Origin: Flavobacteriales bacterium
GTDB lineage: Bacteria; Bacteroidota; Bacteroidia; Flavobacteriales; Flavobacteriaceae
DNA: 60,917 nucleotides
NCBI GenBank assembly: GCA_004213645.1
Contig: SGZF01000006.1
Location: 1-60,917, forward strand
Reading direction: 5' to 3'
The notes beneath the pieces were generated by a model, which saw nothing but the letters and a program-made list of their open reading frames with translations, searched no databases and was not told the origin of the DNA. Both the position numbers and the translations under genes were made by a program. Shown piece after piece: positions 1 through 60,917 of this stretch. Position 1 is the stretch's first letter; each line of letters opens with the position of its first letter.

Positions 1-1151
1 GATCAACTGGTAAGCCAAAGGGTGTGGTTCATTCTTCAGCTGGTTATATGGTATATTCATCTTACACATTTTTAAATGTATTTCAATATGATGAAAATGA
101 TATTTATTGGTGTACTGCAGATGTTGGTTGGATAACAGGACATTCATATATTGTTTATGGTCCACTTTTATGTGGCGCAACTTCTGTAATGTTTGAGGGG
201 GTACCTACATTTCCTAATGTAAGTAGGTTTTGGGATATAGTTGATAAATTTAAAATTAATCAATTTTATACTGCTCCTACTGCTATTAGAGCATTACAAG
301 CTCATGGTTTAGAACCAATAAAAAATAATTCATTAGAGTCCTTAAAAGTTATTGGATCTGTTGGAGAGCCTATTAATGAAGAAGCATGGCACTGGTATCA
401 TGATAATATCGGAAAAGGAAATTGTCCTTTAGTTGATACTTGGTGGCAAACTGAAACAGGTGGAATTATGATTTCAGCTCTTGCTGGAATAACCCCAAAT
501 AAACCTGCACACGCATCATTACCATTGCCAGGAATTCATACTGTAATTGTTGACTCTGAAGGTAATGAGTTAAAAGGTAACAATGTTCAAGGTAATTTGT
601 GCATCAAATTTCCATGGCCATCTATTTTAAGAACCACATATGGTGATCACCAAAGATGTATTAACACATATTTTTCAAATTACAAAGGAATGTATTTTAC
701 TGGTGATGGAGTAAAAAGAGATCATGATGGATATCTAAGAATATTGGGAAGAGTTGATGATGTAATGAATGTCTCAGGTCATAGGATGGGCACTGCTGAA
801 GTAGAAAATGCAATTAATGAGCATGAGGAAGTGATCGAATCTGCAGTAGTAGGATATCCTCATGATATAAAAGGTGAAGGTATTTATGCTTATGTAATAG
901 TAAACTCTAACTCTTCAATTGATATTATTAAAAAAGAGATTACAGATGTAGTTAGAAGAGTAATAGGTCCTATTGCAAAACCAGATAAAATTCAAATTGT
1001 GAGCGGTTTGCCAAAAACAAGATCAGGCAAAATTATGAGAAGAATTTTAAGAAAGGTTGCTAGTAATGATTTTCAAAATTTAGGAGATACCTCAACTTTG
1101 CTTAATCCGGATGTTGTTGAAGAGATAATCAAAGGAGCTAAACAGAAATAA
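1..1151 (+). CDS. acs: Acetyl-CoA synthetase, C-terminal part (cut by window edge)
   Basis: Activates acetate to acetyl-CoA through an acetyl-AMP intermediate in the cytoplasm. The reading frame is open from base 3, so the 5' end lies outside the window. The first residues, STGKPKGVVHSS, are the phosphate-binding loop of the ANL adenylate-forming family. Further on come the DTWWQTETGG motif, the YFTGDG and GRVDDVMNVSGHR hinge region, and the C-terminal KTRSGKIMRR motif, whose lysine is the catalytic, acetylation-controlled residue in this family. WWQTETG and the long C-terminal domain favour acetyl- over other acyl-CoA synthetases. Propionyl-CoA synthetase is a less likely alternative. The 3' end overlaps the convergent murF gene by 14 bases. 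Confidence 0.93.
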   Translation, partial: STGKPKGVVHSSAGYMVYSSYTFLNVFQYDENDIYWCTADVGWITGHSYIVYGPLLCGATSVMFEGVPTFPNVSRFWDIVDKFKINQFYTAPTAIRALQAHGLEPIKNNSLESLKVIGSVGEPINEEAWHWYHDNIGKGNCPLVDTWWQTETGGIMISALAGITPNKPAHASLPLPGIHTVIVDSEGNELKGNNVQGNLCIKFPWPSILRTTYGDHQRCINTYFSNYKGMYFTGDGVKRDHDGYLRILGRVDDVMNVSGHRMGTAEVENAINEHEEVIESAVVGYPHDIKGEGIYAYVIVNSNSSIDIIKKEITDVVRRVIGPIAKPDKIQIVSGLPKTRSGKIMRRILRKVASNDFQNLGDTSTLLNPDVVEEIIKGAKQK

Positions 1152-2418
1152 GAGCTTCTAGGCCAATTACTCTTGAACCTTTAATTAAAATATTCATTGA
1201 TTTAAAATCTTTTAATCTAACTGTATTAGACATATCCTTAGTAGATCTATATTTTTCAAATTTTTTTTTACTGGTTATGCACTCATAAAAGTTTACTCCA
1301 ACTAAATAAACTTTTATATAATCTTTATTTTCAATATAATTAATAATATCCTGGTGTTCTCTATTAGAAAATGAACCAAGTTCAAACATATCTCCAAGAA
1401 CAAGAATCTTATTTTCTTTTATACTATTTTCAAAATTTAAAATAGCTGCCTTCATACTTGTAGGGTTGGCATTGTATGCATCTAGATATATTTTATTAGT
1501 TGCATATTTTATTATCTGTGATCGATTAGAATCATTTTCAAATGAATCAAGTCCAAGTTGTATATCGTAATTTGACATTTCAAGAAACTTACCAATTGTA
1601 ATACTAGTAGCAATATTTGAAAAGTTATAATCACCATAAATATTACACTTATATTTAAACCCCTCATTTTCAATTTGAAGAACATCATTCACTTTTTTAT
1701 AATTAAAAACAAATTCAGAATCTACATTTTCACCAAAAGTTATAGCTAAATCTCCTTTACAGTTTTCAACTTGAAGAACATCATCATTATTTAAGATTAT
1801 ATGTCCATAGTTTTGAGATAGGTAATCAAACATCTCGGTTTTGCCTTTGATTACTCCTTCAAATCCACCAAATCCTTCAAGGTGAGCAAGGCCGTAATTT
1901 GTAATTAACCCAATATCTGGCATTGCAATTTTACATAAAGTTTCAATCTCGCCAACGTGATTTGCACCCATTTCAATAATTGCAATATCTACGTCCTCTT
2001 TAATATTAAGAAGTGAAATAGGAACTCCAATATGATTATTAAGATTACCAACAGTCTTAATTACTTTATATTTCTGATTTAGAACTGAATAAATTAAATT
2101 TTTAGTTGTAGTTTTTCCATTACTACCTGTTACTCCAATTAATTTTGTATCAAAAAGTGACCTATGATAATTACTTAGGTCTTGAAGAGCTTTAAGACAA
2201 TCTTTTACATATATTATTTGATCATTAATATTTTTATATTCTTCACAATCAACAATAGAAAATTTAGCTCCATTTTTGATTGCCTCAAGAGCAAATTTAT
2301 TACCATCAAAATTTTCACCTTTCAATGAAAAAAATATTTGATCATTGCTTATTTTTCTACTATCAATGGACACTCCACTAGATGAAGTAAATAAAGAATG
2401 TAATTTTTTAGTATCCAC
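1138..2418 (-). CDS. murF: UDP-N-acetylmuramoyl-tripeptide--D-alanyl-D-alanine ligase
   Basis: Adds D-Ala-D-Ala to the UDP-MurNAc tripeptide, the last cytoplasmic step of muropeptide synthesis. The protein (426 aa) has a short N-terminal UDP-binding domain with the SIDSRK motif near residues 18-22, the Mur-ligase P-loop GVTGSNGKTTT at 95-105, the EMGANHVGEI segment, and a C-terminal ligase domain with YNANPTSM and LGDMFELG. The start codon is GTG; the N-terminus lines up with known flavobacterial MurF. It lies apart from the other mur genes, which sit at 26951-34504. It diverges from pdhA across a 76-base gap and overlaps acs tail to tail. Confidence 0.93.
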   Translation of the reverse strand: MDTKKLHSLFTSSSGVSIDSRKISNDQIFFSLKGENFDGNKFALEAIKNGAKFSIVDCEEYKNINDQIIYVKDCLKALQDLSNYHRSLFDTKLIGVTGSNGKTTTKNLIYSVLNQKYKVIKTVGNLNNHIGVPISLLNIKEDVDIAIIEMGANHVGEIETLCKIAMPDIGLITNYGLAHLEGFGGFEGVIKGKTEMFDYLSQNYGHIILNNDDVLQVENCKGDLAITFGENVDSEFVFNYKKVNDVLQIENEGFKYKCNIYGDYNFSNIATSITIGKFLEMSNYDIQLGLDSFENDSNRSQIIKYATNKIYLDAYNANPTSMKAAILNFENSIKENKILVLGDMFELGSFSNREHQDIINYIENKDYIKVYLVGVNFYECITSKKKFEKYRSTKDMSNTVRLKDFKSMNILIKGSRVIGLEALISV

Positions 2419-2428
2419 TTTAATTTTA

Positions 2429-2459
2429 TTGCAATATACTAAAGAAATGAGTATTTTTG
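2429..2459 (+). promoter_or_regulatory. Bacteroidota-type promoter for pdhA operon
   Basis: A -33-like TTG at 2429-2431 and the -7 element TATTTTTG (TAnnTTTG) at 2452-2459 are 20 bases apart, the spacing expected in Flavobacterium and Bacteroides. The pdhA start codon is 35 bases further on. Confidence 0.65.
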
Positions 2460-2494
2460 CTTCGTCTTAGAATAACAGACTTCAACTAATTTAT

Positions 2495-3496
2495 ATGAAA
2501 AAAATAACCGGAAAGACTTATTTAGATTGGTATGAAAATATGCTTTTATGGAGAAAGTTTGAAGATAAACTTGCTGCAAAATATATTCAACAAAAAATTA
2601 GAGGTTTTCTCCATTTATACAATGGTCAAGAAGCAGTTCTTGCGGGATGTCTTCACTCTACAGATCCAAAAAAAGATAGGATGATTAGCTCTTACAGGAG
2701 TCATGTCCATGCAATAGGGCTAGGAGAAGATCCTAAATTTGTTATGGCTGAATTGTTTGGAAAAGCAACAGGAACATCTGGAGGTTTAGGAGGTTCTATG
2801 CACATTTTTTCAAAAAAGTATAATTTCTTTGGTGGACACGGTATTGTTGGAGGACAGATTCCACTCGGAACGGGTATTGCATTTGGTGATAAATATTTTA
2901 AAAGAGATAGTGTGACTCTCTGCTTTTTGGGTGATGGAGCAATTAGACAAGGGTCATTTCATGAATCAATTAATCTTGCTGCACTTTGGAAACTTCCAGT
3001 TATATACATAGTAGAAAATAATGGATATGCCATGGGTACTTCTGTTGCAAGAACAACAAGTCAAGAAGATCTTTGGAAACTAGGAGAGCCATATGAAATG
3101 CCTTCGATGCCAGTAGATGGCATGGATCCAATTAAGGTGGCTGAAGCAATTGATGAATGCGTAAAACATGCTAGAGCTGGAAAAGGACCTTCACTTCTTG
3201 ATGTTAAAACATATAGGTATCGTGGACACTCTATGTCAGATGCTCAGCAATATAGAACAAAGGAGGAAGTTGAAGAATATAGAAAGATTGATCCAATTAC
3301 TCAGATTGAGAATGTAATACTTTCAAAGAAATTTGGAAAGAAATCTGATATTGAAAAGATTGAAAAAAAGGTTAAATCTATAATAACAGAATGTGAAGAA
3401 TTTGCCGAATCATCTCCATTTCCTGAAAAGACAATTATGTATGATGTTGTCTATGAACAAAAAGATTATCCCTTTATAAATCATAAAATTAATTAA
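2495..3496 (+). CDS. pdhA: Pyruvate dehydrogenase E1 component, alpha subunit
   Basis: Thiamine-diphosphate-binding alpha subunit of the E1 decarboxylase of the pyruvate dehydrogenase complex, which feeds acetyl-CoA into the TCA cycle. The 333 residues match the family length. The ThDP/Mg motif begins with GDGA at 147-150 and ends with the conserved NN at 175-176. The phosphorylation-loop region RYRGHSMSD follows near 242. The ATG start is preceded by a good -33/-7 promoter. The next gene, two bases downstream, is the E2 subunit. The E1 beta subunit gene is not in this window, as is common in flavobacteria, where it is encoded elsewhere. Confidence 0.95.
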   Translation: MKKITGKTYLDWYENMLLWRKFEDKLAAKYIQQKIRGFLHLYNGQEAVLAGCLHSTDPKKDRMISSYRSHVHAIGLGEDPKFVMAELFGKATGTSGGLGGSMHIFSKKYNFFGGHGIVGGQIPLGTGIAFGDKYFKRDSVTLCFLGDGAIRQGSFHESINLAALWKLPVIYIVENNGYAMGTSVARTTSQEDLWKLGEPYEMPSMPVDGMDPIKVAEAIDECVKHARAGKGPSLLDVKTYRYRGHSMSDAQQYRTKEEVEEYRKIDPITQIENVILSKKFGKKSDIEKIEKKVKSIITECEEFAESSPFPEKTIMYDVVYEQKDYPFINHKIN

Positions 3497-3498
3497 AA

Positions 3499-4779
3499 AT
3501 GGCTGAAGTAATAAACATGCCAAGATTAAGTGATACCATGGAAGAGGGTACTCTTGCAAAATGGTTTAAAAAAGTTGGTGATTCAGTAAAAGAAGGGGAA
3601 ATTTTAGCTGAGATTGAAACAGATAAAGCAACTATGGAGTTTGAGTCTTTTTATGATGGAGTTCTTCTTCATATTGGAATAGATGAAGGATCTACTGCTC
3701 CTGTTGATAGTATTATTGCAATAATTGGAACTGAGGGTGAGGATATTACTGATCTAGTTAAAACTGACAAGCCTGAAATAAAGGTTGAGGTGAAGGAGGA
3801 TCCAAAGGTTCAGGTGAAGGAGGATCCAAAGGTTGAGGTGAAGGAGGAGCCAAAGGTTCAGGTGAAGGAGGAGCCAAAGGTTCAGGTAAAGGAAGAATCT
3901 AAGCCTTATTTTACTTCGAATGATTCATTGGACAGAGTTCTTATATCACCACTTGCTAGAAAATTAGCTAATGAAAAGGGAATAGATATATCTTCTATAA
4001 AAGGTTCGGGTGATAATGGAAGAATTATAAAAAGAGATATAGATTCTTATAAACCATCCAATTACACCCAATTTTTAAGTCCTAAACCTCATTTAACTGA
4101 ATCATCTGATGAGATTCAAAATTCTACAATGAGAAAGGCTATTGCTAAAAGATTATCAGATTCTAAATTCTCAGCTCCTCATTATTATCTTAATATTGAG
4201 TTAGAAATGGATAATATAATTTCATTTAGAGAACAATTTATTAATACTCAAAATGTAAAAATATCCTTCAATGATATTATTGCTAAAGCTGTATCACTAT
4301 CACTAGCTAAGCATCCAAAAGTTAATTCAAGATGGTATGATGATAAAACCGTCTTTTACAATCATGTTCATTTAGGAGTTGCAGTAGCAGTTGAGGATGG
4401 ATTAATTGTTCCAGTTGTTAAGTTTGCTAATTCTAAAGATTTACCTGAAATAAATGCTGAGATTAAAGATTTTGCTATTAGAGCAAAAAATAAAAAATTA
4501 ACTCCTGCTGAGATCGAAGGAAGCACCTTTACTATCTCTAATCTTGGAATGTTTGGAATTGAAAGCTTCACCTCAATAATAAATCAACCAAATTCAGCTA
4601 TTCTTTCCATTGGGGCTATAGTGCAAAAACCTATTGTTAAAAGTGGTGAGATTATAGTTGGAAATACAATGAAGCTTACTTTAGCGTGCGATCATAGAAC
4701 GGTTGATGGTGCTACTGGATCTATGTTCTTAAAGACTCTAAAAGAGTTTATTGAAAACCCTGTCTCAATTCTTATTTGA
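3499..4779 (+). CDS. pdhC: Dihydrolipoamide acetyltransferase, E2 of pyruvate dehydrogenase
   Basis: Core acetyltransferase of the pyruvate dehydrogenase complex. A single lipoyl domain covers residues 1-80, with the lipoylated lysine in ETDKATM at K43. Residues 95-134 form a charged linker of five 8-residue repeats of the type KV(E/Q)VKE(D/E)P. The peripheral subunit-binding domain (ISPLARKLA to GRIIKRDI) is near 148-178. The catalytic domain ends with the HRTVDG motif, whose catalytic His is near 399. The gene starts 2 bases after pdhA and overlaps the next gene by one base, so the three are almost certainly one transcript. E2 subunits of branched-chain or 2-oxoglutarate complexes are less likely, given the pairing with this PdhA. 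Confidence 0.94.
   Translation: MAEVINMPRLSDTMEEGTLAKWFKKVGDSVKEGEILAEIETDKATMEFESFYDGVLLHIGIDEGSTAPVDSIIAIIGTEGEDITDLVKTDKPEIKVEVKEDPKVQVKEDPKVEVKEEPKVQVKEEPKVQVKEESKPYFTSNDSLDRVLISPLARKLANEKGIDISSIKGSGDNGRIIKRDIDSYKPSNYTQFLSPKPHLTESSDEIQNSTMRKAIAKRLSDSKFSAPHYYLNIELEMDNIISFREQFINTQNVKISFNDIIAKAVSLSLAKHPKVNSRWYDDKTVFYNHVHLGVAVAVEDGLIVPVVKFANSKDLPEINAEIKDFAIRAKNKKLTPAEIEGSTFTISNLGMFGIESFTSIINQPNSAILSIGAIVQKPIVKSGEIIVGNTMKLTLACDHRTVDGATGSMFLKTLKEFIENPVSILI
3781..3900 (+). repeat. Five 24-bp tandem repeats in the E2 linker
   Basis: Five in-frame units of 24 bases (3781, 3805, 3829, 3853, 3877) encode KV(E/Q)VKE(D/E)P. Units 1-2 share the ending gatcca and units 3-4 the ending gagcca, while E and Q alternate in the first four units. 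This suggests a 48-base duplication on top of the 24-base one. The fifth unit is more degenerate. Confidence 0.95.
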
Positions 4780-5450
4780 TGAAAACTATTGTTGTAACTG
4801 GTACAAGTTCTGGTATAGGTTTTGAAATCTGTACTCAAGCAGCTAAACTAAATCATAAAGTAATCTCTATTTCAAGAAATAAAGAACCTTTAAAAGATAT
4901 AAGTGGAATAGAATCTTATTCAATCGATATAACTAAAAAGTCAAGTATCAATAGATTTATTAATGATTTGAAGAATAAAGAAATAGAAATCGATATTTTA
5001 ATTAATAATGCGGGATACTTAGCCAATGAGCTTTTTAAAGACACTACTTATGAATCATTTAAAACAACATTTGATGTTAATATTTTTGGTCTAGCTGAAA
5101 TTACAAGATCACTTATTCCATATATTAATAAAGAAGGTCATGTAATTAATATAAGCAGTATAGGTGGTGTTAATGGTTCAAAAAAATTTCCAGGCCTTTC
5201 AGTTTACTCAAGTAGTAAAGCAGCTGTAATTGCATTAACTGAGGTTTTAGCAGAGGAATATCAAGAAGGTCCATCTTTTAATGTTTTAGCTCTTGGAGCT
5301 GTTCAAACAAAAATGTTAAAAGAAGCTTTCCCAGATTATAATGTAAATACAAAGTCAGATGAAATGGCAAAATATATAATTGACTTTGCTATTAATGGAA
5401 ATAAGTTATTTAACGGCAAACTTATTTCTGTATCAAATTCAAACCCCTAG
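4779..5450 (+). CDS. Short-chain dehydrogenase/reductase (SDR)
   Basis: NAD(P)-dependent oxidoreductase of the classical SDR family; the substrate cannot be read from the sequence. The glycine-rich nucleotide-binding motif TGTSSGIG is at the N-terminus, NNAG marks the central strand, and the catalytic set is Ser in NISSIGG with the YSSSK (Y-x3-K) motif near 148-152. At 223 residues it is slightly shorter than the usual 240-250. I place the start at the ATG at 4779, which overlaps the pdhC stop codon as TGATG; a TTG one codon earlier is also possible. It is the last gene of the pdhA-pdhC transcript and ends one base before the convergent ABC gene. Confidence 0.85.
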   Translation: MKTIVVTGTSSGIGFEICTQAAKLNHKVISISRNKEPLKDISGIESYSIDITKKSSINRFINDLKNKEIEIDILINNAGYLANELFKDTTYESFKTTFDVNIFGLAEITRSLIPYINKEGHVINISSIGGVNGSKKFPGLSVYSSSKAAVIALTEVLAEEYQEGPSFNVLALGAVQTKMLKEAFPDYNVNTKSDEMAKYIIDFAINGNKLFNGKLISVSNSNP

Positions 5451-5451
5451 G

Positions 5452-6210
5452 TTATTTTTTTTGAATAAGTTTTACTTTTTTAAATAATTCAGATGAGTAA
5501 ACAAAGTCATTAATCATTTTATCATCTGTATTTAATATTTCCTTATTAGTGCCCTCCCATATCTTTTCACCTTCTACTAAGAAAATAATCTTATCACCTA
5601 TTTCCATAACTGAGTTCATGTCATGTGTATTAATTACAGTAGTGATATCATACTCAATGGTAATTTCTTGAATAAGTTTATCAATAATAATTGCAGTTTT
5701 AGGATCAAGTCCTGAGTTAGGTTCATCACAAAAAAGATATTTTGGGTTAAGTACTATTGCCCTAGCAATTGCAACTCTTTTTTTCATACCTCCAGAAATT
5801 TCAGAAGGAAATTTATGATCTACATCTTTAAGATCAACTCTTTTTATTACTTCTCTAGCTCTGATAATCATTTCAGAATCAGTTTTGTTAGAAAACATTC
5901 TAAGTGGAAATATAATATTTTCTATAACAGACATTGAATCAAATAATGCGCTTCCTTGAAAGACCATACCAATCTGTTTTCTTAAATCTGATATCATACT
6001 AATGTTATCTTTCTTAAATTTCTGAGAATCATATAAAATTTCACCCTCATCTATATCAAATAAACCAAGCAAACATTTCATTAATACTGTTTTTCCAGAA
6101 CCACTTTGTCCAATAATTAAATTAGTTTTTCCTTTTTCAAATACAGCAGATATATCATCTATAATTTTAATATTTTCAAATGACTTAGATATGTTTTTAA
6201 CAGTAATCAT
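5452..6210 (-). CDS. MlaF-type ABC transporter ATP-binding protein
   Basis: ATPase of a lipid-transport ABC system of the MlaFEDB/Mkl type, which in Gram-negatives moves phospholipids between inner and outer membranes. Walker A is GQSGSGKT at 34-41, the signature SGGMKKRVAIARA is near 140, Walker B ends with LFCDEPNSGLD, and the switch histidine is in INTHDMN. The variant signature SGGMKKR, rather than LSGGQ, is typical of the MlaF group. The start codon overlaps the stop of the permease gene by one base. No MCE-domain (MlaD) protein is next to it. Confidence 0.87.
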   Translation of the reverse strand: MITVKNISKSFENIKIIDDISAVFEKGKTNLIIGQSGSGKTVLMKCLLGLFDIDEGEILYDSQKFKKDNISMISDLRKQIGMVFQGSALFDSMSVIENIIFPLRMFSNKTDSEMIIRAREVIKRVDLKDVDHKFPSEISGGMKKRVAIARAIVLNPKYLFCDEPNSGLDPKTAIIIDKLIQEITIEYDITTVINTHDMNSVMEIGDKIIFLVEGEKIWEGTNKEILNTDDKMINDFVYSSELFKKVKLIQKK

Positions 6211-6947
6211 TAAGCTAACAAAAGTTGAGTTACAATAAAATTAATAATGATTATTACACTACTTGTCCAAACAAAAGAAATATTACTTGCTTTACCAACT
6301 TCTAAAGCTCCTCCTTTCATAAAGAAACCATGATATGAAGGAATAGTTGCTAAAACAAATGCAAATAATATAGTTTTTATATAAGTGTAAATAATATGAA
6401 ATACTTTAAAATCAAGTTGAATACCTTGGATGAAATCAAAGCTGGTTGAGAAGCCTGCGTAAACACTAGCTATGTAACCTCCAAGTATTCCAAGAAACAT
6501 GGCAAGAGTAATTAAAAAAGGGTACAAAAGAAGTGATATAATCTTTGGGAATATCAAATAGTTGAAGGAATTTATTCCCATCACCTCAAGAGCATCAATT
6601 TGTTCAGTTACCCTCATTGTTCCAATGCTTGATGTAATATAAGAACCTACCTTTCCAGCCATTATTATAGATATCAAAGTTGGAGCAAATTCTAGGATTA
6701 CAGATTGCCTCGTGGCAAAACCAATTAAATTTCCAGGTAATAAAGGATTTTCAATAGCTAGAGCAGTTTGAATAGCAACAACCCCTCCAATAAGAAATGA
6801 CATAAAAGCGACGATTCCTATAGATCCAATGATTAAGTCTTCAATCTCTTGAAAAATTAACTTTTTTAAAACGCTCCATTTAGTGAACTTGGTGAAGGTG
6901 TATTTAATCATTAAAAAGTATCTTCCAATATGAAAAAAAAACTTCAT
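6210..6947 (-). CDS. MlaE-family ABC transporter permease
   Basis: Integral inner-membrane subunit partnering the ATPase encoded by the next gene. The 245 residues contain about five hydrophobic segments. They also carry the family hallmark region ILEFAPTLISIIMAGKVGS and IGTMRVTEQIDALEVMGI near 88-130, the coupling loop that contacts MlaF. The gene lies 5 bases after the ketosynthase gene and overlaps the ATPase gene by one base. Together with gcvP these four genes are probably one transcript. Confidence 0.88.
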   Translation of the reverse strand: MKFFFHIGRYFLMIKYTFTKFTKWSVLKKLIFQEIEDLIIGSIGIVAFMSFLIGGVVAIQTALAIENPLLPGNLIGFATRQSVILEFAPTLISIIMAGKVGSYITSSIGTMRVTEQIDALEVMGINSFNYLIFPKIISLLLYPFLITLAMFLGILGGYIASVYAGFSTSFDFIQGIQLDFKVFHIIYTYIKTILFAFVLATIPSYHGFFMKGGALEVGKASNISFVWTSSVIIIINFIVTQLLLA

Positions 6948-6952
6948 TAGAT

Positions 6953-8023
6953 TTATATCTTATATGTTATGGCATTGATATTCATGCCAGCTCCAACACT
7001 TGCAAACATAATTATATCGCCTTTTTTAAGACTGTGCCCTTTATAATTAGTTTTTCTAACTAAATCAAAGAGGGTTGGTATAGTAGCAACAGAGCTGTTG
7101 CCAAACTCTTCAATATTCATTGGAAGTATATCTAAAGGAGTAGATAATTTATATAACCTAAAGAATCTTTTAATTATCGCTTCATCCATTTTTTTATTTG
7201 CCTGATGAATAAATATTTTTTTTAAGTTTTCTATCTTACAATTTGATTCATCAAAACACTCTTTCATTGCTGCTGGAACATTTGTTAAGGCAAATTCATA
7301 TACCTTTCTTCCTTGCATTTTTATATACTTTTTGTTAGAGTTTTTATTGAGTTCAGGATTATTTGAAACCCCATAATAAATAAATTCATTTTCACCTTCA
7401 AAGGTATACGTTGCAGAGCTATATGATAATATTCCACTACTATTTGAATTATCCATTTCAAGTATCGCCGCACCTGAGCCATCTGCATATATCATCGAGT
7501 CTCTATCATTTTTATCTGAGACTCTAGAAAGAGTTTCGGAACCAATTACAAGACATTTCTTTGCCATTCCAGATTTAATAAATGATCTAGCTTGTATCAT
7601 ACCCTCAACCCAACCTGGACATCCACAAATAATATCATAAGCTACACATTTTGGGTTTTTTATTTTTAGTTTAGTTTTTACCCTGGACGCGACTGATGGA
7701 AGAACATCAACTTGGCTGCTATTACATGAAACATCACCTGCATTATGAGCAACAATTATGTAGTCTAATGTTTCTTGATCTATTTTAGAATCTACAATTG
7801 CATTTTTTGCTGCCACTGAAGCTAAATCAGAAGAATTTGTTTTATCAGACACATATTTTCTCTCATTGATACCAGTAATAGATTCTAGTTTTTTTACAAT
7901 ATCAATATTTGAGCTTTGAATTTGATTACCATCAATATCAAAAAAATCATTATTAATAAATTCTGAATTTTTCTTTGTAATTTCTGGAATACAACTGCCT
8001 GTTCCAGTGATTTTATAATTCAT
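6953..8023 (-). CDS. 3-oxoacyl-ACP synthase III family protein (FabH-like ketosynthase)
   Basis: Thiolase-fold ketosynthase of the KAS III family, which condenses an acyl-CoA with malonyl-ACP or a related donor. Catalytic Cys is C135 in DIICGCPGW, His is in IHQAN near 270, and Asn is in EFGNSSVA near 305, so the Cys-His-Asn triad is complete. The 356 residues exceed the ~330 of housekeeping FabH. The extra Cys at 133 and the GCPGW loop also differ from the usual AACSGF, so this is probably a paralogue with a special substrate rather than the fatty-acid initiation enzyme. Its position between gcvP and a lipid ABC transporter hints at a lipid role, but that is inference. Confidence 0.8.
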   Translation of the reverse strand: MNYKITGTGSCIPEITKKNSEFINNDFFDIDGNQIQSSNIDIVKKLESITGINERKYVSDKTNSSDLASVAAKNAIVDSKIDQETLDYIIVAHNAGDVSCNSSQVDVLPSVASRVKTKLKIKNPKCVAYDIICGCPGWVEGMIQARSFIKSGMAKKCLVIGSETLSRVSDKNDRDSMIYADGSGAAILEMDNSNSSGILSYSSATYTFEGENEFIYYGVSNNPELNKNSNKKYIKMQGRKVYEFALTNVPAAMKECFDESNCKIENLKKIFIHQANKKMDEAIIKRFFRLYKLSTPLDILPMNIEEFGNSSVATIPTLFDLVRKTNYKGHSLKKGDIIMFASVGAGMNINAITYKI

Positions 8024-8032
8024 TTTATAAAA

Positions 8033-10870
8033 TTACTTAAAATATTCATAAGAGTCTATAGGTGGACAGCTACATATTAAATTTCTATCGCCATAAGCTT
8101 CATCAACTCTTCTGACTGATGGCCAAAACTTATTATTATTTAAATGTTGTTTAGGAAAAGATGCATCTTCTCTAGAATATTTATAAGGCCATTTTGAGGA
8201 AGTAAGCATTTTTAAGGTATGTGGAGAATTCCTAAGCATTTCCCTATCAGATTCGTTGTTTGAAGTTATCTCAGAATATATTGAATTAAGAGCATCACAA
8301 AATGAATCTAATTCACTTAACTTTTCACTTTCAGTGGGTTCTATCATCATTGTCCCAGGAACAGGGAAAGATACGGTAGGTGCATGAAATCCATAATCTA
8401 TTAATCTTTTAGCTATATCTGTGACTTCAATATTAAACTTTTTAAATTCTCTACAATCAATTATAAATTCATGTGCTGATCTTCCATTCTCTCCACTGTA
8501 TAATATTGTGAAATTACTTTCAAGTTTTGATTTCATATAATTTGCATTAACAATCGCAATTTCAGTAGATCTTTTGATACCAGAATTTCCCAACATTCTA
8601 ATATATCCATAAGAAATCAAACAAACTAGGGCTGACCCCCATGGTGCGGATGAAATAGCATCAATGGAATCTTTGCCGCCTGAAGGAATTACTGGATTTG
8701 AAGGAAGAAAATCCTTAAGATGTTCTGCAACACATATAGGTCCAACTCCTGGACCTCCTCCTCCATGAGGAATTGAAAAAGTTTTATGCAGGTTTAAATG
8801 ACAAACATCTGCACCAATCATTTTTGGACTAGTTAATCCAACTTGAGCATTCATATTTGCGCCATCCATGTATACTTGCCCTCCATTTTCGTGTATAAGA
8901 TTATTTATAAACTGAATTTCAGATTCAAATACTCCATGAGTGGATGGATATGTTATCATCAAAGCAGCTAGATTAGCTTTATGTTCTTGTACCTTTAATT
9001 TTAAATTTTCTATATCTATATTTCCTTTTTCGTCAGTTCCAATCACAACTACTTTCAGACCTGCCATAATTGCTGATGCAGGATTAGTCCCGTGAGCTGA
9101 TGAAGGAATAAGGCATATGTTTCTATGATGTTGTCCAATTTTGTTTAAATAAGACTTAATTACCATTAAACCACTATACTCTCCTTGAGCTCCTGAATTT
9201 GGTTGAAGGGAAGTTGAAGAAAAGCCAGTTATTTCGCAAAGGTAATCTTCGAGATTACTTATTACCTTGTGATATCCCATAGCTTGATCAATTGGAACAA
9301 AAGGATGAATACTATTCCACTCAGACCAACTTAAAGGAATCATTTCAGAAGCTGAATTTAATTTCATAGTGCATGAACCAAGTGATATCATAGATTGTGT
9401 TAGAGATAAATCTTTGTTTTCAAGAGATTTGATATATCTCATTAATGAAGTTTCAGAGTGGTATGAATTAAAAACAGGATGTGATAGAATTTTAGATTTC
9501 CTTTTATTATCAATTAATGATTTTTCTGGAAAATTAATTATAACTGATTCTTTCCCAATGTATTCCTCAAATATTGAAACAATTGAATCCAAATCTTTAA
9601 GGTCAGTTTTCTCATTTACTGAAATTAATATTTCATTCTTACTGAGACTATATAGGTTTATATTTTTAGAAAGAGAAATCTTATTTACAATATTAGAGTC
9701 ACACTCTACTGAAATTGTATCAAAAAATTTAGAATATTTGATCTTAAGATCTAGTGATGAAATTTTTTGAAATAAATAAACAGCTTTTAAATGTATGGAA
9801 TTTGATATATCTCTTAATCCATTAGGACCATGATATACTGCATACATTCCAGCCATAACTGCAAGCAAGACTTGAGCTGTGCAAATATTTGATGTAGCCC
9901 TATCTCTTTTAATATGTTGTTCTCTAGTTTGAAGTGCCATTCTAAGTGCATAATCTCCTTCAATATCCTTTGTAACACCGATAATTCTTCCAGGAATATT
10001 TCTCTTATATTTCTCTTTTGTAGCAAAAAAAGCTGCATGAGGTCCACCATATCCAAGTGGAATTCCAAACCTTTGAGTTGTTCCAACTATAACATCAATT
10101 TTCTCAGGTGACGGAGGTTCAATTATAACCATCGACATAAGATCAACTGCAAGAATTACTTTTAAACCTTCATTATTAATCTCAGCTAAAAATTTATCTA
10201 AATCAATAAGATTTCCAGATTTACCTGGATATTGAATTATACATCCAAAATAGTGTTCTGATACAATAGATTCAATATTTCCAACAATAATCTCAATATC
10301 TAGAGGATTTGCTCTTGTCTTTAAAACTGATAATGTTTGAGGTAGAATATTTGAATCAACAAAAAACTTTTTTTCACCTCTAGATTTTTTTTCTTTAGAC
10401 ATGTTGTTATACATCATAATCATAGCTTCAGCAGCAGAAGTTCCCTCATCTAATAAGGATGCATTTGCAATTTCCATTTTTGTGATATCACAAATCATTG
10501 TTTGGAAATTTAATAAAGCTTCTAATCTACCTTGGGCAATTTCTGGTTGATATGGTGTATATGCTGTATACCATCCAGGGTTTTCCAGAATATTCCTTTG
10601 AATTGCTGATGGAGTAAAAGAATCATGATAACCTAGACCTATGTAAGTTTTAAATTTTTTGTTTAATAATGATAGTTTTTTAATTTCTTTTAAAAATTCC
10701 ATTTCGGAAATTCCATCAGGTATTTTTAGATCTCCCTTTATTCGAATTTTATCTGGAATTGTTTGCTCAAGAAGTTCTTCAATTGATTTAACACCAATTT
10801 TTTTAAGCATTATATTTAACTCTGAAGGATTTGGACCAATATGTCTTCGAGTAAAATTTTCTTTAAACAT
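8033..10870 (-). CDS. gcvP: Glycine dehydrogenase (decarboxylating), P-protein of the glycine cleavage system
   Basis: PLP enzyme that decarboxylates glycine and passes the aminomethyl group to the lipoyl H-protein. I place the start at the ATG at 10870, giving 945 residues that begin MFKENFTRRHIGP. The RRHIGP opening is the conserved N-terminus of the family. A longer frame reaches 10951, but it reads through the promoter -7 element at 10883-10890 and encodes a Tyr-rich tail. This is the fused single-chain form: the N-half has TSNICTAQ, and the C-half has the PLP lysine in NLHKTFSIPHGGGGPGVG. The H and T proteins are not in this window. A KAS III-like gene follows 9 bases downstream. Confidence 0.95.
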   Translation of the reverse strand: MFKENFTRRHIGPNPSELNIMLKKIGVKSIEELLEQTIPDKIRIKGDLKIPDGISEMEFLKEIKKLSLLNKKFKTYIGLGYHDSFTPSAIQRNILENPGWYTAYTPYQPEIAQGRLEALLNFQTMICDITKMEIANASLLDEGTSAAEAMIMMYNNMSKEKKSRGEKKFFVDSNILPQTLSVLKTRANPLDIEIIVGNIESIVSEHYFGCIIQYPGKSGNLIDLDKFLAEINNEGLKVILAVDLMSMVIIEPPSPEKIDVIVGTTQRFGIPLGYGGPHAAFFATKEKYKRNIPGRIIGVTKDIEGDYALRMALQTREQHIKRDRATSNICTAQVLLAVMAGMYAVYHGPNGLRDISNSIHLKAVYLFQKISSLDLKIKYSKFFDTISVECDSNIVNKISLSKNINLYSLSKNEILISVNEKTDLKDLDSIVSIFEEYIGKESVIINFPEKSLIDNKRKSKILSHPVFNSYHSETSLMRYIKSLENKDLSLTQSMISLGSCTMKLNSASEMIPLSWSEWNSIHPFVPIDQAMGYHKVISNLEDYLCEITGFSSTSLQPNSGAQGEYSGLMVIKSYLNKIGQHHRNICLIPSSAHGTNPASAIMAGLKVVVIGTDEKGNIDIENLKLKVQEHKANLAALMITYPSTHGVFESEIQFINNLIHENGGQVYMDGANMNAQVGLTSPKMIGADVCHLNLHKTFSIPHGGGGPGVGPICVAEHLKDFLPSNPVIPSGGKDSIDAISSAPWGSALVCLISYGYIRMLGNSGIKRSTEIAIVNANYMKSKLESNFTILYSGENGRSAHEFIIDCREFKKFNIEVTDIAKRLIDYGFHAPTVSFPVPGTMMIEPTESEKLSELDSFCDALNSIYSEITSNNESDREMLRNSPHTLKMLTSSKWPYKYSREDASFPKQHLNNNKFWPSVRRVDEAYGDRNLICSCPPIDSYEYFK

Positions 10871-10882
10871 GAAATTTTTATG

Positions 10883-10890
10883 CAAAAATA
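10883..10890 (-). promoter_or_regulatory. -7 promoter element for gcvP operon
   Basis: On the minus strand this reads TATTTTTG, a match to TAnnTTTG, and ends 12 bases before the gcvP ATG at 10870. No clear TTG is seen at the -33 spacing. The short leader leaves no room for a glycine riboswitch. Confidence 0.6.
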
Positions 10891-10926
10891 TGTAATATTG
10901 AAAATAATAATAATATTGTTGATTAA

Positions 10927-11271
10927 ATGTTAAAACTTTTTTTTTATACACTATTAGTTTTTCTTCAATCTCCTTTTATCCAGGATGTCAATAAGGAAGA
11001 GGTTGAAAATTTATTAGACAAAAAAATATTAATTCTTGACTTGAGAACAGAAAAAGAGTTCATGAGTGGAAATATTCAAGGCTCTTTTAATCTAGATTTT
11101 CAAAAAAGTGAATTTATTGACAATCTCGAGAATCTTGATAAAAATAATGAATACATGATTTATTGCATGTCAGGAAACAGAAGTAGAAAAGCTAGTTTGA
11201 TAATGAAGTCTTTAGGATTTAAAGTTATATACCATTATAAGAACGGTTATAAAGATTGGATCAAGGATTAA
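10927..11271 (+). CDS. Secreted rhodanese-like domain protein
   Basis: Single rhodanese domain of 114 residues behind an N-terminal hydrophobic signal segment (LKLFFYTLLVFLQSP, about residues 2-16), so probably periplasmic. The active-site loop CMSGNR keeps the catalytic Cys and the closing Arg of sulfurtransferases. The CH2A-like motif LDLRTEKEF is near 38. The substrate is unknown; sulfane-sulfur transfer is the family activity. It starts 56 bases from the divergent gcvP start, and its stop overlaps the convergent purE by 4 bases. Confidence 0.8.
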   Translation: MLKLFFYTLLVFLQSPFIQDVNKEEVENLLDKKILILDLRTEKEFMSGNIQGSFNLDFQKSEFIDNLENLDKNNEYMIYCMSGNRSRKASLIMKSLGFKVIYHYKNGYKDWIKD

Positions 11272-11759
11272 GCTTTTTTCTTAAGATCGTTACTACTCTC
11301 AATAACTTTATCTTCAAGGTCTTTTTTGTAAGCTTTGATTTTATCAGAAACTTTTGAATCAAAAGAACCAATAATTTGTGCAGCTAAAATTCCTGCATTT
11401 TTTGACCCATTTAAAGCTACAGTTGCAACTGGAACTCCTCCAGGCATTTGTAATATAGATAAAACTGAATCCCAACCATCAATAGAATTTCTAGATTTAA
11501 TAGGAACGCCAATCACAGGAAGACTAGTAATTGATGCAACCATTCCTGGTAGATGCGCAGCACCTCCCGCACCAGCAATAATTACCTTAATACCATTTGC
11601 TTCTGCATTAGTTGCATATTTAATCATTTTCTTAGGAGTTCTATGAGCTGAAACTATGTCATATTCTGTTTTAATGCCAAAAGATTTTAAAATTTCAATT
11701 GCTTCTTTCATTATATCGAAGTCAGATTTACTTCCCATTATAATTGCTACTTGACTCAT
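11268..11759 (-). CDS. purE: N5-carboxyaminoimidazole ribonucleotide mutase
   Basis: Converts N5-CAIR to CAIR in purine synthesis. The 163 residues match class I PurE: IMGSKSD at the N-terminus for phosphate binding, SAHRTP near 40 with the catalytic His, and AGGAAHLPGM near 70. The start overlaps the purK stop by 4 bases, so translation is probably coupled to purK, the enzyme of the preceding step. Confidence 0.95.
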   Translation of the reverse strand: MSQVAIIMGSKSDFDIMKEAIEILKSFGIKTEYDIVSAHRTPKKMIKYATNAEANGIKVIIAGAGGAAHLPGMVASITSLPVIGVPIKSRNSIDGWDSVLSILQMPGGVPVATVALNGSKNAGILAAQIIGSFDSKVSDKIKAYKKDLEDKVIESSNDLKKKA

Positions 11760-12907
11760 TTTTTTCCTGTTATAATTACTGTTTCTTTAATATGCTTAGC
11801 TATATCTTTTGCCTTTTTTAAATCTTTATTTACAATCGTAATATGACCCATTTTTCTGTTGGGTCTAGTTTCAAACTTACCATAAATATGAGGATTAACA
11901 CCTTCTATTCCAATAATTTGATCAAAATTTTTGTAAACTACTGGACCTTTTGAATTTAAATCACCAACTAAATTAACCATTACTGAATTTTGAATATTTT
12001 GAGAACTACCTAAAGGTAAATCTAAAATTGATCTTAAAAGCTGTTCAAACTGACTAGTGTATGATCCTTCTATTGAATAATGATAACTATTATGTGGTCT
12101 AGGAGCAACTTCATTAACTAGAAGTTCATCGTCATTAGTCAAGAACATTTCAACGGCTATTATTCCATATATATTAAATTTTTGAGATACCTCATGAGCA
12201 AGTTTTTTTGCTTTAACTTCAAGCTCTTTACTAATATTTGCAGGAGATAAAATATATTCTACTTGATTAGATTCATTATTAAACTCCATTTCAACTACTG
12301 GGTATACAACTGTTTCTCCTGACTCCCTGGATCCTATCATTACTGATAGTTCTTTTTTAATTTGAACAAGCTCTTCTATAATAAAATTACAGTCGTTAAC
12401 CTTCTCTAAACTTTTGTTGTCAACTATTTTTTTAACACCATAACCATCATAACCCATCTTTGAAGCCTTCCATATAAAAGGGTAGGACACTTGTCCTTTA
12501 ATTATTAAATCTTTTAATTTATCAATTCCTTCAAAAATTTTAAATGATGACGATGGAATATTGTTTTTTAAATAAAACTTTTTTTGTTCTGATTTATCCT
12601 GTATAATTTCTATTATGTTTGGCTGAGGGAATACTTTTTTACCTTGAGATTCAAGAAATTTTAAAGCCTCAACATTTACATTTTCAATTTCAATTGTTAT
12701 TATATCAGCACTTTGCCCAAATTTGATAACAGTTTCATAGTCCATTAAATCGCCAACAAAAAATTTAGAACATAGTCTGCTTGATGGGCAGTTTTTATCT
12801 GGGTCAAGAATATGAACATCAATTCCCCATTTATTTGAAACATCAAGCACCATCTTGCCAAGTTGACCTCCACCTAATATTCCTATTATTTTTTTCTTAA
12901 CAAACAT
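11756..12907 (-). CDS. purK: N5-carboxyaminoimidazole ribonucleotide synthase
   Basis: ATP-grasp enzyme that makes N5-CAIR from AIR, bicarbonate and ATP. It begins with GILGGGQLGKM, the pre-ATP-grasp nucleotide motif. The ATP-grasp centre has WKASKMGYDGYGVKK, and FLTNDDELLVNEVAPRPHNSYHYSIEG supplies metal ligands near 255-280. The 383 residues match the family. The promoter -7 element ends only 4 bases before the ATG, so the mRNA may have almost no leader. Cotranscribed with purE. Confidence 0.95.
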   Translation of the reverse strand: MFVKKKIIGILGGGQLGKMVLDVSNKWGIDVHILDPDKNCPSSRLCSKFFVGDLMDYETVIKFGQSADIITIEIENVNVEALKFLESQGKKVFPQPNIIEIIQDKSEQKKFYLKNNIPSSSFKIFEGIDKLKDLIIKGQVSYPFIWKASKMGYDGYGVKKIVDNKSLEKVNDCNFIIEELVQIKKELSVMIGSRESGETVVYPVVEMEFNNESNQVEYILSPANISKELEVKAKKLAHEVSQKFNIYGIIAVEMFLTNDDELLVNEVAPRPHNSYHYSIEGSYTSQFEQLLRSILDLPLGSSQNIQNSVMVNLVGDLNSKGPVVYKNFDQIIGIEGVNPHIYGKFETRPNRKMGHITIVNKDLKKAKDIAKHIKETVIITGKK

Positions 12908-12911
12908 TGCG

Positions 12912-12919
12912 CAAAAATA
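12912..12919 (-). promoter_or_regulatory. -7 promoter element for purK-purE
   Basis: The minus strand reads TATTTTTG, then CGCA, then the purK ATG. With the usual few bases between the -7 element and the start of transcription, the message would begin at or just before the start codon. Confidence 0.65.
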
Positions 12920-12961
12920 AGCATTCCTTTAAACTCAGTAAAAAATACTAAACATTTTAAA

Positions 12962-12969
12962 TATCTTTG
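12962..12969 (+). promoter_or_regulatory. -7 promoter element for adk operon
   Basis: TATCTTTG matches TAnnTTTG and ends 5 bases before the adk ATG at 12975. It diverges from the purK promoter about 45 bases away. No -33 TTG is obvious. Confidence 0.6.
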
Positions 12970-12974
12970 TGCAT

Positions 12975-13550
12975 ATGTTTAATATTGTAATTTTTGGAAA
13001 ACCAGGATCAGGTAAAGGAACTCAAGCAAATTTTTTAAAGGAAAAATATGATCTTTATCACATATCTACTGGTGATTTATTTAGAAAAAATATTACGAAT
13101 AAAACCGATCTAGGAATTGAGGCAAAGTCATATCTAGATAAAGGAGATCTTGTTCCTGACTCAGTCACAATCAAAATGTTAGAAAATGAAGTAGTTTCCA
13201 ACAAAGATGTTAACGGTTATATATTTGATGGTTTCCCAAGAACTTTTAACCAAGCTGAATCTCTTGATTCTTTTCTAGACTCTATTAAACTTAAAATTAA
13301 CGCAACGATAGCATTGGATGTTAGTGAAGATGAATTAATTACTAGATTACTAGATCGAGGAAAAACTACAAATAGATCAGATGATCAAGACATAGAAAAA
13401 ATTAGAAATAGGTTTAACGAGTATAACACTAAAACTTCTATTCTTATTAATTTTTATAATAAACAAAATAAGTTTTATTCAGTTAACGGAAAGGGAACAG
13501 TTAATGATATTACCAGAAGACTATTCAACCTTATAGATAGTTTAATTTAA
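12975..13550 (+). CDS. adk: Adenylate kinase
   Basis: Interconverts ATP + AMP and 2 ADP. The P-loop GKPGSGKGTQ begins at residue 7; HISTGDLFR binds AMP; the GFPRT motif and the LLDRGKTTNRSDD segment belong to the LID region. The LID is short and lacks zinc cysteines. The 191 residues match flavobacterial Adk. I chose ATG 12975 rather than the in-frame GTG at 12969, because that GTG lies partly inside the TATCTTTG promoter element. First gene of adk-obg-MazG-like-aroA. Confidence 0.95.
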   Translation: MFNIVIFGKPGSGKGTQANFLKEKYDLYHISTGDLFRKNITNKTDLGIEAKSYLDKGDLVPDSVTIKMLENEVVSNKDVNGYIFDGFPRTFNQAESLDSFLDSIKLKINATIALDVSEDELITRLLDRGKTTNRSDDQDIEKIRNRFNEYNTKTSILINFYNKQNKFYSVNGKGTVNDITRRLFNLIDSLI

Positions 13551-13556
13551 GATCAA

Positions 13557-14564
13557 ATGATAGTTGATAATTTTGTTGATTATGTTAAGCTTTATGTTCG
13601 ATCTGGAAAAGGGGGGAAAGGCTCAACGCATTTAAGAAGAGAAAAATATATTCCCAAAGGTGGTCCTGATGGAGGAGATGGAGGAGATGGAGGAAATATA
13701 ATTTTAAGAGGAAATAGTAATCTTTGGACACTTCAAAATTTTAGATTTAAAAAACACTTTAAAGCTGGTAATGGAGGAGATGGAGGTGGTTCAAGAAAAT
13801 CAGGTGAGGGTGGGGAAGACATTGTAATTAATGTGCCTTTAGGAACTATAGTAAAGAATACTAATACTAATGAGATTATTTTTGAGGTAAATGAAGATAT
13901 GATAGATACATTGCTTGTAAAAGGTGGAAAAGGTGGTTTAGGAAATTTTCATTTTAAGTCTCCTACAAACCAAACTCCTAGATATTCTCAGGGTGGTCTT
14001 CCAGGAGAAGAACTTCAAATTACATTAGAGCTTAAAGTTCTTGCAGATGTCGGTTTAGTTGGATATCCAAATGCTGGAAAGTCTACATTATTATCATCCC
14101 TATCTGATGCAAAGCCAAAAATTGCTGACTATGAGTTTACAACTTTAAAACCAAATCTAGGCATTGTTGCAATGTCTGATTATAGATCATTCGTTATGGC
14201 AGATATACCTGGAATAATTGAGGGAGCTAGTAAAGGACGTGGTCTTGGTCATCATTTTTTAAGGCATATTGAGAGAAATTCTGTTTTATTATATGTGATT
14301 CCAGTAGATACAAAAAATGTTAAAAAAGATTTTAATATTTTAAAGGACGAGTTAATTAAATACAACCCTGAACTTGCAGACAAAGATTTTATGATTGCAT
14401 TTAGTAAATCTGACTTAATGGATAATGAATTACTTGAAGAATTTGAAATTTTGTTAAAAAAAGAGTTTAAATCAATACCTTTTATAATTATTTCTTCAGT
14501 TAGTTCTCATAGAGTTTCTGAGCTTAAAGAAGAATTATGGAAATTACTTAACCAAAAGAATTAA
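13557..14564 (+). CDS. obg: GTPase Obg (CgtA), ribosome assembly
   Basis: Essential GTPase of large-subunit assembly and stress control. Residues 1-160 form the glycine-rich Obg fold ([15 protein letters not shown] and repeated GGDGG patches). The G domain follows with G1 GYPNAGKST near 170, switch region [10 protein letters not shown]3 [10 protein letters not shown] and G4 SKSD. The protein ends soon after the G5 SSVS motif, with no extra C-terminal TGS-like domain, as is usual in Bacteroidota. It starts 6 bases after adk. Confidence 0.96.
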
Positions 14565-14566
14565 AT

Positions 14567-14893
14567 ATGAACTTAAAAAAAGCACAAAAAACTGTAGACG
14601 ATTGGATAAATCAACACGGGGTAAGATATTTTAATGAGTTAACCAATATGGCTATTTTAACTGAGGAAGTCGGTGAAGTTGCAAAAATAATTGCAAGAAA
14701 ATATGGAGAACAGAGTTCAAAGGATGATGATAAAACTGATAATCTTGCGGATGAATTATCTGATGTACTTTTTGTTTTAATATGTTTAGCCAATCAAACA
14801 GGGATCGACCTTGAACAATCTTTTCTTCGAAATCTTGAAAAAAAAACAAACCGAGATATAAATAGACATAAGTCAAATATTAAACTTAAGTAG
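14567..14893 (+). CDS. MazG-like nucleotide pyrophosphohydrolase
   Basis: Small all-alpha NTP pyrophosphohydrolase (108 aa) of the MazG/dUTPase-like superfamily, expected to hydrolyse non-canonical or excess NTPs to NMPs. The metal-binding motifs are visible: LTEEVGEVAK (ExxE) near 27-36 and ELSDVLFVL (ExxD) near 64-72. The single-domain form differs from two-domain MazG of E. coli. It starts 2 bases after obg, and its stop overlaps the aroA start by one base. Confidence 0.82.
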   Translation: MNLKKAQKTVDDWINQHGVRYFNELTNMAILTEEVGEVAKIIARKYGEQSSKDDDKTDNLADELSDVLFVLICLANQTGIDLEQSFLRNLEKKTNRDINRHKSNIKLK

Positions 14894-16116
14894 TGTATCA
14901 AATATCAAGAAAGGGTAAAGACCTAAAAGGTAAAATAAACATAAGTGGTTCTAAAAGTGAGTCAAATAGACTTCTGATTCTAAGAGCTTACACTTCCTAT
15001 TTTAATATTTTAAACATTTCTGATTCCGATGACACAAAGACAGTTATGGATGCCTTAGAATCTAATAATGAGGAAATAAATATTGGACATGCTGGAACTG
15101 CAATGAGGTTTTTGACTTCATATTATTCATCTATTTCAAATTCTAAGAAGATCTTAACAGGTTCTTCCAGAATGAAAAATAGACCAATTTCATTACTAGT
15201 TGAAGCTTTAAATGAATTGGGTTGTGATATTGAATATATTGATAAGATCGGTTATCCTCCCATTAAGATTAATGGTAAATTGATCTCAAATACTACTGTT
15301 AGCTTATCTGCAAATATTAGTTCTCAATATATATCATCTTTGATGATGTTAGGTATTTCTCTTGAAAATGGCTTAAAGATCAAACTATCAACAAAAATTA
15401 CATCATTACCTTATATTTTGATGACTAAAAGGATTATAGAAAGAATAGGAGGGAGTGTTCAAATTAATTCAAATTATATTATTATTCAACAATTAAAATC
15501 AAAAAATATAACTGATCAAAATGTTGAATCTGATTGGAGTTCAGCTTCTTATTTCTTCAGTTTAGCTGCATTATCAAATTATTGTGATATAACTCTCTCA
15601 ACTTTTTTTAAAAAAAGTATACAGGGGGATTCCAAATTAGTAGAGATATACAAAAAACTGGGAGTCAAAACAGTTTTTAAAGAGAATAAAATACATTTAA
15701 AGAAAAAAAAGATTAAACTTCCAGATAAAATTTCTATTAATCTAAAAGATAATCCTGACCTCGCTCAAACTATTGTAATAACTTGTTTAGGTCTTGGCGT
15801 AGACTGTACTTTAAGTGGATTACATACATTAAAGATTAAAGAAACAGATAGATTATTAGCTCTTAAAAAAGAGATTGAAAAATTTGATGTTGATTCAGTT
15901 AAAATAACCGAAGAATCTATTGAGTTAAGAAATAGCTCAAACTTAAAATCAGAGGTTTGTATTGACACATATAATGATCACAGAATGGCTATGTCCTTTG
16001 CTCCTTTATCTATAATTACTCCAATAATAATCAATAACCCTGAAGTTGTCACTAAATCATATAGTAAGTTTTGGAATGATTTAGAATTATTAGGATTTAA
16101 TATTTCTAAAAAATAA
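14893..16116 (+). CDS. aroA: 3-phosphoshikimate 1-carboxyvinyltransferase (EPSP synthase)
   Basis: Sixth step of the shikimate pathway, joining shikimate-3-phosphate and PEP. The N-terminal SGSKSESNR motif binds substrate, with GHAGTAMRF near 60, LTGSSRMKNRP near 90, DNPDLAQT and LKIKETDR near 310, and DHRMAMSFAPL near 358. The start is GTG, overlapping the preceding stop as TAGTG. At 407 residues it is on the short side of the family. Last gene of the adk transcript; a promoter for queA follows. Confidence 0.94.
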   Translation: MYQISRKGKDLKGKINISGSKSESNRLLILRAYTSYFNILNISDSDDTKTVMDALESNNEEINIGHAGTAMRFLTSYYSSISNSKKILTGSSRMKNRPISLLVEALNELGCDIEYIDKIGYPPIKINGKLISNTTVSLSANISSQYISSLMMLGISLENGLKIKLSTKITSLPYILMTKRIIERIGGSVQINSNYIIIQQLKSKNITDQNVESDWSSASYFFSLAALSNYCDITLSTFFKKSIQGDSKLVEIYKKLGVKTVFKENKIHLKKKKIKLPDKISINLKDNPDLAQTIVITCLGLGVDCTLSGLHTLKIKETDRLLALKKEIEKFDVDSVKITEESIELRNSSNLKSEVCIDTYNDHRMAMSFAPLSIITPIIINNPEVVTKSYSKFWNDLELLGFNISKK

Positions 16117-16128
16117 ATAACAAAATAC

Positions 16129-16160
16129 TTGACTTCCGGTATCTGATAAGGTTATATTTG
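16129..16160 (+). promoter_or_regulatory. Promoter for queA - polyprenyl synthase - dnaG
   Basis: TTG at 16129-16131 and TATATTTG at 16153-16160, 21 bases apart, match the TTG/TAnnTTTG pattern. The queA ATG is 18 bases downstream. Confidence 0.7.
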
Positions 16161-16178
16161 CAAACTTAATAACTTAAC

Positions 16179-17228
16179 ATGAAATTATCTGATTTTGATT
16201 ATAAGCTACCAGACAAATATCTTGCACAACATCCATCTCAGGAAAGAGATGAATCTAAGTTAATGCTTCTTAACAGAAAAGAGGAAAAAATAGAACATTT
16301 GATATTTAAAGATATGATAGATTTTTATGACGAAGGAGATGTAATTGTTTTAAATAATACTAAAGTTTTTCCTGCAAGATTGTTTGGAAATAAGGAAAAA
16401 ACTGGAGCAAGAATTGAGGTTTTTCTATTGAGAGAACTTAATCAAGATCAAAGACTTTGGGATGTCTTAGTCGACCCAGCCAGGAAAATAAGAATTGGAA
16501 ATAAATTATATTTTGGTGAAGATGAAAGTTTAGTAGCTGAGGTAATCGACAATACTACGTCCAGAGGAAGAACTTTAAGATTTCTTTTTGATGGCCCATA
16601 CATTGAATTTAGGACTAAACTTCAAGAATTAGGTGAAACCCCTTTACCTAAATATATTAAAAGAGCTGTAGAGCCTCAAGATAAAGAAAGATTTCAAACA
16701 ATTTATGCAAAAGATGAGGGAGCTGTAGCTGCACCAACAGCTGGTCTTCATTTTTCAAAACATCTTTTAAAAAAATTAGAAATTAAAGGAGTTCTTCTCC
16801 CTGAAATTACACTTCATATTGGACTTGGCACATTTAGCCCAGTTGATGTTGAAGATCTTTCTAAGCACAAAATGGATTCAGAAGAATTAAAAATAAATCT
16901 TGATTCAGTTAATATAATTAATAGTGCATTAAAAAATAAAAAAAAGATTTGTGCTGTTGGAACTACTGTAATGAGAGGTCTTGAGAGTTCTGTTTCAACA
17001 TTTGGAACTTTAAATACATACAATGGTTGGACTCATAAATTTATATATCCACCATTTGACTTTTCAATAGCAAACTCAATGATTACAAATTTTCATACTC
17101 CAAAGTCAACCCTATTAATGATGGTTTCTGCATTTGGTGGAAAAGACTTTGTTTTAAAAGCATATAAAGAGGCAATGAAAAAGAAATATAAATTTTCTTC
17201 ATATGGAGATGCTATGTTGATTATCTAA
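16179..17228 (+). CDS. queA: S-adenosylmethionine:tRNA ribosyltransferase-isomerase
   Basis: Makes epoxyqueuosine in tRNA by moving the ribosyl part of SAM to preQ1. All family blocks are present: [22 protein letters not shown] at the N-terminus, [27 protein letters not shown], the [10 protein letters not shown] block near 188, and [17 protein letters not shown] near the C-terminus. The 349 residues match the usual length. No other queuosine gene is in the window. Confidence 0.95.
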
Positions 17229-17237
17229 TGAAAAGCT

Positions 17238-18209
17238 TTGAAGGTAACTCATAAAATAAAAAAACCAATTCTTCAAGAATTAAAAATTTTTGAGAAACAA
17301 TTTTATAATTCAGTTTCTTCTAAGGTTAAACTTTTAGACCTTATTTTGATTTATATTTTAAATCGAAAAGGAAAGCAGATCAGACCAATTTTAGTATTGC
17401 TATTTGCAAAGATGTTTTCCAATGGTAAATTAAATCAAAAATCATATAGAGCTGCTAACTTAGTTGAACTAATACATACTGCTTCATTAATTCATGACGA
17501 TATTGTAGATGATAGTAATATTCGACGTAACTTTTTAACAATTAATGCTCTTTGGAAAAATAAAATTTCAGTTCTTGTTGGAGATTTTTTTTTATCAAAA
17601 GCTCTTCTTCTATCTACAAAAAACAAAGACTACGATTTGTTAAATGAAGTTTCAATTGCGGTAAAAGAAATTTCTGAAGGAGAACTACTTCAGATACAAA
17701 AATCCAAAAACTTTAATTTATCTGAGGAAAATTATATAGAGTTAATTTCAAAAAAAACAGCATCATTGTTTTCATGTTGTTGTAAAGTGGGTTCAATTTC
17801 ATCAGAAATTTATAATCTAGATGACATAGAAATGTTTGGAAATTACTTAGGAATTATTTTTCAAATAAAAGATGACTTGTTTGATTATACCACAAAAAGA
17901 ATTGGAAAACCAAATAAATTGGACTTAAAAACACAAAAAATTACCTTACCATTAATTCATTCAATTAATAAATCCAATTATCAAGACAGAAAAAATATCA
18001 AGAGTATTCTAAAGAGGAAAAGATATACAATGCGTGAAAAAAAATTAGTTAATGAATTTATAGTCAAATATAAAGGCTTTGATTATGCTAATAAGATTAT
18101 GCATGAGTATAAGTTTAAGGCATTAGAAATAATGAATAATTTTCCTGAAAATGATTCAAAAAATTCAATTAAAATTCTATTAGATTATATAATTGAAAGA
18201 AAATATTAA
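17238..18209 (+). CDS. Polyprenyl (octaprenyl/heptaprenyl-type) diphosphate synthase
   Basis: Trans-prenyltransferase that builds the long prenyl tail of menaquinone. It has both aspartate-rich motifs, LIHDDIVDD near 89 and IKDDLFDY near 213, plus the GKQIRP motif near 45. The only reasonable start is TTG at 17238, because an in-frame stop lies just upstream; the N-terminus lines up with flavobacterial homologues. The 323 residues match the family. Chain length cannot be read with certainty. It starts 9 bases after queA. Confidence 0.88.
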   Translation: MKVTHKIKKPILQELKIFEKQFYNSVSSKVKLLDLILIYILNRKGKQIRPILVLLFAKMFSNGKLNQKSYRAANLVELIHTASLIHDDIVDDSNIRRNFLTINALWKNKISVLVGDFFLSKALLLSTKNKDYDLLNEVSIAVKEISEGELLQIQKSKNFNLSEENYIELISKKTASLFSCCCKVGSISSEIYNLDDIEMFGNYLGIIFQIKDDLFDYTTKRIGKPNKLDLKTQKITLPLIHSINKSNYQDRKNIKSILKRKRYTMREKKLVNEFIVKYKGFDYANKIMHEYKFKALEIMNNFPENDSKNSIKILLDYIIERKY

Positions 18210-18238
18210 TTTATTATCTTAACCTTAAAATATTCAAA

Positions 18239-20170
18239 TTGATTAGTAAAGAAACAATAGATAAAGTGTTTGAGTTTTCTAAGGTTGAAGAAGTAATATC
18301 TGATTTTATAGCATTAAAAAAAACTGGAGCTAATTATAAAGGTCTAAGTCCATTTACAAATGAAAAGACACCTAGCTTTATAGTATCACCTTCTAAGCAA
18401 ATATGGAAAGATTTTAGTTCTGGTAAAGGAGGAAATGTAATTGCCTTTCTAATGGAGCATGAACAATTTAATTATCCGGAGTCAATTAGATATCTAGCCA
18501 ATAAATATAATATCGAAATAATTGAAACAGCAGAAAGTGCAGAAAATGTTCAAGAAAGAAATGAGAGAGAGTCTCTGTTTATTATTAACAGTTTTGCTTT
18601 AAAATATTTTCAAGATATTCTTTTAAAAAAAGATCAAATAAATAAATATCTCGAGGATAGAGGATTGTCTAAATCTACAATTCAAAATTTTAGTATAGGT
18701 TACAGCAATGACTCGAAAAACCAATTCTATAAGATTGCGTCAGATAATGGGTTTTCAGATGATTATCTTTTTGAAACAGGTTTAGTGATTTCAAGTGATA
18801 AACAAAGAATTGATAGGTTTAGAGGTAGAATTATTTTTCCTATAAAAAGTATAGCCGGAAGGATATTAGGTTTTGGTGGAAGAATAATAGACTCAACTAA
18901 AAAAATAGCAAAGTATATAAATTCACCTGAAAGTAAAATTTATAACAAAAGTAAGACTCTATATGGGATTTATGAATCTAAACAATTTATAGTTAAGAAT
19001 GATCTATGTTTATTGGTTGAGGGTTATATGGATGTGATTCAACTTCACGAAAATGGTATAAAAAATGTATTAGCTTCCTCTGGTACTTCTTTAACAAAGG
19101 ATCAAATAATTTTAATAAAAAGATTAACGACTAATATTGTAATTTTATTTGATGGAGATCAAGCAGGTTTGTCAGCTTCTTTGAGAAGTATTGACATGAT
19201 CTTAGAGGAAGGTCTGAATGTAAAAATTTGTTCATTTCCTGAAGGAGAGGACCCTGATAGTTATGTAAAATCTAATAAAAAAGAATTGATGTTAGATTTT
19301 ATAAATAATAAATCAAAAGATTTTATTGATTTTAAGCTTTCGCTTAATAATGATTTTCTTAAAGATGAAGATAAAAAAGTTCTTTTAATTAAGAGTATTT
19401 TAAAATCTATATCACTTATTCCAGACTCTTTAAAACAGGAGGTTTATATTAAAAAATTGTCTTCAGTGCTTGAAATTGATGAATCTTCACTTTTTAGATC
19501 TTTTGCAAATATTAAAGTTGGAAAGTCAATTAATAAATCCTCAAGTAAATTTTATAGAAATAAAATTTCTAAAGTTCAAACTAGTGATCAAAAGATATAC
19601 TCATCTTATATATATCAATTAGAGAGGCAAATAATAAGTATTTTACTTAAGTATGGAGCAGAAGAAATTTTATTTGAAGATCTTATCTTGAGTAAGAACA
19701 AAAATGGAAATTTGACTGAAACAAAAAAAGAAACTAGATTAAAAGTTTTTGAAAAGATATATTTAGATCTTCAACAAGATGAAATTGAATTTACCCATTC
19801 CCCGTTTAAGATTATATACAATAATCTAATAAATGGTTTCAATAATCAAACATCAGTTTCTATTGATAACTTTATAAATGAATTAGACTCTGACTCAAGT
19901 AAAATAGTATCAGATATTTTAATAAATGATGAAAAATATCAGCTTCATGATTGGGAAAGAAAAAATATCTATGTTAAAAAAATTGGAAGTGAATTGAGTC
20001 AACTTGTTAATGAGACAATTCTTAATATGAGAAGGTTTTTAATTGATAAAAAAATCATTGAACTTCAACAGTTTCAAAAGGATGGAAGAAAAGATGACGT
20101 TTTGGAAGAGGTTATGAGCTATTATAATCTTAAAAAGAGGCTTTCTGCAAAGCTTAATAGGGTAGTTTAA
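18239..20170 (+). CDS. dnaG: DNA primase
   Basis: Makes RNA primers at the replication fork. The start is TTG; ISKETIDKVFE matches the conserved beginning. The N-terminal CHC2-type module is recognisable (GLSPFTNEKTPSF and KDFSSGKGGN near 35-65), but the Cys/His zinc ligands of E. coli DnaG are absent. The Toprim domain has LLVEGYMDVIQLHENG near 258 and the metal motif FDGDQAG near 305. The 643 residues are near the family average. The C-terminal helicase-binding region is poorly conserved. The 3' end overlaps the convergent response-regulator gene by 17 bases. Confidence 0.93.
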   Translation: MISKETIDKVFEFSKVEEVISDFIALKKTGANYKGLSPFTNEKTPSFIVSPSKQIWKDFSSGKGGNVIAFLMEHEQFNYPESIRYLANKYNIEIIETAESAENVQERNERESLFIINSFALKYFQDILLKKDQINKYLEDRGLSKSTIQNFSIGYSNDSKNQFYKIASDNGFSDDYLFETGLVISSDKQRIDRFRGRIIFPIKSIAGRILGFGGRIIDSTKKIAKYINSPESKIYNKSKTLYGIYESKQFIVKNDLCLLVEGYMDVIQLHENGIKNVLASSGTSLTKDQIILIKRLTTNIVILFDGDQAGLSASLRSIDMILEEGLNVKICSFPEGEDPDSYVKSNKKELMLDFINNKSKDFIDFKLSLNNDFLKDEDKKVLLIKSILKSISLIPDSLKQEVYIKKLSSVLEIDESSLFRSFANIKVGKSINKSSSKFYRNKISKVQTSDQKIYSSYIYQLERQIISILLKYGAEEILFEDLILSKNKNGNLTETKKETRLKVFEKIYLDLQQDEIEFTHSPFKIIYNNLINGFNNQTSVSIDNFINELDSDSSKIVSDILINDEKYQLHDWERKNIYVKKIGSELSQLVNETILNMRRFLIDKKIIELQQFQKDGRKDDVLEEVMSYYNLKKRLSAKLNRVV

Positions 20171-20798
20171 GATGTTTTCTAGCCAATAGATACAAATCAG
20201 TTTTTGAATTAACCTCTAGCTTTCTCATAACCCTTGTTATATATGTATTAACAGTCTTTTGATTAATATTAAGTTTTTCTGAAATTTCAATATTTCTTTT
20301 TCCTTTAAAAAATAGTTTTAAAACCTGTATTTCCCTTTTTGATAAACTATTTAGTTTTTCAGTATTATAGTCAAAATTAAATCTATTTTTGAGTCTAGTA
20401 AATTTATTTAGTTCGCTAGATCCATATCTAGAAAATGCAACGTCTTGAATAATTTTTCTTATATATTTTTTTTTTAAGTTTTTAGTCATAAATCCAGAAG
20501 CTCCAGATTTAAGTATTTTTACAGATTTACTTTCATTGTTCTCTGACGTAAAAATGACTATAGGTATCTCAATTTTATTTTTTCTAAGAACTTTTAATAT
20601 ATCATAAACAGAAGAATCTTTAAGGTTTATTTCTGATATAATAATATCAATTTCAAATTCATTTAAAACATCTATAATGTTATTTTTGATATCAATAAAA
20701 GTTGTAACATCAAATAAATTTGAATTCTTAAATACCGATTTTAGCCCAATATAAATAATAGGACTGCTATCAATTACTAATATTTTTAACTTTTTCAA
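20154..20798 (-). CDS. LuxR/NarL-type response regulator with atypical receiver domain
   Basis: Receiver domain (about 1-125) plus a C-terminal LuxR-type helix-turn-helix (about 146-205; LSKREIQVLKLFFKGKRN, KTVNTYITRVMRKL). The receiver departs from the norm. The phosphoacceptor Asp is replaced by Glu at E56 (IIISEINLK), and the acidic pair is reduced to one Asp (VIDSSP, D10). The Thr and Lys of the switch are kept (FTSEN and MTKN). This suggests a phosphorylation-independent or constitutively active-like regulator. No histidine kinase is nearby. The start is TTG, 3 bases after the nadE stop, so it is probably translated from the nadE transcript. Confidence 0.85.
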   Translation of the reverse strand: MKKLKILVIDSSPIIYIGLKSVFKNSNLFDVTTFIDIKNNIIDVLNEFEIDIIISEINLKDSSVYDILKVLRKNKIEIPIVIFTSENNESKSVKILKSGASGFMTKNLKKKYIRKIIQDVAFSRYGSSELNKFTRLKNRFNFDYNTEKLNSLSKREIQVLKLFFKGKRNIEISEKLNINQKTVNTYITRVMRKLEVNSKTDLYLLARKHLKLPY

Positions 20799-20801
20799 TT
20801 A

Positions 20802-21584
20802 TTAAATATAGTCTTTTGGTATCTTACATACCGGAATTGGAAGCATTTTATGCCTATTGGATGAGTTAAATGATTTATATATTTTTAAAACTTCTTTATC
20901 TCTTTCGGATAAATCTCTTTCAGATTTATGATCATTGAACATTGCAATTTCAATTTCATCATAAGAAGCCCCTATTTGATCCTCATCATTTCTATTATCA
21001 TTCCATAACCCATCGGTTGGCTTTGCGTTAATTATTTCTTCATTAATATTGTGAAATTTAGCAAGAGAGTAAACTTCAGATTTTAATAAATCTGCTATTG
21101 GACTAATATCAACACCTCCATCTCCATATTTGGTGTAAAACCCAATACCAAAGTCTTCAACCTTATTACCAGTTCCTGCCACAATATATTTATTTAATGC
21201 TGAAAAATAATATAGAGTAACCATTCTTAATCTTGATCTGCTATTAGCTAGACTTAGTTCATGTTCATATGAATTATTCTCTGGAACAGACTTCACAAAT
21301 GAATCAAATGTATTGTCTAAATCAATTAATTTTGAACTTACATTGGGGTATTTTGATTTTAACCAGTCAATATGTTTTTTTGATCTAGACACTTGATCCT
21401 TACCTTGGTTAATTGGCATTTCAATACATATTAATTTTTTTCCAGTTTCTGCACAAAGAGTGGAAGTTAATGCAGAGTCAATTCCACCTGAAACACCAAC
21501 CACTAATCCATTTATCTGACTGTTTTTTAGATATTCGTTAATCCAATTAATAATATGTTTTGAAACTTTTTCAGGAAATCTCAT
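20802..21584 (-). CDS. nadE: NAD+ synthetase (ammonia-dependent)
   Basis: Last step of NAD synthesis, amidating deamido-NAD. The PP-loop motif VSGGIDSALT is near 29-38; GTGNKVEDFGIGFYTKYGDGGVD, which binds deamido-NAD, is near 135-157; and PIADLLKSEVYSLA follows. The 260 residues are the short form without a glutaminase domain, so ammonia is the direct nitrogen donor. Promoter -7 element at 21610-21617. The TTG-started response-regulator gene follows 3 bases downstream. In many flavobacteria gldB is the neighbour on the upstream side; it is absent here. Confidence 0.93.
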   Translation of the reverse strand: MRFPEKVSKHIINWINEYLKNSQINGLVVGVSGGIDSALTSTLCAETGKKLICIEMPINQGKDQVSRSKKHIDWLKSKYPNVSSKLIDLDNTFDSFVKSVPENNSYEHELSLANSRSRLRMVTLYYFSALNKYIVAGTGNKVEDFGIGFYTKYGDGGVDISPIADLLKSEVYSLAKFHNINEEIINAKPTDGLWNDNRNDEDQIGASYDEIEIAMFNDHKSERDLSERDKEVLKIYKSFNSSNRHKMLPIPVCKIPKDYI

Positions 21585-21599
21585 ATACTAATATTAAAT

Positions 21600-21607
21600 T
21601 ATATTTG
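21600..21607 (+). promoter_or_regulatory. -7 promoter element for gldC
   Basis: TATATTTG matches TAnnTTTG, 27 bases before the gldC ATG. It faces the nadE -7 element with only two bases between the two. Confidence 0.6.
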
Positions 21608-21609
21608 TG

Positions 21610-21617
21610 CAAATTTA
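21610..21617 (-). promoter_or_regulatory. -7 promoter element for nadE
   Basis: The minus strand reads TAAATTTG (TAnnTTTG), 25 bases before the nadE ATG. Transcription from here would run through the gldC -7 element. Confidence 0.55.
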
Positions 21618-21634
21618 ACACATATAAAAATTAA

Positions 21635-21961
21635 ATGAAAGAAACAGAAATAACAATTAAGGTTAAATTAGATAATAATAATATTCCTGAAGAAATAATT
21701 TGGTCAGCTCCAGATGGAGGAGTAAAAGACGAATTTTCAAAAGCAATTTTACTTTCATTCTGGGATAGTAAAAAAAAAGAGACTTTAAAAATGGACTTGT
21801 GGACAAAAGAAATGCCGGTTGATGAGATGAAAGCTTTCATTCTTCAAACATTTCTCTCTATGAAAAATTTAATATCTAAGGCTACTGGTGAAGAAAACCT
21901 AGTCAATTTGGTTGATGATTTTTGCATTGAATTTGAAAATAGAATTTCAAAAAAAAGTTAA
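21635..21961 (+). CDS. gldC: Gliding motility-associated protein GldC
   Basis: Small cytoplasmic protein of 108 residues. The conserved core WDSKKKETLKMDLWTKEMPVDEMKAF near 48-73, the IIWSAPDGG motif near 26-34 and the C-terminal ATGEENLVNLVDDFC match GldC of Flavobacterium. In F. johnsoniae GldC improves gliding efficiency and is encoded next to the essential lipoprotein gene gldB. Here gldB is not adjacent, so a role outside gliding is plausible. The gene diverges from nadE, and its stop overlaps the convergent ysxC by 4 bases. Confidence 0.85.
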   Translation: MKETEITIKVKLDNNNIPEEIIWSAPDGGVKDEFSKAILLSFWDSKKKETLKMDLWTKEMPVDEMKAFILQTFLSMKNLISKATGEENLVNLVDDFCIEFENRISKKS

Positions 21962-22560
21962 TTGCTAAATTTTTTTAAACAAGATTCAATAAATTCATGA
22001 ATAGTATCAACTCCTATTTTGTTTTTGGATGAAGTAACAAACATCTCTGGTAAGTATTCCCAATATTCTAACAGTTCTTTTTTTAATTTTTTTATCTGAT
22101 CATTTATTTTACCTGCTTTTAATTTATCTGATTTTGTAAAAACTATAACAAATGGGCAATAATTTTTACTTAAAAATTTCATAAACTCAAGATCTCTTTT
22201 TTGTATTTCATGCCTTATGTCTAATAAAAGAAAAGTGTAAAGCAATTTCTTTCTAGATTTAAAATAATTTTTGTGTATAACCTTTATGTCTTTCTTTATT
22301 TTTTTTGAAATTGTTGCATAACCATACCCTGGTAGATCGACTATATAAAATGTGTCATTAATTCGAAAATGATTGATAAGAATAGTCTTTCCTGGTTTTG
22401 AAGATGTCTTAGCTATCGATTTATTATTTAAAAGAGAATTAATTAGTGAAGACTTTCCAACATTTGATCTTCCTACAAGTGCAAATTCTAATAGTTTATT
22501 GTCAGGACATTGATTTACATTCTTGCTGCTTTTTTCAAAAACTGAATTAATCATTTTCAT
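21958..22560 (-). CDS. ysxC: Ribosome biogenesis GTPase YsxC/EngB
   Basis: Circularly conserved Era-like GTPase for large-subunit assembly. G1 is GRSNVGKSSLIN near 31-42, G2 is in TSSKPGKT, G3 is DLPGYGYA near 74-81, G4 is TKSD near 137-140, and G5 is TSSKNKIG. The 200 residues match the family. It lies 11 bases after the alpha/beta hydrolase gene and probably shares its promoter. Confidence 0.94.
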   Translation of the reverse strand: MKMINSVFEKSSKNVNQCPDNKLLEFALVGRSNVGKSSLINSLLNNKSIAKTSSKPGKTILINHFRINDTFYIVDLPGYGYATISKKIKKDIKVIHKNYFKSRKKLLYTFLLLDIRHEIQKRDLEFMKFLSKNYCPFVIVFTKSDKLKAGKINDQIKKLKKELLEYWEYLPEMFVTSSKNKIGVDTIHEFIESCLKKFSN

Positions 22561-22571
22561 AAACCTAATGA

Positions 22572-23339
22572 TTATAATTTATTATCAGAAAGCCAATTTT
22601 CCATAATTTTATTAAATTTAATTGGATGTTCCATCATTGGTGCATGACCGCAATTATTAATCCATGACAAACTTGAATTAGGAAGAAGTGAATGGAAATC
22701 TTTAGCAACATTAGGCGGTGTTACAACATCTTGTTTACCCCAAATTATTAAAATTCTAGTCATCATTTTAGGAAGATCGTCAGCCATATTATGACGAATT
22801 GCGCTTTTTGCTAGAGATAATGTTCTTATTAATTTTTCACGATCATTTACATTTTCAAATACTTCGTCAACTATTTCTTTAGAAGCAATTTTAGGATCAT
22901 AAAAAACTTCTTCTGTTTTTGCTCTAATATACTGATAATTGCCTCTTTTAGGATATCCATCTCCAATCATAGACTTTTCATATAGGCCAGAGCTTCCAGT
23001 GATTATTAGTCCGCTAACAAGTTCAGGGTAATCTCTGGTGAAAAGTAATCCTACATGTCCGCCAAGAGAGTTTCCTAATAAAACAACTTCTTTTAGTTTT
23101 TTATACTCAATAAAATCATAAATAAATTTTGAAAAAGTTGCAACATTAGTTTTTAAAATAGGAGTGCTATCTAGTGGAAGTTCTGGAATAATGACTTTAT
23201 ATTTTTTTGAAGGAAAATATTTAAAAACTCCTTCAAAATTACTTAACCCTCCCATTAATCCGTGTAGAATAATTATTGGTCTACCATTACCTTTTTCAAT
23301 ATAGTTGAACCCTCCTTCTTTTATTAAAGTTTCATCCAT
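22572..23339 (-). CDS. Alpha/beta-fold hydrolase
   Basis: Serine hydrolase of unknown substrate, conserved beside mraZ in flavobacteria. The oxyanion segment is LHGLMGG, the nucleophile elbow is GNSLGG, the acid is in WGKQD, and the catalytic His is in CGHAPMMEHP, so the triad is complete. I place the start at 23339, giving 255 residues. A longer frame from 23369 runs through the TATATTTG promoter element and is therefore unlikely to be translated. No signal peptide is visible, so it is cytoplasmic. Cotranscribed with ysxC. Confidence 0.85.
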   Translation of the reverse strand: MDETLIKEGGFNYIEKGNGRPIIILHGLMGGLSNFEGVFKYFPSKKYKVIIPELPLDSTPILKTNVATFSKFIYDFIEYKKLKEVVLLGNSLGGHVGLLFTRDYPELVSGLIITGSSGLYEKSMIGDGYPKRGNYQYIRAKTEEVFYDPKIASKEIVDEVFENVNDREKLIRTLSLAKSAIRHNMADDLPKMMTRILIIWGKQDVVTPPNVAKDFHSLLPNSSLSWINNCGHAPMMEHPIKFNKIMENWLSDNKL

Positions 23340-23356
23340 AATTATTGAGTTGAACA

Positions 23357-23364
23357 CAAATATA
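23357..23364 (-). promoter_or_regulatory. -7 promoter element for hydrolase-ysxC
   Basis: The minus strand reads TATATTTG, 17 bases before the ATG at 23339. It rules out the upstream in-frame start at 23369. Confidence 0.6.
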
Positions 23365-23449
23365 TGCATAAAGAATTAGCTAGTTTTTTTACAATCTAAT
23401 TTATTGAATATCAAGTGTATGTATTAAAAAACAATAATTTATTAACAAA

Positions 23450-23479
23450 GTGGTAAAAAGTGGTAAAAAGTGGTAAATA
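23450..23479 (+). promoter_or_regulatory. MraZ operator: three direct GTGGTAAA boxes
   Basis: Three GTGGTAAA boxes begin at 23450, 23460 and 23470, exactly 10 bases apart, so they lie on one face of the helix. MraZ is known to bind direct TGG-type repeats with 10-base spacing in its own promoter. The boxes cover the region where the -33 element of the mraZ promoter should lie, which fits repression of the dcw cluster by its first gene product. Confidence 0.85.
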
Positions 23480-23484
23480 AATTT

Positions 23485-23492
23485 TATATTTG
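23485..23492 (+). promoter_or_regulatory. -7 promoter element of the dcw cluster
   Basis: TATATTTG sits 5 bases after the last MraZ box and 17 bases before the mraZ ATG. It is the only good TAnnTTTG element seen upstream of the cluster. Confidence 0.7.
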
Positions 23493-23509
23493 AGAAAAGC
23501 AATATTTTA

Positions 23510-23977
23510 ATGCAACACTTTATTGGAACTTATGAATGTAAGGCAGATGATAAGGGGAGAATTATGCTTCCTGTATTATTAAAGAAGCAGCTTTCTGATA
23601 AATTAAAAAATGGGTTTGTTATTAAACGAGCTGTTTTCAATTCTTGCCTAGAATTATACCCGCAAAAAGAATGGGATGAGTTAATGCTTAAAGTAAATAA
23701 ACTAAATAGGTTTAATAAAAAAAATATTGATTTCATAAGAAGATTTACAGCTGGTGTTAGACAAATAGAAATCGATATATCAGGAAGAATATTAATACCA
23801 AAGGATTTAATTATTCATGCAAATATTTCCAAAGAGATAGTAGTTTCTTCTGCGGTAAATATTCTTGAGATATGGGATAAAGATTCATATGAAAATGCAA
23901 TTGATAATGCAAAATTTGATTTTGGAAGTCTTGCTGAAGAGGTAATGGGAGATAAAAATGATCAGGATGTATCATAA
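23510..23977 (+). CDS. mraZ: Transcriptional regulator MraZ
   Basis: DNA-binding regulator of the division and cell-wall cluster, built of two SpoVT/AbrB-like swapped-hairpin modules. The family motifs are visible twice: DDKGRIMLP near 13-21 and DISGRILIPKDL near 89-100. The 155 residues match. It is the first gene of the cluster, behind three operator boxes. The 3' end overlaps rsmH by 20 bases. Confidence 0.95.
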   Translation: MQHFIGTYECKADDKGRIMLPVLLKKQLSDKLKNGFVIKRAVFNSCLELYPQKEWDELMLKVNKLNRFNKKNIDFIRRFTAGVRQIEIDISGRILIPKDLIIHANISKEIVVSSAVNILEIWDKDSYENAIDNAKFDFGSLAEEVMGDKNDQDVS

Positions 23978-24860
23978 ACCAGTCCTTCTTGAGCAATCAA
24001 TAATTGGTTTAAAAATTAATCCAAACGGAATATACGTCGATGCAACATTTGGTGGTGGGGGACACTCAAAGCAAATTTTAAATAAATTAAATTCAAACGG
24101 TCAATTAATTGCATTTGATCAAGATCAAGATGCAATAAATAATAAGTTGTCAGACAAAAGACTCAACCTTTTCAAATCAAACTTTAAATACTTAAATAAT
24201 TATCTAAACTTTTTACAAATTAAAAAAATTGATGGATTATTAGCTGACTTTGGAATTTCATCTCACCATATTGATAATAAAGAAAGGGGATTCTCAACAA
24301 GATTTAATTCCAAGTTAGATATGAGAATGAATAATTCTCAAGGAATTGATGCTAAAATAGTTTTAAATGAATATAAAAAAGATCAACTAGAATTTATTTT
24401 TAAAAATTTTGGTGAAATAAAAAATTATAAAAAAATAACTCACAAAATTATTTCTGAAAGATCAAAAAAGTATATTGAAACAACTGACCATCTTAAAAAC
24501 ATATTAAAACCTCTAACAAATCCTAAAGAAGAAAATAAATTTTTTGCTAAAGTTTTCCAAGCTATAAGAATAGAGGTTAATGACGAACTAGAGGTTATAA
24601 AAGTGTTACTAGATAAAACATCAAAATACCTTAAAAAGGGAGGAAGACTAGTTTGTATATCATATCATTCTCTTGAAGATAGAATAGTAAAAAAATTTAT
24701 ACAAAACGGAGGCTTTAAAAGCCAAATTGAATCGGATATCTATGGGATTAAAGATTTAAATTTTAAAAAAATAGGAAAAATGATAACTCCTTCAGAGTTA
24801 GAGATTAAAATAAATAGAAGATCAAGAAGTGCAAAACTTAGAATTGCAGAAAGAATATGA
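23958..24860 (+). CDS. rsmH: 16S rRNA (cytosine-1402-N4)-methyltransferase
   Basis: Methylates C1402 of 16S rRNA with SAM. Conserved blocks: YHKPVLLEQ at the N-terminus, SAM motif VDATFGGGGHS near 29-39, DGLLADFGISSHHID near 95, RGFSTRF, FFAKVFQAIRIEVNDEL near 195-211, and CISYHSLEDR near 233. The start may be ATG 23958 or the in-frame ATG at 23967, which matches homologues better. The overlap with mraZ suggests coupled translation. Confidence 0.94.
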   Translation: MIRMYHKPVLLEQSIIGLKINPNGIYVDATFGGGGHSKQILNKLNSNGQLIAFDQDQDAINNKLSDKRLNLFKSNFKYLNNYLNFLQIKKIDGLLADFGISSHHIDNKERGFSTRFNSKLDMRMNNSQGIDAKIVLNEYKKDQLEFIFKNFGEIKNYKKITHKIISERSKKYIETTDHLKNILKPLTNPKEENKFFAKVFQAIRIEVNDELEVIKVLLDKTSKYLKKGGRLVCISYHSLEDRIVKKFIQNGGFKSQIESDIYGIKDLNFKKIGKMITPSELEIKINRRSRSAKLRIAERI

Positions 24861-25165
24861 AAAGCTTTTTATCATTTTTAAATATTGAGTTTTTATTAGG
24901 AAAAGATTCTAATAAGAATTGGAGGATGTTATTATTTATTTCATTGTTGCTAATGGCTTCAATTTATAGTAGCCATAGTGCAGATCAAAAAATTTTTTTA
25001 ATCTCAAAATTAAATAAAGAAGTGAATACTCTAAACAGTATTTCTGTCTCTACCAAAGTCAATTTAATGAATACTAAAATGGAGTCTAAGGTTACCTCTA
25101 AACTAAAAAATAAAGGCCTAACAAACTCAAATCACCCACCTATTAAAATAATAATTACGGATTAA
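24857..25165 (+). CDS. ftsL: FtsL-like division protein
   Basis: Small bitopic membrane protein of 102 residues. It has a short cytoplasmic tail, one hydrophobic segment at about 23-42 (WRMLLFISLLLMASIYSSH), then a periplasmic stretch with leucine/isoleucine heptad spacing, as in FtsL. Sequence identity is weak; position between rsmH and ftsI is the main evidence. It would bridge FtsQ and FtsI in the divisome. It overlaps rsmH by 4 bases and ftsI follows after 1 base. Confidence 0.8.
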   Translation: MKSFLSFLNIEFLLGKDSNKNWRMLLFISLLLMASIYSSHSADQKIFLISKLNKEVNTLNSISVSTKVNLMNTKMESKVTSKLKNKGLTNSNHPPIKIIITD

Positions 25166-25166
25166 A

Positions 25167-26954
25167 ATGAATAAGTCAATAAATAGAATAGCAGCAAGAA
25201 TGAACATTATGTTTTTTTTATTTATGTTATTCTCATTTTTTTTAATTGGAAAGATTTTTTATTTGCAAAATTTTGAACTTGATAAAAATTCAATAACTAC
25301 AATTGAAGCAGTAAAGAATATTGAGGTCGAATCACCAAGAGGAAATATTTACTCTGATAATGGAGATTTAATTGTTTCAACAGTTGTAACGCATGAGTTA
25401 AGATGGGACTCAAAGATGCCTTCAATTAGAATTTATGATGATAATATTATTGATTTATCATCAGAGTTATCTAATTTTTTTCAAGGGAAGGATAAACAGT
25501 ATTTTCAAGATAAATTAAATCAAGCCAGAAAAAATAACAATAGATACCTCTTAATTGGCAAGAATTTATCAATTAATGAGGTAAATAAAATTAAATCTTT
25601 TCCCATATTTAATCAAGGACTATATAAAGGAGGTTTGATAGTTAAAGAAACTCACACCAGACAAAGTCATCTTGGAAAAATTGCAGAAAGAACAATTGGA
25701 TATGAAAAGATTGATAAAAATGGAATAATAAGAGTTGGATTAGAAGGTGCTTATTCAGAATATCTATCAGGCAAAAGTGGCATAAGATTAATGCAAAAAA
25801 TTGCAGATGGTCAATGGAAACCAATGACTCCATATTATGAAAGAGAACCAGTTCAAGGATATGATATACATACTACAATAGATACTCAGATTCAGGACAT
25901 AGTTCATCACGAGCTTTTATTTCAATTAGAAAAATTTGAGGCTGATCATGGAACTATGATTATCATGGAGACAAATTCAGGAAAGGTTAAAGCAATATCA
26001 AATTTAGGAAGAACTTCTGAAGGTAAGTATTATGAAAAAATCAATTATGGGATTTGGGAAAGTCAAGAACCTGGCTCAACTTTTAAGCTAATGACGATGA
26101 TAGCTGCTTTAGAAGACGGAGTCGTAAGTCCTAATGATACAGTTGATACTGGTAATGGAATTCTGAAATTTTATAATAAATATGAAGTAAAAGATTCTAA
26201 TAGGAGGGGATATGGAAAAATACCAATATCTAAAGCTTTTGAAGTTTCCTCGAATACAGGAATGGTTAAGTTCATATATGATAATTATAAAGATAATCCT
26301 GAAAGATTAGTGGACAGATTAATTAATATGAAAATTGATCAAAAGATTAAAATTGATTTAAAAGGTGAGGGTGATGCTAAAATTCCTCATCCACAAGATA
26401 ATAATTGGAGTGGAATATCACTCCCATGGATGGCTTTTGGTTATGGAGTTATGATGACACCTTTACAAACACTTACATTTTACAATGCTGTTGCTAATAA
26501 CGGGGAGATGGTTAAGCCTAGCTTCATTAGTAGTATTGGTGCATTTGGTGAAAAACCGGTATATGCAATTCAGAGAGAGGTAATAATGCCTTCTATTTGC
26601 TCAAGAGAGACATTAATAGCAGTACAAAAAATGTTAAAAAATGTAGTTGAAAAACCATGGGGAACTGCAAATAATATTTATGATAAAAATATTAAAATTG
26701 CTGGTAAAACAGGTACAAGTCAAATAGATTATGCTTCAAGTGAAACCCAGTATGTTTCTAGCTTTGTTGGGTATTTTCCCTCAGATAAACCTAAGTATTC
26801 TGCAATAGTAGTTATCAATAAACCAAAAAAATCAAAAGGATACTATGGGAATTCTGTAGCTGCTCCAGTATTTAAAAATGTAGCTCAAAAAATTATTAAT
26901 GGAATTCCAATTAAAATTGAGATAAGTAAACAAGACATAGACATATTATTTTGA
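25167..26954 (+). CDS. ftsI: Penicillin-binding protein FtsI (PBP3-type transpeptidase)
   Basis: Septal peptidoglycan transpeptidase. One transmembrane helix near 12-33, then the dimerisation domain beginning ESPRGNIYSDNG near 54. The transpeptidase domain has SxxK in GSTFKLM near 313, SxN in SSNTG near 361, and KTGTS near 515. At 595 residues it ends right after the transpeptidase domain and lacks the C-terminal PASTA module found in many flavobacterial FtsI proteins of about 665 residues. The 3' end overlaps murE by 4 bases. Confidence 0.94.
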   Translation: MNKSINRIAARMNIMFFLFMLFSFFLIGKIFYLQNFELDKNSITTIEAVKNIEVESPRGNIYSDNGDLIVSTVVTHELRWDSKMPSIRIYDDNIIDLSSELSNFFQGKDKQYFQDKLNQARKNNNRYLLIGKNLSINEVNKIKSFPIFNQGLYKGGLIVKETHTRQSHLGKIAERTIGYEKIDKNGIIRVGLEGAYSEYLSGKSGIRLMQKIADGQWKPMTPYYEREPVQGYDIHTTIDTQIQDIVHHELLFQLEKFEADHGTMIIMETNSGKVKAISNLGRTSEGKYYEKINYGIWESQEPGSTFKLMTMIAALEDGVVSPNDTVDTGNGILKFYNKYEVKDSNRRGYGKIPISKAFEVSSNTGMVKFIYDNYKDNPERLVDRLINMKIDQKIKIDLKGEGDAKIPHPQDNNWSGISLPWMAFGYGVMMTPLQTLTFYNAVANNGEMVKPSFISSIGAFGEKPVYAIQREVIMPSICSRETLIAVQKMLKNVVEKPWGTANNIYDKNIKIAGKTGTSQIDYASSETQYVSSFVGYFPSDKPKYSAIVVINKPKKSKGYYGNSVAAPVFKNVAQKIINGIPIKIEISKQDIDILF

Positions 26955-28411
26955 AAAAATTAAAAGACATATTATTTAGAGTAAAGATTGATTCTGTTTA
27001 TGGTGATACTGATGTTAATATTAGTCATATAACTTTTGACTCAAGAAAAGTCAAGCAAGATGGTCTTTTTATTGCAATTTCAGGATATAATTTAGATGGT
27101 CATGATTATATAGATCAATCACTAAAAAATGGGGCTGGTGTTGTTGTATGTGAAAAGTTACCAGAAAATTACAAAGAAAATAAGATTGTATATGTATGTG
27201 TAAAATGTTCAAAATCAGCTTTAGGTTTCATTGCATCAAATTTTTATGATAATCCATCTTCAAAGATTGACTTAGTTGGTGTGACAGGCACCAATGGCAA
27301 AACAACAATTTCTTCCCTATTAAATAAATTATTTAATGATTTAAAAGTCAAATCAGGGCTAATTTCGACGATAAATATCAGATATAATGACTTTGTGGAG
27401 TCTTCAAATAATACAACATCTGATCCCATAACTATGAACTATCATTTGTCTGAAATGATAAAAAATAAACTAAAAGTTTGCTTCGTAGAGGTTTCTTCTC
27501 ATGGCATTCATCAAAAGAGAGTTAGTGGTTTGAAATTTAAAGGTATAATTTTCACAAATCTTACCCATGACCATCTTGACTATCACAAATCATTTAAAGA
27601 TTATAGAGATACTAAAAAAAATGTATTTGATTCACTTGATAAAGACTCATTTGCATTAATAAATATAGATGATAAGAATGCTAATTATATGGTTCAAAAT
27701 ACTAAAGCTAGTATATATACTTATTCTTTAAAATCAAAATCAATTTTTACATGTAAAATTATTGAACTTCAGCTAGATGGAATGTTATTAAATATTGATA
27801 ATAGTGAAATTTGGACTAAGCTTATTGGTCAGTTTAACGCTTCAAACATACTAGCAATATATTCAGTTGGAAAATTATATAAACTAGACAAAATTAAATT
27901 GTTAACAAGCATAAGTAAGCTAGATAGTGTTGTTGGAAGGTTACAATCTTTTTTATCATCTGATAAAGTAACTGTTATAGTCGATTATGCTCATACTCCC
28001 GATGCTATTGAAAATGTAATATCAACTATTAATAAAGTAAAAAAATCAAATCAAAATCTAATAACTATTATTGGTTGTGGTGGTGATAGAGATAAAGATA
28101 AAAGATCCATGATAGGTAAAATATCATCTGACTTAAGCTCTAGAGTAATTTTTACATCTGACAATCCAAGATCTGAAGATCCAAAATCTATTATTGAAAA
28201 CATGGTTGATGGAGTATCAAATTTTAATAAGGATAAAATAATAATTGAGGTTGAAAGAGAGAAAGCAATTAAACATGCAAAAGATAATTCTTCAAAGGGA
28301 GACATAGTCCTTATTGCAGGTAAGGGTCATGAAGATTATCAGGAGTTTAAAAATAATAAGAGAATCTATTTTGATGATTTTAAAATTGCAAAAGAAATTT
28401 TTAATAATTAA
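26951..28411 (+). CDS. murE: UDP-N-acetylmuramoyl-tripeptide synthetase (meso-DAP adding)
   Basis: Adds the third residue to the muropeptide. The Mur-ligase P-loop is [10 protein letters not shown] near 111-120, the [11 protein letters not shown] motif lies in the N-terminal domain, and [13 protein letters not shown] is near 346. The DNPR motif near 407 marks enzymes that use meso-diaminopimelate, so the cell wall is probably of the mDAP type. The start is TTG, overlapping the ftsI stop as TTGA. 486 residues, normal for the family. Confidence 0.95.
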
Positions 28412-28413
28412 AC

Positions 28414-29628
28414 ATGTTATACTATCTATTTGAAATATTAGAAAATCAATTTAATCTTCCAGGTGCAAGTTTATTTAGCTATTTATCATTCAGAGCTGCA
28501 ATTACGATTATAATGTCATTAATGATATCAATTGTTTTTGGAAAAAAAATAATTAATTATTTAAAGAAAAAACAAATTGGAGAAAATGTAAGAGAGTTAG
28601 GATTAGAAGGAGAAGATAATAAAAAGGGAACACCAACTATGGGTGGAATAATAATAATAATTGCGACACTAATTCCTGTTATTTTAATGTCAAACCTTCA
28701 AAATATATATATACAGATCCTATTAGTCTCAACTCTAATTTTAGGATTTATTGGGTTAGTAGATGATTATATTAAAGTTTTTAAGAAAGATAAAAAAGGA
28801 CTTAAAGGAAAATTTAAAATAGCAGGTCAATCATTATTAGGAATTTTTGTCGCACTTGTTTTATTATTAAATAATCAAATTACAATAGTTGAATTTGATA
28901 AAAACCCTAATAAAGATAAAACTGAATTTTCTGTACTTGAAGAAGTTAAGTCATTTAAAACTACAATTCCATTCTTCAAAAATAATGAGTTAGACTATAG
29001 TGAAATTTCAAATGCTATATTTAAATATGGAGATAAATTCATATGGATAATACTAATTCCAGTTATAATATTTATCATTTCTGCTGTATCAAATTCAAAT
29101 AACTTAACTGATGGTCTTGATGGACTTTCTGCAGGACTATCTGCTATAATTGTGTTTACACTTGGAGTATTTGCTTGGACATCTGGAAACATAATTTTCT
29201 CAGATTACTTGAATATAATGTACATTCCAAGAGTTGGTGAAATAACCATCTTTATATCAGCTTTACTTGGCTCACTAGTTGGATTTCTTTGGTACAACAC
29301 ATACCCTGCATCTGTCTTCATGGGAGATACTGGAAGTTTAACTGTCGGAGGCTTAATTGCAGTAATTTCAATACTGATTAGAAAAGAATTATTAATACCA
29401 ATTCTTTGTGGAGTTTTTCTTTTGGAGGCTTTATCAGTAATACTTCAAGTAGGTTATTTCAAAATTTCTAAAAAGAGAACTGGAACTGGAAAACGTATCT
29501 TTTTAATGTCTCCAATACATCACCATTATCAGAAAGCTGGTTATCATGAAAGTAAAATAGTCTCCAGACTATGGATAATTGGAATTTTTTTAGCAGTAAT
29601 AACAATCCTAACATTAAAAATTAGATAA
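28414..29628 (+). CDS. mraY: Phospho-N-acetylmuramoyl-pentapeptide transferase
   Basis: Inner-membrane enzyme that makes lipid I from UDP-MurNAc-pentapeptide and undecaprenyl phosphate. About ten hydrophobic segments. Diagnostic motifs: GTPTMGG near 73-79, VDDYIKV near 115, [10 protein letters not shown] near 229, FMGDTGSL near 302, and the cytoplasmic HHHYQ motif near 370. At 404 residues it carries the loop insertion between helices seen in Bacteroidota MraY. The stop overlaps the murD start by one base. Confidence 0.96.
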
Positions 29629-30953
29629 TGAAGAATATCACAGTTCTTGGAGCAGGTGAAAGTGGATTTGGAGCAGCTATGTTAGCTAAGCAAAAAGGCT
29701 TTAATGTATTTGTTTCTGAATTAGATAGTATAAGCGAGGATATAAAATCAATATTAGTTAAGAATCTAATTCAATTTGAAGAAAACAATCATTCTTTTGA
29801 TAAAATAGCCTTATCAGATCTTATAATTAAGAGCCCTGGTATTCCAAATAATTCTGAAATAATATCTAGAATAAAATCTACTAAAATTCCAATAGTTTCC
29901 GAAATAGAATTTGCAAGTAATCATTCAAACTCTTATAAGATTTGTATAACTGGTTCAAATGGAAAAACTACTACTACAAAGCTAATATATGACATCCTTG
30001 CTAATGCAGGGTTAAACGTAGGACTTGCAGGGAATATTGGAGATAGCTTTTCAAAAATGCTTTTATCTGGAGATAAGGATATATATGTATTAGAAATTAG
30101 CAGCTTTCAACTTGATGATATTAAAAACTTTAGACCAAATATTTCTGTAATTACAAATATTATTGAAGATCATCTAGATAGGTACGAGAATGATTTTGTA
30201 AAATATGTCAATGCAAAGATGAAAATTTCAAAAAATCAAGAATCATCTGATTATCTAATTTATAATTCTGATGATAAAATATTATCTGAAGCTGTAAATA
30301 ATTTACAATCAGATGTAGAAAAAATTTCAATAGGATTAAATAATAAAGAAAATCAAATAACAATTAGTAATAATATTCTTTCTAACAAAAAAAAAACTAT
30401 TATGATAAATACAGAACATTTTGCACTTAAAGGAAGGCATAATCTGCTAAATGCAATGGCTGCTATTACAGTTTCAGATTTGCTTAAAATTGATAATGAA
30501 GTAATCAGAGAAAGTTTTTTGACGTTTTCTGGCCTTCCTCATCGCCTAGAAAATTTTTTAAAAATTCAAGGGGTCAATTATATTAATGATTCAAAAGCTA
30601 CAAATATTAATGCAGCTTATTATGCTCTTGATTCAATGCAATCACCTACAGTATGGATTGCAGGTGGTGTAGATAAAGGGAACGATTATTCTGAACTACT
30701 TCCAATAGTTAGAGAGAAGGTCAAAGCAATTATCTGTCTTGGAATTGACAACTCTAAAATTATAGAAACATTTAAGCCTGTAATTGAAATTATCGTTGAG
30801 ACAGAATCTATCACTGAAGCAGTTAAAGTTGCAAATAAAATAGCCGAAAAGAAAGATAATGTTCTTCTCTCCCCTGCATGTGCAAGTTTTGACCTGTTTG
30901 ATAGTTATGAGGATAGAGGAAATCAATTTAAAGAGGCAGTTAGAAGTTTATAA
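29628..30953 (+). CDS. murD: UDP-N-acetylmuramoylalanine--D-glutamate ligase
   Basis: Adds D-Glu to UDP-MurNAc-L-Ala. The N-terminal Rossmann motif is VLGAGESGFGAAML, the P-loop is ITGSNGKTTTTK near 109-120, with ISSFQLDDIKNFRPNISVITNI near 155-176, GLPHRLE near 301, NDSKATNINA near 319, and the C-terminal LLSPACASFDLF. The 441 residues match. ftsW begins immediately after the stop codon. Confidence 0.95.
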   Translation: MKNITVLGAGESGFGAAMLAKQKGFNVFVSELDSISEDIKSILVKNLIQFEENNHSFDKIALSDLIIKSPGIPNNSEIISRIKSTKIPIVSEIEFASNHSNSYKICITGSNGKTTTTKLIYDILANAGLNVGLAGNIGDSFSKMLLSGDKDIYVLEISSFQLDDIKNFRPNISVITNIIEDHLDRYENDFVKYVNAKMKISKNQESSDYLIYNSDDKILSEAVNNLQSDVEKISIGLNNKENQITISNNILSNKKKTIMINTEHFALKGRHNLLNAMAAITVSDLLKIDNEVIRESFLTFSGLPHRLENFLKIQGVNYINDSKATNINAAYYALDSMQSPTVWIAGGVDKGNDYSELLPIVREKVKAIICLGIDNSKIIETFKPVIEIIVETESITEAVKVANKIAEKKDNVLLSPACASFDLFDSYEDRGNQFKEAVRSL

Positions 30954-32102
30954 ATGAATACAAAAAGTATAATATTTGGTGATAAAGTTTTGTTAGTAAT
31001 CATTTTACTACTATCAATATTTTCTTTTTTTCCTGTTTTTTCTTCAAGTTCATATCTATCATATGTAATAGATGGTTCATCTCCAATTTTTTATTTGTTA
31101 AAACATTTTATTGTTCTTCTATTTGGACTTTTTCTTATGCTTTCAATTCAGTTAGTACCTTATAATTTTTATAGAGGTATCTCAGTAATCCTATTACCGA
31201 TTGGTCTAGCATTACTAGTATACACCTTATCTATAGGAACTATTATAGGTGGTTCTGCAGCAAGTAGGTGGATAGACATTCCAATCGTTGGAATAAGTTT
31301 CCAAACTTCATCATTAGCTGCAATTATAATAATAACCTATACTGCTAGATACCTATCAAAAGTTGAAATATCAAAAACAAAATTTTCAGAAACAATAATA
31401 CCACTTTGGATTCCAATATTTGCATATATATTTTTGATATTACCAGCAAATCTATCTTCAGGATTATTAATTTTTACTTCTTTAATAATTATACTTTTTA
31501 TTTCAGGGGTTCCTCTATTTCATTTGTTCAAAATGTTTTTAATATTAGTTTTTTTATCAATAACATTTTTCTTTTTTGCTAAAACTTTTCCAGATAAATT
31601 TCCAAATAGAATTGATACATGGATAAGTAGAATTGAGAATTTTAATTCAAATAAAAACTTAGATGCCAGTTATCAAATAGAGAGAGCAAAAATTGCAATA
31701 AATAATGGTGGTTTAATTGGTGTTGGAGCTGGAAAAAGTGTTATGAAAAATCATCTTCCTCAAAGCAATTCAGATTTTATATTTGCAATCATTATTGAAG
31801 AATATGGGATAATAGGTGGTTCTTTGATTATTATTTTGTACGTACTAATGTTCTTCAGAATCTTGGTGATTACTCATAGAGTTAATGATAGGTTTGGAAA
31901 GATACTAGTATCTGGTCTTGGAGTTTTCATAATGCTGCAAGCATTTACCAATATCTCAGTTGCAACTCAAATTATCCCTGTTACTGGACAGAATCTTCCA
32001 TTAATTAGTAGTGGTGGAACCTCCGCATGGATGACTTGTGTTTCTTTTGGGATGATTTTAAGTGTTAGCTCTTCTATAAAAAATAAAAATGGCAAAAAAT
32101 AA
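30954..32102 (+). CDS. ftsW: SEDS-family peptidoglycan glycosyltransferase FtsW
   Basis: Polytopic inner-membrane enzyme that polymerises septal glycan together with FtsI. About ten hydrophobic segments. The SEDS motifs are present: SRWIDIPIVGISFQTSSLA near 102-120, SSGLLIF near 168, GVGAGKS near 256, QSNSDFIFAIIIEEYG near 268-283, and PLISSGGTS near 347. Context in the dcw cluster favours FtsW over RodA. The 3' end overlaps murG by 14 bases. Confidence 0.94.
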   Translation: MNTKSIIFGDKVLLVIILLLSIFSFFPVFSSSSYLSYVIDGSSPIFYLLKHFIVLLFGLFLMLSIQLVPYNFYRGISVILLPIGLALLVYTLSIGTIIGGSAASRWIDIPIVGISFQTSSLAAIIIITYTARYLSKVEISKTKFSETIIPLWIPIFAYIFLILPANLSSGLLIFTSLIIILFISGVPLFHLFKMFLILVFLSITFFFFAKTFPDKFPNRIDTWISRIENFNSNKNLDASYQIERAKIAINNGGLIGVGAGKSVMKNHLPQSNSDFIFAIIIEEYGIIGGSLIIILYVLMFFRILVITHRVNDRFGKILVSGLGVFIMLQAFTNISVATQIIPVTGQNLPLISSGGTSAWMTCVSFGMILSVSSSIKNKNGKK

Positions 32103-33183
32103 TAAATTTATAATTTCAGGGGGAGGAACAGGCGGGCATATATACCCTGCAATATCTATTGCCAAGGAGATAGGTAAAAATTTTATTGATTGTGAGTTAA
32201 AATTTATTGGGGCGAAAGGAAGAATGGAAATGAATATTGTCCCCAAACATGGATATGAAATTCAAGGATTATTGATAAGTGGATTACATAGGTCATTTAC
32301 ATTAAAAAATATTTTTTTACCTATTAAACTTTTTATAAGTTTTATTCAGTCTTTTCTCATAATTATAACTTTTAAACCAAATTTTGTTATTGGAACAGGA
32401 GGCTTTGCAAGCTTTCCAATAGTATTTATTTCATCAATTCTAAGAATACCAACCTTAATTCAGGAACAAAATTCGATACCTGGAATATCTAATAGACTCT
32501 TGTCTAGATTTGCCAACTATATATGTGTGGCATATGATAAAATGGAAAAATTTTTTCCTGCTAAGAATATATATAAAACAGGAAACCCAATAATGGAATC
32601 AATTAAAAATATAAACAATACTAATGACATAAAGCAAAAATTAAATTTTGAAGATAATAAGACTGTAATTTTAATTTTAGGAGGAAGCCTAGGTTCAGAA
32701 AAAATTAATAGAACAGTTGAAAAAAATATTGATTATATCATTTCTAAAGATGTAAATGTAATATGGCAATGTGGAAAAAAATACTTTAATGATTTTAAGC
32801 ATTTTAAATCTAATTCAATTTATGTAACTGAATATATTGAAGATATAAATTCAACATATAACTCATCTGATATAATAATAGCTAGAAGTGGAGCATTAAC
32901 ACTCTCTGAATTAGCAATCGTCTCTAAGCCTTCAATTCTAATTCCCTCTCCTAATGTTGCAGAAAATCATCAATTAGAGAATGCCAAAAAAATTGAGGAA
33001 ATTAATGCATGTATATGTGTTGAAGAAAAAGATCTTGATATAATCTTTAAAAATAAGCTTGATTTATTATTAAAAGATGAAAAATTAAGAAATGAACTTT
33101 CCAAGAATATATCTCAAATTGCAATGCCTAATGCATCAAGTGATATAGTTCAGCTAATAAAAAAACATTTGAGTAATGATTAA
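32089..33183 (+). CDS. murG: Lipid II synthase MurG (UDP-GlcNAc transferase)
   Basis: Membrane-associated GT28 glycosyltransferase that adds GlcNAc to lipid I. The N-terminal glycine loop SGGGTGGHIYPAISIA is near 9-24, GTGGFASFP near 103, QEQNSIPGISNRLL near 125, LGGSLGSEKIN near 202, and ARSGALTLSEL near 265. The 364 residues match the family. Overlaps ftsW by 14 and murC by 8 bases. Confidence 0.95.
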   Translation: MAKNNKFIISGGGTGGHIYPAISIAKEIGKNFIDCELKFIGAKGRMEMNIVPKHGYEIQGLLISGLHRSFTLKNIFLPIKLFISFIQSFLIIITFKPNFVIGTGGFASFPIVFISSILRIPTLIQEQNSIPGISNRLLSRFANYICVAYDKMEKFFPAKNIYKTGNPIMESIKNINNTNDIKQKLNFEDNKTVILILGGSLGSEKINRTVEKNIDYIISKDVNVIWQCGKKYFNDFKHFKSNSIYVTEYIEDINSTYNSSDIIIARSGALTLSELAIVSKPSILIPSPNVAENHQLENAKKIEEINACICVEEKDLDIIFKNKLDLLLKDEKLRNELSKNISQIAMPNASSDIVQLIKKHLSND

Positions 33184-34504
33184 TAAAAAATATTTTTTTA
33201 TTGGAATTGGTGGAATAGGGATGTCATCTATTGCTCAATATCTTCATGATAAGAAAAATAATATTTTTGGATATGATAGATCAATTAATCGACCAATTAA
33301 AATTTTATTAGAAAAAGGAATCAACATTACAAATAAATTAGATTTTGAAAATGTTCCAAAATCTATGCTAAAAGAGGATGTTATAGTTATTTATACGCCT
33401 GCAGTTAGTTACGAAAATGCATTTCTGAAGTACTTTAGATCAAATGGAAACAGTATATATAAGAGGTCAGAAATTTTAGGTGAAATATCAAGTCAATCCA
33501 TATGTATTGCGATAGCTGGCACACATGGAAAAACAACCACCACTGGAATAATTAGTCATCTATTTTATTCATATGGAATTCAATTCAAGGCATTTATTGG
33601 AGGAATATTAAAGGGATATGATTCAAATTATATTAACACAGGAGAAGAGTATACGATAGTTGAAGCTGATGAATATGACAGATCATTTTTAAATTTAAAA
33701 CCAGATTACGCTGTAATCACCTCAATTGAAAGTGATCATCTTGATATTTATGGCAATCTAGAATCATTAAAAAATAGTTTTGAGCTTTTCTCGCAGAATG
33801 TTAATAACACATTAATTGTGGAAAAAGGAATCAACATCAATAGAGATTTCTCCTTTTCGATAACAAATGATGCAGATTATAGTATAAATAATATTAATAT
33901 TCTTAAAGATGGCTTTTCTTTTGACTTTAAAACACCTAGCAAATCCTATCCAAATATTTTTACAAATGTTATTGGAAATCATAATCTGAAAAATGTTTTG
34001 TGCGCATTATCTATAATTGATCAGATAAAAGAAATTAATATTTCAGATTTACTTCAATTTCTTTCAAATTTCAGAGGTATTGAAAGAAGAATGGAAGTAT
34101 ATAAATTGGGCGATAGGATTATTATTGATGATTATGCACATCATCCCACTGAAATTAAATCAGTTTTAGATACTATAAAATCTAATTATGATAATAAGTC
34201 AACTGCAGTTATATTTCAACCACATCTTTTTTCAAGAACTAGAGATTTTATGGATGATTTCGCCAAGATTCTATCAAAGTTTGATGAAGTTTATCTTTTA
34301 GAAATTTATCCAGCAAGAGAAATGCCAATAAAAGGAATTAGTTCTAAAGCACTACTAGAAAAAATAAATTCCAAAAAGAAGAAAATCATAAAAAAAGAAT
34401 CAATTAATGATTTAATTATTAATTCAGAGATAGAGGTTATATCAATTCTTGGAGCTGGGAATATAACAGATAATTTAAATAAAAAAATATTTACAGATGG
34501 TTAG
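33176..34504 (+). CDS. murC: UDP-N-acetylmuramate--L-alanine ligase
   Basis: First amino-acid addition in muropeptide synthesis. The N-terminal motif is GIGGIGMSSIAQYL, the P-loop is AGTHGKTTTTG near 114-124, the VEADEYDRSFL motif is near 164, ESDHLDIYG near 185, and the C-terminal DDYAHHPTEI near 319-328. 442 residues. The overlaps of 8 bases with both murG and ftsQ suggest translational coupling. Confidence 0.95.
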   Translation: MINKKYFFIGIGGIGMSSIAQYLHDKKNNIFGYDRSINRPIKILLEKGINITNKLDFENVPKSMLKEDVIVIYTPAVSYENAFLKYFRSNGNSIYKRSEILGEISSQSICIAIAGTHGKTTTTGIISHLFYSYGIQFKAFIGGILKGYDSNYINTGEEYTIVEADEYDRSFLNLKPDYAVITSIESDHLDIYGNLESLKNSFELFSQNVNNTLIVEKGININRDFSFSITNDADYSINNINILKDGFSFDFKTPSKSYPNIFTNVIGNHNLKNVLCALSIIDQIKEINISDLLQFLSNFRGIERRMEVYKLGDRIIIDDYAHHPTEIKSVLDTIKSNYDNKSTAVIFQPHLFSRTRDFMDDFAKILSKFDEVYLLEIYPAREMPIKGISSKALLEKINSKKKKIIKKESINDLIINSEIEVISILGAGNITDNLNKKIFTDG

Positions 34505-35189
34505 TTTTATAAAGATGATAGGGTTACTAATTTTAGTTATAAGTCTATGTTTATTCAGTTCATTAACTGAATACGAAAATAATTTTAAAAGCGAGAACAT
34601 AATTTATGAAAGCAATGGTTTTTTTGATAATAAAAAAGTTGTAGATAGTTTAATGAATAATGATTTTTTTAAAAAATTAATTAATAATAATGAGTTTCAA
34701 AAGGTTGAAAATGAGTTAAAAAAAATCAATTCAATAAAAGATATAGAAGTCTATCGTAAAAATAATATTGAACTAGGATTTAAGATTTCTGATAGAGAGC
34801 CAATTGCTTATATTTTAAATTCTAATAGTTTTCTTGATAATTCAAGCATCTTAATAGACAGAGTGGATAAAGTTATTGATAGTTTACCAAAAATATATGG
34901 ATCATTAGAAAATCAAAATAGATTAAAAATTGTAAAAATTATTAGAAAGTTTAATGAAGATAGGGTATTTAAAAATAAACTTGAAAAACTATGGTATGAA
35001 AAAGATGAATTATTTATAAGAATAAAAAATCTAGATTTTGATATCAGGTTTGGAAATGTTAACAAATTAAATAATAAGTTAGAAATGCTAAAGGGTTTCT
35101 ATTTCTACATATATAATGATTCACTAATGTCGAAATATGAACAAATTGATTTAGTCTACAATAATCGTTTAATAGCAATAAAAAAATAA
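34497..35189 (+). CDS. ftsQ: Cell division protein FtsQ
   Basis: Bitopic division protein of 230 residues with one N-terminal transmembrane helix at about 7-24 (IGLLILVISLCLFSSL) and a periplasmic part. The region near 75-115 (NNEFQKVENELKKINS, then EVYRKNNIELGFKISDREPIAYI) resembles the POTRA and beta domains. Sequence conservation is low, as usual for FtsQ; the murC-ftsQ-ftsA order is the strongest support. Confidence 0.87.
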   Translation: MVSFIKMIGLLILVISLCLFSSLTEYENNFKSENIIYESNGFFDNKKVVDSLMNNDFFKKLINNNEFQKVENELKKINSIKDIEVYRKNNIELGFKISDREPIAYILNSNSFLDNSSILIDRVDKVIDSLPKIYGSLENQNRLKIVKIIRKFNEDRVFKNKLEKLWYEKDELFIRIKNLDFDIRFGNVNKLNNKLEMLKGFYFYIYNDSLMSKYEQIDLVYNNRLIAIKK

Positions 35190-35193
35190 TAAT

Positions 35194-36477
35194 ATGAGTG
35201 AAAGTTATTCAGTTGGGTTAGATATAGGAACAACTAAAATTGTTGTAATAGTAGGACAGAGAAATCAATTTAACAAGGTCAAAGTCCTAGGCTTAGGAAA
35301 ATCACAGAGTCTTGGAGTACATAGAGGAGTTGTTAATAATATTACCCAGACGATTCAATCAATTAAAATAGCCGTTGATGAGGCAAAATCAAAATCTAAT
35401 AAAGAAATTCTTGAGGTAGCTGTAGGAATTGCAGGTCAACATATTAGAAGTCTTCAGCATAGCGACTATATAACAAGAGAAAATCCAGATGAAGTAATTA
35501 ATCATAGCGATATTGATAAACTAATTGATCAAGTGTATAAACTTGTAATGCTTCCAGGTGAGGAGATTATTCATGTTTTACCTCAAGATTTTAAAGTTGA
35601 TGGTCAATCAGAGATAAAAGAACCAATAGGAATGTATGGAAGCAGATTGGAGGCTAACTTTCATATTGTTGTTGGTCAAGTATCATCTATAAGAAATATA
35701 GGAAAATGTATAAAAAGTGCAGGATTAGAAATGGGAGATATAACACTTGAACCCTTAGCATCATCTGATGCAGTTTTATCAGAAGAGGAAAAAGAAGCAG
35801 GAGTAGCTCTAATTGATATTGGAGGGGGAACTACTGATGTAGCAATATTTAAAGATGGTATCATTAAACATACAGCAGTTATTCCATTTGGCGGAAATGT
35901 TATTACAGATGATATTAAGGAAGGATGTTCAATTATTGGTAATCAAGCTGAACAATTAAAAATTAAATTTGGATCAGCTTGGCCAGGAGAAAATAAAGAT
36001 TCTGAAATCGTTTCTATTCCAGGCCTTAGAGGAAGAGACCCTCGAGAAATATCATTAAAAACACTTTCTAAAATTATTAATGCAAGGGTAGTTGAAATTA
36101 TAGAACAAGCATATTTAGAAATTAAAAATTATGGACATGAAGATTCTAAAAAGAAATTAATTGCAGGTATTGTTTTGACTGGAGGAGGAAGTCAGTTAAG
36201 ACATTTAAAGCAATTAACCGAGTATGTTACTGGTATGGATACTAGAATAGGTTTCCCAGGTGAACATTTGGCTGGAGATCAAGGTGAGTACAACCCTATA
36301 TACTCAACAGCTGTTGGTTTATTAATGAAAGCAATAGAAAATGATGAAGAGGATAAGTCTCTTTTATCAAATACAACTGCAAATGATTTAGTAAATCAAG
36401 AAAGAAAAACAATTCTTACCAAGTGGGGAGAAGGTTTTAAGAAATTTATAGATAAAGTAGACAACGTTGATAATTAA
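35194..36477 (+). CDS. ftsA: Cell division protein FtsA
   Basis: Actin-like membrane tether of FtsZ. ATPase motifs: VGLDIGTTKIV near 7-17, IDIGGGTTDVAIF near 208, and TGGGSQLRHL near 328. The inserted 1C domain lies between the first two motifs. A weak amphipathic membrane-targeting helix is possible in the C-terminal KWGEGFKKFIDKV. The 427 residues match. It starts 4 bases after ftsQ and lies 14 bases before ftsZ. Confidence 0.95.
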   Translation: MSESYSVGLDIGTTKIVVIVGQRNQFNKVKVLGLGKSQSLGVHRGVVNNITQTIQSIKIAVDEAKSKSNKEILEVAVGIAGQHIRSLQHSDYITRENPDEVINHSDIDKLIDQVYKLVMLPGEEIIHVLPQDFKVDGQSEIKEPIGMYGSRLEANFHIVVGQVSSIRNIGKCIKSAGLEMGDITLEPLASSDAVLSEEEKEAGVALIDIGGGTTDVAIFKDGIIKHTAVIPFGGNVITDDIKEGCSIIGNQAEQLKIKFGSAWPGENKDSEIVSIPGLRGRDPREISLKTLSKIINARVVEIIEQAYLEIKNYGHEDSKKKLIAGIVLTGGGSQLRHLKQLTEYVTGMDTRIGFPGEHLAGDQGEYNPIYSTAVGLLMKAIENDEEDKSLLSNTTANDLVNQERKTILTKWGEGFKKFIDKVDNVDN

Positions 36478-36491
36478 TAAATATTTAAAAA

Positions 36492-38354
36492 ATGAAAACA
36501 GAAATAGATTCAAATTTTAGTTTCGATTTGCCAAAAAATAAAAGCAATGTAATGAAGGTTATGGGAGTGGGAGGAGGAGGAAGTAACGCAGTAAATCACA
36601 TGTATAAACAAGGAATTAAAGGTGTTGATTTCATTGTTTGTAATACTGACTCTCAAGCTTTAGAGGAAAGTCCTGTTCCAAATAAGATTCAGCTTGGCGC
36701 AAATCTAACTGAAGGTCTTGGCGCCGGTGCTAATCCTGAAATAGGTAAACTTGCTGCTCTGGAAAGTTATGAAGAATTAAAGAATTTATTGGAAACTCAA
36801 ACAAAAATGCTATTTATTACTGCAGGTATGGGTGGGGGAACAGGAACGGGCGCTGCTCCAATCATTGCTGAAATGGCTAAAGAATTTGATATTCTAACTG
36901 TAGGAATAATCACTATTCCGTTTAGTTTTGAAGGAAAGAATAGAGAATTACAAGCTACTAAGGGATTAGAAAAACTTAAGAGATCTGTAGATTCGTTAAT
37001 AATAATAAACAATAATAAGTTAAGAGAAGTTTATGGAAATTTAGGGTTCAAAGAAGGTTTTTCTATGGCAGATAAGGTTTTAGCAACTGCTGCAAAAGGT
37101 GTAGCTCAAGTAATTACACATCATTACACTCAAAACATAGATTTAAAAGATGCAAAAACTGTTTTATCAAACAGTGGAACTGCTATAATGGGATCATCTT
37201 TAGCGAGTGGATCTAATAGAGCAAATGAAGCAGTTATAAAGGCACTAGATTCGCCATTGCTTAATGATAACAAAATTGAAGGAAGTAAGAATGTTTTATT
37301 ATTAATTGTTTCAGGAGCTGAGGAAATTACAATTGATGAGATAGGTGAGATAAATGAGCACATTCAAAATGAAACAGGTAACAATGCTAATATAATTATG
37401 GGAGTAGGTGAGGATCTCGAGTTAGGAAATAATATTTCAGTTACTGTAATTGCTACTGGATTTGGTGATGAAAGACAAAACAATCTACTTAATTCTGAAG
37501 TAAAAAAAGTCATATATACTTTAGATCAAGATCATCCATTTGAAAAAAAATTAAATAATAAAGAAGAAAATTTAGATAATATTAATGATAGATTTTCGTC
37601 TTTTGATAATGATATATCTCAGGATGATTCACAACAAAAGAAAATTGATAGCGAAATCACTGAAATATTGAGAAACATAGATATGAGTTATGAAATCATA
37701 AGTCCTGAAAATGAAAGTATTAATATTAATAATATTGAATTAAATGATATTGAGTATGTAACTTCTGAAAATGAAAATATTAATCTCAATAATATTGAAT
37801 TAAATGATATTGAGTATTTAAGTCCTGAAAATCCTTTTGATAACGAAAGTGAAATTACATTTGGTCTTTTTTCTGATCAAAACTATAAAAATGAAGAATT
37901 ATCCGAATCTGATAATTTTAAAAATGAAATAAATAGTACTCAAGAATTATCCGAATCGAATCATCAAGAAGAAGATGTTGAATTTATTAAAATGGATCTT
38001 GATTATGAAATTAGTGAAGAGTTTAATGCTGTTGAAAATAAAATATATAATGGAGAAGAACTTGAAGTTAAAATTGAAAAATCAGAAAATGTTTTTGAAA
38101 AGCCAATAGATAATGAAATAGAAGATGAAAACATTCTTAGAAGACAAAATTTAAAAAAATATAATTATGTGTTTAAAAATAAAAACTCTTCAGTGGAGGA
38201 ATTAGAAAAAGTCCCGGCTTATAAAAGAATGGGAATTGAAATAGTTGATTCAAAAAATAAAAGTGATGATATACTTTCTAAAACTATTCTAAATGAAGAT
38301 AATAAGTTAGAAATTCCAGATGTAAATACATATCTTCATGATAACGTAGACTAA
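36492..38354 (+). CDS. ftsZ: Cell division protein FtsZ with long acidic linker
   Basis: Tubulin-like GTPase forming the Z-ring. The GTPase domain covers about 15-335, with GGGGSNAVNHM near 26 and the tubulin signature GMGGGTGTGAAP near 112-123. From about 340 to 605 there is a very acidic, Asn/Glu-rich linker of roughly 265 residues, including a 20-residue tandem duplication. The protein ends with the flavobacterial-type tail peptide NTYLHDNVD, likely the FtsA-binding tail. At 620 residues it is much longer than E. coli FtsZ (383), because of the linker. yqeY follows after one base. Confidence 0.95.
   Translation: MKTEIDSNFSFDLPKNKSNVMKVMGVGGGGSNAVNHMYKQGIKGVDFIVCNTDSQALEESPVPNKIQLGANLTEGLGAGANPEIGKLAALESYEELKNLLETQTKMLFITAGMGGGTGTGAAPIIAEMAKEFDILTVGIITIPFSFEGKNRELQATKGLEKLKRSVDSLIIINNNKLREVYGNLGFKEGFSMADKVLATAAKGVAQVITHHYTQNIDLKDAKTVLSNSGTAIMGSSLASGSNRANEAVIKALDSPLLNDNKIEGSKNVLLLIVSGAEEITIDEIGEINEHIQNETGNNANIIMGVGEDLELGNNISVTVIATGFGDERQNNLLNSEVKKVIYTLDQDHPFEKKLNNKEENLDNINDRFSSFDNDISQDDSQQKKIDSEITEILRNIDMSYEIISPENESININNIELNDIEYVTSENENINLNNIELNDIEYLSPENPFDNESEITFGLFSDQNYKNEELSESDNFKNEINSTQELSESNHQEEDVEFIKMDLDYEISEEFNAVENKIYNGEELEVKIEKSENVFEKPIDNEIEDENILRRQNLKKYNYVFKNKNSSVEELEKVPAYKRMGIEIVDSKNKSDDILSKTILNEDNKLEIPDVNTYLHDNVD
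37707..37826 (+). repeat. Two 60-bp tandem repeats in the ftsZ linker
   Basis: Two consecutive 60-base in-frame units (37707-37766 and 37767-37826) encode ENE(S/N)IN(I/L)NNIELNDIEY(V/L)(T/S)(S/P). They differ at few bases, so this is a recent duplication within the disordered linker. Confidence 0.93.
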
Positions 38355-38355
38355 T

Positions 38356-38808
38356 ATGAAAATAGAAGATAAAATTAATGAATCTATTAAAGATTCAATG
38401 AAAAAAAAAGATACCGTTAGATTAGATTCTTTAAGGGCAGTTAAATCTGCAATATTACTCGAAAAAACTAAAACCGGTTCTAATGACAAAATTGATGAAT
38501 CTATTATTTTAAAAATTCTTCAAAAACTAGTAAAGCAAAGAAATGATAGCGCAAAAATATATAATGAGCAGAAAAGAGATGAATTGGCAAATGTTGAAAT
38601 TCTACAAGCAAATATAATTTCAGAATTCTTACCCCAACAATTAAGTGAATCAGAATTATCTTTTATTATTGATTCCGTAATAAAGGAATTTAGTGCAACC
38701 TCTATGAAAGATATGGGAAAAGTAATAGCTGCAGTTAATCAGAAAGTCTCAGGAAAAGCTGAAGGTAGAATTATTGCACAAATTGTAAAAAGTAAATTGA
38801 TGAATTAG
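38356..38808 (+). CDS. yqeY: GatB/YqeY domain protein
   Basis: Protein of 150 residues related to the C-terminal tRNA-binding tail domain of GatB; its exact role is unknown. Visible signatures are the N-terminal DKINESIKDSMKKKDTVRLDSLRAVKSAI and the C-terminal MKDMGKVIAAVNQKVSGKAEGRIIAQIVKSKL. It closes the dcw cluster, as often seen in Bacteroidota, one base after ftsZ. Confidence 0.9.
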   Translation: MKIEDKINESIKDSMKKKDTVRLDSLRAVKSAILLEKTKTGSNDKIDESIILKILQKLVKQRNDSAKIYNEQKRDELANVEILQANIISEFLPQQLSESELSFIIDSVIKEFSATSMKDMGKVIAAVNQKVSGKAEGRIIAQIVKSKLMN

Positions 38809-38814
38809 ATAGAT

Positions 38815-38839
38815 TAACTTAAATTATAATCTTAAGTTA
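38815..38839. terminator. Possible bidirectional terminator between yqeY and kynU
   Basis: A perfect 8-base inverted repeat, TAACTTAA (38815-38822) and TTAAGTTA (38832-38839), lies between the convergent yqeY and kynU genes; its right arm overlaps the kynU stop codon. It is AT-rich and has no clear U-tract, so its strength as a terminator is doubtful. Confidence 0.35.
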
Positions 38840-40100
38840 CTCCATGCATTGAATTATCTTTTTTCTTAAACTCTTCTTCTTTCACTATTTCTATTAATCT
38901 ATAACAAAAGAAATAAATATCTTCAAATGAAGTATATAGAGGAGTTAAAGCTATTCTAATAATATCATTAGGTCTGTAGTCAATAATTATTTTTTTTGAT
39001 TTTTTTTTAGTAGGGGAAATCAAACTTTTTGAAATTCTCCATGCTTCTTTATGTTTAATTGAAATGTGGGAACCTCTCTCATTTTTATTTTCAGGAGTTA
39101 TCAATTTAAAATTTAAAATTTCTAAATCTTCTTTATATATGGTGAGAAAAAAATTAAATAATTTTTCAGACTTATTTTCCAATTTTTTTGTTGAAGCATC
39201 CATTGTTATATCAAGTGATGTCTTTAGAGATGATAATGAAAGTATATGAGGTGTCCCATTAGAGAATTTATTCATAGAACTAGATTCTTCATATTTTTCA
39301 GAAAAGTTAAATGGATTATTATGGCTAAACCATCCTCTTATTGGTGATTTTAATTTATCAATTTCAGTTTTTCTAACATATATAAATGCTGGGGATCCTG
39401 GCCCTCCATTTAAATATTTGTATGTACATCCAATAGCATAGTTTAACTCATTTTTACTCATATTTATATCAATTGCCCCTATAGAATGGCTTAAATCCCA
39501 TATAACAATAATATCATTTTCCTTGCAAAATCTATTTACTTCAATCATTGGGTATCTATAAGAACTTTTATATGTAACATGAGAAAGAACTAGAATTCCT
39601 TTTTTCTTAAGAATAAATTTTTTAAGATTATTAATATTTGGAATTGTATCGTTATCATAATTTAAAATATTAAAACCTATATTATAATCTTTAGAAATTC
39701 CCTCACATATATATATATCAGATGGATAATTAAGACTATCAGTTGATATGTTCTGTATGTGTTTATTAGCATCTAATATGCTCTTAATTAGTTTATAAAG
39801 ATTATTTGATGTTGAACTACCTACATAAATTTCTTCATCTTTAGAGTTTACAATAGCCGATATTTTTTTTGATACTTTTTTTGGAAGATCAATCCAACTT
39901 TTATTCCAACTAGAAATTAGATCATTTCCCCATTCATTTATTACAGTATTATTTAAATTACCTATTGTATTCCTGGGTAACAAACCCAAGGAGTTTCCAT
40001 CTAAATAAATTGTATTATTGGGAATAATAAATTCTTCTCTAAATCTTGAGAGTTTATCATTTAAGTCCAGATCAATTGCTGTCTTTTTTAGTCTATCCAT
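38832..40100 (-). CDS. kynU: Kynureninase
   Basis: PLP enzyme that cleaves kynurenine to anthranilate and alanine (or 3-hydroxykynurenine to 3-hydroxyanthranilate). Markers: YLDGNSLGLLP near 32-42, STSNNLYKL near 95, WDLSHSIGA near 198-206 for PLP binding, and TYKYLNGGPGSPAF near 223-236 with the PLP lysine. The 422 residues match the family. It overlaps the upstream SGNH gene by 13 bases. No other kynurenine or NAD-quinolinate gene is in the window, so the direction (tryptophan catabolism or de novo NAD synthesis) is open. Confidence 0.92.
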   Translation of the reverse strand: MDRLKKTAIDLDLNDKLSRFREEFIIPNNTIYLDGNSLGLLPRNTIGNLNNTVINEWGNDLISSWNKSWIDLPKKVSKKISAIVNSKDEEIYVGSSTSNNLYKLIKSILDANKHIQNISTDSLNYPSDIYICEGISKDYNIGFNILNYDNDTIPNINNLKKFILKKKGILVLSHVTYKSSYRYPMIEVNRFCKENDIIVIWDLSHSIGAIDINMSKNELNYAIGCTYKYLNGGPGSPAFIYVRKTEIDKLKSPIRGWFSHNNPFNFSEKYEESSSMNKFSNGTPHILSLSSLKTSLDITMDASTKKLENKSEKLFNFFLTIYKEDLEILNFKLITPENKNERGSHISIKHKEAWRISKSLISPTKKKSKKIIIDYRPNDIIRIALTPLYTSFEDIYFFCYRLIEIVKEEEFKKKDNSMHGVT

Positions 40101-40864
40101 ATATTATAAATTTTCTTTACCCATTCTAAATACATAATTCCGCTTGGGTGAAGATTATCATCTGCAATTAGGGCAGGTTGATAAATTGCTCTTCTAGATA
40201 TTTCAGTTACGTCAACATATTTTAGACCATTAATATTTGCAAAGCTTTTTAAGATATTGTTAAAGATATTAATCTCATTAGATATTTTATTTCTATCAAA
40301 ATTAACTCCGAAAGGGGATGAACCCCAATCAGGTATTGAAATTATTAAAACATTACCATTTTTGGTTTTTAAATTATTTATTTTAATTAATAGTTTATTT
40401 AAATCATTTCTAAATTCATCAACAGGTCTTGAGTTAAATTGATTATTTACTCCAATCAGAAGTGAAACATAATCATATTTTATTTCAAAACTACTAGACT
40501 CAATTGTATTAATTAAATCAGAAGTTTTCCATCCAGTTTCAGCTATTATTCTTGGATTCAAGAAGTTATAGCCATTTTCATTGGCAAATATCCTAAATTG
40601 ATTAGGCCATCTTTGATCTTCACTAACTGCTTCACCTATTGTATAACTATCTCCTAATGCTAAAAGAGTTAATGGAGTATTAGATGAAGTAATATTACTT
40701 CCTATATTAGTTCTTTCATCTAAATTACTAGATTCTGTGTCCTCACTTTCAGCCGCAACATTAATAGTAATAATATTTTCTTCATCATAATTATTTGATT
40801 CGTGACATCCAAAGAAAAATATTGTAAAAAAACTTATTATTAATGTTTTGTATAAAAATTTCAT
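40088..40864 (-). CDS. SGNH/GDSL-hydrolase lipoprotein
   Basis: Lipoprotein of 258 residues: hydrophobic signal (LIISFFTIFFFGC) with lipobox Cys at about 20, followed by an acidic stretch that may favour surface export. The hydrolase part has the GDSY nucleophile block (LALGDSYTIGE), the VNNQ block in place of the usual GxND, and the C-terminal DxxH in DDNLHPSG, so Ser, Asp and His of the SGNH fold are present. Substrate unknown: esterase, lipase or glycan deacetylase. It is upstream of kynU and overlaps it. Confidence 0.83.
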   Translation of the reverse strand: MKFLYKTLIISFFTIFFFGCHESNNYDEENIITINVAAESEDTESSNLDERTNIGSNITSSNTPLTLLALGDSYTIGEAVSEDQRWPNQFRIFANENGYNFLNPRIIAETGWKTSDLINTIESSSFEIKYDYVSLLIGVNNQFNSRPVDEFRNDLNKLLIKINNLKTKNGNVLIISIPDWGSSPFGVNFDRNKISNEINIFNNILKSFANINGLKYVDVTEISRRAIYQPALIADDNLHPSGIMYLEWVKKIYNIWID

Positions 40865-40898
40865 AGCTCCGATAAATATAAAGATTTATAACAAGTCT

Positions 40899-41543
40899 TT
40901 ATTTTAGTAAATCAATAGCTTTATTATAATCTGTAGATTTAAAAATAAAGCTTCCTGCAACAAGAACATCAGCTCCCAAAGACTTTAGCATTTCAAAGTT
41001 AGTTTCATTAACACCTCCGTCAATTTCAATAATAGCAGATGAATTTCTTGAACTAATTAAATTTTTAAGTTTTTCAAGTCTACTGTATGTTTTTTCAATA
41101 AATTTTTGTCCTCCAAAACCTGCATGTACTCCCATTAAACAAATTAAATCAACATCGTTAATATAGTCTTCTATCCTACTTATTGGAGTATCAGGATTAA
41201 TTGCAATTCCAGATTTAATATTTGATTGATGAGTCTTATCTATAATTTTATTTAATTTATTAGTTGCCTCGACATGAACAGTTAGAATATTTGAGCCTAA
41301 TTCGATAAACTTATCAATATATCTTTCGGGCTTAGTAATCATCAAATGAACATCTAATGGTTTCTTTGTCATTTGTCTAATTGATTTGACTATAGGCATC
41401 CCAAATGATATATTAGGTACAAATACACCGTCCATAACATCTAGATGAAACCAATCAGCATTACTTTCATCGATGTCTTCACACTCTTTTGAAAGATTGG
41501 CAAAATCTGCTGCTAGGATTGATGGTGCAATTTTTACAGGCAT
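40899..41543 (-). CDS. rpe: Ribulose-phosphate 3-epimerase
   Basis: TIM-barrel enzyme of the pentose phosphate pathway, converting ribulose-5-P and xylulose-5-P. Motifs: IAPSILAADFANL at the N-terminus, WFHLDVMDGVFVPNISFG near 36-53, PLDVHLMI near 65, VHAGFGGQKF near 139-148, and IEIDGGVN near 172-179. The 214 residues match. The 84-base gap upstream holds no clear TAnnTTTG element. Confidence 0.95.
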   Translation of the reverse strand: MPVKIAPSILAADFANLSKECEDIDESNADWFHLDVMDGVFVPNISFGMPIVKSIRQMTKKPLDVHLMITKPERYIDKFIELGSNILTVHVEATNKLNKIIDKTHQSNIKSGIAINPDTPISRIEDYINDVDLICLMGVHAGFGGQKFIEKTYSRLEKLKNLISSRNSSAIIEIDGGVNETNFEMLKSLGADVLVAGSFIFKSTDYNKAIDLLK

Positions 41544-41627
41544 TAAACAATTTTTTTAAATATAAAATTTATATAAATACTTAAATAAAAATTGTCTTTA
41601 AAGTTATAAACACAAATAGTTTATGTT

Positions 41628-42491
41628 TTACCCTAGATATGTTTTTAGAATTTTACTTCTGGAAGTATGTTTTAGTCTTCTAATAGCTTTTTCTTTTATT
41701 TGTCTAACTCTTTCTCTTGTTAGATCAAATGTCTCACCAATCTCTTCAAGTGTCATTGCATGTTGATTTCCAAGACCAAAATATAATCTTACTACATCAG
41801 CTTCTCTGGGAGTAAGAGTATCTAGAGCTCTTTCGATTTCAGTTCTAAGGGATTCATGAAGAAGTTGTCTATCTGGATTTGGTGACTCACCACTGTTGAG
41901 AACATCATATAAGTTAGAGTCTTCACCTTCAACAAGGGGTGCATCCATGGATACATGTCTACCCGAATTTTTTAGTGATTCCTTAACATCATTGACAGTC
42001 ATGTCAAGTTCTTTAGCTATTTCTTCTGCAGAAGGGGCTCTCTCGTGTGCTTGCTCAAGAAAAGCATAGGTCTTATTAATTTTATTGATTGATCCAATCT
42101 TATTAAGAGGAAGTCTTACTATTCTAGATTGTTCAGCTAAAGCTTGAAGAATAGACTGTCTAATCCACCATACTGCATATGAAATAAACTTAAATCCCCT
42201 GGTTTCATCAAATCTTTGAGCAGCTTTTATTAAACCTAAATTACCTTCATTTATTAAATCTGGGAGTGTTAATCCTTGATTTTGATACTGTTTAGCAACC
42301 GAAACAACAAATCTTAAGTTAGCTTTTGTAAGTTTCTCAAGAGCAAATTGGTCTCCTTTCTTAATTCTTTGAGCTAATTCAACCTCTTCCTCTGCAGTAA
42401 TTAAGTCTACCTTGCCAATTTCTTGAAGATATTTATCTAACGAGGCAGTCTCTCTGTTAGTTACTTGTTTTGTTATTTTAAGTTGTCTCAT
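41628..42491 (-). CDS. rpoD: Primary sigma factor, RpoD/SigA type without region 1.1
   Basis: Housekeeping sigma-70 of 287 residues. Region 1.2 has [22 protein letters not shown] near 18-39, region 2 has [13 protein letters not shown] and [19 protein letters not shown] near 59-115, region 3 follows, and region 4 has [10 protein letters not shown] with the helix-turn-helix [23 protein letters not shown] near 245-270. The absence of region 1.1 and the short length are characteristic of Bacteroidota. That phylum's primary sigma recognises the TAnnTTTG promoters found in this window. Confidence 0.95.
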
Positions 42492-42535
42492 AGATTATAG
42501 TATGCCACAAAAATTGTTCCAAAATGAAAAAAAAA

Positions 42536-44644
42536 TTATTTTCTTTCAAGAAGAACCTTTCTAGAAACTTTTTGTTTTCTGGTTCTTTTATCAATACCTA
42601 GGTATTTTACTTCAATTTGATCACCTATGTTAAGGTATTCAGTAACTTTCTCAACTCTTTCCCAAGCAATTTCTGATACATGAAGAAGAACCTCTTTTCC
42701 AGGAACAAATTCAACTACAGCACCAAAATCAAGAATTTTTACAACAGTTACTTTATAAACCTCATCGATAACGGGTTGAAAAATTATATTTTTTATCCTC
42801 TCAATTGCATTATCAATTTTTTCTTGATCAACTCCTAAAATTTCAACAATACCAACTTCATCTTTTTCATTAATTACAATTGTTGTATCACTCTCTTTTT
42901 GAAGTTCTTGAATCATTTTTCCTCCAGGACCTATAACTGATCCAATAAAATCTTTTGGGATTTCCATATTCACCATCTTTGGCGCATGTGGTTTTACTGT
43001 ATCATTTGCTATTTGAATAGAACTATCAAGTTTTTCAAGTATTTCTAATCTTCCTTTTTTAGCTTGTTGTAATGCTTCTACAAGAATTTCATATTTTAAT
43101 CCCTTTATTTTAATATCCATTTGACATGCTGTAATACCATCTTTGGTTCCTGTTACTTTAAAGTCCATATCTCCAAGATGATCTTCATCGCCTAAGATAT
43201 CTGATAGCACAGCATATTTATCACCTTCACTAATAAGACCCATAGCTATACCTGAAACATTACTTTTGATTTTTATTCCTGCATCCATTAGTGCAAGTGA
43301 TCCAGCACATACTGATGCCATTGAAGATGAACCGTTTGATTCTAATATCTCGGATACAATTCTTACAGTGTAGGGGCAATCTTCTGGCATTACTTTTTCA
43401 AGCGCCCTTTGAGCTAGCATTCCATGCCCAATTTCCCTTCTGGATGTTCCTCTTAGAGGTCTAGCTTCTCCAGTAGAAAAAGGAGGAAAGTTATAATGTA
43501 AATAGAATGTTTCTTCAGACTGGTTAGTCGGCATATCTATCATATTTACTTCTCTGCTTGTTCCAAGAGTAACGGATGCAAGAGATTGTGTTTCACCTCT
43601 AGTAAAAACTGCAGAGCCATGAGTAGAAGGAAGATAGCCTACTTCAGTCCATATATCTCTAATATCTTCAGTTTTTCTTCCATCTAGCCTAGTACCATCA
43701 TTTAAAACTAGGTCTCTAATTGCTTTTTTCTGTGCCTTATTAAAGTAGTTAGTGATTAAATCTTTCTTCTCTTCTAATATTTCATCATCATATGATTCAA
43801 TAAGTTCTTCTTTTAATAACCCAAAAGATTCGCTTCTTTCGTTTTTAGAAAGACCTTTCTTAGCTATATCGTATGATTTTTGATATATTTTTTCTGAAAT
43901 TTCAGCTTCCAGTTCAGCATCTTCTTCTGCACGTTCATAATCTCTTTTATCAGAGCTAATACCAACATCTTTAATAAGATTTTTTTGAGCCTCTATATGT
44001 CTTTTTATTTCATCATGAGCAAATTTAATAGCATCTGCCATTTCTTCCTCGGATATTTCATTAAACTCTCCCTCAACCATTACAACAGAATCAATGGTAG
44101 CACCGACCATAATATCAATATCACTTTCTGTTAATTGACTTCTAGATGGATTAATAATAAAATCACCCTCAATTCTAGCAACTCTTACCTCAGAAATTGG
44201 ACCGTCAAAGGGTATATCTGATAGAGAAATAGCTGCAGAGGCTGCTAGTCCAACTAATGCGTCAGGCATTACATTTTCATCGCTTGACATTAGTTGAATC
44301 ATTACTTGAGTTTCTGAATGATAATCTTTTGGAAAAAGAGGACGTAAAACTCGATCAACTATTCTCATTGTTAGGATTTCTTCACTACTTGGTCTAGCTT
44401 CTCTTTTAAAGAAACCACCAGGAAATCTTCCAGCGGAAGCAAATTTCTCTCTGTAATCAACAGTTAACGGAAGAAAGTCTAGTGATGAAGCTCCATAACT
44501 TGATACAACAGTCGATAAGAGCATACAATTTCCCATTTTTACAACTACAGAACCATGGGCTTGTTTAGCAAGTTTACCTGTTTCGATAGTAATTTCTCTA
44601 CCATCAGTTAAAGTTATAGTTTGTGAAAAAGGTTTTGGAATCAT
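42536..44644 (-). CDS. pnp: Polyribonucleotide nucleotidyltransferase
   Basis: Phosphorolytic 3'-5' exoribonuclease and RNA polymerase of RNA turnover. Two RNase PH domains are present ([23 protein letters not shown] block near 65-90; TRGETQSL and [12 protein letters not shown] in the second). They are followed by a KH domain with [13 protein letters not shown] near 566-578 and an S1 domain to the C-terminus, which ends LLERK without the usual charged tail. 702 residues. It follows rpsO by 60 bases, the classic rpsO-pnp operon. Confidence 0.96.
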
Positions 44645-44704
44645 ATATTTTAGTATTGGTTATTTATTTTTGTTGTGTGAAGCCTAGACAACCAAACTAA
44701 AATC

Positions 44705-44968
44705 TTATTTTCTGATACCTAGTTTTTTAATTATTTCACGGTATCGATCAATATCTGTTTTTTTTAGATACTCAAGTAAGTTTCTTCTTTTACCTACCAT
44801 TTTAACAAGTGATCTCTCAGTATTAAAGTCTTTTGCATTAGATTTCAAATGGTCTGATAAGCTTTCAATTCTTTTTGTAAAAAGTGCAATTTGGCTTTCA
44901 GAAGATCCAGTATCTTTCTTGTTTTTACCAAACTCTTTAAAAATTATATCTTTCTTAAGTACTGTCAT
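44705..44968 (-). CDS. rpsO: 30S ribosomal protein S15
   Basis: Small-subunit protein that binds the central domain of 16S rRNA. It has the SSESQIALFTKRIESLSDHLKSN and LVKMVGKRRNLLEYLKKTDIDRY blocks, ending LGIRK. At 87 residues it is close to the usual 88-89. Behind a TATATTTG promoter and upstream of pnp. Confidence 0.96.
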   Translation of the reverse strand: MTVLKKDIIFKEFGKNKKDTGSSESQIALFTKRIESLSDHLKSNAKDFNTERSLVKMVGKRRNLLEYLKKTDIDRYREIIKKLGIRK

Positions 44969-44986
44969 TCAATTATTTTTGAGCCG

Positions 44987-44994
44987 CAAATATA
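44987..44994 (-). promoter_or_regulatory. -7 promoter element for rpsO-pnp
   Basis: The minus strand reads TATATTTG (TAnnTTTG), 18 bases before the rpsO ATG. It also separates this unit from accD, which ends at 45022. Confidence 0.65.
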
Positions 44995-45021
44995 ATAGAA
45001 TATATTTAGAAAAGTAAATAA

Positions 45022-45882
45022 TTATTCATATTTACGAAGAGGTCTATTTTGAATTAAATCTATATAAAGATTGACATTTTTCTTTAAATCTTTTCTATGT
45101 GTTATAAAATCAATAAATCCTTTTTCAAGTAAAAACTCGCTTTTTTGAAACCCTTCAGGTAAATCCTTACCAGTAGTATCTTTAACTACTCTAGGACCAG
45201 CAAATGCAATTAGTGCTTTAGGTTCAGCTATATTAATATCTCCAAGCATTGCAAAAGAAGCAGTAGTTCCGCCAGTGGTTGGATCTGTACATAATGATAT
45301 ATATGGGAGTTTTGCCTCGGATAAATCATTTAATCTTGCTGAAGTCTTTGCCATCTGCATCAATGAAGTAGCAGATTCCATCATTCGAGCACCTCCTGAT
45401 TTTGAAATAATAATCAATGGACATTTCATTTTAATTGCATAATCTATTGATATTGAAATTTTTTCTCCAACTACAGATCCCATAGAGCCACCAATAAATT
45501 TAAAGTCCATGCATGCTATTACAACATTTTTGCCAAATGATTTACCATATCCAACTCTAATTGCATCCTTAAGCTTTGTTTTATCCTGCGCATCTTTCAA
45601 CCTATCTGAATATTTTTTTTGATCATTAAATTTTAAAAAATCAGTTGATGTGATTTTGGAACCCAATTCTTTAAATTTATTGTCAAAAAGAATTTCAAAA
45701 TATTCTTTACTCCCAATATGAACATGATAGTCATCTTCTGGACTAACATACATATTGTTAGCAAGCTCTTGTGTTTCTATTACTTTTCCAGTTGGAGTTT
45801 TATACCAAAGACCTGCAGGAATATCTTTTTTTTCTTCAGTTTTAGTATTAATATTTTTATTTGTTCTTTTGAACCAACTCAT
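45022..45882 (-). CDS. accD: Acetyl-CoA carboxylase carboxyltransferase, beta subunit
   Basis: Carboxyltransferase subunit making malonyl-CoA for fatty acid synthesis. Crotonase-like core: [19 protein letters not shown] near 122-140, [12 protein letters not shown], and [19 protein letters not shown] near 192-210. The N-terminal module keeps the family layout ([36 protein letters not shown]). However, all four zinc-binding Cys of E. coli AccD are missing, which I believe is general in flavobacteria. The alpha subunit is elsewhere. It follows fbaA by 11 bases. Confidence 0.94.
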
Positions 45883-45893
45883 CTTCTTTCAAT

Positions 45894-46952
45894 TTAATCT
45901 AAGGTATTGATATTATTTAAGTCTTCAAAAGCTTTAATTAACCTAGCTTTAAAAGTCTTTTCACCTTGTCTTAGCCATGCTCTTGGGTCGTAGAATTTTT
46001 TATTAGGATTCTCATCTCCTTCAGGATTTCCTATTTGGGACATAAGGTATTCTTTTTTTTCAATCATATAATCTCTAATACCTTCTGTAAAAGCAAATTG
46101 AAGATCTGTATCAATATTCATTTTAATAACGCCATAATCAATAGCCTCTCTGATTTCATTAACTGAAGAACCTGAACCTCCATGAAAAACAAAATCAAGA
46201 GAGTTTTCAGGTATATTAAATTTGTTTGAAACATATTCTTGAGAGTTTTTAAGAATTTTAGGAGTTAGTTTTACATTGCCAGGTTTATATACTCCATGAA
46301 CATTTCCAAAAGCTGCAGCTATCATAAAGTTATCACTAATAGATATAAGCTCAGAATAAGCATAGGCTACTTCCTCAGGCTGTGTATATAATTTTGATGA
46401 ATCTATGTCAGTATTATCAACACCATCTTCTTCACCACCTGTTACTCCAAGCTCAATTTCTAGTGTCATATCAAGATCTGACATCCTTTTAAGATATTCT
46501 TTACAAATACTAATATTTTCTTCAATTGGTTCTTCTGAAAGATCAATCATATGAGATGAAAATAGTGGATATCCATTTTTTTTATGAAAATCCTTCCCAT
46601 ATTCGAGTAATCCATCTATCCATGGAAGTAATTTCTTCGAGCAATGATCAGTATGAATTACTACTTTAGAATTATACTCATCAATAACTTTGTGAATGTG
46701 GTATGCACCAGCAATCGATCCTGATATTGATGAGTTAAAACCATTATTTGGCATACCTTTTCCAGCAATAAATTGAGAACCACCACTAGAAAATTGAATT
46801 ATAACTGGACTATTAAGCTCAGATGCAGTTTCTAGTACTGAGTTTATAGTATTTGTTCCAGATACATTAATTGCTGGTAAGGCAAATTTTTTCTTTTTAG
46901 CAAGTTTATAAATTTGCTGATTTTGTGTTCCGTAGAGAAAATTATTTTTCAA
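45894..46952 (-). CDS. fbaA: Fructose-bisphosphate aldolase, class II
   Basis: Zinc aldolase of glycolysis and gluconeogenesis. Metal-site and active-site motifs: HTDHCSKKLLPWIDG near 100, GGEEDGVDN near 171-179, AFGNVHGVYKPG, FVFHGGSGSS near 258-267, and INIDTD-like MNIDTDLQFA. 352 residues, typical for the long class II A type. The start is TTG, with no in-frame ATG upstream. It has its own TATTTTTG promoter and is followed by accD. Confidence 0.95.
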   Translation of the reverse strand: MKNNFLYGTQNQQIYKLAKKKKFALPAINVSGTNTINSVLETASELNSPVIIQFSSGGSQFIAGKGMPNNGFNSSISGSIAGAYHIHKVIDEYNSKVVIHTDHCSKKLLPWIDGLLEYGKDFHKKNGYPLFSSHMIDLSEEPIEENISICKEYLKRMSDLDMTLEIELGVTGGEEDGVDNTDIDSSKLYTQPEEVAYAYSELISISDNFMIAAAFGNVHGVYKPGNVKLTPKILKNSQEYVSNKFNIPENSLDFVFHGGSGSSVNEIREAIDYGVIKMNIDTDLQFAFTEGIRDYMIEKKEYLMSQIGNPEGDENPNKKFYDPRAWLRQGEKTFKARLIKAFEDLNNINTLD

Positions 46953-46975
46953 GATTAATGTTTGTTAAATTTTGT

Positions 46976-46983
46976 CAAAAATA
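46976..46983 (-). promoter_or_regulatory. -7 promoter element for fbaA-accD
   Basis: The minus strand reads TATTTTTG in the 43-base gap between the tamL-like gene and fbaA, 23 bases before the fbaA TTG start. Confidence 0.55.
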
Positions 46984-46995
46984 TTAAACTTATTT

Positions 46996-49512
46996 TTAAA
47001 ATGGGTAATTAATTCCAATATTAAATACAGCTTTGTTAAGGCTGAAATCTTTGAACCACCTATTATTTTTCTCATTAGCTGGGTTGTATGTTTTAAAACC
47101 TGTATCTAATCTTAAAACAAAAAAATTAAAATCATATCTTAAACCAAACCCTGATCCAATTGCTAATTCACTTAAATCTGATAGTCCGTTAAATTTCATT
47201 GATTCATCATCAATATTATCATTAACATTCCAGATATTTCCTAAATCAATAAAAAATGCACCATTAAGATTTCCTGAAATTTTATTTCTATACTCAAAAT
47301 TAAATGCAACTTTGAAGTTAGCTTCATTAAACTCATTAATATTATTACTGCTTCCCGGTCCAAGCTTATATGCCTTCCAAGCTCTATTGTCATTTGATCC
47401 TCCCGCATAGTATGATCGAGTAAATGGAATATAATTTGAGTTTCCATATGGTATAGCAATACCTGTAAATGCTCTTAACGCAAAAACATTTCCATTATCA
47501 AGTAAAAAATGTTTTATATAATTAACTTCAACTTTAGTATACTGTGAGGGTAAAATATTTGAAATTTCAACTTTATTGTTAGAGTTTAAATTTCCACCTC
47601 TTAATAATTCGTTAAATAGATTCCCAACCATTTCAAATTTAAATCTTAATTGAGAAAAATCTTCATCTAAAAAGTTTTCTTGAGTATTTTTGTTTAGTGT
47701 AAATGAAGATCCAACAATTAAATTATTTTCAGTTAATCTTTCCTTTCTTTCAAGAATTGAACTTACATCTTTATAAAATTCTGTATCGTTATTTAATGTT
47801 GTTTGATTGCTAAGAACTTGAGTCATGAATGAATTGGATCCTTCGGGAATTGTTAAGTCACCATTCTGATTAACAAGAGACTCATCAAGATTATATAAAG
47901 ATGCTATATAGTTTAATTTATCATATGAGTTCTTGTATACATTAAAGTAATTAGATATATTTTGATTATTTACATATTCAAAATCTAAAAATTTAAAATT
48001 TATCCTTGTGTATCTAGAAGGATTCCAATTAACTTCATATACACCACTATAATACTGTTTATCTAATCCAATATTCTTTTGAACGGTAGAACCAATTATT
48101 AGATTGGTTAAAGGATTCATTTCTTTTTTTATAAATTTCTCTGTGTTAAAAGGGAGAATTACTCTAGGAATTCTCAGGTTAAGATTTCCTCCTAATTCAA
48201 ATAAATTAAAAAAAGTATCATCAGGATTGCCAATATCTCTGGATGATCCAATAGAATTATTAAGATTTAATGATAAATTTTCGGTACCTCTAAAAATATT
48301 TCTAATGTTAAAATTAGTACCAAATGAAATACCAAAGTCTTCAATATTAGAATGAGTAAAATCTAGATCAAATCCGAGGCTAAATCTATCTCTAGGTAGA
48401 AGATAGATTGAAGCATTAATAGAATCCTTAACCTCATCTAAAATAATTCTTGGATATTTAAATGCTCCAGAATTCGAAAAGTATCGTGAAGTTAGAAGCC
48501 TTTTATTTTCATTATAATTCTCTCCTTTTTGAAAAAAAATTGGTTCTGTTAGAGATTTAGGAGAATAATTAAGAATACCTTTAGAGAAAATTTTAACTCC
48601 CTTATATTCAATTGAGTCTGTATATGAATCTATATTAGATAGTTCATTTATCGATTCAACAAATATATTTATATCTTTTATTTTTTTAATCTTATATATA
48701 TCTGATTCATTTTGATTATTAATGTTTAACACTAAGGGTATTTTCTTTTTTAATCCTGAGCTATCAATTAAAACATTATAATTAATACTTCTTTGTTGAA
48801 AATTATAAATACCATTGTTTTTGAATAAGTTAATAAGCCTATCTCTTTCAAGGATAAGCTTATTTATTGAGAAATATTCTTCCTGTTTGAGATAACTCTC
48901 TTTAGAACTATTTCTAATTAATGAATCAATATCTTTTGACTTAACATTAATTCTTATAGAATCGATTAGATATCTTTGATTCTTTAAAACTTTATATTTT
49001 AAAACAACTTGATTATTAGATATAATAGTATCAACTATAATTTTTGAGTCAAAATAACCCTCATTCTTATAGTATTGTTCAAGTCTTTGAATATTATTAT
49101 TAACCTTAACTTCTGATAATCTTACAGGTTTTGTTCCTAAATTTTTAAGAAAATTATTAAATGATTTATTGTAATTCTTTAACTGAATTACTTGTTTGTT
49201 TGATAATATTTTATTGAGTTTTTTGTTTCTGTTGGGTCTTTTATTTATCCATAATTCAAAATTATCATCTGGATTTTCACTTGCAAGGTTATAGACATAT
49301 AGACCAATAGGATAACCAAATAATTTACCTGATATTGAGGATGGTTGAATAAGAAATCTTTCAGGACTTCTTTTAACTAGACTATCATTAATTTCAAAAA
49401 GATTTTTTGTGAGAATAGGCTCATTATATTTTTCATAAATATTTGAGCTACAACCATTAACAATGATTATTAAAAATAAATTAATTATGAAAAAATACTT
49501 TTTTGAAAGCAA
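46996..49512 (-). CDS. BamA/TamA-family outer-membrane protein with lipoprotein signal (TamL-like)
   Basis: Omp85-superfamily barrel of 838 residues, expected to help insert proteins into or export them to the outer membrane. A hydrophobic signal ends in the lipobox VNGC (Cys21), so the N-terminus is probably lipidated, as described for TamL of Bacteroidota. The middle part has POTRA-like stretches (YYKNEGYFDSKII near 145; LFKNNGIYNFQQR near 230). The barrel has the GLRYDFNFFVLRLDTGFKTYNP block, and the protein ends with a C-terminal beta-signal ending in Phe (NIGINYPF). The start is TTG; the upstream in-frame ATG is followed at once by a stop. No tamB gene lies next to it here. Confidence 0.88.
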   Translation of the reverse strand: MLSKKYFFIINLFLIIIVNGCSSNIYEKYNEPILTKNLFEINDSLVKRSPERFLIQPSSISGKLFGYPIGLYVYNLASENPDDNFELWINKRPNRNKKLNKILSNKQVIQLKNYNKSFNNFLKNLGTKPVRLSEVKVNNNIQRLEQYYKNEGYFDSKIIVDTIISNNQVVLKYKVLKNQRYLIDSIRINVKSKDIDSLIRNSSKESYLKQEEYFSINKLILERDRLINLFKNNGIYNFQQRSINYNVLIDSSGLKKKIPLVLNINNQNESDIYKIKKIKDINIFVESINELSNIDSYTDSIEYKGVKIFSKGILNYSPKSLTEPIFFQKGENYNENKRLLTSRYFSNSGAFKYPRIILDEVKDSINASIYLLPRDRFSLGFDLDFTHSNIEDFGISFGTNFNIRNIFRGTENLSLNLNNSIGSSRDIGNPDDTFFNLFELGGNLNLRIPRVILPFNTEKFIKKEMNPLTNLIIGSTVQKNIGLDKQYYSGVYEVNWNPSRYTRINFKFLDFEYVNNQNISNYFNVYKNSYDKLNYIASLYNLDESLVNQNGDLTIPEGSNSFMTQVLSNQTTLNNDTEFYKDVSSILERKERLTENNLIVGSSFTLNKNTQENFLDEDFSQLRFKFEMVGNLFNELLRGGNLNSNNKVEISNILPSQYTKVEVNYIKHFLLDNGNVFALRAFTGIAIPYGNSNYIPFTRSYYAGGSNDNRAWKAYKLGPGSSNNINEFNEANFKVAFNFEYRNKISGNLNGAFFIDLGNIWNVNDNIDDESMKFNGLSDLSELAIGSGFGLRYDFNFFVLRLDTGFKTYNPANEKNNRWFKDFSLNKAVFNIGINYPF

Positions 49513-49544
49513 CTTTAGTTTTTTACTAAATTACATTTTTTAGA

Positions 49545-50288
49545 TTAATAATTTCTTTGTCTAGTTATTTCAAAAGCCACTGCAGAGAAAGCAACTGAAA
49601 CATTTAAAGAGTCAATCTTTTCACTAATTGGGATCTTAAGTGTTTCATTTGATAAATTTATTATGCTCTTTGAGATGCCTTTATCCTCTGAACCTAATAT
49701 GATTGCTAAAGATTTTGTAAAGTCAAATTCATAAATCGGTTTATTAGCTTTTTCAGACATACCTACTATTTTAATGTCTAACGAATTTAGATGCATTATT
49801 GCATCCTTTAAATTACTAACTCTTGCTATTGGTATTTTAAAAACACCTCCAGAAGAGGCTTTAACAACCTCAGAATTTATTGGTGCTGAATTATTTTGAG
49901 CGATAACTATTCCACTGATGTTTGCAGCAACTGAGGTTCTTATTATTGCGCCAAAATTTCTTGTGTCTGTAATTCCATCTAACAAAAGATAGGTTTGAGA
50001 TATATCTTTCTGATATGTTGATTCTAGTAATTCCTCAATTGACAGAAGTGATACAGGTGAGAGTATTGCTACTGCACCTTGATGATTTTTATCTGAAAAC
50101 TTTCTAAACTTTTCTTTAGGTACATATGAAAATTTAATACTTTTTCTTTCTAATAACTTCAATAATGAGCTAAACAAACTGCTTTGATTAGAATTAGATT
50201 TAAGTAAATAAACTTTACTTATATCCTTTGATGATTCTATTGCTTCAATTATGCTTCGAATTCCGTAAATCTCAACTTGTTCTTTCAT
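49545..50288 (-). CDS. rlmB: TrmH-family 23S rRNA 2'-O-methyltransferase (RlmB-like)
   Basis: SPOUT-fold methyltransferase, expected to methylate G2251 of 23S rRNA. The N-terminal substrate-binding domain is followed by motif 1 LDGITDTRNFGAIIRTS near 103-119, motif 2 ILGSEDKGIS near 197-206, and motif 3 IPISEKIDSLNVSVAFSAVAFE near 220-240. 247 residues. Which rRNA or tRNA site it modifies cannot be proved from the sequence. It is upstream of the TamL-like gene by 32 bases, a common neighbour pair in flavobacteria. Confidence 0.9.
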   Translation of the reverse strand: MKEQVEIYGIRSIIEAIESSKDISKVYLLKSNSNQSSLFSSLLKLLERKSIKFSYVPKEKFRKFSDKNHQGAVAILSPVSLLSIEELLESTYQKDISQTYLLLDGITDTRNFGAIIRTSVAANISGIVIAQNNSAPINSEVVKASSGGVFKIPIARVSNLKDAIMHLNSLDIKIVGMSEKANKPIYEFDFTKSLAIILGSEDKGISKSIINLSNETLKIPISEKIDSLNVSVAFSAVAFEITRQRNY

Positions 50289-50292
50289 ATGT

Positions 50293-50324
50293 AAAAAAAA
50301 AGGAGGTTTAAAAAACCTCCTTTT
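50293..50324 (-). terminator. Intrinsic terminator of susCD operon 2
   Basis: Stem AAAAGGAGGTTT (50298-50309) with AAACCTCCTTTT (50313-50324), loop AAA, then a run of nine U on the minus strand (50293-50301). It stops minus-strand transcripts that leave the lipoprotein gene at 50348, just before rlmB. Confidence 0.85.
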
Positions 50325-50347
50325 AAGTTAATAATTATTTGATAATG

Positions 50348-51211
50348 TTAGAAACAGATATTCAAATCTTTATTCGTCTCAGAAGGACTTGTTCCATCTG
50401 AAAGAGCTGTTTGAGCATTATTACCATTAACATCAACAAATTCTAGTTGATAAGTTACCTCACTATCCCATGCACCTCCTTGGAAGGAAATGTTTAGTGT
50501 TTGAGTACCATCAAGCGTAAATGATGTACTTGCTGATGCTCCACTACTGAAGCCAAATACATTATCTACTCCATCAATTGTATAAGTAACTGTTGCACCA
50601 TTCCAACCATCACCCCAGCTATCCTGTCCATTTAGTGTGTAAGATCCAGCTGGAGGAGTTCCACCTGCAGGTACTTTACAGCCAATTACTACAGCATATC
50701 TATATGGAGAATTCCAATAAAATTGTGTCACCGAACCGGTAACATTGTTTCTTGAAAATGTTCTACCATCAGTTAGGGTCATAACAAATCTAAAAGTTAC
50801 AACGTCATTTCCAGAGAAACTCGAAATTCCCATTGTTGACAACGCTTGATTAAGGGTAACAGAAACATCAAACCTAGGAAGTCCAAATTCACCATCGTAC
50901 ATGTCGGACAATGCCCAAGATTGATGAAGTGATTCTGATCCTCCGTTCATAGATAATAAAAGATCTACTTTTGAAACTAAATCAATAGTTTCCGCATGAG
51001 GCTCTAATGTAGCTGTCCAAATTGATGACTCTGGAGTTGATGCTTGATATTCACCTACTTGAGTAATCATTCTCAATATAGTGCCATATTCAAAATTATT
51101 AAACATGTAATCAATCATCATTTCCTCTCCCATGTATTCATCACGAAAGTCAGTTTTAGCACATGATGAAACTAAAATTATTAAACTAAGATATATATAT
51201 ATTTTTTTCAT
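50348..51211 (-). CDS. SusCD-associated lipoprotein with SWGDGWNGA-type C-terminal domain
   Basis: Not a family I can name. Signal LSLIILVSSC gives a lipidated Cys at about 17. Residues 100-180 form a domain shared with the lipoprotein at 56376-57257: FDVSVTLNQALSTMGIS, VTFRFVMTLTDGRTFSRNNVTG and YAVVIGC. The C-terminal part (about 190-287) is a beta-rich domain starting SYTLNGQDSWGDGWNGATV; this kind of motif recurs in secreted Bacteroidota proteins. It lies 11 bases after a susD gene and takes the place of SusE/SusF, so it is probably a surface-exposed ligand-binding partner. Substrate unknown. Confidence 0.7.
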   Translation of the reverse strand: MKKIYIYLSLIILVSSCAKTDFRDEYMGEEMMIDYMFNNFEYGTILRMITQVGEYQASTPESSIWTATLEPHAETIDLVSKVDLLLSMNGGSESLHQSWALSDMYDGEFGLPRFDVSVTLNQALSTMGISSFSGNDVVTFRFVMTLTDGRTFSRNNVTGSVTQFYWNSPYRYAVVIGCKVPAGGTPPAGSYTLNGQDSWGDGWNGATVTYTIDGVDNVFGFSSGASASTSFTLDGTQTLNISFQGGAWDSEVTYQLEFVDVNGNNAQTALSDGTSPSETNKDLNICF

Positions 51212-51222
51212 AGTGTTTATTT

Positions 51223-52821
51223 TTAGTCGACCGAAGGGCCATTAGTATTCCAAAATACTCTTTGTGCTAAATCAGTTTTCTGATTAACATTTGAGTTTCT
51301 ACCAGCATGATTACTTGGATAAAACATAGATAAAGGAAATTGTCCAGGGTTCAGCTCAATAGTTGGCTGAAGATTCTTAGGATATCCTGTTCTTCTATAC
51401 AAGTTATATGCATCTATTCCATTCCCAACTTGAGTTATCATAAACTCTTCTGCCCACATTTCTAGCTTACCATCTAAAGAGGCAGCTGTCCATTCAGAGG
51501 CAAAGGCAGCAATGTATTCGTCAATATCTGCTTGAGATATATCTGGAGCACCTGTAATATCATCTACTTTATTCATAAATGATTCAATTCCAGCTAGTGT
51601 TCCAGCAGTAGGATCACCACCAGTATTTACAGCAACTTCAGCATCGAAGAAGTTCATCCATGATGATAAAATTATAGGTGTAATTCCAGCACCACCGGAT
51701 CCATCATTAAGGTACTGTGGAACAAATTCTCCACTATCGTATGATCCACCAGATGGGTAAATACCAGAAAGAGCTCTTCGAGATTGATCTGGGTTTATAC
51801 CACTATCATCTCCGTGATCTCGTCCCCAATATCCTTCAGGTAATCCGCAATATAATCCATATGCAATTCTGTGAGGCTCAATGAAAAAGCCTGGAACAGC
51901 ACATTGAAGTAAAACTTCATCTGAAGGTGCATCGATTCCTGGTGTATCACCTTGTTGTCTATAAATAAGGTAGTTTATTCTAGGATCTCTAACTCCACCT
52001 CTTCCGACCATTAACCTATTCATAAGCCAATTTGATTGGAAATCTGAGGCACCATTGTCCGTATAATTTGATCTGTAAATAGGAGATCTAGTGTCAGGAT
52101 TGGAAACATTCGTTCCCCATTGGAACTGAAAGTCGTCTGCACTTGAAGTTATATAGTTGCTTATTGAATTATATGATGAGTAATCACCCATATTTAAATA
52201 AGCTTTTTTCTTAATACTGTTAGCGGCTCTTATCCATTTTTGGGCATCACCTCCGTAATACATGTCGTATTGAGGTCCAGAACCACCAGCGTTAAAGTTA
52301 GCAATTGCAGAATCTAATAAGCCTAAAGCAGCTTGATAGACAGCTTGACCTCCATCTGATGATGGATTTAAGTTTTCTGATCCTTGCAATGCTTCAGTGT
52401 AAGGGACATCTCCAAAATAATCTACAAGACTAATATAAATATATGCCTGAAAAACTTCGCCCATACCAACGTAATATGAAAGGGTAGCTTCTTCAGCAAG
52501 AATAGTCATAAGTCTTATGTCTTCCATTATTCCTTGATAAGCGTTAGACCATACACCATCCCATGCAATAGGGGTGTAAGCGTTATCATAATCACGGAAA
52601 AAGTCGTGAAGTTGTCTTGTTAATCTTAATCCAGGACTACCCAATTCATCTACAAAATATGCGAAATCTTCTTGGATTGCATTAATAAATAAATCAGCAC
52701 TTGCCTGGTCTGGTCCTAAAGCATTAGGATTTGCAGTTAAGTCTAGTTCAGTAGTCTCACATGATGTAAAAACTAAAACACCTATTAGAGATAAAATTGA
52801 AAGTTTTGTAAAATTTTTCAT
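51223..52821 (-). CDS. SusD/RagB-family outer-membrane lipoprotein
   Basis: Lid-like nutrient-binding partner of SusC. Signal LSLIGVLVFTSC with lipidated Cys at about 20, followed by ETTELDL, the usual SusD opening. TPR-like helices are visible (LVDYFGDVPYTEAL near 135; GGDAQKWIRAANSIKKKAYL near 188). Further on, GYWGRDHGDDSGINPDQ near 330 and the SGGSYDSGEF region match the sister SusD at 57271. It is close to the SusD-like_2 type rather than classical starch SusD. 532 residues. Between susC (19 bases) and the lipoprotein gene (11 bases). Confidence 0.9.
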   Translation of the reverse strand: MKNFTKLSILSLIGVLVFTSCETTELDLTANPNALGPDQASADLFINAIQEDFAYFVDELGSPGLRLTRQLHDFFRDYDNAYTPIAWDGVWSNAYQGIMEDIRLMTILAEEATLSYYVGMGEVFQAYIYISLVDYFGDVPYTEALQGSENLNPSSDGGQAVYQAALGLLDSAIANFNAGGSGPQYDMYYGGDAQKWIRAANSIKKKAYLNMGDYSSYNSISNYITSSADDFQFQWGTNVSNPDTRSPIYRSNYTDNGASDFQSNWLMNRLMVGRGGVRDPRINYLIYRQQGDTPGIDAPSDEVLLQCAVPGFFIEPHRIAYGLYCGLPEGYWGRDHGDDSGINPDQSRRALSGIYPSGGSYDSGEFVPQYLNDGSGGAGITPIILSSWMNFFDAEVAVNTGGDPTAGTLAGIESFMNKVDDITGAPDISQADIDEYIAAFASEWTAASLDGKLEMWAEEFMITQVGNGIDAYNLYRRTGYPKNLQPTIELNPGQFPLSMFYPSNHAGRNSNVNQKTDLAQRVFWNTNGPSVD

Positions 52822-52840
52822 AATTTTTTAAATTTTATTA

Positions 52841-55800
52841 TTAAAACGTAAATTTTAAACTTACACCATATCTCCTTGCACTTACTCCATTGAAATATTC
52901 AAATCCAGATCCATTTCCTACACCGAGTCCGGCAATGTTTGGATCAAAATTACTTGCTTCAGGCATATTGTATGCATCATACCACAAATTAAAACCTTGT
53001 GCTGAGATTGATGCCATTCCAAATGGTGTTCTTTCCAACCATTCTTTAGGTATATCATATGTTAATGATAATTCACTTAATCTTAGAACACTTGCATCCC
53101 ATGTTTCAAGCTCTGAAGCATAAAATATTGTGCTAAAAGTAAAAGTAGAGGCACCAACCATTTTATTATTTGGAGAAGAATCAGATAATACTCCAGGTAA
53201 TAAAAATGTTAGCTCTCTATTAAAGTTAGGTCCCGCTGTATCAGTAGTTAAACCTCTCGAAAGCATTGTAGAGTTAAATGCAGAGTACATGTCACCTCCG
53301 ATAGTTGCATTAAATAAGAAATTTAACGAAAAATTACCATAAGATATTGTATTGCTAATGTTTGCAATAAAGTCTGGGTTTGAATCCCCAATTAAAGCAT
53401 ATGGATTATTCTTGTAATCAGTATCATTATTTGTAGCATATGTTCCATTACCTTCAACAATTGGAGCACCCTGACTATCTCTAGCCACACTGGTTCCAAT
53501 CATAGATGTAAGTGGAAGGCCAGCAATTGCTGCATTTCCTAGATTAGAAAATCCTGCATAAATAATTTGATCTGTATCATCACCTAAATCTTCAACTATT
53601 GATTGTGAAGACATGTAGTTAAATGTAGTATTCCAATTAAGCTTTTCACCTCTTAGCCAATCAGCAGAAAGATCAATTTCCCAACCTTTTGTGCTTATTT
53701 CACCAATATTTGTGCTTGTTGATGAATATCCAGTTGCTGGATCTAAAGGTCTTGATATAATCAGATCAGTTGTATTTCTATCATAATATGAAACTTCAGC
53801 TGATAATCTGTTATCAAAGAGGTTTGCTTCTATACCAAATTCAAGCTCAGCTAGTAATTCAGGTTTTAAACCTGTATTACCTAATTGTGAACCAGAACTG
53901 TTAGTAATAACATTTGTACCGCCAACTCTAAAGTCTTGAACATCTAAGTTTAATGTAGATGCAATAGGATATCCAGTAGGGAAAGTTGCAGATGTTCCAT
54001 AACTTGCTCTTACTTTAAGGAAATCTATTGGAAGCTCACCAAAATCAAATAAAGAAGTAGGAACTATTGCAATACTAGCAGATGGATAAGTAATTGATCT
54101 AAAATCTTCATAAAGATTCGATACCCAGTCAGTTCTTGTAGCAAGAGTTATGAAAAGGTAATCGTCATAATCAAATGAAGCTTGTCCAAATAAACCAAGT
54201 ATGTTTCTTTTGGAATAGTATTCTATTTCTTCTTGAGAATTAAAGTTATAATGTCTAAATATCCCAAATACATTTTGACCGGTACTTCTAACACCGTTTC
54301 TATCATATTCTACTGAATTTGATGTAGCACCAATATTAAATGTAGCACCCCACAAATCATCGAGTTCATAATCACCATTTATTGATATTTGATGATTAAA
54401 TATAGTGTTAGTATTGTTCCATTTTTCATAAACTCCAGTTCTATCTTCAGTAGTACCTGTTTGTCCACCTTTGTTAGACTGACTTACGTTGTCTTCTGAG
54501 TATACATCATAACCGTATCTATATTGAATATTTAAATTATCATTAAAATCATATTGAATACTAGTTCCACCATATGTTCTTTGTGTGTTTTGTCTATCTT
54601 CAGAATTATTCAAAGTCCATAAAGGATGCTGAATAGCATTACTAGGATAGTAATAAATTGAAGATTTAGTAATTGGATTTTCGTATGGTAATTCAGTAAT
54701 ACTTAATTGACGTGGAGTAAAGAAAACCACATCATAAAGTGAGTTAGCTCCAGCAGTTCCACCATATGCAGATGCAATTGGTGGTGACTTAAATCTAGTA
54801 TTAGAATAATTTAATGTACCATTAACAGTAAGCCTATTTGAAAGCGACATTCTACCACCAAAACTAAGAGTATTTCTTCTTAAGTTGTTATTAGGCGTAA
54901 ATCCTTCATCATCCAAATTTCCATAGTTTACATTGTATGAAATTTTACCGTCGTCACTTTGCCCTCTAAAGTTAACATTTGTATTTAAAATACTTCCTGT
55001 TCTAAACAACTCTTCTACTGAATCTCTAGGAGCCCATTCATATAGGGAATCCATCGAAAGACCAATTAAAGGAAGTAAATCCTTTGGAAGTGCATTATCA
55101 CTTATACTATTTACATAAGGGTGAATAACATATCCTGGTTGACCAGATAGTTCACCATTCAGCGCAATTTGTCTTCCCCATCCAGCAGGTCCTTCTTTAT
55201 CAAAGCTTGGACCCCAGTTTGAAAAGAACCAACCAAAACTTTGGTCAAATCCACCACCATATTGATTTTGATAGTCTGGCTTCATTGCAAGTTCGCTACT
55301 AAAATAAGATGTATTAACTGTTACTTCATTTTTTTGAGCATTTAAGCCAGCAGCAGTTGTACCAGATTTAGTTGTAATTAATATTACACCATTTCTTCCT
55401 TGTGAACCATAAAGAGTTGCAGCAGCAAGTCCTTTAAGTACGTTTACACTTTCTATATTATTAGGGTCTAAATCTAAGAATCTTGAGGAACCATTATTAC
55501 CAGAGGTAAAACCACCCATAGCGTTGGTATCACTTGCAAAAGGGACACCATCCACAACAAATAGCGGTTGATTACTTGAACTAAAGGTACTCAAACCTCT
55601 AATTATAACATTTGTTCCAGATCCAGATAGACCACCTTGATTAGTAACCTGAACACCAGAGGCTTTACCAGATAATATACGTGCTACATCACCGGTAGAT
55701 CTGCTTTCAATTTGACTATTGTCAACTTCAGAAACAGCATACCCAAGTGCACGTTTTTCTCTTGTAATACCTAAACTAGTAACGATTACCTCTTCAAGTT

Positions 55801-56089
55801 GAGTTCCGAGAGAAAGTGATATATTAATTACGTCTGACGAACCTACTGTAATACTAGCGGTTTGATAACCAACGAAGCTAAATTCCAGCTGTTGACCTTC
55901 TGATGCATTAATAGAAAAGTTTCCATCGAAATCAGTTGTAACACCAGTCATCGTTCCCTGAACTAGGACAGTTGCACCCGGAAGGGGTATACCATCACTG
56001 TCAGAAACAACACCAGTTAAAGTCTTCTGCGAATATGCAAGCTGCATAGAAACTAAGAAAACTAAGGTTAATCTGAAAAAGCTTTTCAT
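52841..56089 (-). CDS. SusC/RagA-family TonB-linked outer-membrane transporter
   Basis: TonB-dependent active importer of 1082 residues. Signal peptide about 1-20 (LVFLVSMQLAYSQ), then a carboxypeptidase-regulatory-like domain (TLTGVVSDSDGIPLPGATV, DFDGNFSI) to about 95. The TonB-box-like EEVIVTSLGI follows, then the plug (ALGYAVSEVDNSQIES, GVQVTNQGGLSGSGTNVIIRGLSTF) and a 22-strand barrel ending YGVSLKFTF. The substrate is unknown; neither this nor the next operon includes a glycosidase, lyase or protease in the window. First gene of its operon, preceded by an AT-rich upstream region of about 230 bases. Confidence 0.93.
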   Translation of the reverse strand: MKSFFRLTLVFLVSMQLAYSQKTLTGVVSDSDGIPLPGATVLVQGTMTGVTTDFDGNFSINASEGQQLEFSFVGYQTASITVGSSDVINISLSLGTQLEEVIVTSLGITREKRALGYAVSEVDNSQIESRSTGDVARILSGKASGVQVTNQGGLSGSGTNVIIRGLSTFSSSNQPLFVVDGVPFASDTNAMGGFTSGNNGSSRFLDLDPNNIESVNVLKGLAAATLYGSQGRNGVILITTKSGTTAAGLNAQKNEVTVNTSYFSSELAMKPDYQNQYGGGFDQSFGWFFSNWGPSFDKEGPAGWGRQIALNGELSGQPGYVIHPYVNSISDNALPKDLLPLIGLSMDSLYEWAPRDSVEELFRTGSILNTNVNFRGQSDDGKISYNVNYGNLDDEGFTPNNNLRRNTLSFGGRMSLSNRLTVNGTLNYSNTRFKSPPIASAYGGTAGANSLYDVVFFTPRQLSITELPYENPITKSSIYYYPSNAIQHPLWTLNNSEDRQNTQRTYGGTSIQYDFNDNLNIQYRYGYDVYSEDNVSQSNKGGQTGTTEDRTGVYEKWNNTNTIFNHQISINGDYELDDLWGATFNIGATSNSVEYDRNGVRSTGQNVFGIFRHYNFNSQEEIEYYSKRNILGLFGQASFDYDDYLFITLATRTDWVSNLYEDFRSITYPSASIAIVPTSLFDFGELPIDFLKVRASYGTSATFPTGYPIASTLNLDVQDFRVGGTNVITNSSGSQLGNTGLKPELLAELEFGIEANLFDNRLSAEVSYYDRNTTDLIISRPLDPATGYSSTSTNIGEISTKGWEIDLSADWLRGEKLNWNTTFNYMSSQSIVEDLGDDTDQIIYAGFSNLGNAAIAGLPLTSMIGTSVARDSQGAPIVEGNGTYATNNDTDYKNNPYALIGDSNPDFIANISNTISYGNFSLNFLFNATIGGDMYSAFNSTMLSRGLTTDTAGPNFNRELTFLLPGVLSDSSPNNKMVGASTFTFSTIFYASELETWDASVLRLSELSLTYDIPKEWLERTPFGMASISAQGFNLWYDAYNMPEASNFDPNIAGLGVGNGSGFEYFNGVSARRYGVSLKFTF

Positions 56090-56136
56090 TTTTTATTTAT
56101 TTATTTTTTACTAATTTAATTTTAATCGAACTTTAA

Positions 56137-56176
56137 AGTTAATGAAAAATTAACTCTAATTAACTTTATATTAACT
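56137..56176. promoter_or_regulatory. Repeated TTAACT boxes upstream of susC
   Basis: TTAACT occurs at 56150, 56160 and 56171 (spacing 10 and 11), and the first copy forms a dyad with AGTTAAT at 56137-56143 (AGTTAAT-5-ATTAACT). Helical-turn spacing suggests a protein-binding site controlling the susC operon. No TAnnTTTG element is found in the 56090-56317 gap, so the promoter may be of another class. In AT-rich DNA such repeats can arise by chance. Confidence 0.35.
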
Positions 56177-56317
56177 TTTCTCGTTTTGATAAAATATTGA
56201 TTGTAAGGTGACTATATCTTATTAAATAAAACAACTGACTTGCTATATTCATATAAATCAGCTTGTTTAATTGCATATTTAGCAATCAGATAATTTAAGA
56301 TTATGGTATTTGTATAC

Positions 56318-56353
56318 AAAAAAAAAGGAGGTTTAAAAATTAAACCTCCTTTT
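56318..56353 (-). terminator. Intrinsic terminator of susCD operon 1
   Basis: Stem GGAGGTTTAA (56327-56336) with TTAAACCTCC (56340-56349), extended by AAAA/TTTT, loop AAA, followed on the minus strand by nine U (56318-56326). Nearly the same hairpin as at 50293-50324. Confidence 0.85.
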
Positions 56354-56357
56354 AAGC

Positions 56358-56381
56358 AATTAATTAATTAATTAATTAATT
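56358..56381. repeat. AATT microsatellite across a stop codon
   Basis: Six uninterrupted AATT units. The stop codon of the lipoprotein gene (56376-56378) is inside the repeat, and the terminator begins a few bases further on. Confidence 0.9.
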
Positions 56382-57257
56382 TTTAGTTAGTGTTATAGAA
56401 GCATCAGCTCCAGAACCATAACATCCTGCATCTACACATGTTTTTAATGCAAATGACAATTGAGATGTAGCACAACTAAAGAAGTTTTTACCTGTTAATG
56501 ACCTAGCTGGGTAATATTGATCAGCGTATGGGCCAAAAGTCGATTGTAAAACAACTGATTCAGCTTTAGATACAGCTCCTGTAGCAGTATTAACTGTTAC
56601 TACAAAATCTAGACCTGGACCCCAAATGTCACTAAATGTTACCACACCATCTACTGCTGTTGCATTAGTAGTTCCAACACTAGCAGCATAAATATCAGTT
56701 GGGTCTCCCCAGTAGTATGTATATTCAACAGACCAAGTAGTACCATCTACAGCAGAATCTACCCAATCACATCCGAAGGCAACATCCCATTGGTATGCAC
56801 CAATTAATGCTTCACCTCTTGCATCTCCATTAAGATCATTATGAGTAAATACTCTACCATCATCAGTAGTTATTATAGCTCTAAATTCAACTAGATCACC
56901 AGGAGTTACATCACTAGATGATATTCCCATAGCACCTAAAGCTTCTGCAGCAGAAATCTCAAGTCTACTAGGAAATGAACTTGCTGAAAATACAGTAGCA
57001 GCACTAGATTGAGTGTTCGTAGCTGCAAAATATATATTAGCAGTTAACTCATAATTAGCAACGTTTAATGTTGCGTCATTTAGTTCACCTGAATATATAG
57101 AGCCTGAAATATTAGCTAGATCAAATACAGCTGCCCCATCAGGAGTAATCGTTACTAATGCACCAGAAGGAGGTATTGCTAATATCTTATCTTCATCCAT
57201 ACAAGAATTAAGAGTTAATAGTGCAATTCCAACAAATAAAAATTTTAAATTTTTCAT
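56376..57257 (-). CDS. SusCD-associated lipoprotein, unknown family
   Basis: Not a family I can name. Signal LFVGIALLTLNSC gives a lipidated Cys at about 19, followed by MDEDK, an acidic stretch of the kind that directs Bacteroidota lipoproteins to the cell surface. The central module near 100-170 (LEISAAEALGAMGIS, VEFRAIITTDDGRVFTHNDLNG, WDVAFGC) is shared with the lipoprotein at 50348. The C-terminal part (about 165-293) is different: Trp/Tyr-rich, with YYWGDPTDIYAASVG and a Cys-containing tail (ALKTCVDAGCYGSGAD). It lies 13 bases after a susD gene and is followed by a terminator. Probably a surface ligand-binding subunit; substrate unknown. Confidence 0.7.
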   Translation of the reverse strand: MKNLKFLFVGIALLTLNSCMDEDKILAIPPSGALVTITPDGAAVFDLANISGSIYSGELNDATLNVANYELTANIYFAATNTQSSAATVFSASSFPSRLEISAAEALGAMGISSSDVTPGDLVEFRAIITTDDGRVFTHNDLNGDARGEALIGAYQWDVAFGCDWVDSAVDGTTWSVEYTYYWGDPTDIYAASVGTTNATAVDGVVTFSDIWGPGLDFVVTVNTATGAVSKAESVVLQSTFGPYADQYYPARSLTGKNFFSCATSQLSFALKTCVDAGCYGSGADASITLTKN

Positions 57258-57270
57258 AGTTATTTAAATT

Positions 57271-58992
57271 TTAGTTATCCCAGAAAACTTTCACTTCGTG
57301 AGTAGCTTTTTGAGTTAATTGGTTATTATTATCAACTTCTGTTCTAGGATAGTAGAATGAAGTAATCATATCATTATTAGAAGACTTAAGTAAAGGTTGA
57401 AGTCCAGATGGCTTATCTGTTCTTCTGAAGGTATTATACGCTTCTACACCATTACCAAAAAGTGCTAATAAATATTCCTGTACAAGAAGACTCATCTTAT
57501 CTGATGAAGTGTTCCATAAAGACGAAGATCCTGATCCAGCCACATGATCTATGTAAGCATCAATATTAGCTTGTAGATCAGTTGTGAAGTCTGCTTCACT
57601 TGCTGTAGCTCCAGATCTAAATTCAACAGCAGCTGCATTACCCATTTCTGCGGCAAAACCAGTTACTTTTGAAAAAGATTCTGCAAGCCCAGAAGCTAAG
57701 AACTGTCTAGCAGTCTCAGTATTTCCGTTTGCAAGATTCCATTCAGCTATCATAAAGTGAGTGTAAGATGATAAAAGAATAGGCTGTATACCTGCTCCTT
57801 TAAGTCCCATTTGATTTCCAGCAACAGATGTAGTTTGACCATCGTCAAAAGCACCTCCAATTGGATATAGTCCAAATGCAGTTCTTAAACCTCCATCTGG
57901 TGGAATACCATCGTTATCTCCGTGATCTCTTCCCCAATAACCATTGCTTGTACTTTGAGCAGGAGTTATATCGTTATATCCAATATAACAGAAAATTTCA
58001 CTTAGAGAATAATGACCTGGTCTTCTCTCGTTACCACAAGGAATTTCATTATCATCATTATCAGTTACATCATCATCCTGTCTGTAGAAGTAATAATTAG
58101 CCCTTACATCAGTCACACTTTTTTGTGAAACCATTTCTGCCATGTATGCATTTGACATATAGTCTGCAACATCAGCAGCAAGTTCGTAATTACTTACAAA
58201 TTTTGGATGTCTACTATCTGGATTAGCATTCAAAGTTCCATATTTGAATTGGAAGTCTGAAGAACTTGATGCTATTAACTGAGATGGGTTAGAAACAAGA
58301 GAATTTATTGCACCTGCATCGCTACCATCAGCAGCATTTCTTCTTTGCAATCTTAGTTTTAACTCTAAAGTATTTGCAAGTTGAGTCCATTTATCTGTAT
58401 CTCCACGGTAAAATAAATCATTAGATGGTGATTGAGATGGAACAAAGAAGTGATCTTGTGCCTGCTGAATTAAAGCAAGTGCACTGTCATAAACAGCAGC
58501 ACCTGAGTCTAAACCAGGATTAAGATTTTCAACACCAATTGCAGCCTCAGTATAAGGAACATCACCAAGATAGTCAACTAAAGTCATCATTGCATATGCT
58601 TTGATAATTTTAGCAATACCGATGTGAGTTTCCCAACCTTTTTCTTCTGCTCTAGGAACCATATTGTCATAATCAGTAAATATGTTCGCATATGCAGTAT
58701 TCCAAGGACCACTCATTTGAGTAGTAGTATATGCATTTTCATAAAAAGGACCATATAAATGAGTCATTCTTGTTAATTGCATACCTTCATCAGTTACACC
58801 ATTAAAGAATGATGCCATATTTAGTTGCATAGCATTAAGGTAGAAGTCGATGTCAGAACTTTGTGGAGTTAAGGCATTAGGACTTTCTAAAATTTCTAGC
58901 TCTAAAGTTTCACAAGAGTTTAATGTAAACAATATAGAAACTACTGCGATTGAACGATAAATGTTATTTTTTAAAGTATTAAATGTTTTCAT
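57271..58992 (-). CDS. SusD/RagB-family outer-membrane lipoprotein
   Basis: SusC partner of 573 residues. A signal of about 27 residues ends in the lipobox LNSC, followed by ETLELEILESPNALTPQ. It shares with the neighbouring SusD at 51223: LVDYLGDVPYTEA near 147, GDTDKWTQLANTLELKLRL near 205, GYWGRDHGDNDGIPPDGG near 352, and LLSSYTHFMIAEW near 400. The two proteins are clearly related but diverged, so the operons look like an old duplication. It starts 11 bases after the partial susC gene. Confidence 0.9.
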   Translation of the reverse strand: MKTFNTLKNNIYRSIAVVSILFTLNSCETLELEILESPNALTPQSSDIDFYLNAMQLNMASFFNGVTDEGMQLTRMTHLYGPFYENAYTTTQMSGPWNTAYANIFTDYDNMVPRAEEKGWETHIGIAKIIKAYAMMTLVDYLGDVPYTEAAIGVENLNPGLDSGAAVYDSALALIQQAQDHFFVPSQSPSNDLFYRGDTDKWTQLANTLELKLRLQRRNAADGSDAGAINSLVSNPSQLIASSSSDFQFKYGTLNANPDSRHPKFVSNYELAADVADYMSNAYMAEMVSQKSVTDVRANYYFYRQDDDVTDNDDNEIPCGNERRPGHYSLSEIFCYIGYNDITPAQSTSNGYWGRDHGDNDGIPPDGGLRTAFGLYPIGGAFDDGQTTSVAGNQMGLKGAGIQPILLSSYTHFMIAEWNLANGNTETARQFLASGLAESFSKVTGFAAEMGNAAAVEFRSGATASEADFTTDLQANIDAYIDHVAGSGSSSLWNTSSDKMSLLVQEYLLALFGNGVEAYNTFRRTDKPSGLQPLLKSSNNDMITSFYYPRTEVDNNNQLTQKATHEVKVFWDN

Positions 58993-59003
58993 GTTGTATT
59001 ATA

Positions 59004-60917
59004 TTAAAACGTTGCTTTTAAAGTTAAACCTACACGTCTAGATGATGGACCTGTAATAAAAGATAGACCCATTGCATTACCAACACCAGTACTTAAAGAG
59101 TTTGTATCAAAGTTTACAACATCTGGAATATTAACTGCATCATAGAATAAGTTAATACCAGTTAGTGTTGCACTTACTGATCCAAATGGTGAATTACCAA
59201 GTAAGCTTTTAGGGAAATCATATGATAAATTTACCTCGCTTAATCTAATTGTAGTACCGTCAAATATTTGCAATTCTCCTGGACCAAATGAAAATATATC
59301 AAATCCATAGTTAATTGATGTTATTTGAGTTGTGTTTACTTGACCTGTTGATTTACTTACACCATCAAGTACATACAGACCTTCTCTGTTTGTTCCTGGG
59401 TTAAGTACACCACGACCAACTAAGGTTGCAGCATCTTGTGAAAATAAATCACCTCCATGACGATATTGCCATGTAAATCCAAGGGAAAGACCCTTGTATG
59501 ATAAAGAATTTGTAAGAGAAGAAGTCCAATCTGGATTAGGATCTCCAACTAATTCTGGTTCAACAGTTTCTAAATAGAAACCGTCATCATCGATTAAGAA
59601 TTCTCCAGCATCGTTAGTTTGTCTAACAGCAGCTTTCATCATACCTAAAGGATAACCAACAATTGCATAGTTTTGAGGTCTTCCACTACTTACAACCGGA
59701 GTATAAGTAAATTCAGTAACACCCTCACCTAAACTTTCAATTAAGTTTTCTTCAGCTGTAAAATTACCTGAAATATTCCATCTTAAATCTTCTGTAGAAA
59801 CTACATTAGCACTCCAATCAATCTCTACACCTTTAACGTTTAATTTACCAGCGTTAACAGTTGTACTAGTATATCCAGTTGAACCTGGAAGAGATCTAGT
59901 TGTAATTAAATTTGTAGTAGACTTATCATATACTGATGCATTGAAGTTTAAGAAGTTGAATAATCTAGTATCAACACCTACCTCTAATTCAGAAATTAAT
60001 TCTGGCTCAAGAGCCTGGTTTCCAAGAGTGTTAGATGTAGTATTAGATTGAACTACTCCAGATCCCTGATCAAATGCTTTTGCATTTAATGATAGTAAAG
60101 ATCTAGTTCTGTATGGATTAGCAAATCCTGCAGACTGTCCATATCCAACTCTTACTTTTGCATAATTTAAAACATCACTCTGAAGTTCTGGTAAAGCATC
60201 AGTAGCAATAAAAGACACACTACCACCAGGGTAGAATAAAGTATTGTTTTCAGCTTCCATTGTTGAACTCCAATCCTGACGACCAGTTACATTTAAGTAT
60301 AAATAGTCTTTATAATTAAAACTTAAATCACCAAATAGACCATATATATTTTGTTCAGAATCATAACTTGAACCTGACTGAGAAACAAAGTTAAAGTGTT
60401 TTAGAACACCAAAAACTAATTGATTTTCACTGGTTGTTGTTCTTTCAGAATATACTGCTCTGTTTGCAGCACCACCAATAAGACCATTTACAGACCAGTT
60501 ATCATTTATATCTCCACTGTAGGATAATCTAAAGTTATGGTTTTGAATAGTATTAGTATTGTCACCAGTAACATATATACCAGTTGAGTTTCCATCAACA
60601 CCACCCTTATTCTGAGCATGTTGTTGGAACAATGCAGTATTATCTAATCCATATACATAACTTAATGAAATGTTATCAGTTAAATTGTAAGAAACATTGA
60701 AGTTTCCATATGTACGATGAATAGCTTCTGTATCAAAAGCATTTTCAGCAGTCCATCTTGGATTTTGGATATCATTACCAGATCTATAGTATATAGATCT
60801 ACCATCTGAAGTTATATAAGGTAATCCCATTAAGTCAACACTTCTAGGAGTATACATAACATCTCCAAAGATTGATGATGTATAACTACTAACAGATCCA
60901 CTACCAAGTGAAGCTGC
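59004..60917 (-). CDS. SusC/RagA-family TonB-linked outer-membrane transporter (C-terminal part, cut by window edge)
   Basis: The reading frame is open to the last base of the window, so the N-terminus (signal, regulatory-like domain, plug) lies outside; about 637 residues of barrel are visible. It follows the same plan as the SusC at 52841: SSIFGDVMYTPRSVDL near the beginning, the IYGLFGDLSFNYKDYLYLNVTGRQDWSS block, the YAKVRVGYGQSAGF block, and a C-terminal strand ending VGLTLKATF. First visible gene of susCD operon 1; substrate unknown. Confidence 0.92.
   Translation of the reverse strand, partial: AASLGSGSVSSYTSSIFGDVMYTPRSVDLMGLPYITSDGRSIYYRSGNDIQNPRWTAENAFDTEAIHRTYGNFNVSYNLTDNISLSYVYGLDNTALFQQHAQNKGGVDGNSTGIYVTGDNTNTIQNHNFRLSYSGDINDNWSVNGLIGGAANRAVYSERTTTSENQLVFGVLKHFNFVSQSGSSYDSEQNIYGLFGDLSFNYKDYLYLNVTGRQDWSSTMEAENNTLFYPGGSVSFIATDALPELQSDVLNYAKVRVGYGQSAGFANPYRTRSLLSLNAKAFDQGSGVVQSNTTSNTLGNQALEPELISELEVGVDTRLFNFLNFNASVYDKSTTNLITTRSLPGSTGYTSTTVNAGKLNVKGVEIDWSANVVSTEDLRWNISGNFTAEENLIESLGEGVTEFTYTPVVSSGRPQNYAIVGYPLGMMKAAVRQTNDAGEFLIDDDGFYLETVEPELVGDPNPDWTSSLTNSLSYKGLSLGFTWQYRHGGDLFSQDAATLVGRGVLNPGTNREGLYVLDGVSKSTGQVNTTQITSINYGFDIFSFGPGELQIFDGTTIRLSEVNLSYDFPKSLLGNSPFGSVSATLTGINLFYDAVNIPDVVNFDTNSLSTGVGNAMGLSFITGPSSRRVGLTLKATF

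Follow-up and report, generated by a model that had tools for sequence, protein, structure and literature searches.

The window, a stretch of 60,917 nucleotides, stems from a small-genome flavobacterium whose assembly is 78% complete. An ORF check placed two lipoprotein genes, lipo1 and lipo2, on its minus strand (Table 1). Each lies in a susCD operon: a SusC gene precedes a SusD-like_2 gene (PF12771), and the lipoprotein gene follows after 11 and 13 bases, respectively. The lipo2-side susC, listed as 59004-60857, has a frame that is open through base 60917 and is cut by the window end. No surface glycanase was found among six window neighbours scanned.

Table 1. Genes and protein regions of the two operons in the window
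Feature	Position	Strand	Remarks
rlmB-like SpoU rRNA methyltransferase	49545..50288	-	adjoins lipo1; one landmark of the conserved interval
lipo1	50348..51211	-	287 aa; signal peptide 1-16; lipid-anchor Cys17; lipobox read from sequence
lipo1 head, residues 179-287	50351..50677	-	type A, D-x-[YWF]-GDGW
lipo1 core (base), residues 17-178	50678..51163	-	Ig-like by AlphaFold2; profile alignment
susD partner of lipo1	51223..52821	-	PF12771 SusD-like_2, E 1e-33; in core-associated SusD branch
susC partner of lipo1	52841..56089	-	TIGR04056, E 1.9e-161
lipo2	56376..57257	-	293 aa; lipid-anchor Cys19; lipobox read from sequence
lipo2 head, residues 164-293	56379..56768	-	type L2, Cys-rich end
lipo2 core (base), residues 19-163	56769..57203	-	Ig-like by AlphaFold2; profile alignment
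susD partner of lipo2	57271..58992	-	PF12771, E 3.6e-32; in core-associated SusD branch
susC partner of lipo2	59004..60917	-	E 3.6e-71; 5' part missing (window end)

A common base outside the named families

The first-pass annotation had described a module of about 80 residues common to both lipoproteins. Its motifs are present: LNQALSTMGIS and AAEALGAMGIS, TFR and EFR, TDGRTF and DDGRVF, and a GC. In this region BLASTP aligns lipo1 and lipo2 over 68 columns with 35% identity (E = 5e-9). The homology holds, the length was too short: the entire N-terminal 145-160 residues or so are common to both. In the profile comparison which the annotation had proposed, a profile was made from 35 head-A cores, and the single lipo2 core sequence aligns with it along its full 145 residues (hhalign probability 98.9, E 2.4e-17). 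Among 60 shuffled copies the highest probability was 2.7, which rules out a chance likeness. A profile comparison over the whole length (E 1.9e-51) does not count as a test of the core, since head A is present in several rows of the second alignment. Judged by their sequences, the bases of lipo1 and lipo2 share a common descent.

Structure predictions had been proposed for both proteins alone and with their SusD; AlphaFold2 models of each lipoprotein alone predict an Ig-like N-terminal core. By block, core pLDDT values are mostly 79-97, with lower values for lipo1 residues 151-170 (71 and 52) and lipo2 residues 141-150 (62). Structural searches with the models give Ig/FnIII-like neighbours, the best with Z 7.7 over 92 residues and Z 8.8 over 112, values which the tool itself rates as weak. 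At positions +2 to +6 behind the lipid-anchor Cys, members have on average 2.27 acidic residues against 0.65 expected (84 members; one of 85, having no usable Cys, was omitted); lipo1 has one only. Acidic residues just after the Cys resemble lipoprotein export signals (PMC5080379), which is no more than suggestive of surface exposure.

The core profile matches in at least 159 of 397 genomes of the family Flavobacteriaceae. The first-pass annotation could not assign the proteins to a named family, and indeed lipo1 and lipo2 match none in Pfam or NCBIfam; at E<=10 the sole Pfam match is LPAM_1 (E 0.1). Among 41 core members scanned with Pfam no convincing name emerged (best Big_7, E 0.0011). The core and full-length profiles have no sequence match among PDB chains below E 0.1.

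Could the lipoproteins be diverged ordinary SusE/SusF proteins (PF14292 or PF16411)? The gene position, directly behind susD in a susCD operon, is the same, and the modular plan, an Ig-like N-terminal domain followed by a C-terminal beta part, is similar. Yet lipo1 and lipo2 have no detectable PF14292 domain, and scans of the 41 members gave no match at E<=1 to the SusE or SusF models. A SusE profile, built from 24 of 25 SusE loci (L124 came out empty), gave a probability of 0.7-1.0 against the core; the best of 30 column-shuffled controls gave 0.9, and both positive controls gave 99.9. Further, 71 of 149 Flavobacteriaceae genomes have PF14292, but it was not found in the 78% complete genome of the window. 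Membership in PF14292 is ruled out by hmmscan, genome search and profile-profile comparison, and a diverged SusE/SusF origin appears extremely improbable. The annotation had named two outcomes as fatal to its reading, lack of homology between the cores and full SusE/SusF membership; neither was found. By all these comparisons the core lipoproteins are a widespread family which is unnamed in Pfam and NCBIfam and distinct from PF14292 SusE.

Different heads on related cores

The C-terminal parts of lipo1 and lipo2 have no detectable relation, in line with what was first noticed: the lipo2 head against a profile of head-A heads yields an hhalign probability of 0.4, i.e., nothing. The core family bears at least five sequence kinds of head (A, B, C, E and L2 are named), or almost none. 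Possible remote kinship exists between A and B (probability 69), C and L121 (80), and L2 and L121 (71); thus the "at least five kinds" are sequence families, not folds. In head A, Gly189, Asp197, Gly200-Asp201-Gly202-Trp203, Glu251 and Cys286 are invariant in 53 of 53 members. Head A also matches, from query residue 185 on, at least six ORFs of 808-2964 aa which have no core. Close relatives of head L2 were found in the same genus only. Neither Pfam/NCBIfam scans of lipo1 and lipo2 nor Pfam scans of 41 members matched a carbohydrate- or peptide-binding family to the heads. The fold search used whole models and its match lists were filled by the Ig-like core; therefore, the fold of the heads is barely covered. 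No paper with the head-A motif GDGWNG was found among open-licence PubMed Central papers, where absence is weak evidence.

Pairs of related members illustrate how heads differ on similar cores. L044 (head A) and L049 (head C) have cores which are 62% identical and heads which are 17% identical. In one genome the tandem lipoproteins L020u (head E) and L020 (head A) share 68% identity in the core and 27% in the head. These figures come from global alignments; the heads of lipo1 and lipo2, which are unrelated, score 29% in such an alignment. Six of the tandem candidates among the core and head matches listed were inspected. In five genomes a single SusCD is followed by two adjacent core lipoproteins whose heads differ, with head E always on the first and A or B on the second; the sixth candidate has two genes between its lipoproteins. 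Heads also cross bases: head A sits on another base in L176, and one head is common to two bases in L167 and L171. On the core tree (without L010, a fragment, L027, a double core, and L120) the head labels require 13 changes; the minimum is 5 and the shuffled mean 30. Such strong clustering means that heads are mostly inherited with their core. The alignments, the tandems and the extra label changes nevertheless show that heads have been exchanged on a kept core, which bears out this part of the original proposal.

Might the heads be variable surface decoys, with base and SusCD kept for transport and the heads replaced to escape recognition by phages, predators or antibodies? Head changes on related cores, two different heads behind one SusCD and the lack of matches to known binding families would all fit. 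The strict head-A motif, however, suggests a function more than free variation, and the constant first position of head E in the back-to-back tandems also argues against decoys. We regard this explanation as unlikely.

The base and its SusD partner

The annotation had suggested a search for the module beside other susCD genes. SusD is directly upstream in 79 of 85 distinct core members. Three members, L048, L072 and L085, all with head E, have a pnp-like gene upstream instead of SusD (confirmed by comparison for the genome of L048 only); the core can thus occur without SusCD. Downstream of the core gene in the L150 region are an FG-GAP/ASPIC-UnbV lipoprotein and an arylsulfotransferase-like lipoprotein. 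Neither a glycanase nor a peptidase was found among the few neighbour genes scanned, and the neighbours are not conclusive with respect to a substrate.

Of 25 core-associated SusDs, 24 group in a single branch of the SusD tree with a support of 100. The lipoproteins encoded behind them have head A, B, C, E or L2; one, of 195 aa, has no room for a head. The exception is the weak core member L171 (E 5.9e-7), paired with a SusD outside the branch. Core and SusD trees are quick trees, and their stars merit less trust. Among 49 of the 53 head-A members (L010, L020, L027 and L102 were left out), the rho between distances is 0.645 for core and SusD, 0.327 for head and SusD, and 0.224 for core and head; either half of the core alone correlates with SusD at 0.60-0.63. 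The core base and a PF16403-type base each pair with one SusCD clade. For a third and looser set of bases (seven rows, delimited by eye and with phmmer) this does not hold: it is spread over the SusD tree and needs 3 changes there. Taken together, trees and correlations indicate that the base follows SusD more closely than the head does. Operon co-inheritance alone could align core and SusD trees; yet head and core are equally subject to it.

These data bear on whether the lipoproteins share no more than a transcript with SusCD and work independently of it, e.g., as adhesins or envelope-stabilising proteins. The three members beside pnp and the core-less ORFs with head A favour such independence. 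SusD directly upstream of nearly all members and the single SusD branch speak against it, as does a relevant precedent: SusE of F. johnsoniae (Fjoh_0405) is recovered together with tagged SusC and is accessible to proteinase K (PMC12611786). We consider independent action rather improbable.

A probable SusE-like third subunit and a possible chromosomal slot

The reading which we hold to be probable is that lipo1 and lipo2 are SusE-like third subunits of two tandem SusCD importers. Each would be lipid-anchored, probably in the outer leaflet and exposed at the surface. The N-terminal Ig-like base would be the part that fits the cognate SusC/SusD, on which it most likely rests. The beta domain at the C-terminus would be an exchangeable head which faces outward and whose most likely role is to capture or screen substrate for the importer beneath it. 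Of the originally proposed scaffold with swapped heads that docks to SusCD, core and head exchange are borne out; for docking, the support is indirect, i.e., the core tracks the SusD clade, and the F. johnsoniae co-purification offers a parallel. A similar architecture is reported for the levan utilisome (PMC7618045): its glycan-binding lipoprotein, the SGBP Bt1761, contacts SusC, begins with two Ig-like domains and ends in a binding domain which points away from the transporter. The predicted lipidated, Ig-like N-terminus of the core lipoproteins and their distinct C-terminal domain would match this plan; there are, however, two Ig-like domains there and one, by AlphaFold2, here, and no sequence relation was found.

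The published Bacteroides SusCD pair with bound lipoproteins is, we assume, BT2261-2264. The solved SusC closest to the window's susC is BT_2264, of the BT_2263/BT_2264 SusCD (PDB 5fq6; phmmer E 4.6e-89); the core and full-length profiles match no chain of that complex, nor any other PDB chain, below E 0.1.

Many core-type operons sit in a conserved interval with the order rpsL-(TamA-like)-susCD-rlmB. In the window's genome the operons adjoin rlmB; rpsL is on another contig, with no susC within 13 kb upstream of it. The rpsL-interval genomes were hand-picked, mostly from those without a core match, and are not a random draw. Among 14 Flavobacterium intervals, one has a core lipoprotein, three have a PF16403-type lipoprotein, in nine susD is followed directly by rlmB, and one ends before rlmB is reached. 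In F. johnsoniae, SusCDE is encoded by Fjoh_0403/0404 with Fjoh_0405 and is the most abundant SusCDE complex there (PMC12611786); Fjoh_0402, which to judge by its tag precedes susC, is a TamA homologue according to PMC12045153. These published locus tags suggest that the F. johnsoniae SusCDE lies in the rpsL-rlmB interval as well. The order susC-susD-third lipoprotein is the same as in the window and the TamA-like neighbour fits the interval, whereas the window's operons are at rlmB but not at rpsL. The comparison is one of tags and position rather than of sequence, and the core occurs in only one of the 14 Flavobacterium intervals. A scan with one motif of another base type covered 74 named loci, none of them from F. 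johnsoniae, and gave no direct link to Fjoh_0405. No paper with SusC, SusD and rlmB together was found among open-licence PubMed Central papers, where absence is weak evidence.

Tentatively, one can go a step further. Flavobacteriaceae may keep the rpsL-rlmB slot for a dominant outer-membrane importer, in which whole SusCDE units are replaced and core-type heads are exchanged, even paired in constant order, with E ahead of A or B: one conserved pump with interchangeable receptors. That the third base group is not on one SusD branch makes this less probable, and we put it forward as a possibility short of an even chance.

No function is known for the SusCDE complex that is most abundant in a model flavobacterium. 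Third subunits of SusCD may be missed by family models because base and head evolve separately. With a base that follows SusCD and heads that are swapped, the head would be the likely seat of specificity, and the natural pairs, same base and different head, allow substrate recognition to be tested directly.

Two lipoproteins on a homologous base

Both lipoprotein genes proposed in the first-pass annotation, lipo1 and lipo2, are present on the minus strand of the window, each downstream of a SusC gene and a SusD-like_2 gene; the second susC, that of the lipo2 unit, is cut by the window end. The motif block described for both proteins is indeed common to them (BLASTP E 5e-9), yet the claimed extent of about 80 residues was too short. 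In a core-only profile comparison the homology spans the whole stretch from the lipid-anchor Cys to a conserved 'GC', 145 residues in lipo2 and 162 in lipo1. Profile comparison of the shared modules gave a probability of 98.9 (E 2.4e-17); the best of 60 shuffles reached 2.7. The C-terminal parts, here termed heads, are unrelated as annotated: the lipo2 head against the profile of head A, the lipo1 kind, gave a probability of 0.4, i.e., no match.

Coordinates of the features discussed
Feature	Locus	Position	Strand	Length
pnp	window	42536-44644		
Counterpart of the rpsL-rlmB interval	window	49545-56089		
lipo1	window	50348-51211	-	287 aa
lipo2	window	56376-57257	-	293 aa
Two tandem cores ahead of one head A	L027 (genome G096)	727-2055	reverse	442 aa
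FG-GAP/ASPIC-UnbV protein	L150	10377-13730		~1,100 aa
Arylsulfotransferase-like lipoprotein	L150	14620-15948		

The absence of a named family also held: Pfam and NCBIfam matches of lipo1 and lipo2 are confined to the lipoprotein signal or to chance level. SusE/SusF models matched none of 41 members scanned individually, which gave only scattered weak Pfam matches. Equating the core with SusE (PF14292) was rejected, the profile alignment not rising above background with both positive controls at 99.9. PF14292 occurs in 71 of 149 relatives; none was found in the window's genome, which is 78% complete. Counting the own genome, 69 of 199 genomes of the family contain matches to lipo1, some to the head only, and 37 of 199 contain matches to lipo2. 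With a core profile, matches come from 159 of 397 family genomes and from 24 of 296 drawn across the phylum, where they reach further families of the class and a single family from a different class.

AlphaFold2 models (mean pLDDT 84.7 for lipo1, 76.3 for lipo2) predict an Ig-like domain at the N-terminus followed by a C-terminal beta part, the lipo2 head being modelled less surely (pLDDT 38-89 by block). Both modelled cores have Ig/FnIII-like domains as their PDB neighbours (best Z 7.7 and 8.8); factor XIII residues ~514-628 are listed for both. The fold is widespread, and the predicted likeness says nothing on function.

Head kinds and their exchange

The heads of 85 distinct members were clustered by BLASTP into kinds A (53), E (10), B (9), L2, the lipo2 kind (4), and C (3), leaving four singletons and two members with almost no tail. 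Some kinds may be remotely related (A-B, C-L121, L2-L121). Head A carries the signature D-x-[YWF]-GDGW; Gly189, Asp197, Gly200, Asp201, Gly202, Trp203, Glu251 and Cys286 (lipo1 numbering) are invariant in all 53. The lipo1 copy of this head has no Pfam match. Without a core, head A matches six ORFs of 808-2964 aa among the matches listed; because it recurs in such very long ORFs it looks like a mobile domain in its own right. The L2 head was found in one of 296 genomes of the order, the window's own; with all of lipo2 as query, three of 25 genomes of the genus besides its own have relatives (63-77% identity).

Mapped onto a quick tree built from 82 cores, the kinds of head require 13 changes, the minimum being 5 and the shuffled mean 30. 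Thus, heads are clustered and mostly inherited, yet sometimes exchanged. Related cores do bear unrelated heads, as the annotation had it. L044 (head A) and L049 (head C) have cores 62% identical and heads 17%; in the neighbouring genes L020u (head E) and L020 (head A) of one genome, G108, the values are 68% and 27%. Such head identities are background, since the unrelated heads of lipo1 and lipo2 reach 29% when aligned globally in the same way. Six tandem candidates were fetched from those among the matches listed. Five of them have adjacent genes for two core lipoproteins after a single SusCD; the first always carries head E, the second head A in four cases and head B in one. In the sixth candidate the two lipoprotein genes are separated by two others. 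L027 is a single ORF with two cores, and frames of similar length exist in genomes G026 and G396.

Heads also occur on other bases. L176 has head A on a different base (E 4.4e-14). L167 and L171, whose bases are only 25% alike, have a common head, 56% identical across 112 columns. L171 (genome G011) is a divergent core lipoprotein, possibly a bridge between base families.

The base, its SusCD partner and the rpsL-rlmB interval

The annotation proposed looking for the module beside other susCD genes: 79 of 85 members have a SusD gene immediately upstream. The remaining six comprise L010 and L102 (cut loci), L020 (second gene of a tandem), and L048, L072 and L085, E-head genes behind a pnp-like gene (a match computed for the genome of L048 and judged visually in the other two). 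E-head core lipoproteins sit this way, directly behind a pnp-like gene and with SusD absent upstream, in L287 (G118), L072 and L085. The window's pnp lies 5.7 kb from lipo1.

In a tree of 75 SusDs, 24 of the 25 preceding a core lipoprotein, both window SusDs included, fall on the same side of a branch (support 100), irrespective of whether heads A, B, C, E or L2 follow. The exception is L171, a weak core match, without which the label needs one change. SusDs preceding another base kind, the PF16403 type, form their own single branch (6/6, support 100; the Pfam match was made for one of the six loci). A third, loosely grouped base kind (seven SusDs, three changes) counts against a strict one-to-one rule. 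Where a region has one or more SusCD pairs in addition to the core-type one (six regions: L148, L151, L154, L158, L159, L163), the core follows the core-branch SusD. Base and SusD co-vary: among 49 head-A members, distances correlate with those of SusD at rho 0.645 for the core and 0.327 for the head (a gap of 0.318, 0.18-0.46 on subsampling). When the core is halved, so that it is shorter than the head, the values are still 0.60 and 0.63. As operon co-inheritance alone should affect both parts alike, this speaks for a base matched to its SusCD, with looser or shifting constraint on the head.

Many of these units lie at an interval between rpsL and rlmB that is conserved in Flavobacteriaceae. 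Twenty regions around core members contain rpsL in 11 cases, rlmB in 12, both in 8 and neither in 5. Conversely, rpsL was searched in 40 genomes, hand-chosen mostly among those without a core match, and found in 39 (L167-L205). A divergent SusC lies at most two genes from rpsL in 35 of the 39; L174 ends after 2 kb, and SusC is absent in L180, L205 and L204 (3.6 kb available). The listed stretch goes on to include rlmB in 32 of these 35. Typically rpsL is followed by a ~565-aa gene (present in 29 of 39 regions; POTRA was matched by a similar gene in L161), susC, susD, 0-2 further genes and rlmB; then come a ~425-aa gene (RarA-like in L156) and, often before it, a ~245-aa gene on the opposite strand. 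L182, L183, L189, L193 and L194 have PF16403-type lipoproteins here, then a second small lipoprotein family (165-177 aa). Behind the core lipoprotein of L150 stand the two genes tabulated; genes of like length occupy the same place in several other regions.

In the window lipo1 abuts rlmB and both unit types stand in tandem; rpsL is on another contig of this genome, with no susC in 13 kb upstream. Within the genus, the unit adjoining rlmB is lipo2-type in G685 and lipo1-type in G187, and in G358 rlmB is flanked on one side by a fragment of an L2-type gene and on the other by a head-A unit.

Core lipoproteins as probable SusE-like subunits

PMC12611786 describes a SUS complex of F. johnsoniae, Fjoh_0403 (SusC), 0404 (SusD) and 0405 (SusE), among the two most abundant outer-membrane components and of unknown function. 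SusE is recovered with tagged SusC on purification, and proteinase K has access to a tagged copy of SusE. Fjoh_0402 is a TamA homologue according to PMC12045153. By locus tags, the order Fjoh_0402-0405 matches that of the rpsL-rlmB interval, hence this complex probably sits there. In the levan utilisome (PMC7618045) the glycan-binding lipoprotein has Ig-like lipidated N-terminal and central domains and a C-terminal binding domain which extends outward. Lipoprotein export signals of the phylum are largely acidic stretches at +2 to +6 (PMC5080379); 84 of the 85 members average 2.27 acidic residues there vs 0.65 expected (lipo2 three, lipo1 one).

The results above establish homology, modularity, exchange of heads, operon linkage and the co-variation of base with SusD, while surface exposure, docking and binding are inferred. 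The main rival reading ties the variation of heads to something other than substrate, e.g., escape from phages. The simplest reading is that the core lipoproteins are SusE-like subunits: the lipid anchor would hold the protein on the outside, the base would rest on its own SusCD, and the head would point outward to catch or screen substrate.
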